The notes beneath the pieces are model-generated. The model was given only the letters and a program-made list of their open reading frames with translations. It was not told the origin of the DNA and searched no databases. Position numbers and translations under genes: made by a program. From contig JAGGUP010000181.1 of assembly GCA_021158405.1 (NCBI GenBank), forward strand, positions 1-43,137: a stretch of 43,137 nucleotides of DNA. Reading direction: 5' to 3'. This document shows positions 1 through 43,137 of this stretch, one piece after another. Source of the DNA: Bacteroidales bacterium (GTDB lineage: Bacteria; Bacteroidota; Bacteroidia; Bacteroidales; UBA12170). Every line of letters begins with the position of its first letter. The stretch's first letter is position 1.

Positions 1-1
1 A

Positions 2-127
2 ACTCATCCCATTCCGGAAAAATACAAAATTACACACGATGCAATAAATACTTGGGAATCTGCAGAATGGGAAGAAAACCTTAAGCCAACAATGGCGGAT
101 GAAAAAACCCGTTTGGATTATAATTAA
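2..127 (+). CDS. C-terminal fragment of an unidentified protein, truncated by window start (…THPIPEKYKITHDAINTWESAEWEENLKPTMADEKTRLDYN*)
   Basis: Open frame from base 2 to TAA at 125-127; not in the ORF track because it has no start in the window. Confidence 0.55.
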   Translation, partial: THPIPEKYKITHDAINTWESAEWEENLKPTMADEKTRLDYN

Positions 128-181
128 GATTAAAACGTTAACATGTTCCTTGCAAATATTACCAATGACAATATTTTATAA

Positions 182-345
182 TACGTTGTATATTTGGGTG
201 TTGCGATTTTGTCTTTTATAATGATCTTTCAAAGCTATGTTTTATAAATAGCACTTTCATTAAAAAGTCTATCGCCGCTGTTCTGACAGCATTGCTTATA
301 ATAATCTCCGGGGCGGCTCTTTTCCTCTATGTTACTATAGTCTAG
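182..345 (+). pseudogene. Possible decayed small membrane protein (YVVYLGVAILSFIMIFQSYVL / frameshift / STFIKKSIAAVLTALLIIISGAALFLYVTIV*)
   Basis: Two hydrophobic TM-like segments in adjacent + frames, separated by stop/frameshift, no intact ORF. Confidence 0.25.
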
Positions 346-492
346 GGCTATTATATAACGTGCTTACAGTACTAAAATATATCAAAAATCGTTAATCCGT
401 ATTCGGTATTCTTATGTTGTCATATTACAGTATGTGCCTTTTTTCAAGGTGTTTGGCCTCGAAATGACTAAAAACCAGTTTTGCAAAGATCT

Positions 493-1491
493 TTATTTGA
501 TAGTATGCAACTTTTTAAAAGAACCAATAATATTTTCCACTTCCTCCAAATCATTAGTATCCATAAGCCGAGCTCGCAAAGCAGCGGCACCATTAAAATC
601 GTTGACATAGATTTTAAAGAAACGCTTCAAAACCTGAAAATTCCGTTTTTTCCCCCAAGTCTCCACGTAAAGTCGACTATGCTCTAGTAATGTATCTAAT
701 TTGTCTTTAATACTTGGATTAAAATCAGGATTAAAAAACCAAGGATTATGAAAAATACCACGTCCAATCATAAAGCCATCCACCGGATATTTAGCATAAA
801 TTTCTTTGGCATCTTTCATCGAAAAAATATCGCCATTACCAATAATTGGAATAGAAAGTTTAGACGCTCTTCGCACAGCCAGAGCTTTCCCCATTTCTTC
901 CCATTCGGCCGGAAAATCGGTCTGCATTTTTTGGGTGCGCGTATGTAAAATAATAGCTGCAGGATCTTGTGACAAAAGAAAATCAATCCATTCCTCCGTT
1001 ACATGCTTCCCCAAACCTGTCCGGGTTTTTATGCTTACAGGTAATTTAGTTGCTTCTTTAGTCGCTTGAATAATTTCTCCTGCCAAATCAGGAAATTGAA
1101 TAAGCGCTGAACAAGAACCTTGCTTAACAACCTTTTTTACGGGGCATCCCATATTGATGTCTATTCCATCAAAATCATAATTTTCAGAGATAAATTTAGT
1201 TGCTTCGTAGAATTTTTCCGGCTTGTTTCCCCATATCTGAGCAACCAATTTTACATCTTTTTCTTTTAGTAATTTTTGCTCAGAAGCGTTGACTTGCAAC
1301 CGGCTTTTTACTTTGTCTCTTCCGATAGGATGACATAAACCATCGGTATTTGTAAATTCGGTATAAAGCACTTGTAAATAATCAGGATGACTCAGACGCA
1401 AAATAATTTCACGAAAAGCGGTATCCGTCACGTCCTCCATAGGAGCCAGCAAAAAAGCGGGATTTTTAAGTTCCTTCCAAAAATTTGGCAT
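493..1491 (-). CDS. dus: tRNA-dihydrouridine synthase
   Basis: Dus family motifs LLAPMEDVTD, GIDINMGCPVKKVVKQGSCSAL, KTRTG, IIGNGDI, MIGRG; start chosen at MPNFWKEL. Confidence 0.9.
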   Translation of the reverse strand: MPNFWKELKNPAFLLAPMEDVTDTAFREIILRLSHPDYLQVLYTEFTNTDGLCHPIGRDKVKSRLQVNASEQKLLKEKDVKLVAQIWGNKPEKFYEATKFISENYDFDGIDINMGCPVKKVVKQGSCSALIQFPDLAGEIIQATKEATKLPVSIKTRTGLGKHVTEEWIDFLLSQDPAAIILHTRTQKMQTDFPAEWEEMGKALAVRRASKLSIPIIGNGDIFSMKDAKEIYAKYPVDGFMIGRGIFHNPWFFNPDFNPSIKDKLDTLLEHSRLYVETWGKKRNFQVLKRFFKIYVNDFNGAAALRARLMDTNDLEEVENIIGSFKKLHTIK

Positions 1492-1531
1492 TACAATTAT
1501 TTTTCTTTGCAAAATTAGCGTTTTATCTGTC

Positions 1532-1539
1532 TATCTTTG
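1532..1539 (+). promoter_or_regulatory. Bacteroidota -7 box TATCTTTG
   Basis: Matches TAnnTTTG, 11 nt upstream of ATG at 1551. Confidence 0.5.
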
Positions 1540-1550
1540 CCAAAAAAAAG

Positions 1551-2399
1551 ATGTTTAAATCGCGGAAATTCTATTATATACTTTTTGCTGTAGGGGCGAT
1601 CTATGTTTTGCTTGTTCAGCAATTCTTCAAAAACGAAGGCCGATTTATTATCCAATCCCCAAGCTATACCAGCGAAACTCCCTATAACTTCGACGAAGAT
1701 TTTCAGGAACTTAACTTGCCTATTAATAAAAATTTAAACCTTCATGGCCTTTGGTTTCAGCATAAAACAAAAAAAGCCTTAGTTCTTCTTTTCCCCGATG
1801 CAGATATCGATATTCGTGAGCTGAAAATGAGTGAGAACACCTATTACAAAAATGGATTCGATGTATTAATAACCGGTTATCGTGGATCTGCATTAAGTGT
1901 TGGAGAGCTCACAAATGAAAATGATCTTTTTTCTGATGCACAGCACTGGTATCGTTTTGCGCACTCACAATTTAATGAAAACAAGCTGGTTATAGTTGGG
2001 CAGGGATTTGGCGGCTCTATTGCATCACAACTAGCCGTTAACCATCCGGCAAGAGCTCTTATTCTGGAAAACCCTTCTTTTTCTTACGGAGATGATCAGG
2101 CAAAAAAACGTTTTTGGTGGTTGCCTTACTCCTACTTTACTTCTTTTCCGCTGAATACTTGGAAAGAGATTCGAAAAACAAGCAATGAAATTATTCTTAT
2201 TCAGGACGACTCAAAAAGAGGTCAAAAAGAAGGGTTAACCGATTACCTAAAATCTTCAGATAAAGTTTATTGGCTAAAAAATGGAAACAAAACTAATTAT
2301 AGTTTTCAAGAGAAAAATGAAATGGTTTTTAATGAAATAGCTAAAGATCTTCTTTCTTCTGCAAAACCGAATAAAAATCCGATTTTGAAAATAAAATAA
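1551..2399 (+). CDS. Alpha/beta hydrolase family protein, membrane-anchored
   Basis: N-terminal TM segment; nucleophile-elbow-like GQGFGGSIA; hydrolase fold layout; start chosen at MFKSRKFYY. Confidence 0.7.
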   Translation: MFKSRKFYYILFAVGAIYVLLVQQFFKNEGRFIIQSPSYTSETPYNFDEDFQELNLPINKNLNLHGLWFQHKTKKALVLLFPDADIDIRELKMSENTYYKNGFDVLITGYRGSALSVGELTNENDLFSDAQHWYRFAHSQFNENKLVIVGQGFGGSIASQLAVNHPARALILENPSFSYGDDQAKKRFWWLPYSYFTSFPLNTWKEIRKTSNEIILIQDDSKRGQKEGLTDYLKSSDKVYWLKNGNKTNYSFQEKNEMVFNEIAKDLLSSAKPNKNPILKIK

Positions 2400-2434
2400 A
2401 GCCATTAACTTTGAGCCCACAATAATTTACTGGA

Positions 2435-3712
2435 ATGAAAAAGAAAAAACTCGCCTTACACTGGAAAATATTAATTGGGATGGTTCTTGGTATTGCTTAC
2501 GGTTTAATAACTGTAAACTTCGATATGGAAGGTTTTACCAGCGATTGGATCAAACCTTTTGGAACCATTTTTATCAATTTGCTAAAACTAATCGCCGTTC
2601 CTTTAATTTTATTTTCCTTGGTTAGTGGAATTGCCAATCTGAAAGACATTTCAAAGCTTTCTCGCATGGGATTAAAAACCTTGAGCATGTATATCTTAAC
2701 AACGGTTATTGCGGTAAGTTTAGGTTTGTTCTTGGTAAATATCATCGATCCAGGCTCCTCTTTTCCAAAAAATGAACAACAAGTATTAGAACAACACTAC
2801 GGATCTGAGATAAGCAAAAAACAACAAGATGCGGCTAGCGTAAAAGACGATTCGCCCTTGAAATTTTTGGTTGATATGGTTCCTGAAAACCTGACCAATG
2901 CGATGTCGGAAAACTCCAGTATGCTTCAGGTCATCTTTTTTGCCATCTTTTTAGGTATTTCAATTATTTTATTGCCCGAATCAACTACCGAGCCGGTCAC
3001 CCGTTTTTTTGTCAGTATGAATTCGGTCATATTAAAAATGATTGACCTCATTATGGAATTTGCTCCCGTGGGGGTTTTTGCATTATTAGGAAATATTATT
3101 GTAGAAATGAAAGGCGATTCCGCTTTATTTACTTCCTTGGGGCTTTATGCTTTTACGGTGATATTGGGTTTAATGATTTTAATTTTTATCGTTTACCCTA
3201 TTTTCTTGAAACTCTTTACAAAAATCAAATATCGTGATTTCTACAAAGGAATTGTTCCCGCTCAAATGCTGGCTTTCTCTACAAGTTCAAGTGCCGCTAC
3301 ACTACCGGTAACCATGGATTGCTGTGAAAAAAAACTAAATATTTCAAATGACGTAACCAGTTTTGTTTTACCAATTGGAGCCACCATCAATATGGATGGA
3401 ACCAGCTTATATCAGGCTGTTGCGGCTGTTTTTATTGCTTCTGCTTTCGGAATGGATCTAAACTTGGGACAGCAATTAACCATTGTGCTTACAGCTACTT
3501 TAGCTTCTATAGGATCGGCCGCCGTGCCAGGCGCAGGTATTGTAATGTTGGTGATTGTCTTGACTGCCATTGGTGTTCCAACAGAAGGAATAGCTTTAAT
3601 CTTTGCTGTTGATCGCCCGCTGGATATGATTCGTACGGTGGTGAACGTTACGGGCGATTCAACAATTGCAGCAATTATTCATCGTTCTGAAATAAGAAAC
3701 GGGAATATCTGA
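2435..3712 (+). CDS. Dicarboxylate/amino acid:cation symporter (DAACS family)
   Basis: AFSTSSSAATLPVTM, GATINMDGTSLYQAVAAVFIA, DRPLDMIRTVVNVTGD motifs. Confidence 0.93.
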   Translation: MKKKKLALHWKILIGMVLGIAYGLITVNFDMEGFTSDWIKPFGTIFINLLKLIAVPLILFSLVSGIANLKDISKLSRMGLKTLSMYILTTVIAVSLGLFLVNIIDPGSSFPKNEQQVLEQHYGSEISKKQQDAASVKDDSPLKFLVDMVPENLTNAMSENSSMLQVIFFAIFLGISIILLPESTTEPVTRFFVSMNSVILKMIDLIMEFAPVGVFALLGNIIVEMKGDSALFTSLGLYAFTVILGLMILIFIVYPIFLKLFTKIKYRDFYKGIVPAQMLAFSTSSSAATLPVTMDCCEKKLNISNDVTSFVLPIGATINMDGTSLYQAVAAVFIASAFGMDLNLGQQLTIVLTATLASIGSAAVPGAGIVMLVIVLTAIGVPTEGIALIFAVDRPLDMIRTVVNVTGDSTIAAIIHRSEIRNGNI

Positions 3713-3713
3713 T

Positions 3714-5240
3714 TTAATAAGGAATATCTGCATCCTCATCGTTCATCCGCGATTGACGTGTCATCGTCATAGGGGATTGATTTTGGTCAAAATCAGAAGA
3801 AGGAGACAAGCCCGAAAGTACTCCTCCTGTCGAGCCAAATGGAACATCATCTACGAATTTTGTAAACTGTCCAATAAATCGCAAGTTTACAGAATCGAGT
3901 GCACCATTCCGGTGTTTAGCAATAATAATTTCGGCTTTTCCTGTCATATCACTACCTTGCTCATCCTCGGTAATATCATAATATTCAGGGCGATAAATAA
4001 ATATCACCATATCGGCATCTTGCTCAATAGCTCCGGATTCACGTAAATCGGAAAGCTGTGGTTTTTTAGAACCTCCACGGGTTTCAACCGATCTATTCAA
4101 TTGTGAAAGAACCAAAACAGGAACATTAAGTTCTTTGGCTAAGGCTTTCAAAGAACGCGATATGGTACTGATTTCCTGCTCACGATTTCCTGCCGTATCG
4201 CCGGCACGCATCAATTGAATATAATCGACAATAATCAGTTCAATATTGTGTTGTTCTTTCAGTCGCCGACATTTGGCACGCAATTCAAAAATGGAAAGCG
4301 CTGGCGTATCATCAATAAATATGGGGGCATCAACCAAGGCTTTTACTCTTGTGTTTAGCTGTTCCCATTCATGTTCTGCTAAATCGCCTCTCTTTAATTT
4401 ATTTGAAGTAATTTCAGCTTCAGCAGAAATCAATCGAGTTGTCAACTGCACAGCCGACATCTCCAAAGAAAAAATGGCAACAGGTTTTTTTGCCATAGCG
4501 GCATTGCTTGATAAAGTAAGGGCAAAAGCCGTTTTCCCCATACCGGGTCGCGCGGCAATAACCACCAAATCTGATTTTTGCCATCCGGCGGTAAGTCTGT
4601 CTAAATCGGTAAACCCGGAAGGAATTCCACGTAAGCTTCCTTCTGAATTTTTTGCGGCTTCAATTTCGGCAATGGATTCCCGAACTAAACTCTGCATATC
4701 ATAAGACTCTCTTCGGAAATTATTTTCGCTGATATCAAACAACTGCTGTTCTGCCTGATCGAGCAATTCAAACACATCAGTACTATCTTCAAAAGCATCT
4801 TTAATCGTTTCCGACGACACCCGAATCAACTCGCGTTGTACATATTTCTGTAATAAAATACGGGCATGAAATTCAATATTTGCAGAGGATGCTACTCGAT
4901 TGGTTAATTGTGTAATATAATAAGCACCTCCCACTTCTTCCAATTCGCCATCCGATTTTAGCCGATTAGAAACGGTAAGAATATCGATAGGCTCTGTGCT
5001 AGCAAACAGTTTTTGTATGGCTTTAAAAATTTTTTGGTGTGCCTGTTTATAAAAAACTTCGGGTTCTAAAATATCAATAACGGCAGTAAGGGCATTTTTT
5101 TCTAACATTAGAGCACCTAAAACGGCCTCTTCAAAATCTAAGGCTTGTGGTGGTATTTTTCCTGATCCTGCAATTAGATTACCGGGAGAATTAGTCCTTT
5201 TTTTGACCAGTGTATTTTTTTCGAAGTTTTTTTGATTCAT
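3714..5240 (-). CDS. dnaB: Replicative DNA helicase DnaB
   Basis: N-terminal PPQALDFEEAVLGALML, Walker A ARPGMGKTAFAL, SLEMS, VDYIQLM, LSQLNRSVE, DLRESGAIEQDAD. Confidence 0.96.
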   Translation of the reverse strand: MNQKNFEKNTLVKKRTNSPGNLIAGSGKIPPQALDFEEAVLGALMLEKNALTAVIDILEPEVFYKQAHQKIFKAIQKLFASTEPIDILTVSNRLKSDGELEEVGGAYYITQLTNRVASSANIEFHARILLQKYVQRELIRVSSETIKDAFEDSTDVFELLDQAEQQLFDISENNFRRESYDMQSLVRESIAEIEAAKNSEGSLRGIPSGFTDLDRLTAGWQKSDLVVIAARPGMGKTAFALTLSSNAAMAKKPVAIFSLEMSAVQLTTRLISAEAEITSNKLKRGDLAEHEWEQLNTRVKALVDAPIFIDDTPALSIFELRAKCRRLKEQHNIELIIVDYIQLMRAGDTAGNREQEISTISRSLKALAKELNVPVLVLSQLNRSVETRGGSKKPQLSDLRESGAIEQDADMVIFIYRPEYYDITEDEQGSDMTGKAEIIIAKHRNGALDSVNLRFIGQFTKFVDDVPFGSTGGVLSGLSPSSDFDQNQSPMTMTRQSRMNDEDADIPY

Positions 5241-5388
5241 AAATGCAAAAATAATATTTAATATTGGCCGTAGGCGATGATTGATTCAATTAAGTTTTCA
5301 ACAAACAAATATCGTATATAAATACAATTTTTATTGTATATTTAACCAGATATACCTTAGGCGAAATCAAAAAGCGTATAAAACCAAT

Positions 5389-7701
5389 CTAGTGGATAAA
5401 CATAATTTTCGTCACCATACTTTCGGATCCATCCGTATTAGCAATAAAAACAAGATAAATACCCGTTTGTACACGGTTGCCTTGCAAGTTTTCTCCACTC
5501 CATATTGCTTGACCTCCTTCGGAACGAATTTCGTTCACCAAACGTCCACTGATATCCGTAATTTTAACAAAAGCATCATGCGTCAGTCCTTTAATGGCAA
5601 TCGGCCCAAAATAATCCGGACGAACAGGATTGGGATAAGCATATATATCAGAAAAACCATCCTTATTACTTGTCGTTGCTGTCCCTTTATACACAATTAA
5701 TCCTTGATCCGTACCTATAAAAATTTCCCCCTGATCTGTAATCCCAACTGAGGTAATATTATTAGAATACAACGGACTATTTTCCATTGTAAAATGCAAT
5801 AATTCGTCCTGACCATCCGCAGAAAGCAAGAAAATTCCGGCTCTTTCTGTTCCTACCCACTTCCGGTTGGCTCCATCCACCACAATGACCTTTACTTTTT
5901 CACTTTCGAGCAAATACTGCGCATAACCATCTCGCTCTACTATTATTTTCTGAGCATCATAATTACCGCCATAAAAAATATTTTCGGGCTGATAAATTAC
6001 GGCGATTCCCTCATCCGTTCCTATCCATATTTCTCCATCCAAGTCATTTGCCAGAGAGAATACCTGAGAACCGGGAATATTCCCATATCCTTTTGCACTG
6101 TTTAAACCTTTAAGCTGTTGATTGGTTGACTGACTTTCGTCAAACACTAAAAGTGAATATGCTCCACCAATTCGTACAGGCATCCATAAATAATCGTGAT
6201 TATCTACCAACATATCTCTTATGTTATATGAACTCCAAGCCCCAAATTCAAACGCAGTCCACTTGCCCGAAGGTTCCCGTTTATGCAATAAAGCATTAGA
6301 TTCAGCAGATGCTACCCAAAGATTATTTTTAGAATCATAAGCCACACCTCCCAAGCGCATGATATGACCGTAAGTGGAGTTTGGCGTTAAGCTGCTATTC
6401 CCTCGCCCATAAGCTTCAACAAAACCATTTTCATTAAAAGTAAATAAGCCTTTTCCCCAGCTTCCTACAGCAAATTCATTTGGATTATTTGGATTTATAG
6501 CAACACAAACAAAATCGTAAACGGTGTCCAAAGCAGGCGTATTCGATCTATTTATATTTTCCCAAAAACCCTCTGTATTAACAAAAACACCATCTTTCAA
6601 ATAAACATTACCAAAAGACTCATCTCTACCGCCAGAAGCGACCACCACTTTAGACCCAACAACATCCATATCAAATACTTTAGTCGTATACGGACCATTC
6701 AGGAGGGCGCTTTGGAAAACTTGCAAATCCGAAGAAATCATCAATCCCTGTTGTCTATCGGCCAAATAATAATTTCCATCTGTCGATTTTAAAACAGCTC
6801 CTGGCTGAGGTGTAATTTCATTCTCTAAATTATACGAAATGAGTTCACGATTAAAAGAAAAATCGGTGTTTAAAATTCCTACGGAATGATTATGTGATAT
6901 AAAGAGCTGCTCCTTGCTCACATCCAGATTTAAAGTTTTGTCTTCCATATGAGAAAACACTTCAATCCAAGTATTTCCGGTTACGGCAAACAGCTGATCC
7001 CCTTTAACATTGGTGAGTCGATTTACCACAAGATAATCATGAAAAGCGACCATGTGATTATATGGATCATCGGGAAAAGGGAGATGGTTTAACTTTATCC
7101 AATTGCTATAGTTTGCCAGATTAGGATTGTTTTTATTTGCCCGATAAATTCCTTTTGCGGTTGCTGCAAATAGTTCATCACCTAAAATATCCAGATCAAA
7201 GACTTCCACATTTTCGCCTTGATCACCAAGATAATAGGTGTCTTTTATTTCTTCCCTTTCAATATCTACAACGACAATGCCAAAGCCACAAGACAAATAC
7301 GCAAACTGATCGATAAAAAAGATATCGTTTATCGTCTTGTTACCAAGTATCGCTTTTCTTTTAATATCGGATAAATTGATGACCTGACCCTCTTTAATTA
7401 AATCGATATTGGCATTGGAATACGCAACCAACAAAGTCTTGTGATTTACATCATAGTTTAAAGTGCTCACACCAAAATCACTTAAGCCATTCACTTTAGA
7501 GATTCGATCGAGAACACCTCCTTTTTTATTGTAACTCAACAAACTATAAGGAGTTGCCGCATAAATAAAATCATCTGATTCGGTAATAGCAACAAGTTGA
7601 TTATAAGGCAATTCATCGCGCCAATGTCCAAGAGGAATTTCTTGTGCTTGGAGTCCTAAAGTTTGAAAAAGAAAGACTATTAATAAGCTTATGTATTTCA
7701 T
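5389..7701 (-). CDS. PorZ-like beta-propeller protein with T9SS type A C-terminal sorting domain
   Basis: Signal peptide (MKYISLLIVFLFQTLGLQAQ), repeated two-component-regulator-propeller-like units (WIGTDEGIAVIY, WVGTERAGIFLL, FIGTDQGLIVY), T9SS-like tail YAYPNPVRPDYFGPI…VKITDISGRLVNE…GIYLVFI. Confidence 0.8.
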   Translation of the reverse strand: MKYISLLIVFLFQTLGLQAQEIPLGHWRDELPYNQLVAITESDDFIYAATPYSLLSYNKKGGVLDRISKVNGLSDFGVSTLNYDVNHKTLLVAYSNANIDLIKEGQVINLSDIKRKAILGNKTINDIFFIDQFAYLSCGFGIVVVDIEREEIKDTYYLGDQGENVEVFDLDILGDELFAATAKGIYRANKNNPNLANYSNWIKLNHLPFPDDPYNHMVAFHDYLVVNRLTNVKGDQLFAVTGNTWIEVFSHMEDKTLNLDVSKEQLFISHNHSVGILNTDFSFNRELISYNLENEITPQPGAVLKSTDGNYYLADRQQGLMISSDLQVFQSALLNGPYTTKVFDMDVVGSKVVVASGGRDESFGNVYLKDGVFVNTEGFWENINRSNTPALDTVYDFVCVAINPNNPNEFAVGSWGKGLFTFNENGFVEAYGRGNSSLTPNSTYGHIMRLGGVAYDSKNNLWVASAESNALLHKREPSGKWTAFEFGAWSSYNIRDMLVDNHDYLWMPVRIGGAYSLLVFDESQSTNQQLKGLNSAKGYGNIPGSQVFSLANDLDGEIWIGTDEGIAVIYQPENIFYGGNYDAQKIIVERDGYAQYLLESEKVKVIVVDGANRKWVGTERAGIFLLSADGQDELLHFTMENSPLYSNNITSVGITDQGEIFIGTDQGLIVYKGTATTSNKDGFSDIYAYPNPVRPDYFGPIAIKGLTHDAFVKITDISGRLVNEIRSEGGQAIWSGENLQGNRVQTGIYLVFIANTDGSESMVTKIMFIH

Positions 7702-7775
7702 TCCGAGTTTACTATTAAAGACAATAATAATCAATTATTTTTTAATCCCTCATTCAAAAGATAAACAAACTAGAA

Positions 7776-7811
7776 AAAAGCTCAAATGAACTATTTCTCA
7801 CCTGAGCTTTT
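7776..7811 (-). terminator. Rho-independent terminator downstream of purC
   Basis: Inverted repeat AAAAGCTCA / TGAGCTTTT, U-tract on the minus strand. Confidence 0.6.
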
Positions 7812-7844
7812 ATAAGGTAGGACAAAACGTATTCGTATGAATAA

Positions 7845-8792
7845 TTATGCATTCGCAAGAAAAGAAAGAATATTCTTTTCTACGCGTCTTAAAATATTAG
7901 ATGCATCAACTTTTACAAATTTTTCGCCCGTAATTTGTTCATATAGTTCAATATAACGATCGGACACCGACTTAATAAATTCATCAGTCATTTCAGGAAG
8001 TACATCTTGATCCCTGCCTTGAAATCCATTTTCCATCAACCATTCCCGGACAAATTCTTTAGAAAGCTGTTTTTGGGGTTCACCTTTAGCAAAACGCTCT
8101 TCATACCCTTTTTTATAAAAATAGCGAGAAGAATCCGGAGTATGTATTTCATCAATCAGATAAATCCGACCATCTTTTTTCCCAAACTCGTATTTAGTAT
8201 CTACCAAAATAAGTCCTCTTTCATCTGCCATTTGACTTCCTCGTTCGAAAAGTTCTCTAGTAAATTTTTCCAACAAGGCATAGTCTTCAGGAGAAACCAA
8301 TCCGCCTCGCAAGATTCGTGTTTTAGAAATATCTTCATCATGAGCCCCTTGTTCTGCTTTTGTTGTTGGAGTTATTATAGGTTGAGCAAAACGCTCATGC
8401 TCACGCATACCATCAGGAATTGGAACTCCACAAATTTCCCTTTCACCACTTTTATAAGTACGCCAGGATGAACCGGTTAAATAGCCACGAATAATCATTT
8501 CGATTGGAAAGGGTTCACATTGAATCCCTACTGTTACCATGGGATCGGGAGTAGCAATTTTCCAATTGGGGACAATGTCGGAAGTAGCATCCAAAAATTT
8601 GGCAGCTATCTGATTCAACACTTGTCCTTTATAAGGAATTCCCTTAGGTAAAACCACATCAAAAGCCGAAATTCGATCACTTACTAACATCACCAACAGG
8701 TCGTCGTGAATGGTGTATACATCCCGCACTTTACCTTTATAAACATGGGTCATTTCCGGGAAACTAAAATCTGATTTAACGATGGTGTTCAT
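7845..8792 (-). CDS. purC: Phosphoribosylaminoimidazolesuccinocarboxamide synthase
   Basis: [62 protein letters not shown]. Confidence 0.95.
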
Positions 8793-8840
8793 TTGTAATA
8801 TTTTATAAACGTCTATTTATTAATGTAAAGATATGCAATA

Positions 8841-9827
8841 TTAATCATCTGTATTACGATAATCCATTTTCGAAAGAAAACCAATTTGGTTTTCATCCTT
8901 TTGATAAGCCTTGATAATTTTTCCAACCAAAGGATGGCGTACAATATCTTTCTCGTCCAAATAAATTATTTCAATACCTGAAATGTTTTTTAGAATTTTA
9001 GTTGCCTGAACCAAACCCGATTGTTGTTTCTTAGGTAAATCTATTTGCGTAATATCGCCTGTAACAATAAATTTTGCTGTATTGCCCATTCGAGTTAAAA
9101 ACATTTTCAACTGATTGGGAGTTGCATTTTGAGCTTCGTCGAGAATAGCAAAAGCCTGATCTAAAGTACGTCCACGCATATAAGCCAGAGGTGCAATCTC
9201 GATGGTTCCATCTTCCAGATATTTTTCCAGTTTTGCACCGGGCAACATATCACGAAGGGCATCGTAAAGGGGCATCATATAAGGATCAAGCTTTTCCTTC
9301 ATATCACCGGGCAAAAATCCTAAACTCTCTCCGGCTTCTACTGCCGGGCGAGCTAATATTAAACGTTTGACTTCTTTGTTTTTTAAAGCACGAACAGCAA
9401 GAGCAACTGCTGTATATGTTTTTCCGGTTCCTGCCGGGCCAATGGCAAAAGTTAAATCGTTTTTGTTAACCGATTCCACCATTTTTCGCTGATTTTCCGT
9501 CCGCGCTTTAATTTGAGCTCCGTTTCTACCGTGGACTAAAACATCATCAGGAAGAAACTTTTTTGTAATTTCCGGATCTGAACTAGCGATCATTTCCAAA
9601 TCTGCTTCTGAAACCGTATGGTACTGTTCAATATGCATTAAAACTTGATCGAAATAAATTTCAAAACTTTTAATTGCATCCTCAGGACCAACCAGCTTGA
9701 TCATTTCACCCCGAACAATTACTTTTAATTGAGGAAATAAATGCCTGATAATTTCTAGTTTATTTTCGTTGGCTCCAAAGATTACCAACGGATCATAGCC
9801 TTCGACGGAAAGCACTTTTTCTCCCAT
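8841..9827 (-). CDS. PhoH family ATPase
   Basis: AIGPAGTGKTYTAVALAV, ARPAVEAGESLGFLPGD, LDEAQNATPNQLKMFLTR, VTGDITQIDLP. Confidence 0.94.
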   Translation of the reverse strand: MGEKVLSVEGYDPLVIFGANENKLEIIRHLFPQLKVIVRGEMIKLVGPEDAIKSFEIYFDQVLMHIEQYHTVSEADLEMIASSDPEITKKFLPDDVLVHGRNGAQIKARTENQRKMVESVNKNDLTFAIGPAGTGKTYTAVALAVRALKNKEVKRLILARPAVEAGESLGFLPGDMKEKLDPYMMPLYDALRDMLPGAKLEKYLEDGTIEIAPLAYMRGRTLDQAFAILDEAQNATPNQLKMFLTRMGNTAKFIVTGDITQIDLPKKQQSGLVQATKILKNISGIEIIYLDEKDIVRHPLVGKIIKAYQKDENQIGFLSKMDYRNTDD

Positions 9828-9952
9828 GGAAACGTTTTTGTTTTATTCAAGCAAATTTCAGAAAAATAATGGCTTGATTTAAATATTTTTTTCTAAAATA
9901 TTTCCTCCTAAATTTCACTTCAAATCATAAAATTGAAGAATGGATTTTTTGG

Positions 9953-9960
9953 TATCTTTG
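9953..9960 (+). promoter_or_regulatory. Bacteroidota -7 box TATCTTTG
   Basis: Matches TAnnTTTG, 31 nt upstream of ATG at 9992. Confidence 0.5.
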
Positions 9961-9991
9961 AAAACAAATTTTCTCTTTAAAACTTTATCAA

Positions 9992-10774
9992 ATGCCAATC
10001 ATAACATTAACATCAGACTGGGGCCTAAAAGATCATTATCTAGCTTCGGTTAAAGGAGCATTTTTACGCAGTATTCCTAGTATTACGCTTATTGATATCT
10101 CTCACGAGATTCCTCCTTTTGATTTAAACCAAGCTTCGTTTATTTTAAAAAGCGCCTACAAGAATTTTCCCGAAGGCACGATTCATATTGTTGGTGTAAA
10201 CACAGAAGCTTCCATAAAAATGCCTCATGTCTTAATTAAATATAAAGAGCATTATTTTATTGGTGCTGATAATGGCATTTTTGCTTTGATGTTTGACGAA
10301 AACCCTGAATTGATTATAGAACTTGACATTATTCAGACTTCTAACCGTTTTTCTTTTCCAAGCAAAGATGTATTTGTACAAGCGGCAATGCACATAATTG
10401 AAGGCAATGATATTGAACAGCTTGGCGAGAAAAGAGATTCATTAACCAATAAAATGTCATTTAAACCCGTTATTGAATCCAACCTGATCAAAGGAAAAGT
10501 AATTTATATTGATAGTTATCAAAATGTGATCACCAATATTACCGAAAACCTGTTTAATAAAGTGGTAAAAAGCAAGAAATTTAAAATTCTCTTACGTGCA
10601 GGAAATTATGAGATCACAACGATTAGCCAATCCTATATGGATGTGAGCGAAGGTGAATTATTGGCTCTTTTTGATTCGGAAAATAATCTAGAAATAGCCA
10701 TAAACAAAGGAAAAGCAAGCAGTTTACTTGGTTTGGGAATTGATGATGTAGTAAGAATTGAAGTGCTGTCTTAA
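9992..10774 (+). CDS. SAM hydroxide adenosyltransferase / SAM-dependent chlorinase-fluorinase family (DUF62)
   Basis: N-terminal ITLTSDWGLKDHYLASVKGAF, IDISHEIPPFD, ADNGIFALM, family layout. Confidence 0.88.
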   Translation: MPIITLTSDWGLKDHYLASVKGAFLRSIPSITLIDISHEIPPFDLNQASFILKSAYKNFPEGTIHIVGVNTEASIKMPHVLIKYKEHYFIGADNGIFALMFDENPELIIELDIIQTSNRFSFPSKDVFVQAAMHIIEGNDIEQLGEKRDSLTNKMSFKPVIESNLIKGKVIYIDSYQNVITNITENLFNKVVKSKKFKILLRAGNYEITTISQSYMDVSEGELLALFDSENNLEIAINKGKASSLLGLGIDDVVRIEVLS

Positions 10775-10798
10775 AGCACCAGAAAACAGTTTTTTTTC

Positions 10799-11530
10799 AT
10801 GTTTACACTCTACAAAAAAGAAATAGCCGCTTTTTTAAATACACTCATTGGTTACATTGTAATTATAGTGTTTCTGCTTATTAACGGACTTTTTTTGTGG
10901 GTTTTTCCAACGGAATACAATATCCTCAATTTCGGGTATTCTAATCTTGATTCCTTTTTTATGCTCGCTCCCATCGTTTTTTTATTTTTAATTCCTGCCA
11001 TTAGTATGCGCTTGTTTTCCGAAGAACAAAAAACCGGAACCATAGAGCTTCTTTTTACACGACCATTAAGCGATTGGCAAATAATTGGCGCAAAATATTT
11101 AGCCGCATTAAGTCTGGTTGTCATTGCTTTAATCCCAAGCCTGATTTATGTTTTTAGTGTTTACTGGTTTAGTTTTCCAGTTGGGAACCTCGACTTGGGA
11201 GTCGTTTGGGGATCTTATATTGGCTTGCTCTTTTTAGCAGCTGCTTTTGTATCTATTGGTCTTTTTTCATCGGCAATCACTGACAATCAAATGGTGGCTT
11301 TTGTTCTTGGAACTACACTTTCCGCTTTTGCTTATCTTGGTTTTGAAATTATTTATTCACTCGATTTATTCGGAAATTTCGATTTGTTTGTTCAATCTCT
11401 CGGCATTCAGGCGCATTATATTTCTATTCGGCGTGGGGTTATCGATTTACGCGATTTGGTTTATTTCATTAGCCTTTCCGGACTATTTCTATTATTTACT
11501 CACACCCTTTTAAGTCGTAGGAAATGGTAG
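10799..11530 (+). CDS. gldF: Gliding-motility-associated ABC transporter permease GldF
   Basis: ABC-2-type permease with MRLFSEEQKTGTIELLFTRPLSDWQII; adjacent to gldG. Confidence 0.85.
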   Translation: MFTLYKKEIAAFLNTLIGYIVIIVFLLINGLFLWVFPTEYNILNFGYSNLDSFFMLAPIVFLFLIPAISMRLFSEEQKTGTIELLFTRPLSDWQIIGAKYLAALSLVVIALIPSLIYVFSVYWFSFPVGNLDLGVVWGSYIGLLFLAAAFVSIGLFSSAITDNQMVAFVLGTTLSAFAYLGFEIIYSLDLFGNFDLFVQSLGIQAHYISIRRGVIDLRDLVYFISLSGLFLLFTHTLLSRRKW

Positions 11531-13275
11531 ATAAAAAACAAATGCATAAAAGAAATAATCGTCAAAAAAGCCTTTTCCGACTTGCCTTTGGGATTCTTGT
11601 CCTTTTCTTGCTAAACCTTTTGGTTGCCAAGGTTTATTTACGATTTGATTTAACAGCCGAAAAAAGATATACGCTCTCGGAAGGAACCATTAAAACACTC
11701 CAACAATTAGACGATTACGCTTATTTTAAGGTGTATTTGGAAGGTGATTTCCCTGCAGGATTTAAAAAACTACGCAATGAAACCCGCGATATGCTGGAGG
11801 AATTTAAAGCCTGCAGCCCCTTTATTGAATATACTTTTGTTAATCCATCTGGCATAGCCAATAAAGAGAAACGGAAAATATTAATTCAAGAGCTTGTAGA
11901 TAAAGGCTTGCAGCCGACCAATTTACATGTAAATAAAAAAGAGGGCAAAAGTCAAATACTTATTTTTCCGAGTCTAATCATTCAATATAAAGGTAAGGAA
12001 ATTCCTGTTGAATTATTAAAAAGCCAACTAGGTGTTGCTCCGGAACGCGTGCTGAATAATTCGATAGAAAACCTCGAATATAATTTAACTTCGGCATTGC
12101 TTGCTTTGGTTGAAGAAAGAAAACCTACCGTAGCATTTTTAGATGGACATGGCGAATTACAAGGCGCTTATTTAGCAGATATTGTTCAATCCTTGAGTGC
12201 TTCTTATCGCTTGGGTAGTTTGCGCATTGATAGCCGAATGAGTAGTTTATTCGCCGTAGATTCCACTTCAAAAGAAATTCTCGATAAACCCATCATTGAT
12301 GCTCTAATTATTGCTCAACCTACAAAGCCATTTTCCGAAGCCGATAAATACGTGATTGATCAATACATTATGTATGGAGGGAAAGTTTTTTGGTTGATCG
12401 ATCCTGTTTTTGCAAATATGGATAGTTTGCGCTTGAGTAGTCAAACGGTAGCAGTAAAAAACGAGCTCAATCTGGAAGACCAATTATTCAAATATGGGGT
12501 TCGATTAAACGCCAATTTATTGCTCGATTTGAATGCGCGATCCATCCCTATTGTCACAGGAATGATTGGTAATCAACCTCAACAAGAACTGCTTCCCTGG
12601 CTGTATTTTCCTGTTTTAATACCTCAATCTCAGCATGCTATTGTACGTAATCTAAATTCCATTATGACGGAATTTTCATCTACTTTGGATACGGTGAGTA
12701 CAGATCATGTCAAGAAAACTATTTTGTTACAATCGTCCCTTTATTCACGATTAGTTTCAACTCCGGCAATTATCGATTTATCCTTGCTTGAAGAGCAGCC
12801 CGATGCGCGTTTTTATCAAACGCCACCCCAAGCAGTTGTTGTGCTTTTAGATGGATCGTTCACAAGTTTGTTTGCCAATAGAATTCCTCCGGTGTTAAAA
12901 GATAATTTTAAGTTGCCACCACGAAAAAACGAAAGTGTAAAAACAAGTATGATCATTAGTGCTGACGGTGATTTGATAAAAAATCAATTGCATTATAATC
13001 AACACTATCCCTTGCCATTGGGTTTTGATCAGTTTACACAACAAACGTATGGGAATAAAGAATTTATTGTTAATGCACTAAATTATTTTACACAACAAAA
13101 TGGCTTAATCAACATTCGTTCGAGGAAAATAACATTACGCATGCTGGATAAAAACAAAGTAGAACAAAACCTCGTTTTTATTCAAGTTATAAATGTTTTT
13201 CTTCCCTTGGTAATAACAATTCTTTTTGGCCTTTTTCTAGCTTTTAGGCGAAAAATAAAATATACGGTTAAATAG
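11524..13275 (+). CDS. gldG: Gliding-motility-associated ABC transporter substrate-binding protein GldG
   Basis: RFDLTAEKRYTLSEGTIKTLQQLDDYAYFKVYLEGDFPAGFKKL; ABC_transp_aux layout; N- and C-terminal TM; overlaps gldF end. Confidence 0.88.
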   Translation: MVDKKQMHKRNNRQKSLFRLAFGILVLFLLNLLVAKVYLRFDLTAEKRYTLSEGTIKTLQQLDDYAYFKVYLEGDFPAGFKKLRNETRDMLEEFKACSPFIEYTFVNPSGIANKEKRKILIQELVDKGLQPTNLHVNKKEGKSQILIFPSLIIQYKGKEIPVELLKSQLGVAPERVLNNSIENLEYNLTSALLALVEERKPTVAFLDGHGELQGAYLADIVQSLSASYRLGSLRIDSRMSSLFAVDSTSKEILDKPIIDALIIAQPTKPFSEADKYVIDQYIMYGGKVFWLIDPVFANMDSLRLSSQTVAVKNELNLEDQLFKYGVRLNANLLLDLNARSIPIVTGMIGNQPQQELLPWLYFPVLIPQSQHAIVRNLNSIMTEFSSTLDTVSTDHVKKTILLQSSLYSRLVSTPAIIDLSLLEEQPDARFYQTPPQAVVVLLDGSFTSLFANRIPPVLKDNFKLPPRKNESVKTSMIISADGDLIKNQLHYNQHYPLPLGFDQFTQQTYGNKEFIVNALNYFTQQNGLINIRSRKITLRMLDKNKVEQNLVFIQVINVFLPLVITILFGLFLAFRRKIKYTVK

Positions 13276-13515
13276 AGCGGGGGTTTCAAGCCGAGAGCAA
13301 AGCAAAACCCATATTGTTTTTTAACCGGCCACAAATATATATTTTTATTTATTATAACGAATTTATCCCTTCAACACGAGGAAAAACAAGATTCCTCAAC
13401 ATCAATTCTCCAGTTTCATCACAAGAACAAGAATAAAACCACTAAGCTCTTGACCTATTATACGATCAATCCTTTTTCCTTGACCATTAAATTTTTTTTT
13501 TAGCCTTTTCTCGCT

Positions 13516-13523
13516 TATCTTTG
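13516..13523 (+). promoter_or_regulatory. Bacteroidota -7 box TATCTTTG for the GDH operon
   Basis: Matches TAnnTTTG, 17 nt upstream of ATG at 13541. Confidence 0.5.
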
Positions 13524-13540
13524 GTGAAAGCAAAAACCAA

Positions 13541-14827
13541 ATGAGTACAGCCGCTTATAATGCATTTCATAGTGCACAAAAACAATTTGACCAAGCAGCA
13601 GAAATTCTGGAGCTCGATCAAGCCACTCGTGATTTATTAAGAACGCCTATGAGGGAGTTTCATTTCAACATTCCGATTCGTATGGACAATGGGAACATGC
13701 AGATATTTAAAGGTTTTCGAGTACAACATAACGATGCACGAGGACCTTCAAAAGGAGGCGTTCGTTTTCATCCGCAGGAAACCATCGATCTTGTTAGAGC
13801 TTTGGCAATGTGGGTAAGTTGGAAAACTGCAGTCGTGGATATTCCATTAGGCGGAAGTAAAGGTGGAATTGTTTGCGATCCGCACAACCTAAGTCTTTTT
13901 GAACAAGAACGTTTATGTCGTGGATGGGTAAGGCAAATCGTGAAGAATATTGGACCTCATCTTGATGTGCCTGCTCCTGATATTATGACCAACTCTCAAC
14001 ATATGCTCTGGATGCTTGATGAATATGAAGTTTTGACTGGAACCAAAGCCCCAGGATTTATTACGGGAAAACCAATAAGTATGGGCGGTAGTTTAGGGCG
14101 AAAAGAAGCTACCGGATATGGGATTATCATCACTTTGCGTGAAGCTTTAAAAGAATTAAATAGGGATGCTTCCGAAACAACGGCCAGTATTCAGGGCTTT
14201 GGTAATGTAGGACAACATGCCTTTGAATTGTATTCTCAAATTGGGGGTAAAGTATTGAGTGTTGCAAGTTGGAGCCAACAAGACCAATGCAGTTATACTT
14301 TTTATAAAAAAGACGGAATAGATTATTCTGAATTGAAAAGCATTACGGATCGCTTTGGAGGCATTGATAAAGAGAAGGCTTTGGCATTGAATTATAAAGT
14401 TTTACCTGGGGATGATTGGATCGCACAGGAAGTTGATATCCTTATTCCTGCAGCTATTGAAAATCAAATTAGCATGGATAATGTAGCACGCATTCATCCT
14501 AAAGTAAAAATTATTGCTGAAGGAGCAAATGGACCAACCACTCCCGAAGCTGGGGAGGTTCTTGATGCTAAAGGCCTATTTACAATTCCTGATTTTTTAG
14601 CTGGTTCGGGAGGTGTTACGTGTAGTTATTTTGAACAAGTTCAGAGCAATATGAATTATTATTGGACGAAAGACGAAGTATTAAGCAAGCTGGATCTTAA
14701 AATGACTACAGCCTATGTTTCTGTGAGCGATTTCGCTTTAAAATACAAAGTGCCCATGCGGCAAGCGGCCTATCTGATTGCAGTCGATCGCGTAGCGCAG
14801 GCATCTAAAGACAGAGGTTGGGTATAA
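13541..14827 (+). CDS. Glu/Leu/Phe/Val dehydrogenase (glutamate dehydrogenase, NAD(P)-dependent)
   Basis: GPSKGGVRFHP, DIPLGGSKGGI, VPAPDIMTNSQHMLWMLDEYE, QGFGNVGQHA, EGANGPTTPEA, GVTCSYFEQVQ. Confidence 0.94.
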   Translation: MSTAAYNAFHSAQKQFDQAAEILELDQATRDLLRTPMREFHFNIPIRMDNGNMQIFKGFRVQHNDARGPSKGGVRFHPQETIDLVRALAMWVSWKTAVVDIPLGGSKGGIVCDPHNLSLFEQERLCRGWVRQIVKNIGPHLDVPAPDIMTNSQHMLWMLDEYEVLTGTKAPGFITGKPISMGGSLGRKEATGYGIIITLREALKELNRDASETTASIQGFGNVGQHAFELYSQIGGKVLSVASWSQQDQCSYTFYKKDGIDYSELKSITDRFGGIDKEKALALNYKVLPGDDWIAQEVDILIPAAIENQISMDNVARIHPKVKIIAEGANGPTTPEAGEVLDAKGLFTIPDFLAGSGGVTCSYFEQVQSNMNYYWTKDEVLSKLDLKMTTAYVSVSDFALKYKVPMRQAAYLIAVDRVAQASKDRGWV

Positions 14828-14846
14828 TATAAAATCCGTAAATAAT

Positions 14847-16592
14847 ATGGATAAAATCGAAAATACAATTGCACGTTTCAACCGAAACTTTTATCATCCC
14901 GAAAATAAGATTACGTATATCGGAAATGGTTCTTTTGGAGGAAAAGCACATGGTTTACTTCGTATCCATTCCATGTTGAAAGAGAAATTTCAAACAAAAA
15001 AACATCCTGAATTTGAGGTTGGAGTTCCAGTACTCACTGTTCTTCGTACAGATGTTTTTGATGCTTTTATGAAGCAAAACAATCTATACTCCCTTGCTTA
15101 TTCCAATGTATCAGATGATAAAATTGCTCATGCATTTCAAAAAGCAGAACTGCCTTTTGGTATTTTAGGAGACCTAAGAGCACTTATTGAAGATGTGCAT
15201 AATCCACTTGCTATAAGATCTTCCAGTCTTTTGGAAGATGCCATGCATGAGCCCTTTGCCGGTGTTTATGGCACTAAAATGACACCTAATAATCAACTTG
15301 ATGCCGATAGTCGGTTCCGAAAATTAGTGGAAGCAATAAAATTTGTTTTTGCCTCCACATTTTTCAACGCAGCGAAAGATTATATGCGAGCTTGCTCTCA
15401 TAAAACAGAAGATGAAAAAATGGCAGTCATCATTCAAGAAGTGGTAGGAAAGCGTCAAGACAATTTGTATTATCCCGATATTTCAGGAGTTGGCCGATCC
15501 TATAATTATTATGCTTTTGGAAATGCCAATCCTAAAGAGGGTATAGTTAATCTAGCTCTTGGTTTGGGGAAAACAATTGTCGATGGTGGATTATCCTGGT
15601 CTTATTCACCAGCCTTACCCAAACTGGATCCTCCCTTTGGTTCTATCAACGAGATGATGAAAAATACTCAAACGCGTTTTTGGACAGTAAATATGGGTGC
15701 TCCATCGGCGTATAATCCGATTAAGGAAACCGAATATTTATTAGAAAACGATTTAACAATTGCCGATAAAGGAAAAAATTTAAAATATGCTGCTTCCACT
15801 TTGGATGTAAGCTCCGGACGAATCGTTATGGGTATTGGCAAAAAAGGCCCTAGAATTTTAAACTTTGCATCCATCTTACGTTTAGACGAACCTCCTCTCA
15901 ATGATCTTTTAACAAATTTGATGCGGCTCACCGAAGAAAATTACTCCGCTCCGGTTGAAATAGAATTTGCATTGAGTTTTTCTGATACGGGTATTCATCA
16001 GTTTGGTTTTCTGCAGGCACGGCCAATGAATGTTTCTTTTGAGGAAGTAGAAATTGGAGATGAAGCATTTTACAGTAATGAGGCACTCGTTTCTTCTGAA
16101 CGTGTTTTAGGAAATGGCATAGATGAAACAATATGCGATATCATTTACATAAAACCGGAATCATTTGATACGATGAAAACTCAGGAAATCGCTATCGAAC
16201 TAGAAAAAATAAATAAAGAGCTCCTTAAACAAAAACGAAAATACTTAATGATAGGTTTTGGTAGATGGGGAACTTCCGATGCTTCCGCTGGTATTCCAGT
16301 CAATTGGGGACAAATTTCCGGAGCTAAGGCTATTGTTGAAGCTAGTCTGGATAATATTAACTTTGAGCAAAGTCAAGGTTCGCATTTTTTTCACAATGTG
16401 AGCGGATTTCAAGTGCTTTATTTTTCGGTAGAGAAGATCAACTATAAACAAATCAACTGGGAATGGTTAACCCATCAAAAAAGCTTAAAGGAGACTCTTT
16501 ATCTGCGCCACCTTCGTTTGAATCATCCGCTAAAAATTGAAGTAGACGGCAAATGTGGCCGAGGAATTATTTTTAAACCACAAAGCAAATGA
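14847..16592 (+). CDS. PEP/pyruvate-binding (PPDK_N-like) domain protein without recognisable swivel/TIM-barrel domains (paralog A)
   Basis: GNGSFGGKAHGL, AIRSSSLLEDAMHEPFAGVYGT, VIIQEVVG, FLQARPM, then GFGRWGTSDASAGIPVNWGQISGAKAIVE…QGSHFFHN; 19 nt after GDH. Confidence 0.85.
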   Translation: MDKIENTIARFNRNFYHPENKITYIGNGSFGGKAHGLLRIHSMLKEKFQTKKHPEFEVGVPVLTVLRTDVFDAFMKQNNLYSLAYSNVSDDKIAHAFQKAELPFGILGDLRALIEDVHNPLAIRSSSLLEDAMHEPFAGVYGTKMTPNNQLDADSRFRKLVEAIKFVFASTFFNAAKDYMRACSHKTEDEKMAVIIQEVVGKRQDNLYYPDISGVGRSYNYYAFGNANPKEGIVNLALGLGKTIVDGGLSWSYSPALPKLDPPFGSINEMMKNTQTRFWTVNMGAPSAYNPIKETEYLLENDLTIADKGKNLKYAASTLDVSSGRIVMGIGKKGPRILNFASILRLDEPPLNDLLTNLMRLTEENYSAPVEIEFALSFSDTGIHQFGFLQARPMNVSFEEVEIGDEAFYSNEALVSSERVLGNGIDETICDIIYIKPESFDTMKTQEIAIELEKINKELLKQKRKYLMIGFGRWGTSDASAGIPVNWGQISGAKAIVEASLDNINFEQSQGSHFFHNVSGFQVLYFSVEKINYKQINWEWLTHQKSLKETLYLRHLRLNHPLKIEVDGKCGRGIIFKPQSK

Positions 16593-19500
16593 CAGAAAAC
16601 AAACCTCTAAATCAGATGATTGGCGAACTTCAAGAGCGTGCCAAAGAATTAAACTGCCTGTATAAAATTCAGGAAATTTTGAACGAGCACAATATAAGCA
16701 TTGAACAAGCCGCTTATGATTTACTCAAAGCCATTCCTCCCGGTTGGCAATATCCTGATATTTGCAAAGTTGAAATCAGCATTGCTCAAGGAACTTTTAA
16801 ATCTTTTGGTTTTGAAGAGTCCAAATGGACGCTAACAGCTGATATTCAAGCACAGGAGAGATCGTTTGGTCAAATAAAAGTGATGTACAATGAGATTAGA
16901 TCCAAGGCTTATCAAGGTCCGTTTCTGAAAGAAGAATTAAAACTGATTAAGAGTATTGCCGAAAGCCTTGGACTATTTTTACTTCATTTGGAGCTTAAAA
17001 AGGTATTTGAAAAAAATTCCAAAAGTGAAAAAGTAGATAATAATAGTGACTGGAAAATCATTTTAGATATGCTCAGTCATACCGATCCAAAATTATTGAT
17101 TCGTATTTCGCGAAAAATGATCAATACACTTTGCTGGACCAATGTGAGTGGAGCTGAGAATTTACTCGAAGGATTCAGTCCTTCCTTTAAAGGTAAAAAT
17201 GAAATGAATAAAGAAAGCAATGCTCCTTTTGAACGCGTTGCCGACAATGATTTAATTGCCTTAAGTTATGAGATTTTTGATTTAGCTTCCAATAATATCG
17301 ATCGTGAGGATATTTTAAACCATATCAATAAATGGATAACTGAAGACCGCTCCGTATTTTTAACAGAAAAACTCGAAAACATGGGTTCTTCTTTAGAGGA
17401 TATTAGCAATGCTGTAGAACGTTTTTATCATTTAGGAACAACGACTTCCTTACTTTCGATTCAGCGCGATAAAAGCTTACGTATTGCTCTGATTACTCGT
17501 CTGTTAACCGATCATACGGATTATATTGAAGTAGCGAAAAATCATCTGAATATAGATCATTTCAATACATTAATTCAACGAATAATTTATCCACTAAACA
17601 GTCATGGTAAAATTGGAGGAAAGAGTGCTGGTTTGTTTTTAGCTCAACAAATTTTGAAGCAAGAAAATGAACTGAACCCCCTTTTTAAAGATATCAAAAT
17701 TCCTAAAACTTGGTATATCGCCTCCGATGGATTGCTCAACTTTATGAGTTATAATAGCTTAGAAGATATGCTGGAGCAAAAATACAAGGAGATTGGATTG
17801 GTGCGACAAGAATATCCTTATGTTATTCACGTATTTAAGAGTTCTTCTTTTTCGCCGGAAATATTAAAGGGCTTAAGTCTTGCCTTAGACGATTTTGGTG
17901 AAGGGCCTCTTATTGTACGTAGTTCCAGCTTATTAGAGGATCGAGTTGGGACTGCTTTTGCAGGAAAATACAAAAGCTTATTTATCCCAAATCAAGGCAA
18001 TAAAAAAAAACGAATGGCTGCTTTAACAGACGCCATAGCTGAAGTCTACGCTTCCATTTTTGGCCCTGATCCTATCGAATATAGATTACAAAATAAACTA
18101 CTCGATTATCATGAAGAAATGGGAATAATGATACAAGAAGTGGTAGGAAATCAAGTAGGCCCCTATTTCTTCCCAGCCTTTGCAGGCGTTGGATTTAGTC
18201 AAAATAATTACCCTTGGTCAAGCCGAATTCAACAGAGTGATGGTTTACTTCGATTAGTTCCCGGACTTGGGACACGCGCTGTTGACAGAACCAGCAATGA
18301 TTATCCTGTAATGATTGCTCCAGGCCAACCTAATTTAAGGGTGAATTCTTCACCCGATGAAATTATACGTTATTCACCCAAATACATCGATGTTGTCAAT
18401 ATAGAAAAAGGGGAATTTGAAACTATAGAAATAGACACTTTATTGAAAAAATATGGCGATATCTACCCAACCATTAGCAAGCTAATTTCTAGTATCGAAA
18501 TGGATCGTATTCTTCCGGCAAAGGCATTTGGTAACAATTTTCTAAAAAATGAATATGTATTTTCATTCGATGGCTTAATTAATAAAACGAAATTTATTAA
18601 TCAAATGAAAGCCATATTAAATACTTTAGAAGCTAAATACAAATTACCTGTAGATATTGAATTTGCACACGATGGAAATCACCTCTATTTGTTACAAAGT
18701 CGAGCTCAAAGCAAATATCTGTATTCGAAACCCGTACCCATTCCAGGAGATATATCAGCTGAAAAAAGTGTTTTTTCGGCTAATAAATACATCTCTAACT
18801 GTCTCCTCCAAAATCTCACCCATATTGTATATGTAGATCCAAATGAGTATGCTCAGCTTCCCGATTATCAGAGCATGATTAATGTCGGAAAAGCAGTCGG
18901 CCGTTTGAATCAATTACTCCCCAGAAGACAATTTATTTTAATGGGACCTGGGCGTTGGGGAAGTCGGGGAGATATTAAATTAGGCGTTAGCGTAAGTTAT
19001 TCCGACATTAACAATACCAGTATGTTGATTGAAATTGCCAGAAAACATCGCGATAGCAATCCCGAATATACAGCTGACCTTTCTTTTGGCACACATTTTT
19101 TCCAAGATCTTATGGAAGCCAATATCCGGTATTTACCTTTATATCCTGATGAGAGTCCATGTATTTTCAATGAAACTTTACTTACACAAACAGAAAGTGT
19201 TTTTGCTGATTTGCTCCCCGAATATACAGCACTTTGCAATGTAATTAAGGTAATTGATATACCGGCTACTTTTGAAAACAATGTATTGAATATAGCTATG
19301 AATGCGAAACAAGGGAAAGCGCTGGCTTATATTGGTGGTACGAATGATGAAACGCTTTCTTTTATTGAAAAAGAGCAGGCCGCAAAATTGCAAAACGATA
19401 CAGAAATACATTGGCAATGGCGTTTGCTAAATGCAGAACGCATTGCGGCTTTACTAGATCCAAAACGCTTTGGTGTTAAAGCAATATACCTTTTTGGAAG

Positions 19501-19780
19501 TGTAAAAAACGCAAGTGCTAAAGCCGATAGCGATATTAATCTGCTCATTCACTTTTTAGGAAATAAAACTCAAAGGGGAGAATTAATGGCTTGGTTAGAA
19601 GGATGGAGTCAGAGTTTGGCCCAGATTAACTTTTCACGAACGGGACATAAAAGTAAAGGCTTATTAGATGTTCATATAATTTGTGACGAAGACATTAAAA
19701 ACAAAACTGTTTTTGCTCGTAAAATTAATGCAGTTACGGATGCTGCCCGACCACTACCTTTGGGAACACAATTAAAATAG
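16589..19780 (+). CDS. Sensor (GAF-like) + PEP/pyruvate-binding (PPDK_N-like) + C-terminal nucleotidyltransferase fusion protein (paralog B)
   Basis: ATG overlaps TGA of previous gene; N-term ELNCLYKIQEIL…IPPGWQYPDICKVEI…GPFLKEELKLIKSIAESLGLFL; KIGGKSAGLFLAQ, IVRSSSLLEDRVGTAFAGKYKS, GPGRWGSRGDIKLGV…FGTHFFQ; C-term YLFGSVKNASAKADSDINLLI (GSx8DxD NTase motif). Confidence 0.83.
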   Translation: MTENKPLNQMIGELQERAKELNCLYKIQEILNEHNISIEQAAYDLLKAIPPGWQYPDICKVEISIAQGTFKSFGFEESKWTLTADIQAQERSFGQIKVMYNEIRSKAYQGPFLKEELKLIKSIAESLGLFLLHLELKKVFEKNSKSEKVDNNSDWKIILDMLSHTDPKLLIRISRKMINTLCWTNVSGAENLLEGFSPSFKGKNEMNKESNAPFERVADNDLIALSYEIFDLASNNIDREDILNHINKWITEDRSVFLTEKLENMGSSLEDISNAVERFYHLGTTTSLLSIQRDKSLRIALITRLLTDHTDYIEVAKNHLNIDHFNTLIQRIIYPLNSHGKIGGKSAGLFLAQQILKQENELNPLFKDIKIPKTWYIASDGLLNFMSYNSLEDMLEQKYKEIGLVRQEYPYVIHVFKSSSFSPEILKGLSLALDDFGEGPLIVRSSSLLEDRVGTAFAGKYKSLFIPNQGNKKKRMAALTDAIAEVYASIFGPDPIEYRLQNKLLDYHEEMGIMIQEVVGNQVGPYFFPAFAGVGFSQNNYPWSSRIQQSDGLLRLVPGLGTRAVDRTSNDYPVMIAPGQPNLRVNSSPDEIIRYSPKYIDVVNIEKGEFETIEIDTLLKKYGDIYPTISKLISSIEMDRILPAKAFGNNFLKNEYVFSFDGLINKTKFINQMKAILNTLEAKYKLPVDIEFAHDGNHLYLLQSRAQSKYLYSKPVPIPGDISAEKSVFSANKYISNCLLQNLTHIVYVDPNEYAQLPDYQSMINVGKAVGRLNQLLPRRQFILMGPGRWGSRGDIKLGVSVSYSDINNTSMLIEIARKHRDSNPEYTADLSFGTHFFQDLMEANIRYLPLYPDESPCIFNETLLTQTESVFADLLPEYTALCNVIKVIDIPATFENNVLNIAMNAKQGKALAYIGGTNDETLSFIEKEQAAKLQNDTEIHWQWRLLNAERIAALLDPKRFGVKAIYLFGSVKNASAKADSDINLLIHFLGNKTQRGELMAWLEGWSQSLAQINFSRTGHKSKGLLDVHIICDEDIKNKTVFARKINAVTDAARPLPLGTQLK

Positions 19781-19900
19781 TATCGTTCTGTTTTACCGAC
19801 ACTTAAATATTTTTTATACAAAACTGAGAGAAACGGAAGGTTTATCTTCAACACTTAGTCCTTCTCTCCAACTGAGACAAGTTTACTTCGTCAATAAGAT

Positions 19901-20626
19901 TTATGCCAATACAATTTCCAATACTTCGTGAGAACATAGCGGCTTAAATTCAGGTGAGTGAAGCTGAAAATAATTTAAAATATGTCCGAGCATTGTTTTT
20001 CTCATTTGTTTCGAGATCGTAGTTTGTTTAAAATATTCAAAGCTTAATGCAGAAGCGTTGTAAAAAAACAAACTTTCTTCTTCATTTAATTTATAAATCC
20101 CAAGACGCTGATCGGCATGAAACTTTCCGTCAGCTAAATCGAATAATGCTCCTGTAGTATAACTTCCGTTTGCCGGACCAAATCCTAAATGTTTGCTCAA
20201 CTGCACAGCAAAATGCAAATGAAAGCTCGAAAATTGATCTTCCGATAAATCGAGTAATTGAATGGCATTAAAAAGATAATGAAATAGCGGCGCATTTGCT
20301 TCCTCTTCGCGAATTGAATTATAAATCAATTCATTTAAAAATAGGGCTATTGAGCTTTTTCGAATATCATAAGGCAAGGTCTTAAAGATATATGCTTTTT
20401 TGAGCTCTTTAATATACTGCAAATCTTTATTCTCCCGATTATACACTTCCATATCGAGTAGAGATAGAAGCTGAAGATTATTGGCTTTTGTTTTTGCTTT
20501 TGTTTTTCTAACTCCTTGAATAAGATAGGATTTCAGACCAAAATACTCCGTATAAATTTTAGCTACAACACTGGTTTCGCTGTAGTTAATCGTTTTCAAA
20601 ACTATCCCTTGAGTTTTAGCAAGCAT
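19901..20626 (-). CDS. recO: DNA repair protein RecO
   Basis: N-term KTQGIVLKTINYSETSVVAKIYTEYFGLKSYLIQGVRKTKAK OB-fold region typical of RecO. Confidence 0.88.
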   Translation of the reverse strand: MLAKTQGIVLKTINYSETSVVAKIYTEYFGLKSYLIQGVRKTKAKTKANNLQLLSLLDMEVYNRENKDLQYIKELKKAYIFKTLPYDIRKSSIALFLNELIYNSIREEEANAPLFHYLFNAIQLLDLSEDQFSSFHLHFAVQLSKHLGFGPANGSYTTGALFDLADGKFHADQRLGIYKLNEEESLFFYNASALSFEYFKQTTISKQMRKTMLGHILNYFQLHSPEFKPLCSHEVLEIVLA

Positions 20627-20805
20627 GGTTCCAAAGATAGAAAATAGATTGGTAAAGATTTGGTTTCAAAAATCATTATTAGATTTAATTGATACGCTCC
20701 GAAACAAGTTGATAAAACCTTCACATTCCCTAACTTCCCCTCGATATCAGTTCTTTCAAATGATTCTTATTCCAAAAGCACAGCCTCCTTGAATAAAAAC
20801 ACGAA

Positions 20806-20841
20806 AACCCCGATAGGTCTATTAAGAACCCAATCGAGGTT
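20806..20841 (-). terminator. Imperfect hairpin terminator downstream of rpmF
   Basis: AACCCCGAT / ATCGAGGTT (one mismatch) with T-rich minus-strand tail. Confidence 0.4.
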
Positions 20842-20864
20842 GTATCTTTATGAATACGGAAAAA

Positions 20865-21050
20865 CTACTCTGGCTTAGGAACGATTATTTTTCCTTTGTA
20901 ATATAAATCGCCTTCCACATAATAAGCTCTGTGATATATATGAGCTTCACCGGTAGTAGGGCAAATAGCTATTTGATTAGCTGTAGCTTTGTAGTGAGTC
21001 CTTCTTTTGTCTCTTCTTGTTTTCGAAATTTTTCGCTTTGGATGTGCCAT
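20865..21050 (-). CDS. rpmF: 50S ribosomal protein L32
   Basis: [22 protein letters not shown]…[25 protein letters not shown]. Confidence 0.96.
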
Positions 21051-21059
21051 TATTTCTAT

Positions 21060-21581
21060 TTATTTAGATTTTAATTTTTTAAGTGCTTCCCACCGAGGAT
21101 CCACATCATCTTCTGGTTCTGTTAAGTCTTCAAATTCTCCCAAAATATCAACCGGACAAACAGGATTCCCATCTTCATCTTCTGGATGTGTTAATCGCAT
21201 CGGTAATGCAAGATTCACATATTCATAAATGAGCTGAGCCAATTTAATCTCATACGTTGAGCTGGGTAAGAAAATAATATTAGCACTATCCTCCTCTTCA
21301 TAATCGCTAAATTTTACTAGCAGATTTTCTGAAAAATCAAGCGGAAAATCAAAGTCCTCACCACAACTATCGCAGATTACATTAACGCTACCTTTAAAAA
21401 AGAAATCGAGTTTTAGCATGTTTTCCGCCTTATTCAATATCACTTTTAAAGCAATTTTGCCTTTTTGTGTTCTGGAATATTCAAAAGCTTCAAAGAACGA
21501 ATCAGTAATTTGAAAATCAAATTCATGATCCCCAATCTTTAAACCTCGAAAGGAAATAACATAATCTTTTAAATTACCCAT
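21060..21581 (-). CDS. DUF177 / YceD family protein
   Basis: Immediately upstream of rpmF; CDSCGEDFDFPLDF, LPMRLTHPEDEDGNPVCPVD; start chosen at MGNLKDYVISFRGLKIGDHEF. Confidence 0.85.
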   Translation of the reverse strand: MGNLKDYVISFRGLKIGDHEFDFQITDSFFEAFEYSRTQKGKIALKVILNKAENMLKLDFFFKGSVNVICDSCGEDFDFPLDFSENLLVKFSDYEEEDSANIIFLPSSTYEIKLAQLIYEYVNLALPMRLTHPEDEDGNPVCPVDILGEFEDLTEPEDDVDPRWEALKKLKSK

Positions 21582-21872
21582 TGCTTTTCGTTTAAAAATT
21601 CGGGCTGCAAAAATAAATATTAATATTTTGAATAACAAGGATTTTCTTTTGTAAAATGAGTGAAAAAAATTGGCTAAAAAATTAATTCGTTTTTCCTCAT
21701 TACAACTACTTTTCAAGATACTCCTAGCTCTATTTTTATTTTTAACGAACTTTAAGACCAAATGACTCTACATTTTAAAATTTCTGTTTTTATTCCACGT
21801 ATTAATTACTATTTTTGTGATTCAATAGTTAATGAACTATTTAATGATTTTCAAAATTCAAAATTTAGATAT

Positions 21873-22115
21873 ATGAGAATTACATTCAACGAACTCAGAA
21901 AAGTCAAAGACAGCTTGCCTAATGGAGCAATGCATAAAATTGCAGAAGAGTTAAACCTTTCGGTTGAAACAGTGAGAAATTATTTTGGGGGATCGAACTA
22001 CGAACAAGGTGATACCGTTGGCTTTCATACCGAACAAGGGCCTGATGGCGGAATCGTTGAAATTGACGATGCAACTATTTTTGATAAAGCATTGTCTATT
22101 TTAGAAGAAGTTTAA
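21873..22115 (+). CDS. Small HTH DNA-binding protein
   Basis: KIAEELNLSVETVRNYFGG helix-turn-helix; start chosen at MRITFNELRKVKDSLP. Confidence 0.65.
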   Translation: MRITFNELRKVKDSLPNGAMHKIAEELNLSVETVRNYFGGSNYEQGDTVGFHTEQGPDGGIVEIDDATIFDKALSILEEV

Positions 22116-22139
22116 CTCGTGATAAATTAGATTAGTATA

Positions 22140-22170
22140 GTCGGCCATTTTTCAATAGCCGACTTTTTTT
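22140..22170 (+). terminator. Rho-independent terminator after small HTH gene
   Basis: GTCGGC…GCCGAC stem followed by TTTTTTT. Confidence 0.65.
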
Positions 22171-23161
22171 ATTTCAGTACAAATTCCATCCAAACCGGAA
22201 AATGATCTGAAGCTTCGCCAGCTTCCTGAACAACTTTTGCATCCAGCTTTTCGATAAACTTCTTATTATAAAAGATATAATCTATTTTCTCAACAGGATC
22301 TCCGGAACTAAAAGTATAATTCCGTTTTGGATCAGTCAAAAACACACTATCTGTAATGGCTACACCCACTCCAGAAACGTCAAACATCTTTCGAACTGAT
22401 TCATCTATTGGTCCTTTCGCACCTATCGCCCGACTATTAAAATCGCCAATAAGTAAAACGGGTAATTTGTCAGCATATTTCAAATACTCTTCAATAACGG
22501 CTTCCGCATGCATAATACGCGTTTCCTGATCAAAAGCTTCTAAATGCACATTCATAACAAGTAAATCGCCTTTATTGGTTTTTAGCCAGGTTTTCTGAAT
22601 CAACCTATCCAAATAAAATGCATTATAATAAAAAGGCGCATTTACAGGCTTAGGAAGTGTTACATATTCGTTTTTCAAAATCACTAAATCACTCATCACA
22701 TATTGTCCTGAAATTAATTTTCCAAAATGATATTGAAAAGGCCAATAAGGAAAAGGCACGTATTTTTTATCCCAATTAACCGCCAAGCTTCCATTCAAAT
22801 ATCCTAAATGAAAACCTAAACTATCCGGTTGATTGTATAAAAAAGATCGCTTAGCAGCAATATCAATCTCTTGAAAACCAATAATATCTGAATGATACTT
22901 GTTTAAAACAACTAGCGCATCTTTTAAATTTTTAGCATATAAAGCTTCGTCTCTGGCGACAGGTAAATTGTTTGTCATTCCCGATAACCAACCAATATTG
23001 TAAGTCATTACACTTAGCGTATCAGAAGTGTTGGAAGGTTTATCAGCAAAATACTGAATTTGATTGTATTTTTCTGCGTCCCAATTGTTGGAACTGCCCC
23101 AAAAATAAAAAGCAATAAATGCCAGAACTAAAGCAAGAAGAAAATAAAGAAGCTTTTTCAT
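22169..23161 (-). CDS. Endonuclease/exonuclease/phosphatase family protein
   Basis: VMTYNIGWL, DIIGFQEID, VMNVHLEAF, LLIGDFNSRA, KIDYIFY, ASDHFPVWMEF; N-terminal TM. Confidence 0.88.
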   Translation of the reverse strand: MKKLLYFLLALVLAFIAFYFWGSSNNWDAEKYNQIQYFADKPSNTSDTLSVMTYNIGWLSGMTNNLPVARDEALYAKNLKDALVVLNKYHSDIIGFQEIDIAAKRSFLYNQPDSLGFHLGYLNGSLAVNWDKKYVPFPYWPFQYHFGKLISGQYVMSDLVILKNEYVTLPKPVNAPFYYNAFYLDRLIQKTWLKTNKGDLLVMNVHLEAFDQETRIMHAEAVIEEYLKYADKLPVLLIGDFNSRAIGAKGPIDESVRKMFDVSGVGVAITDSVFLTDPKRNYTFSSGDPVEKIDYIFYNKKFIEKLDAKVVQEAGEASDHFPVWMEFVLK

Positions 23162-23235
23162 CTGTTTATAATTTGAATTGTTTTTCAAATTTATGAAAAA
23201 TTGCAGACATATTCTCTTTTTGTCTTAGAAAGAAA

Positions 23236-23260
23236 AAAAGGAGCCTGCGAGGCTCCTTTT
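23236..23260 (-). terminator. Rho-independent terminator of gdhA
   Basis: AAAAGGAGCC-tgcga-GGCTCCTTTT perfect stem, U-tract on the minus strand. Confidence 0.85.
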
Positions 23261-23285
23261 GTATCAAAAAATAGATCGGCTTTAT

Positions 23286-24656
<1,371 letters not shown>

Positions 24657-24724
24657 TTAGATGTGTTTAAACTATCTTCAAGTTTATTTATAAAAAAATA
24701 CACATCCGACAAATCCTTCCTTTT

Positions 24725-24800
24725 TTAAGTGAATTTCGGACGAAATTCAGTAAAACACGCAAAACGATTTTGCGTAGATATTGGACTTGATTTCACTTAA
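24725..24800. promoter_or_regulatory. Cluster of nested inverted repeats in the gdhA/aspS divergent intergenic region
   Basis: TTAAGTGAA(24725-24733)/TTCACTTAA(24792-24800); GAATTTCG-ga-CGAAATTC(24731-24748); ACGCAAAA-cga-TTTTGCGT(24757-24775). Confidence 0.55.
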
Positions 24801-24862
24801 ATTCAGTCACAAATCCCAGCTAAATCATTTAGATTGAATGGGGCAATAATCAGAAAAAACAG

Positions 24863-24870
24863 TAATTTTG
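24863..24870 (+). promoter_or_regulatory. Bacteroidota -7 box TAATTTTG upstream of aspS
   Basis: Matches TAnnTTTG. Confidence 0.45.
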
Positions 24871-24906
24871 CAGCCTTAAAATAATAAGATACAAATACAT
24901 TACATT

Positions 24907-26661
24907 ATGTTACGTACGCACACATGTGGAGAATTAAGAATTACTGATATAGATAAAACCGTTAAATTAAGTGGCTGGGTTCAGCGCTCACGCGATTTGG
25001 GAGGAATGACTTTCATTGATTTACGCGACCGATACGGAATCACTCAGTTAGTCTTTAACATGGAAACTCATGCTACTTTGTGCAAAAAAGCAAGAAAACT
25101 TGGACGTGAATACGTGATTCAAGTGGAAGGTTTAGTTGCCGAAAGGAGTAATAAAAATACTAAAATTCCTACCGGCGAAATAGAGATTACAGCAGAGAAT
25201 ATTGTTGTGCTCAACGAATCTAAATTACCTCCCTTTACTATTGAAGATAATACCGATGGCGGCGAAGAATTACGTATGAAATACCGCTATTTAGATTTGC
25301 GTAGAAACCCTTTGCGCAAAGCTCTTGAACTTCGTCACAAAATGGCAATTACTACACGTAATTATTTAGATAAACAAGGTTTTTTCGATATTGAAACGCC
25401 CTATCTGATTAAATCTACACCCGAAGGCGCGCGCGATTTTATTGTGCCATCACGAATGAATACCAATCAGTTTTATGCCTTACCCCAATCGCCACAAACC
25501 TTCAAACAATTGCTTATGGTAGCCGGTTATGATCGTTATTATCAAATTGTGAAATGCTTTCGCGATGAAGATTTACGTGCCGATCGTCAACCCGAATTTA
25601 CTCAAATTGATTGCGAAATGGCTTTTGTTGAACAAGAAGATATTTTGGATATGTTCGAAGGTTTAACACTCCATCTTTTTAAAGAAATAAAAGGCATGGA
25701 AATCGACAAATTTCCACGTATGGAATACAGCGATGCGATGAAATATTATGGTTCGGATAAACCGGATATTCGCTTCGGAATGCGCTTTGTTGAACTCAAT
25801 GATCTTACACAAGATAAAGGATTCGCAATTTTTGATCAAGCCGAATTAGTTGTTGGAATCAAAGCAGATGGGTTGAGCGATTATTCGAGAAAGCAATTAG
25901 ATCAATTGACGGATTTAGTTAGGAAACCACAAATTGGAGCAAAAGGTCTTGTTTATATCAAATACAATTCCGACGGAAGTTTTAAATCTTCTGTCGATAA
26001 ATTTTACAACACGGAAGACCTCCAAAAGATTACTGATCGCTTTGAAGCCAAACCCGGCGACTTAATTCTAATTCTTTCCGGTGAAACCGAAAAGGTTCGT
26101 AAACAATTGAACGAATTACGCTTAGAAATGGGCAATCGATTAGGCTATCGCAATCCAAACGTTTTCGCACCGTTGTGGGTAGTTGACTTTCCTCTTTTGG
26201 AATGGGATGAGGACAATGGGCGTTTTCATGCAATGCATCATCCGTTTACAAGTCCAAAACCCGAAGATATAGCTTTGTTGGAAACTGATCCTGGAAAAGT
26301 AAGAGCCAATGCGTATGATTTAGTCATTAATGGAGTGGAAATTGGTGGTGGTTCCATCCGAATCCATAACCGAGAATTACAAAAACTGATGTTCAAACAT
26401 CTTGGATTTACGGAAGAGGAAGCTCAAGCACAATTCGGATTTTTGATGGATGCCTTTGAATATGGCGCTCCTCCACATGGCGGTGTTGCTTTTGGCTTCG
26501 ACCGCATTACTTCCTTGTTTGGAGGATCGGATTCGATACGCGATTATATTGCCTTTCCAAAAAATAATTCGGGTCGCGATGTTATGATTGATACACCTTC
26601 ATTAGTTTCTCAAGCTCAATTGGATGAGCTTATGCTTAATATCGTAAAACCAACAAAGTAA
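24907..26661 (+). CDS. aspS: Aspartate--tRNA ligase
   Basis: [10 protein letters not shown]…[76 protein letters not shown]. Confidence 0.97.
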
Positions 26662-26721
26662 CAAGAAGCGAAGGAAAGAAAGGGAGACGGAGGGAAAAGG
26701 AGAAGAGGAGAAAAACCCATC

Positions 26722-26742
26722 ATTCCGAGCAGAGAGAGGAAT
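26722..26742. repeat. REP-like small inverted repeat ATTCC-GAGCAGAGAGA-GGAAT
   Basis: 5-bp perfect arms around a GAGC…GAG loop in an intergenic purine-rich stretch. Confidence 0.3.
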
Positions 26743-26800
26743 CTTTTAAGAATTGAGTAGTTGAGAGGTTAAGTAGTAGAAAACCTTGAACTTGAAACCC

Positions 26801-27271
26801 CTATCCCCACTTACTAAAAGGATTTAACACCAGATTCGCATTATAAAAACGGGAATCACCACTCACTTCTTTGCCTAACCATGAGGGTTTTGTAAACACT
26901 TCTGCTTCTGATGATAATTCTATTTCAGCCAAAATAAGGCCTTCGTTTTTACCAGAAAATACATCGACTTCAAACACATGTTTTTCAATAGGAATTCGGT
27001 ATCTTATTTTTTCAATCGGACTACCAACGACTAATTTCATAAGTTCCAGAGCTTCCTTTTGATCAATTTCTTTTTCCCATTCAAAACGTGACAGTCCACT
27101 GGCATTGCTTTTTCCTTTAATCGTTATAAAAGCCTTTTCATTTTGGATACGAATACGTACTACTCTCTCTTTATCCAGAGATAAATAGCCTTGAGTAATT
27201 AACAGACTTTCTTCTGCCTGACTAATAAAATCCCCCTTAACAAAAAATTTACGTTCTATTTCCGGTGCCAT
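26801..27271 (-). CDS. CYTH domain protein
   Basis: N-terminal EIERKFFV, QGYLS, VRIRIQNEKAFITIKGK, WEKEI, KIRYRI, FEVDVFSG…LILAEIEL. Confidence 0.9.
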   Translation of the reverse strand: MAPEIERKFFVKGDFISQAEESLLITQGYLSLDKERVVRIRIQNEKAFITIKGKSNASGLSRFEWEKEIDQKEALELMKLVVGSPIEKIRYRIPIEKHVFEVDVFSGKNEGLILAEIELSSEAEVFTKPSWLGKEVSGDSRFYNANLVLNPFSKWG

Positions 27272-27445
27272 TTTCTTGCATGTATTGAATACGAATCAAA
27301 AGTATAAAGATTTTCACTCTTGACTGAAGAAAATCAAGATTTATAAGTTACGCGAAAAGTGCACATACGAGTAAAGACGGGATTCTTTTTCAGCTATTTC
27401 TTAGGTCTTCACCGTCAAACAACAATTTAAAGCTCATTATTATTT

Positions 27446-30400
27446 TTACTCCCAATCGATAATAGCAATCCTTTTTTTACCATCCATTTTTACGCAGAGC
27501 GGTTTTTTAAACCGCAAATGTTTAAAATAAGTGGTTTGCTCAAAGGGATCAATCTGTTCTAACTTTTCCCAATTTATTTTACCCGTTCCTTCGCTGGCCT
27601 GGACAGAAAAATAACCCACATCGGCAGCCGTCACATTATGGAAAAAATGTGAACCAGAGCTTGCATCTAAAGGAAAAGAATCTAAACTCGTTTCGACAAT
27701 AATCTTGGCCATGGAAATTTGAGGCCAAGAAACCGGAATTCCAATCCATGGATCGCGTGTTCCCCACCTACCCGGACCAATCAAAATATATTTTCGATTT
27801 TCTTCGCGCATTTTTTTATTTAAATAACTTATTTCTTTTACCATCTCATTGGTCTTGCTCTTATCGAAATTTTGAATATCAGCATAAATAAGATCAAAAA
27901 TATCCTCAACCTTACCATTTCCCATTCCATGTTCCGTGTAAAGCAATAAAGATTCTTTATCAATATTCTGCATATCAATACTATAATCTTCCGGATTCCC
28001 AATAAGCGGTTTTATTTGGAGAATATAGAGTTTACTTTTACCATCTATATCTTGGTCTAGATTTACAGCAAACTCAATTTCAACAGGCGCTCCTATTGCC
28101 TCTTTTACAACATCCAAAACCAATTCAAGGGAATGTGCTAAAGGAATATAATTGTGTTTTAAAACATTCGCAAAATTCAAAATTTTTGGTCCTTTGTGAT
28201 GATTTCCTGAATACAATTGATCATTGTTGGCATCATAAACAGAAGCGCAATGTTTTAGGGTCCCGTGCTTTTCGGCTTCCATAATATCCAATCTAATTAA
28301 ACCGGCATCTTCCCCTTCAAGAAGGTTTAATTTTTCATTGTTTAATTCAACGGCATAAAAATGAACTTGTGAATTTTTTACCAAAGATTTTGTTGTGAAA
28401 TTTTCAAGGGTGGGATATTTAGGTGAAAATCGGTATGATTTTTCTCCTTCCACAACATATTTCCCCAAGCCTAAAGCAATATTAGCAAAACCTTCTTCTG
28501 GTTTCATATGTCCAATAGGATAATAATTATGCGATTGTGCAACTCCACTAATATGTGGATAAAATACATTATCATATTGATTACCAACTGTTTCTTGGAT
28601 AATAATAGCCATTTTCTCCTCTTCAATTTTATAATTAATGGCCTCTACATATGCAATTGAAATATCGGAATAAATAGAAGCATACACCAATTTAATAGCT
28701 TCACACAATTGTTGTAAACGAACCTTGTTATCTGCGTGGTGATTAGGCAAAATATAGGTGTCAAAGATTCCAGCAAAAGGTTGCGATAAACTATCTTCGA
28801 GCAATCCGGAGGAGCGAATTGCCAGAGGCTTATCTGTTAGCTCAATTACGCGATGTAATTTTACCATTAAATTGTCGCTCAATGAACCGTTAATAAAAAG
28901 AGACTTGATCTGAAAGTTGGAAGTTGTGACTTTCATTTTCTCGTGAAGCTGATTTTTTTCCATAAATTGATCGTATTCTTCTGTACCAATTATTAAAGTA
29001 GAAGGAATACGAATATGGATATCGGGCAGAATTTTTGTAAAATCGAAATTGTATAATAGGCTGTTAAAAAATGCCAATCCCCTTCCTTTACCTCCTAACA
29101 TACCATCGGCCAAAATCACAATATTGGAAGAATCGAGTATTTCATCATCTTCTTCAAAAGGTATCAGTTTTCCTTTTTTCTGCTCGTTTCTAAATTTAGA
29201 AATAGTAGATATCAAGTAATTACGTAAGCTTTTTCCGTCTTTAAAATCTGCAACTTTAGCCGGATTAAGAATGCGAGCAACTTGAATTTCGCCCCTTGCT
29301 TTCAACCAAAGTGAGAAATGGTTTTCGCTGGCATGATAGATGAGCGACTCATCAGGGATTAGCAATAGTTGCTCCTGAAACTCTTTGAGCGTATGCGCCA
29401 CGGCAATCTGATTCCCATCTTTATCTTTATAAAAGAAATTACCAAAACCCAAATATTTCATGATAAACTGCTTAAAATCCTGAAATAAACTGTTCGAATT
29501 TTTATCAATAAAAGAAGTCTTTAAGGCAATGGCCTGCATTTTATTGTTAATATCGGACGATTGAATGATAATGGGTAAATCTTTTACCTCTTTACGGACG
29601 TGATTAACAAGATTAAAACCTGCTTCATTATTTAATTTGCCATTTTTATAAAACTTTACATCAGTGATTAGGCATAAAAAAAACTCTTTGTATTTTGCGA
29701 AAATCGCTATGGCCTCTTCGTACGACTGAGTCAGGATGATTTTGGCGCGAGCTCGAAGTCTTAAAACCTTGTATAACTCATCTGTAGCAACATCGTCAAT
29801 TATTCGTCGGGTTTGATCCATAACAATATTGTATAGCATTGGCAAATAAAGAGAATAATATTTGGGGTTATCTTCGACTACTAAAATTACACGAACAAGA
29901 CCTTTATTGGTATCGTTATCGAGGTTAATCTTATCTTCAAGATGCTTTATCATTGTAAAAAACACAGACGATTTTCCATTCCAGATAAACACTTTATTTA
30001 TGTGCTCATGTTTTCTCGTGCTATATTCTGCAATATCTCTATTATTGTTTAACAATAAAAATATGGGCAAGTATGGATAGACTTCCTTTATGCGCTTACT
30101 ATAATTATCAGGCATTTGCCTATCTATACCCTTCATTATAATTACTAAATCATAATGTTTTATGCTGAGTGTATCCATAGCTTCTTCAAGTGAAGAAACA
30201 CCAGCAATTCGAGGCACAGAAGTTAAATGAAGCTGATAATATTTACCCAACACTTGTTCCGAAAAGCGCCCTTCTTCTTCTATACTGTATGCGTCATACA
30301 AGTTGGCAATAAGTAAAATTTCCTTTACTTTAAAAGGCATTAAATCATGATAAATATCCCGAGCATAATTACTTCGGTTTAGATACCGCTGAAGTAGTTG

Positions 30401-30892
30401 TTTATTCGCTATACTTTGGTCGGGGAAATAAACCGCAGCAGGTACAGTAACATAATCTCCTTTTATTTCGTTTTTAGAACGGGCTTCAATACTATTGAAA
30501 TAGCCTTCTAATCGCAAAACAACTTTTTCCAAAAGTAAATCTTCACTCCTTAAAAATGGCCCAAACTCCGACTCTTCAAAGTTTTCAATATATTGAACAT
30601 CTATAAAACCAATTCTGCCTTGCAAAGTCCTAAAACGTTTTTTTAAGTGACTTTTAGCACCATTAGGTGTGCCAGAATAAAAATCTTTACCATCAAAATG
30701 GATATGGACGGCCGTAAAAGCGGAGTATTGAAAATAAACAGGTAAAATAGTAGCCATTTGCTCCAGGAGTTGATTTGCCGATTTTCGCTCCTTTAATAAA
30801 GAAGTAATCTTATTTAAACATGCCAAAACTTGCAAGTCTTCATTAGGCGTAATCTCGTTTTGTATATCTCGAAAATCATCCGGTTTATCCAT
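27446..30892 (-). CDS. Sensor (GAF-like) + two receiver-like domains + PEP/pyruvate-binding (PPDK_N-like) protein (paralog C)
   Basis: N-term …FIDVQYIENFEESEFGPFLRSEDLLLEKVV; receiver-like VILVVEDNPKYYSLY…CLITDVKFY…SFIDKNS; ADGMLGGKGRGLAFFN, AIRSSGLLEDSLSQPFAGIFDT, IIQETVGNQYDNVFYP, GPGRWGTRDPWIGIPVSWPQISMAKIIVE…SGSHFFHN. Confidence 0.85.
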   Translation of the reverse strand: MDKPDDFRDIQNEITPNEDLQVLACLNKITSLLKERKSANQLLEQMATILPVYFQYSAFTAVHIHFDGKDFYSGTPNGAKSHLKKRFRTLQGRIGFIDVQYIENFEESEFGPFLRSEDLLLEKVVLRLEGYFNSIEARSKNEIKGDYVTVPAAVYFPDQSIANKQLLQRYLNRSNYARDIYHDLMPFKVKEILLIANLYDAYSIEEEGRFSEQVLGKYYQLHLTSVPRIAGVSSLEEAMDTLSIKHYDLVIIMKGIDRQMPDNYSKRIKEVYPYLPIFLLLNNNRDIAEYSTRKHEHINKVFIWNGKSSVFFTMIKHLEDKINLDNDTNKGLVRVILVVEDNPKYYSLYLPMLYNIVMDQTRRIIDDVATDELYKVLRLRARAKIILTQSYEEAIAIFAKYKEFFLCLITDVKFYKNGKLNNEAGFNLVNHVRKEVKDLPIIIQSSDINNKMQAIALKTSFIDKNSNSLFQDFKQFIMKYLGFGNFFYKDKDGNQIAVAHTLKEFQEQLLLIPDESLIYHASENHFSLWLKARGEIQVARILNPAKVADFKDGKSLRNYLISTISKFRNEQKKGKLIPFEEDDEILDSSNIVILADGMLGGKGRGLAFFNSLLYNFDFTKILPDIHIRIPSTLIIGTEEYDQFMEKNQLHEKMKVTTSNFQIKSLFINGSLSDNLMVKLHRVIELTDKPLAIRSSGLLEDSLSQPFAGIFDTYILPNHHADNKVRLQQLCEAIKLVYASIYSDISIAYVEAINYKIEEEKMAIIIQETVGNQYDNVFYPHISGVAQSHNYYPIGHMKPEEGFANIALGLGKYVVEGEKSYRFSPKYPTLENFTTKSLVKNSQVHFYAVELNNEKLNLLEGEDAGLIRLDIMEAEKHGTLKHCASVYDANNDQLYSGNHHKGPKILNFANVLKHNYIPLAHSLELVLDVVKEAIGAPVEIEFAVNLDQDIDGKSKLYILQIKPLIGNPEDYSIDMQNIDKESLLLYTEHGMGNGKVEDIFDLIYADIQNFDKSKTNEMVKEISYLNKKMREENRKYILIGPGRWGTRDPWIGIPVSWPQISMAKIIVETSLDSFPLDASSGSHFFHNVTAADVGYFSVQASEGTGKINWEKLEQIDPFEQTTYFKHLRFKKPLCVKMDGKKRIAIIDWE

Positions 30893-30975
30893 AATACACC
30901 ATTATTCTGAAAGTATGAGCTCACAAAGTAAGCAATATTTTTGAAAGAATAAGAGGGAAAGTGTATACAAAATTG

Positions 30976-30983
30976 TATTTTTG
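30976..30983 (+). promoter_or_regulatory. -7 box TATTTTTG overlapped by inverted repeat ATACAA-aa-TTGTAT (30965-30978)
   Basis: TAnnTTTG match upstream of LuxR gene, IR overlaps it. Confidence 0.4.
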
Positions 30984-31014
30984 TCAGACAATCAGGTGCT
31001 AAAAAACATAATAA

Positions 31015-31671
31015 GTGATAAGCCTTTTAATTAAAGACGACTCCCCAATAATTTCGGAAAGCATAAAAGCCCTGCTAGTTTCTGCCAAAGATATTGTTGT
31101 AGAAACAACTTTACCAACGCTTCCAAATTTCGATTCGAATGGCAAGCTTATCCAGCCAAATATTATTTTGTTTGTAGCCCATTTTGGAAATTCAGAAGAA
31201 ACGCTCAATATTAAACGTTTTAATCGCAATTTTGAACGTGCTAAAATATTAGTTTTATGTCTTTCTATAAATGAATCCTTTATTTTACAAGCAATTAAAG
31301 CAGGTGCAAAAGGCCTTTTAACAAAAGATACAACTGCCAACGAATTAATAGAAGCCATTTACACTTTACGCAGTGGCTACGATTATTTTGGAAAATCCAT
31401 CACACAGGTTCTACTCAACTCTTACTTAAAAAAGGCCGATCAGAGTGAAAATGAGGCATTTAATAAACAATTAAAAGCGCTTTCGGAAAGAGAAATGGAT
31501 GTCCTGAAACTTTTTGCAGAAAGTTATACCAATCAGGAAATTGCCAATAAATTATTTATTAGCATTCGTACAGTTGAAAGCCATAAGAATAACATTATGC
31601 GAAAAATTAATCTTCGTACAACCGTTGATTTAGTAAAATTCGCCATCCTAAATAATTTAATTCAGATTTAA
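31015..31671 (+). CDS. LuxR/NarL-type response regulator with atypical receiver (GTG start)
   Basis: C-term LSEREMDVLKLFAESYTNQEIANKLFISIRTVESHKNNIMRKINLRTTVDLVKFA; N-term receiver layout with KDD, GAKGLLTKD. Confidence 0.85.
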   Translation: MISLLIKDDSPIISESIKALLVSAKDIVVETTLPTLPNFDSNGKLIQPNIILFVAHFGNSEETLNIKRFNRNFERAKILVLCLSINESFILQAIKAGAKGLLTKDTTANELIEAIYTLRSGYDYFGKSITQVLLNSYLKKADQSENEAFNKQLKALSEREMDVLKLFAESYTNQEIANKLFISIRTVESHKNNIMRKINLRTTVDLVKFAILNNLIQI

Positions 31672-31931
31672 TATAAACGAAAGAACTATTTCCACCCTCT
31701 TCACTCTTTACACTAAAATTCCTCCCTAATATCGTCTTTACCTATATTTTTGAATAATAAAAATCCATTTTGATAAACGAGTATATAAAGTGTTTTACGC
31801 TCTAAATATTATCCAGCGAAATCGATTCTTTGCTAAAAAATTGTTAAATGATGCTTTTATTCAAGAAATCAAGAAGCAATTGCCGATAAGACACTATTTT
31901 CGCAGAATCTTAATTCTGAATTTTAAATACT

Positions 31932-32564
31932 ATGATTATTACAAAAAACAAAGTCGCTGCTCTAACATATACACTTACGCTAAACAGTTACGACGGTCAA
32001 ATTATTGAAACCATTGGTAAAGAAGAAGCTGTTGAGTTTCTGTTTGGAGCCGGAAAACTTTTGCCTGCATTTGAAAATAATCTGGAAGGCAAACAAGCTG
32101 GAGATAGTTTTCGCTTTCAAATTCCTGCAGAAGAAGCTTATGGAGTTTTTAATCCGGAAGCCATCATAGAATTATCGAAAGAGATTTTTAAACGCAATGG
32201 TGAAATAAATAATGAAATCCTAATCCTTGGAAATGAAATCCCGATGATGGATAGTCATGGAAAAAGAATGACTGGGGTTGTAAAAGAAGTAAAAGAATCT
32301 GCTGTTATTATGGATTTTAATCATCCAATGGCAGGTAACGATTTGTTTTTTAAGGGCATAGTTACTCTAATAAGAGATGCGTCTTACGAAGAGTTAAATC
32401 CAGCTCATGGTTGCGGATGTGGCAGTGGTGGCGATGGACATCATCACGATGAGGATGGCGGATGTGGCTGTAGCTCAAACAAATCAGAGGGTGATGGTTG
32501 TTGCTCTACGAATGATAACCACGAAAATCACGGCGGCTACGGCGGATGTGGATGTGGAGTCTAA
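31932..32564 (+). CDS. slyD: FKBP-type peptidyl-prolyl cis-trans isomerase, SlyD-like, with Cys/His/Gly-rich C-terminal tail
   Basis: LTYTLTLNSYDGQIIETI…VEFLFGAGKLLPAFENNLEGKQAGDSF…PAEEAYG; tail HGCGCGSGGDGHHHDEDGGCGCSS…. Confidence 0.88.
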   Translation: MIITKNKVAALTYTLTLNSYDGQIIETIGKEEAVEFLFGAGKLLPAFENNLEGKQAGDSFRFQIPAEEAYGVFNPEAIIELSKEIFKRNGEINNEILILGNEIPMMDSHGKRMTGVVKEVKESAVIMDFNHPMAGNDLFFKGIVTLIRDASYEELNPAHGCGCGSGGDGHHHDEDGGCGCSSNKSEGDGCCSTNDNHENHGGYGGCGCGV

Positions 32565-32572
32565 AATAGTAT

Positions 32573-32604
32573 AAAGCAGTTCTTCTTCTAAGGCTGCTTT
32601 TTTC
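32573..32604 (+). terminator. Rho-independent terminator after slyD
   Basis: AAAGCAG…CTGCTTT stem followed by T-run. Confidence 0.6.
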
Positions 32605-32664
32605 TTTTTCAAACAATTATTTAAATCATTAGGACAATTGTTACTTTGACAATTGTTTTTCTAT

Positions 32665-32672
32665 TATTTTTG
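32665..32672 (+). promoter_or_regulatory. -7 box TATTTTTG upstream of LysM transglycosylase
   Basis: Matches TAnnTTTG, 23 nt before ATG. Confidence 0.4.
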
Positions 32673-32695
32673 CCGCTAAATAGATCTCGTACAAA

Positions 32696-34561
32696 ATGCA
32701 ATACCCTAAAATATACCTGCTTATTTTTCTGCTCATTGGAATCCTTTTTGGAGGATGTAAACAGCTTGAAAATATCAGTAAAAGAGCTGAAAAGCCAAAA
32801 CTAAAAAAAGAACAATTAACAACCCTCGCTGTTGAGCAAGAAAAATTTGTTTTAGATGATTTATCTCAAGATGAAGTCATTGACACACTTATTCAACCCA
32901 GCGCAGACAGCTTAAGCGAAGTAAATCAAGCATTCGACACCTTAGCTTTTGCTAGTTATTTTGGAAACAAGTTCAGTAGTCAAGACACCCTTTCAGAAGA
33001 TTTAAGCCTTATGACCGGTTCTGCCATTTTACAACAACTGGATAGTCTGGCCGCTCTTAAAATTTTTGATCGCTATTTTTTTCAAAAAGATACTGCTGTT
33101 TTAAATGTGTATCATTTTAAACCCGAAGAACGACCTGTTTATTCCGATTCCGTTTATGCTTTGCGTATTGCGGTTTTAAATTCACAAACACCTATCGATT
33201 TAGAATACAACAAACATGTGAAGGGTTATATAAATATGTATGCCGGAAAAGGCCGCAATCAGACTGCTCGTATGTTAGGTCTTGCCGAAATTTATTTTCC
33301 TCTGTTTGAAACAGCTCTTGACAAATATAATATTCCCTTAGAAATAAAATATTTGGCTATTGTTGAAAGTGCACTAAATCCAACCGCCGGTAGTCGTGTA
33401 GGCGCAAAAGGACTTTGGCAATTTATGTATGCAACTGGGAAAATGTATGGATTAAATCAAACATCTATGGTTGATGACCGCTTTGATCCCTATAAAGCAA
33501 CCGAAGCCGCTTGTAAATATCTGCTCGATTTGTATGCTATCTACCATGATTGGAATTTGGTTTTGGCCGCTTATAATTCAGGCCCGGGAAATGTTAACCG
33601 TGCCATTCGTCGCGCAGGTGGACTGAAAAATTATTGGGCTATTTGGCCCTTTCTTCCTCGCGAAACAAGAGGTTATATACCAGCATTTATTGCGGTGAAT
33701 TATATTTTTAATTATGCTGCGGAACACAATATTTTTCCGGAAGATCCAGGAATTTTAAGCAATCAAATAGACAGTATTACTGTTCATGATGTAATTTCTT
33801 TTGATCAGATTGCTGAGTTTATGCACTTACCTATCGAAGATGTGAGATTCCTAAACCCGGCTTATAAAGAGGGGATTATTCCAGCTGTAAATGGTCAAAA
33901 ATATGTACTTCGCCTTCCTCGTCAACATATCAACTATTTTATTGATCACGAAGATAGTTTGTATGCCTTTAAATCAAAAAGAGGGGTTGAGCGCGAAAAG
34001 TTAATGGCTAAAATCAAGGAAGCGAAACAGCGGAGTATTCATATTGTACGAAGTGGTGAAAATTTAGGTTTAATCGCTCAAAAATATAGAACATCAGTAT
34101 CTCGTCTGAAAGGATGGAACGGACTAAGAAACTCGCGAATTTATCCCGGACAAAAACTAATTGTGTACAATCCGAGAAATGCTTCTAGAACCTCAACTTT
34201 TGTAAAAAAAAATACATCATCAAGTACTTATCATCAAGTAAGATCAGGCGAAAATCTAGGCTTAATAGCCAAAAAGCACGGAATTTCGATCAGTCAAATC
34301 AGAGCTTGGAATAATATTAACGGGAATTTAATTCAGCCCGGACAAAGACTACGTGTAAAAGCAAGGAAACAAAAAGCACAAGTTGTTTCCAAAAATTCAA
34401 ATACAAAAGTCATTTACCATACGGTTAGAAAAGGCGATACGCTTTGGGATATTGCTAAAGAATATAATTCGACTGTGAATAGCATTCGGGAGCTTAATAA
34501 GTTAGGGAGTACTAGCAAGTTGAAACCCGGCCAAAAGCTCAAAGTGCAGGATCGCTCTTAA
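32696..34561 (+). CDS. Lytic transglycosylase (MltD-like lipoprotein) with three LysM repeats
   Basis: Lipobox LFGGC; SLT motifs IVESALNPTAGSRVGAKGLWQFMYATGKMYGL, LAAYNSGPGNVNRAI; three LysM units near C-terminus. Confidence 0.93.
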   Translation: MQYPKIYLLIFLLIGILFGGCKQLENISKRAEKPKLKKEQLTTLAVEQEKFVLDDLSQDEVIDTLIQPSADSLSEVNQAFDTLAFASYFGNKFSSQDTLSEDLSLMTGSAILQQLDSLAALKIFDRYFFQKDTAVLNVYHFKPEERPVYSDSVYALRIAVLNSQTPIDLEYNKHVKGYINMYAGKGRNQTARMLGLAEIYFPLFETALDKYNIPLEIKYLAIVESALNPTAGSRVGAKGLWQFMYATGKMYGLNQTSMVDDRFDPYKATEAACKYLLDLYAIYHDWNLVLAAYNSGPGNVNRAIRRAGGLKNYWAIWPFLPRETRGYIPAFIAVNYIFNYAAEHNIFPEDPGILSNQIDSITVHDVISFDQIAEFMHLPIEDVRFLNPAYKEGIIPAVNGQKYVLRLPRQHINYFIDHEDSLYAFKSKRGVEREKLMAKIKEAKQRSIHIVRSGENLGLIAQKYRTSVSRLKGWNGLRNSRIYPGQKLIVYNPRNASRTSTFVKKNTSSSTYHQVRSGENLGLIAKKHGISISQIRAWNNINGNLIQPGQRLRVKARKQKAQVVSKNSNTKVIYHTVRKGDTLWDIAKEYNSTVNSIRELNKLGSTSKLKPGQKLKVQDRS

Positions 34562-34648
34562 CTGAATTGTTTTTTGGAATGAAAATTGCCTTTACTTTGC
34601 AATCTATATTCTAAAATTATTTGTGCATCCATTTCAAAAATAAAACCT

Positions 34649-35656
34649 ATGAAAAAGTATATTTTTTATTTCTTCCTGATTTTCAGCCTTCTAAATTTTT
34701 CATCTTGCAAAGAAGACCTAAAAAACAAAAGTAAAATTGCTTCAACAGGAGGCCCTAATGAGCTACTGATTATCACCCAAAATGTTGTACAATGGGATGG
34801 TGAAATAGGCGATAGTATTCGTGCTGCATTTGGAAAAGAAATGCCTGTCTTACCAATTCAGGAAGCGGAATTTAACCTAGTAAATATCAACGAAAAATCG
34901 CTTGAAAAAAAGATGTTTAAAACGCATCATAATTTATTTATTATTGAAATAGACAAAAAATTTACAACCGCTTTTATTGAAACAAGAAAAGATTTATGGG
35001 CTTCTCCTCAGATTGTAATTAAAATAAATGCCCCTTCAAACGAAGCTTTCCTCCAAATTTTTGAAGAAAACAAAAATACTGAACTCGAGCTGTATCGGGA
35101 GAATGAGCGTACACGAATCATTAATTCCTATGCCTCAAAATTCAAAAATGTCAATGTTGTACGCGATCTAATAAAAGACTTTAATATTGAAATGAATGTT
35201 CCAAAAGGTTATAATATAGCCGTTTTAGAAAATAATTTTGCCTGGATTCGAAAAGAGACTACCACAAATTCGATGAGTATTTTGGTTTATACGTCTCCTT
35301 ATTCTGATACGAGTGATTTTAATGCTAATAAAATTAGACGCAATAGGGATTTGTTAACTCAGGTAAAAATTCCAGGCCCAACATTTGGTTCTTATCAAAA
35401 GGTATCTGATGAATATATTCCCTTGCAATGCAAAAGAATAAATTTTAATGGCCATTATGCTACGGAAATTCGTGGCTTATGGGATCTGAAAAACGATTTT
35501 ATGGGTGGCCCATTTCTATCTTACACCTTTGTGGATGAAGCTCACAGCAAAGTAATTACTGTAGATGGATTTATGTACGCTCCAAAGCAGAAAAAAGCAG
35601 TAATGTTACGCGAACTGGAAGCGATTCTTTGGTCAACAAAGCTAATTACCGACTAA
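34649..35656 (+). CDS. DUF4837-like lipoprotein
   Basis: Lipobox LNFSSC; SKIASTGGPNELLIITQNVVQWDGEIGDSIRAAFGKEMPVLPQ-type N-term; start chosen at MKKYIFYFF. Confidence 0.7.
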   Translation: MKKYIFYFFLIFSLLNFSSCKEDLKNKSKIASTGGPNELLIITQNVVQWDGEIGDSIRAAFGKEMPVLPIQEAEFNLVNINEKSLEKKMFKTHHNLFIIEIDKKFTTAFIETRKDLWASPQIVIKINAPSNEAFLQIFEENKNTELELYRENERTRIINSYASKFKNVNVVRDLIKDFNIEMNVPKGYNIAVLENNFAWIRKETTTNSMSILVYTSPYSDTSDFNANKIRRNRDLLTQVKIPGPTFGSYQKVSDEYIPLQCKRINFNGHYATEIRGLWDLKNDFMGGPFLSYTFVDEAHSKVITVDGFMYAPKQKKAVMLRELEAILWSTKLITD

Positions 35657-36423
35657 TCTTTCATCATTTTAGCAGCGACTTTAATGGTCAATTTTCGAGG
35701 CGAAAAACGCTGCATAAAAGTTAAGAATCTATTATTAGAACCATAAATGGCCAATGTTTTCTTTTTCAGCATAGCCTCAAAAGCAAATTTTGCAACGAAA
35801 AAAGACATGGGAGCTTTTCTGAATACTTTATCAAATTTGCCCATTCCTGACCTTTCCTGAAACTCACTACGTGTAGCTCCGGGGCAAACGGTAGTTACGT
35901 GCACTCCCAGCGGCTTAAGTTCATAGGCTATGGCCTCCGAAAATTGCATGACATACGCTTTGGTAGCCGCATAAACTGCAAAATTTGGAACAGGTTGAAA
36001 AGCAGCTGTTGAAGCAATATTTATAATATGGCCAAATCCATTTTCAATCATCTTTGGAGCTATTAACCGACTCAATTTGGTTAATGTAAGCATGTTCAGC
36101 GTCATCATTCTTTCCATTTTTCCAATATCTTCCTGATGAAAATCGCCGAAATCACCGAAACCAGCATTATTTACCAAAATATCAACATGTAAATTTTCCT
36201 TTTCAATATGATCCATCAAGCACTCTGCACTATCGGGCTTAGACAAATCTAATGAGATAATAAATGGATCGATAGCAAAACGTGAGCTTATTTCCTGCGC
36301 GACCAGATCGAGCATAGACTTGCGTCTGGCGACTATTATCGGTTGGTATTTTTGCTCGGCAAAAATCACCGCCAACTCGCTTCCAATACCACTTGAAGCG
36401 CCTGTTATAAGTACTGTTTTCAT
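35653..36423 (-). CDS. SDR family NAD(P)-dependent oxidoreductase
   Basis: TGASSGIGSELA, LVNNAGFGDFG, YAATKAYVMQFSEAIAYEL, VCPGATRSEF. Confidence 0.93.
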   Translation of the reverse strand: MKTVLITGASSGIGSELAVIFAEQKYQPIIVARRKSMLDLVAQEISSRFAIDPFIISLDLSKPDSAECLMDHIEKENLHVDILVNNAGFGDFGDFHQEDIGKMERMMTLNMLTLTKLSRLIAPKMIENGFGHIINIASTAAFQPVPNFAVYAATKAYVMQFSEAIAYELKPLGVHVTTVCPGATRSEFQERSGMGKFDKVFRKAPMSFFVAKFAFEAMLKKKTLAIYGSNNRFLTFMQRFSPRKLTIKVAAKMMKD

Positions 36424-36641
36424 TTGATTTATTTTTATGCAAATAACCGACAGAAATGACTAGTCGTTAATTCATTTTCATAAGAGTTGGACTCAAATAA
36501 GAGCTCGATATAAAAATACTTTAGAAGAAATTTGCGTTAATTTATTATTTAATTACTTTTTCAATTTCAAGAGAATCAGATTGATAATATTAAAACGAAG
36601 ATAATATATTTATTTGACAAATAAACCATCTAGTAAAATTA

Positions 36642-36649
36642 TATATTTG
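36642..36649 (+). promoter_or_regulatory. -7 box TATATTTG upstream of dipeptidase
   Basis: Matches TAnnTTTG; TTGAC 25 nt further upstream. Confidence 0.35.
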
Positions 36650-36689
36650 TTCTGTTCAAAAAAATCTAAATTAAAAATACACATTTATC

Positions 36690-37904
36690 ATGAAACATTT
36701 AATTGTACTAACCGGTGTTTTACTTCTTCTCATCACTTCTTGCAAAACTTCCGAAGAAAAATTGGTCGAAAAAGCATTGAAGATACATGAAAAAGCAACC
36801 ACTATTGATTCGCATACGGATACGCCTATGCTTTTCACGAGAGAAGATTTTGATGTATCTGTTAGACACGATCCTTACGAAAGCTCTACCAAAGTCGATT
36901 TTCCAAGAATGAAAGAAGGCGGTTTGGATGGCATTTTTATGGCTGTATTTATTGGTCAAGGATCACGTGATTCCTTAGGCCATGCACGTGCCAATGCAAA
37001 AGCAAATCAAATTTTCGATTCTATCTATTCGGTGGTGGGCAGAAATACCGAAATAGCCGAAATAGCACTTACTTCTGACGATATTTATTCTATTGAAAAA
37101 GAAGGGAAACGTGCTGTTTATATGGGAATTGAAAACGGATATGCCCTAGGCGGTGATTTAAGCAACGTTGAAGTTTTCTATAAGCGTGGTGCTCGCTATA
37201 TTACACTTTGTCACACCAAAAACAATGATATTTGCGATTCCAGTACCGATAGTCTTGAACACAATGGCGTTAGTCCTTTCGGAAAAACTGTAATTACAGA
37301 AATGAATCGTTTAGGCATGCTTATCGATGTTTCGCATATTTCCGACAAAGCATTTTATGATGTCATTGAACAGAGTACAGCTCCCGTAATTGCCTCACAT
37401 TCCAGCTCTCGCGTTATTTGTGATTCTCCCAGAAACTTAACAGACGAAATGCTTAAGAAGTTAGCCAAAAACGGAGGTGTAGCTCAGGTTTGTATTTTAA
37501 GTTCTTATGTAAAGAAAACGCCAACAAATCCACAAGCCGACAGTATGCGTATGGCTATTCGTGAGAAATATAAAAATTATGAGAATCTGTCGGACGATCA
37601 ACAAAAAGAAGCCGGACAAGCTTGGAGATCAATAAATAAGCTTTTTCCTCCTGTTTTAGCAACTGTGCAAGACGTTGTTGATCATATCGATCATATGGTT
37701 GAAATTGCAGGAATTGATCACGTGGGTATTGGTACTGATTTCGATGGCGGTGGCGGCGTTGATGGCTGTTTCGATGTTAGTGAACTTCCAAATATTACTA
37801 TTGAATTGGTGAGAAGAGGTTATTCCGAAGAAGAAATAATTAAAATCTGGGGAGGAAATTTTCTGCGTGTATTGAAGGCAAATGAAACGCTGGCCAGTAA
37901 ATAA
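36690..37904 (+). CDS. Membrane dipeptidase (peptidase M19) lipoprotein
   Basis: Lipobox LLITSC; TIDSHTDTP, MGIENGYALGGDLSNVEVFYKRGARYITLCHTKNND, IDVSHISDKAFYDV, ASHSSSRVI, DHVGIGTDFDGGGG. Confidence 0.94.
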   Translation: MKHLIVLTGVLLLLITSCKTSEEKLVEKALKIHEKATTIDSHTDTPMLFTREDFDVSVRHDPYESSTKVDFPRMKEGGLDGIFMAVFIGQGSRDSLGHARANAKANQIFDSIYSVVGRNTEIAEIALTSDDIYSIEKEGKRAVYMGIENGYALGGDLSNVEVFYKRGARYITLCHTKNNDICDSSTDSLEHNGVSPFGKTVITEMNRLGMLIDVSHISDKAFYDVIEQSTAPVIASHSSSRVICDSPRNLTDEMLKKLAKNGGVAQVCILSSYVKKTPTNPQADSMRMAIREKYKNYENLSDDQQKEAGQAWRSINKLFPPVLATVQDVVDHIDHMVEIAGIDHVGIGTDFDGGGGVDGCFDVSELPNITIELVRRGYSEEEIIKIWGGNFLRVLKANETLASK

Positions 37905-37911
37905 GAAATAA

Positions 37912-38048
37912 GACCTTTGTGAAACTCATTATTCGACCCGACTCTTCATTAAAATCTTCTTTATAATCCTCATTTACGAAAGTTGGCTGTGGTTTTTCAT
38001 CTGATTTTGCCTCAATTTGAATCAAAATCTTTCGTCTTGCAAAGCTCT
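37912..38048. repeat. Dispersed ~135-bp intergenic repeat, copy 1
   Basis: Aligns by eye (>80% over the first ~105 bp) with copy 2 at 41087-41233, same orientation. Confidence 0.75.
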
Positions 38049-38064
38049 TGAAATACTAAAAACA

Positions 38065-38093
38065 AAAAAAGCCCGACAAAACCGGGCTTTTTT
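38065..38093. terminator. Bidirectional rho-independent terminator between M19 gene and groES
   Basis: AAAAAAGCCCG…CGGGCTTTTTT stem between convergent genes. Confidence 0.8.
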
Positions 38094-38107
38094 GTTTTTA
38101 GATTACT

Positions 38108-38395
38108 CTAGATTTCCTCCGTTTCAACAATTTTTGCTAAAATATCGGCATAAGGAAGAAAAAGATATTTTTTTCCTTCAAACTCAACTTCTGTTCCTGC
38201 AAATTTCTTATAAAACACCGTATCACCTTCGCTAATACCAGCATTTTCAACAACTCCAATTGCAACAACTTTTGCATATTGTGGTTGTTCTTTTGCTGAA
38301 TCCGGAATAATAATTCCAGAAGCTGTTTTTTGTTCTTTTTTATCTTCTGATATGTCTAATAACACATTATCATTTAATGGCTGTAACTCTTTCAT
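38108..38395 (-). CDS. groES: Co-chaperonin GroES
   Basis: LQPLNDNVLLDISEDKKEQKTASGIIIPDSAKEQPQYAKVVAIG…GDTVFYKKFAGTEVEFEGKKYLFLPYADILAKI. Confidence 0.93.
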   Translation of the reverse strand: MKELQPLNDNVLLDISEDKKEQKTASGIIIPDSAKEQPQYAKVVAIGVVENAGISEGDTVFYKKFAGTEVEFEGKKYLFLPYADILAKIVETEEI

Positions 38396-38440
38396 ATATG
38401 TAATTTTTTATTTTGTTTTTCGATTTACAAAGTTATTATT

Positions 38441-39025
38441 TTAAGCACCAATGCCCAAAAGTAAATTTATTTTATTTTTGTCGAAACCTACAATCACTTG
38501 ACCGCTGATATCCGTTTGAGGTACTCCTTGTTGACCGCTTTTTTTCACCATTGCTTCAGCTGCTTTTTGATCTTTTGAAACATCAATATCCGTGTATTTA
38601 ATTCCATGAATATTCAAATGATTTTTAAGCGTTGTACACCAGGAACAGCTTGGAGTAGAATAAACTGTAACTCTTTTTTGAGGCTTTCCGTTTTCGCTAT
38701 TTCCTTTTGCAACATAGAGATTTCGCTCAAATACAGAGGAATAAAATTGCTCTTCATTACAGCCTTTGTATGTATTCTTGAAAACACCTTCTTCAAACGA
38801 CAAAAGGACAGGTGCAGTTGTAATTTCAAATTGAGAATGAATATCACGCACTGTTTTTACATCAGCAGAAAAAACAGCAGTTTTCTCGTCTAATGCCCTT
38901 TCAATATTATTTAGAGCACATTCGCTAACTTTCGAATCGCTTTTATAAATAAGAAGAAAAGCATTGGGATGTGCTTTTAACTTCTCTTGTAGTTTCTGAT
39001 AAGATTGAATTGGAATCGATTTCAT
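38441..39025 (-). CDS. Thioredoxin-like + glutaredoxin-like fusion protein
   Basis: N-term Trx-like fold with TTAPVLLSF cis-Pro region; C-term VTVYSTPSCSWCTTLKNHL…GVPQTDISGQVIVGFDKNKI glutaredoxin. Confidence 0.82.
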   Translation of the reverse strand: MKSIPIQSYQKLQEKLKAHPNAFLLIYKSDSKVSECALNNIERALDEKTAVFSADVKTVRDIHSQFEITTAPVLLSFEEGVFKNTYKGCNEEQFYSSVFERNLYVAKGNSENGKPQKRVTVYSTPSCSWCTTLKNHLNIHGIKYTDIDVSKDQKAAEAMVKKSGQQGVPQTDISGQVIVGFDKNKINLLLGIGA

Positions 39026-39214
39026 TTTCCTTATTTAGAAGCCCATTTTACAAGGATTGTGCCAGCACAAATAGCGGAAATTTTGGCAGACAAAATAATG
39101 TGCAGATTATTTGATGATATGCAGATGTGTATTTGTCTTGTCCTGAAATAGGTTGAACATTTACACATCGGCATATTATTCAATTTTCAAATTAGCACAT
39201 TAAAAATTACTCTC

Positions 39215-39222
39215 TACCTTTG
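39215..39222 (+). promoter_or_regulatory. -7 box TACCTTTG
   Basis: Exact TAnnTTTG, 8 nt before ATG at 39231. Confidence 0.5.
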
Positions 39223-39230
39223 CGGAAGCA

Positions 39231-39878
39231 ATGAGCAAAACCAAGAAAAAATATTATACCGTTTGGAAGGGACATAAAAGAGGCATCTACGATAGCTGGG
39301 GCGAATGTCAAAAACAAATCAAAGGCTTTGAAGGGGCTGTTTATAAATCTTTTGCTAGTTTAGAAATGGCTACTGCCGCTTTAAAAGGAAATCCTTCCGA
39401 TTTTATGAAACGCTCCACAAAGAAAGTGTATGATAAATCGGCTGCCTTTGCCATGAAATTAGGAGAAAATGAAATAGAATGGAATAGTCTTTCGGTGGAT
39501 GCCGCCTGCAGCGGGAATCCGGGTATTTTAGAATATCAGGGAGTGGATACAAAATCGGGAATTCGTCTTTTTCATCTGGGACCATTTCCTGAAGGAACAG
39601 TGAATATTGGGGAATTTCTAGCGATAATTCATGCCTTGGCATATCTCAAAAAACAAAATTCAGACTTGCCTGTTTATACCGATTCTATGACGGCTTTAAG
39701 TTGGCTTCGTAAAAAACAAATCAATACAAAATTAGTGCGATGCCAAAAAAACGAAAAGCTTTTTCAACTCGTCGATCGAGCTTTATTTTGGTTGAAAAAC
39801 AACAGCTATTCAAACAAAGTAATCAAATGGGATACAAAACAATGGGGCGAAATTCCAGCCGATTTCGGTCGTAAATAA
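39231..39878 (+). CDS. Viroplasmin-domain ribonuclease H family protein
   Basis: N-term KYYTVWKGHKRGIYDSWGECQKQIKGFEGAVYKSFASLEMA; RNase H residues VDAACSGNPG, GEFLAI, YTDSMTALSW, PADFGRK. Confidence 0.92.
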   Translation: MSKTKKKYYTVWKGHKRGIYDSWGECQKQIKGFEGAVYKSFASLEMATAALKGNPSDFMKRSTKKVYDKSAAFAMKLGENEIEWNSLSVDAACSGNPGILEYQGVDTKSGIRLFHLGPFPEGTVNIGEFLAIIHALAYLKKQNSDLPVYTDSMTALSWLRKKQINTKLVRCQKNEKLFQLVDRALFWLKNNSYSNKVIKWDTKQWGEIPADFGRK

Positions 39879-39995
39879 TCATTTGGTAGCAACACCTCCT
39901 TTAACTATCGGAACCGGAATCGTTTGCGGAAATATAGTTCAACTTAAACTTTGTTAAGTGTGGAATTATTCGGTACTTTGATGCTCGAAAATTAA

Positions 39996-41021
<1,026 letters not shown>

Positions 41022-41041
41022 TTCGGTATTCTATACTTTTC

Positions 41042-41079
41042 AAAACCTCATCTCGCATCAGCGGGATGAGGTTTTTTAT
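41042..41079 (+). terminator. Rho-independent terminator of gapA
   Basis: AAAACCTCATCTCGC-atca-GCGGGATGAGGTTTT stem (one U·G pair) plus T-run. Confidence 0.85.
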
Positions 41080-41086
41080 TTCTCGA

Positions 41087-41233
41087 GGCCTTTACAAAAC
41101 TCATTTTTGACCCAACTCTTCGTTAAAATCTTCTTCAAAATCCTCATTTACGGAAGTAAACTGTGGTTTTTCATCCGATTCCGCCTCAATTTTAAGAAAA
41201 ATAAGGAGTCTTTCAGATCAGCAAAACTAAGAA
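41087..41233. repeat. Dispersed ~135-bp intergenic repeat, copy 2
   Basis: See copy 1; minus strand reads LLIFLKIEAESDEKPQFTSVNEDFEEDFNEELGQK*. Confidence 0.75.
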
Positions 41234-41313
41234 TCTTATTTCTATTCGGGTTTCTATTTCTGCTTATTAAGTCGGCTTATTTATAATATGATTATTTGAT
41301 ATGTCTTTGTGTC

Positions 41314-41460
41314 ATGGAAAAACATGATTTACGCAATGCGAAAAAAGAGGAAAAAGAAGCATTAAGGCTTGTCGCAATAAACCTTTACAAACAAAAGAAG
41401 AGTCAAAAAGAGATAGCTATTTTATCAAACATTCACCTTAAATCCGCAACAACTTATTAA
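41314..41460 (+). pseudogene. Truncated HTH N-terminal fragment, possibly transposase (IS630-like)
   Basis: ATG…TAA reading MEKHDLRNAKKEEKEALRLVAINLYKQKKSQKEIAILSNIHLKSATTY*; stops just before the IS1380 region. Confidence 0.4.
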
Positions 41461-41472
41461 TAAAATCAGTTA

Positions 41473-41505
41473 AAATACTGTGCAAAAGTATTTTGCACAG
41501 TATTT
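41473..41505. repeat. Perfect 15-bp-arm inverted repeat upstream of transposase
   Basis: AAATACTGTGCAAAA-gta-TTTTGCACAGTATTT; extends to GTTA…TAAC with one-base bulge (41469-41508). Confidence 0.85.
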
Positions 41506-41566
41506 AACCGTATAATTATATCACTTATTTTAGTGCTACTAAACAAACCAAAATAGCGATAAAATT

Positions 41567-42850
41567 ATGGGTATAAAAGTACAAAGATTAAACGGGTCTG
41601 TTAGTCCTTTTGCAGGGATTTCATTTATAAATTCAATATTCAACCAATCAGGACTAAGTAGGCTCATTGATGCTGAATTAGGGATGAGAGTTAAAACTGC
41701 TGGTTATCAGTACAGTGAGATTATAAGAAATCTTTCTAATGTTTTTCTCTCAGGAGGAGATTGTATTGAAGATATTAGCACTCACTTAAAAGACCATTTG
41801 AATGCCATTCCAAACAATCAGGCTCCAAGCCCCGATACAATATTGCGTGGCATTAAGGAGCTTTCTGTAGAGAACTCACCACTTATATCTACTTCGGATA
41901 ATGTTTATGATTTCAATATTAACACCAAGCTAAACAGCTTAAATCTCAAGTCATTAGTTCTTACAAAACAATTAGAATCAGGTAAATCGTATGATTTTGA
42001 TTATGATAATCAGGTATTACCAAATAAGAAATATGATGCTAAAAAGACCTATAAAAAGAATAAAGGTTATGTACCAGGGATAGCGACTATTGATGACAAG
42101 ATTGTCTATTTAGAAAACAGAGATGGAAATGCCAATGTAAAGTTTGAACAAGCGTCAACACTCAGGCGAGCCTATGAATTATTGTTGAGTGAAGGTATAA
42201 AAGTAAATCGTTCAAGGATGGATGCAGGTTCGTATTCAAAAGAGATAATTGATGTAGTTGATAAACATAGTAAACTATTCTATATCAGGGCAAATAAAAG
42301 CGTTAGCATGTTCGAGCAAATCAGAGAAATAAAGGATTGGAAAGCTGTTGAGATAAACTATATAAATTACGAAGTAGCATCCATTCCATTTGTTCAATTC
42401 TATGAGGACAAAAAATTTAGATTAGTTATCATGCGAGAAAAACGAGATGATAATCAAGTAGATGTATTTACGCAGGATGCTTTCAAATATCGGTCAATAC
42501 TAACATCTGATTGGGAAAGCACAGAAAAAGACGTTATTGAATACTATAACCAAAGAGGAACAAGCGAAAAAATATTTGATGTAATGAATAATGATTTTGG
42601 TTGGAAACATTTACCGTTTTCTTTCCTGAATCAAAATGGAGCTTTTATGATTATAATGGCCATGATAAAGAACTTCTATAATTATGTTCTAAAAAAAGTA
42701 TCTGAGATATTTACCGATATTAAGCCAACAACACGCCTTAAACGATTTGTTTTTAGATTTATAGCAGTTGCAGGAATATGGAGATATCAGGGTCGACAGT
42801 GGATACTCAAATTATTCACAAATCGACCTTATGAGTTGCTGAAAATTTAG
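41567..42850 (+). mobile_element. IS1380-family-like DDE transposase, apparently intact
   Basis: MGIKVQRLNGSVSPFAGISFINSIFNQSGLSRLIDAELG, SRMDAGSYSKEIIDVV, YNQRGTSEKIFDVMNNDFGWKHLPF (Y-x2-RG-x2-E-type signature). Confidence 0.88.
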
Positions 42851-42860
42851 AAATAAAAAA

Positions 42861-42874
42861 ATAATTGCAATTAT
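42861..42874. repeat. 14-bp perfect palindrome ATAATTGCAATTAT just downstream of transposase
   Basis: Read directly; AT-rich so may be chance. Confidence 0.4.
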
Positions 42875-43137
42875 AGAGGATTAGTATGTCAAAAAAATGA
42901 GAAGGCAAAAAACGATACATAACACAACTATAACAAGTTACAATAATAAACAGTTGTGTAAAACCAATGACAATCATTAGAGATAGAAAAAAGCAATTGT
43001 AAAAATGTACAATTTGAAGAATCAATATGCAAAACTTACTCAATGAACCTCAATCAATGATAATTCCGCAATATTTCTTTTGAAAATATCAAAATTGAAT
43101 AAATAAAACTGTAAAAATATTATCGGTAAATCATTTG

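Follow-up and report, generated by a model that had tools for sequence, protein, structure and literature searches.

A tandem-receiver PPDK_N ATP-grasp protein of a Bacteroidales bacterium belongs to a widespread family often encoded near glutamate dehydrogenase

The nitrogen regulators GlnD and GlnE illustrate how an enzyme of nitrogen assimilation can be controlled covalently. For the architecture considered here, the closest described systems are fusions of receiver (REC) domains with PPDK, recorded in 2018 in a passage that calls them "Bacteroides-like" (PMC5847659), and the receivers lacking the aspartate (ALR), for which a passage of a 2015 study reports a strong association with PPDK effector domains, a link that it connects to plant C4 metabolism (PMC4395418). 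Since REC-PPDK and Asp-less receiver-PPDK combinations are reported in these passages, the architecture of the protein described below, P0001, is already on record. The combination is named in one sentence of PMC5847659, and the passage around it contains no mechanism, pseudoreceiver, GRWG domain or link to glutamate dehydrogenase (GDH), the comparison being one of descriptions. No functional study of a REC-PPDK_N fusion was found, despite the wide spread of these fusions in Bacteroidota and their presence in several other phyla.

P0001 (1148 aa) is encoded on the minus strand at positions 27446 to 30892 of the window, which is the whole analysed stretch of 43,137 nucleotides from a Bacteroidales bacterium (contig JAGGUP010000181.1). 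The protein is composed successively of a sensor-like segment, a pseudoreceiver (REC1), a receiver (REC2), a PPDK_N domain of the ATP-grasp type and, at the C-terminus, a GRWG domain. An earlier note on this DNA had proposed an open reading frame with sensor-like, two receiver-like, PPDK_N and GRWG parts, and the present analysis confirms it. The model of the whole chain, obtained with an alignment of 36 relatives, has a mean pLDDT of 81. A linker domain (residues 485-590; 29123-29440, minus strand) matches DUF5752 only weakly (E 0.006, under the cut-off). A CYTH-domain protein is encoded between P0001 and aspS (26801-27271, minus strand).

The N-terminal module (residues 18-140; 30473-30841, minus strand) is modelled as two helices followed by four strands and a helix. 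It matched no GAF family, and indeed no Pfam or NCBIfam entry at all; the term "GAF-like" thus describes, in the model, a likeness of topology only. The module resembles the N-terminus of P0002, a protein encoded at 16589-19780 (28% identity over 104 aa, E 3e-6), and is absent from P0003 (14847-16592), so that the segment which the earlier note attributed to the operon at 13.5-19.8 kb is shared with one of these two proteins and missing from the other. In Bacteroidales-type loci, the long forms of the family carry the module once or repeated in tandem, with up to four copies, a number reached among the loci L035, L054, L076 and others. The same module also occurs in a multi-PAS protein of 732 aa, cut at the end of its locus (L039, minus strand 3-2198), which is perhaps a sensor kinase.

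Concerning the receivers, two complete and successive (beta-alpha)5 units are observed in the AlphaFold2 model at residues 191-331 and 335-481. They correspond to REC1 (residues 190-331; 29900-30325, minus strand) and REC2 (residues 334-482; 29447-29893, minus strand). Pfam detects only a weak REC match, at residues 371-459 and under its cut-off. A Foldseek search of the PDB returned the REC-REC tandem of PleD as top match (E 6.6e-7), along with other receivers. Owing to the modelled units and the PleD match, both receivers are well supported as predicted folds, and the two receiver-like domains formerly proposed are thus predicted inside residues 185-500.

REC2 displays the (beta-alpha)5 fold together with the acidic pair, the phospho-Asp, the Ser/Thr and the Lys of a receiver. 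These residues are highly conserved among 130 relatives: Glu340 in 129, Asp341 in 118, Asp411 in 127, Ser445 in 128 and Lys464 in 127 of the sequences. Asp411 (29660-29662, minus strand) is the predicted phospho-acceptor, and the phosphorylatable pattern that the sequence had suggested for the second receiver is therefore present and conserved. In REC1, the phospho-acceptor position is occupied by Met253 (30134-30136, minus strand), as had been noticed previously. This methionine is found in 119 of the 130 relatives, none of those tallied having an aspartate, and the Lys site is occupied by Trp304 in 127 of them. With a REC fold and no Asp at the phosphorylation site, REC1 is an aspartate-less receiver, and the conservation of both residues indicates a pseudoreceiver throughout the family, as opposed to a local mutation. 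The 130 relatives were selected by similarity to P0001 and partly by C-terminal motifs, a choice that affects the invariance of the receivers less than that of the C-terminal motif.

The PPDK_N domain (residues 598-969; 27986-29101, minus strand) is recognized by Pfam (E 4e-40). Lys602, Arg693, Glu940 and Gln959 are invariant in the 130 relatives and Glu938 is conserved in 129 of them; in the QxR motif, the customary Arg is kept in 41 and replaced by Lys in 89. The domain is followed by a C-terminal domain with the motifs GPGRWG and GSHFFHN (residues 975-1146; 27455-27970, minus strand). Modelled with confidence (residues 965-1148: pLDDT 90, pTM 0.89), this domain has no Pfam match and, at E 0.001, neither the PDB, searched with Foldseek (best E 0.024), nor a viral structure library returned any structure. 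His1082 (27647-27649, minus strand) is a candidate catalytic or phospho-acceptor residue; it is conserved in 130/130 relatives, but this invariance is overstated because part of the search for distant relatives relied on a motif containing His1082. A reading of GSHFFHN as a diverged form of the phosphohistidine motif TSHAA was not supported: hhalign of the C-terminal domain gave a probability below 1% against swivel domains, near that of the reversed control. Foldseek detected no match to the phosphohistidine swivel either, a result with which a weak homology is still compatible.

Two domains of PEP synthases and pyruvate phosphate dikinases were not detected in P0001: for PEP-utilizers, the phosphohistidine swivel, Pfam gave nothing even at E values as high as 1, and PEP-utilizers_C, the PEP-binding domain, has no Pfam match. 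All three domains are present in a canonical PPDK encoded on another contig of the same genome (L127). As the phosphohistidine and PEP-binding domains are missing and the genome encodes its canonical PPDK separately, P0001 is not a PEP synthase. That it would be a paralog of these enzymes making PEP under two-component control is suggested by its PPDK_N domain and by the name that databases give to such proteins, but the missing domains contradict this, and the BLAST and tree results given below leave the idea with hardly any probability. In related genomes, the matches to canonical PPDK contain an in-frame stop in G013, G017, G023, G032, G039, G047 and G052, possibly because the alignment overruns the true end.

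The absence of the canonical phosphohistidine and PEP domains, the invariant ligand-binding positions and the replacement of the QxR Arg by Lys in 89/130 relatives would also suit a catalytically idle energy sensor, in which ATP or AMP binding by PPDK_N shifts the shape of the protein and lets it bind a partner with no chemistry. We consider this quite improbable, as the acidic metal-binding positions Glu938 and Glu940 and the invariant His, Arg and Trp of the C-terminal domain look catalytic.

The window contains two further proteins with this core, both encoded on the plus strand. P0003 (581 aa; 14847-16592) possesses PPDK_N and the GRWG domain but no receivers. P0002 (1063 aa; 16589-19780) is composed of the sensor-like segment, PPDK_N, a GRWG-like domain and a Pol-beta type nucleotidyltransferase. 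In the latter (residues 960-1012, GS-x9-SDIN), the second catalytic Asp is replaced by Asn, as also in the ortholog of locus L037, which makes nucleotidyltransferase activity doubtful. The idea of a defence system was rejected: PADLOC gave no match for P0001 or P0003, and P0002 is matched solely in its nucleotidyltransferase part.

The PPDK_N and GRWG core of P0001 is 39% identical to that of P0003 (E 2e-123) and 26% identical to that of P0002 (E 4e-33), and it has no BLAST match to the canonical PPDK of the genome. The tree of the cores unites P0001 and P0003 in a single clade (99/99) that is distant from canonical PPDK; E. coli PpsA forms a long branch whose placement is unsure. The core is therefore common to P0001 and the operon proteins, closely for P0003 and weakly for P0002, and canonical PPDK is more distant from the cores than they are from each other, as the proposal of the earlier note required. 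The "third paralog" arising by local duplication did not survive the same tree. P0001 is placed among its own orthologs, which occur in other families, and P0003 in a clade (100/100) with REC-less proteins of another family, whereas P0002 falls outside the P0001/P0003 clade with weak support (85/60). A local duplication of the three genes is rejected by these placements, and P0001, P0002 and P0003 are old paralogs. In a distant family, P0002-type, P0003-type and REC-PPDK_N genes were observed side by side (G094:C7:139431-145623).

The family is ancient and widely distributed. A REC-PPDK_N match was detected in 56/60 related genomes, and the named matches come from Bacteroidota, Acidobacteriota, Spirochaetota, Cloacimonadota, Gemmatimonadota, Planctomycetota, Desulfobacterota, Asgard and other MAGs, labels that may reflect misbinning where they derive from single MAGs. 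The passage of PMC5847659 on REC-PPDK regulators places them in Bacteroidota and in some archaea, in agreement with the matches obtained here in Bacteroidales and Asgard. The common type is a short form devoid of the N-terminal module, and the long form is often found in tandem with the short one. The earlier note had suggested phosphorelay control of a PPDK_N module and had taken the fusion for an unusual one. The first part remains the natural reading and agrees with the predicted REC folds and the similarity of the cores; the second falls, since the fusion is no local oddity and was already catalogued.

Two GDH genes of different types lie in an 11-kb part of the window (13541-24635). The NADP-type GDH (23286-24635, minus strand) is located 2.8 kb from P0001, and the second GDH, of an archaeal/NAD-like type (13541-14827, plus strand), is the first gene of the P0003-P0002 operon. 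The earlier note was silent on these genes. GDH is found at 6 kb or less from the REC-PPDK_N gene in 19/55 related genomes, against a rough expectation of about 0.5, and 14 of the 19 are outside the window's own family. For canonical PPDK, used as a matched control, a nearby GDH was seen in 1/54 genomes (G044), the lists being compared by eye; the difference in closeness to GDH gives a Fisher p of 7.5e-6 with 53 controls, a statistic that ignores relatedness. In the set of 80 named loci, GDH ranks first among the neighbours (32/80, and 9/24 of the loci not labelled Bacteroidota). The same operon, with GDH followed by P0003 and P0002, is seen again in four genomes that belong to a different family of the phylum (L133, L136, L137 and L138). 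Two thirds of the related genomes, with fragmented assemblies, show no GDH near REC-PPDK_N, and no GDH was detected in G019 and G052, which both contain REC-PPDK_N. Concerning this gene context, no paper linking GDH to PPDK-type regulators, and no mention of REC-PPDK_N genes near GDH, was found in the open-access library searched, which omits most subscription journals.

The closeness to GDH could be an inherited synteny with no functional meaning, as gene order is common to close relatives and only about one third of genomes are concerned. However, orientation and distance differ (divergent, upstream, downstream or tandem), both GDH types are involved, the receiver-less paralogs are linked too and several phyla are represented, which makes this explanation very doubtful. 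The frequent closeness in many bacterial groups suggests that the P0001 family controls nitrogen and carbon metabolism. The neighbourhood itself is a shared context and not a mechanism.

The other neighbours include KorAB (2-oxoglutarate:ferredoxin oxidoreductase), adjoining in 11-12 of the 80 named loci, and, at a small number of loci, Nfn and NuoEFG-type genes. A NarL-type response regulator (31015-31671, plus strand) is the divergent neighbour of P0001, and the same family is found beside REC-PPDK_N in 12/80 loci. These enzyme neighbours, GDH included, raise a serious rival to a regulator, namely a metabolic enzyme in which PPDK_N-GRWG phosphorylates or ligates a small metabolite near glutamate or 2-oxoglutarate, the receivers merely tuning its activity. 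The ATP-grasp residues are conserved, and P0001 has weak and partial matches to rifampin phosphotransferase and the prodigiosin ligase PigC, PPDK_N relatives that act on small molecules. We nevertheless regard this rival as somewhat unlikely: receivers are present in nearly all forms except the P0003 and P0002 types, the one to four sensory modules in Bacteroidales are regulator-like, and no biosynthetic gene set accompanies them constantly.

We tentatively prefer, among these readings, that P0001 is a response-regulator enzyme, a phosphorelay-controlled ATP-grasp output at the glutamate/2-oxoglutarate node that would most likely regulate GDH. The N-terminal sensory module and a putative histidine kinase would feed P0001, and phosphorylation of Asp411 in REC2 would set the state of the PPDK_N ATP-grasp module. 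REC1, having no Asp, would not be phosphorylated at that site and may serve as a structural or protein-binding adaptor, like the second receiver of PleD. The PPDK_N module would act joined to the conserved GRWG domain, presumably with turnover of ATP, and the output might regulate GDH by ATP-dependent covalent modification or by ATP-gated binding, GDH as the target and the direction of control being putative. More specifically, the PPDK_N-GRWG proteins could form a class of ATP-grasp modifying enzymes covalently controlling GDH under two-component control, GRWG being in this case a novel fold with a catalytic or phospho-carrier function, a proposal that we hold to be unlikely. The GDH link suggests for the REC-PPDK_N fusion a concrete and testable role in nitrogen/carbon balance. 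If the regulator reading is true, a two-component pathway would have the control of a central metabolic enzyme as its output, and the C-terminal domain that all members share would be a fold with no solved counterpart.

Compared with the known systems, P0001 resembles the REC-PPDK response regulators, as described in the passage of PMC5847659, by its receivers located N-terminal to PPDK_N in a single chain. With the ALR-PPDK proteins, as presented in PMC4395418, it shares a REC fold devoid of the phospho-Asp, and it differs from that description by a specific conserved Met, a Trp at the Lys site and an intact next receiver. PleD (REC-pseudoREC-GGDEF) also has an active and a degenerate receiver in tandem ahead of an enzyme; in P0001 the order is reversed, the degenerate receiver coming first, and the output enzyme is another one. 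The PPDK_N ATP-grasp domain and its main conserved residues are common to P0001 and PEP synthase or pyruvate phosphate dikinase, in contrast to the swivel and PEP-binding domains. Finally, GlnD and GlnE offer a works-like analogy to the role proposed here. P0002 has a Pol-beta nucleotidyltransferase domain, whereas the PPDK_N module is not homologous to these regulators, and GDH would be targeted instead of PII or glutamine synthetase. If GDH is indeed modified, the system would be the GDH counterpart of the control of glutamine synthetase by GlnD/GlnE.
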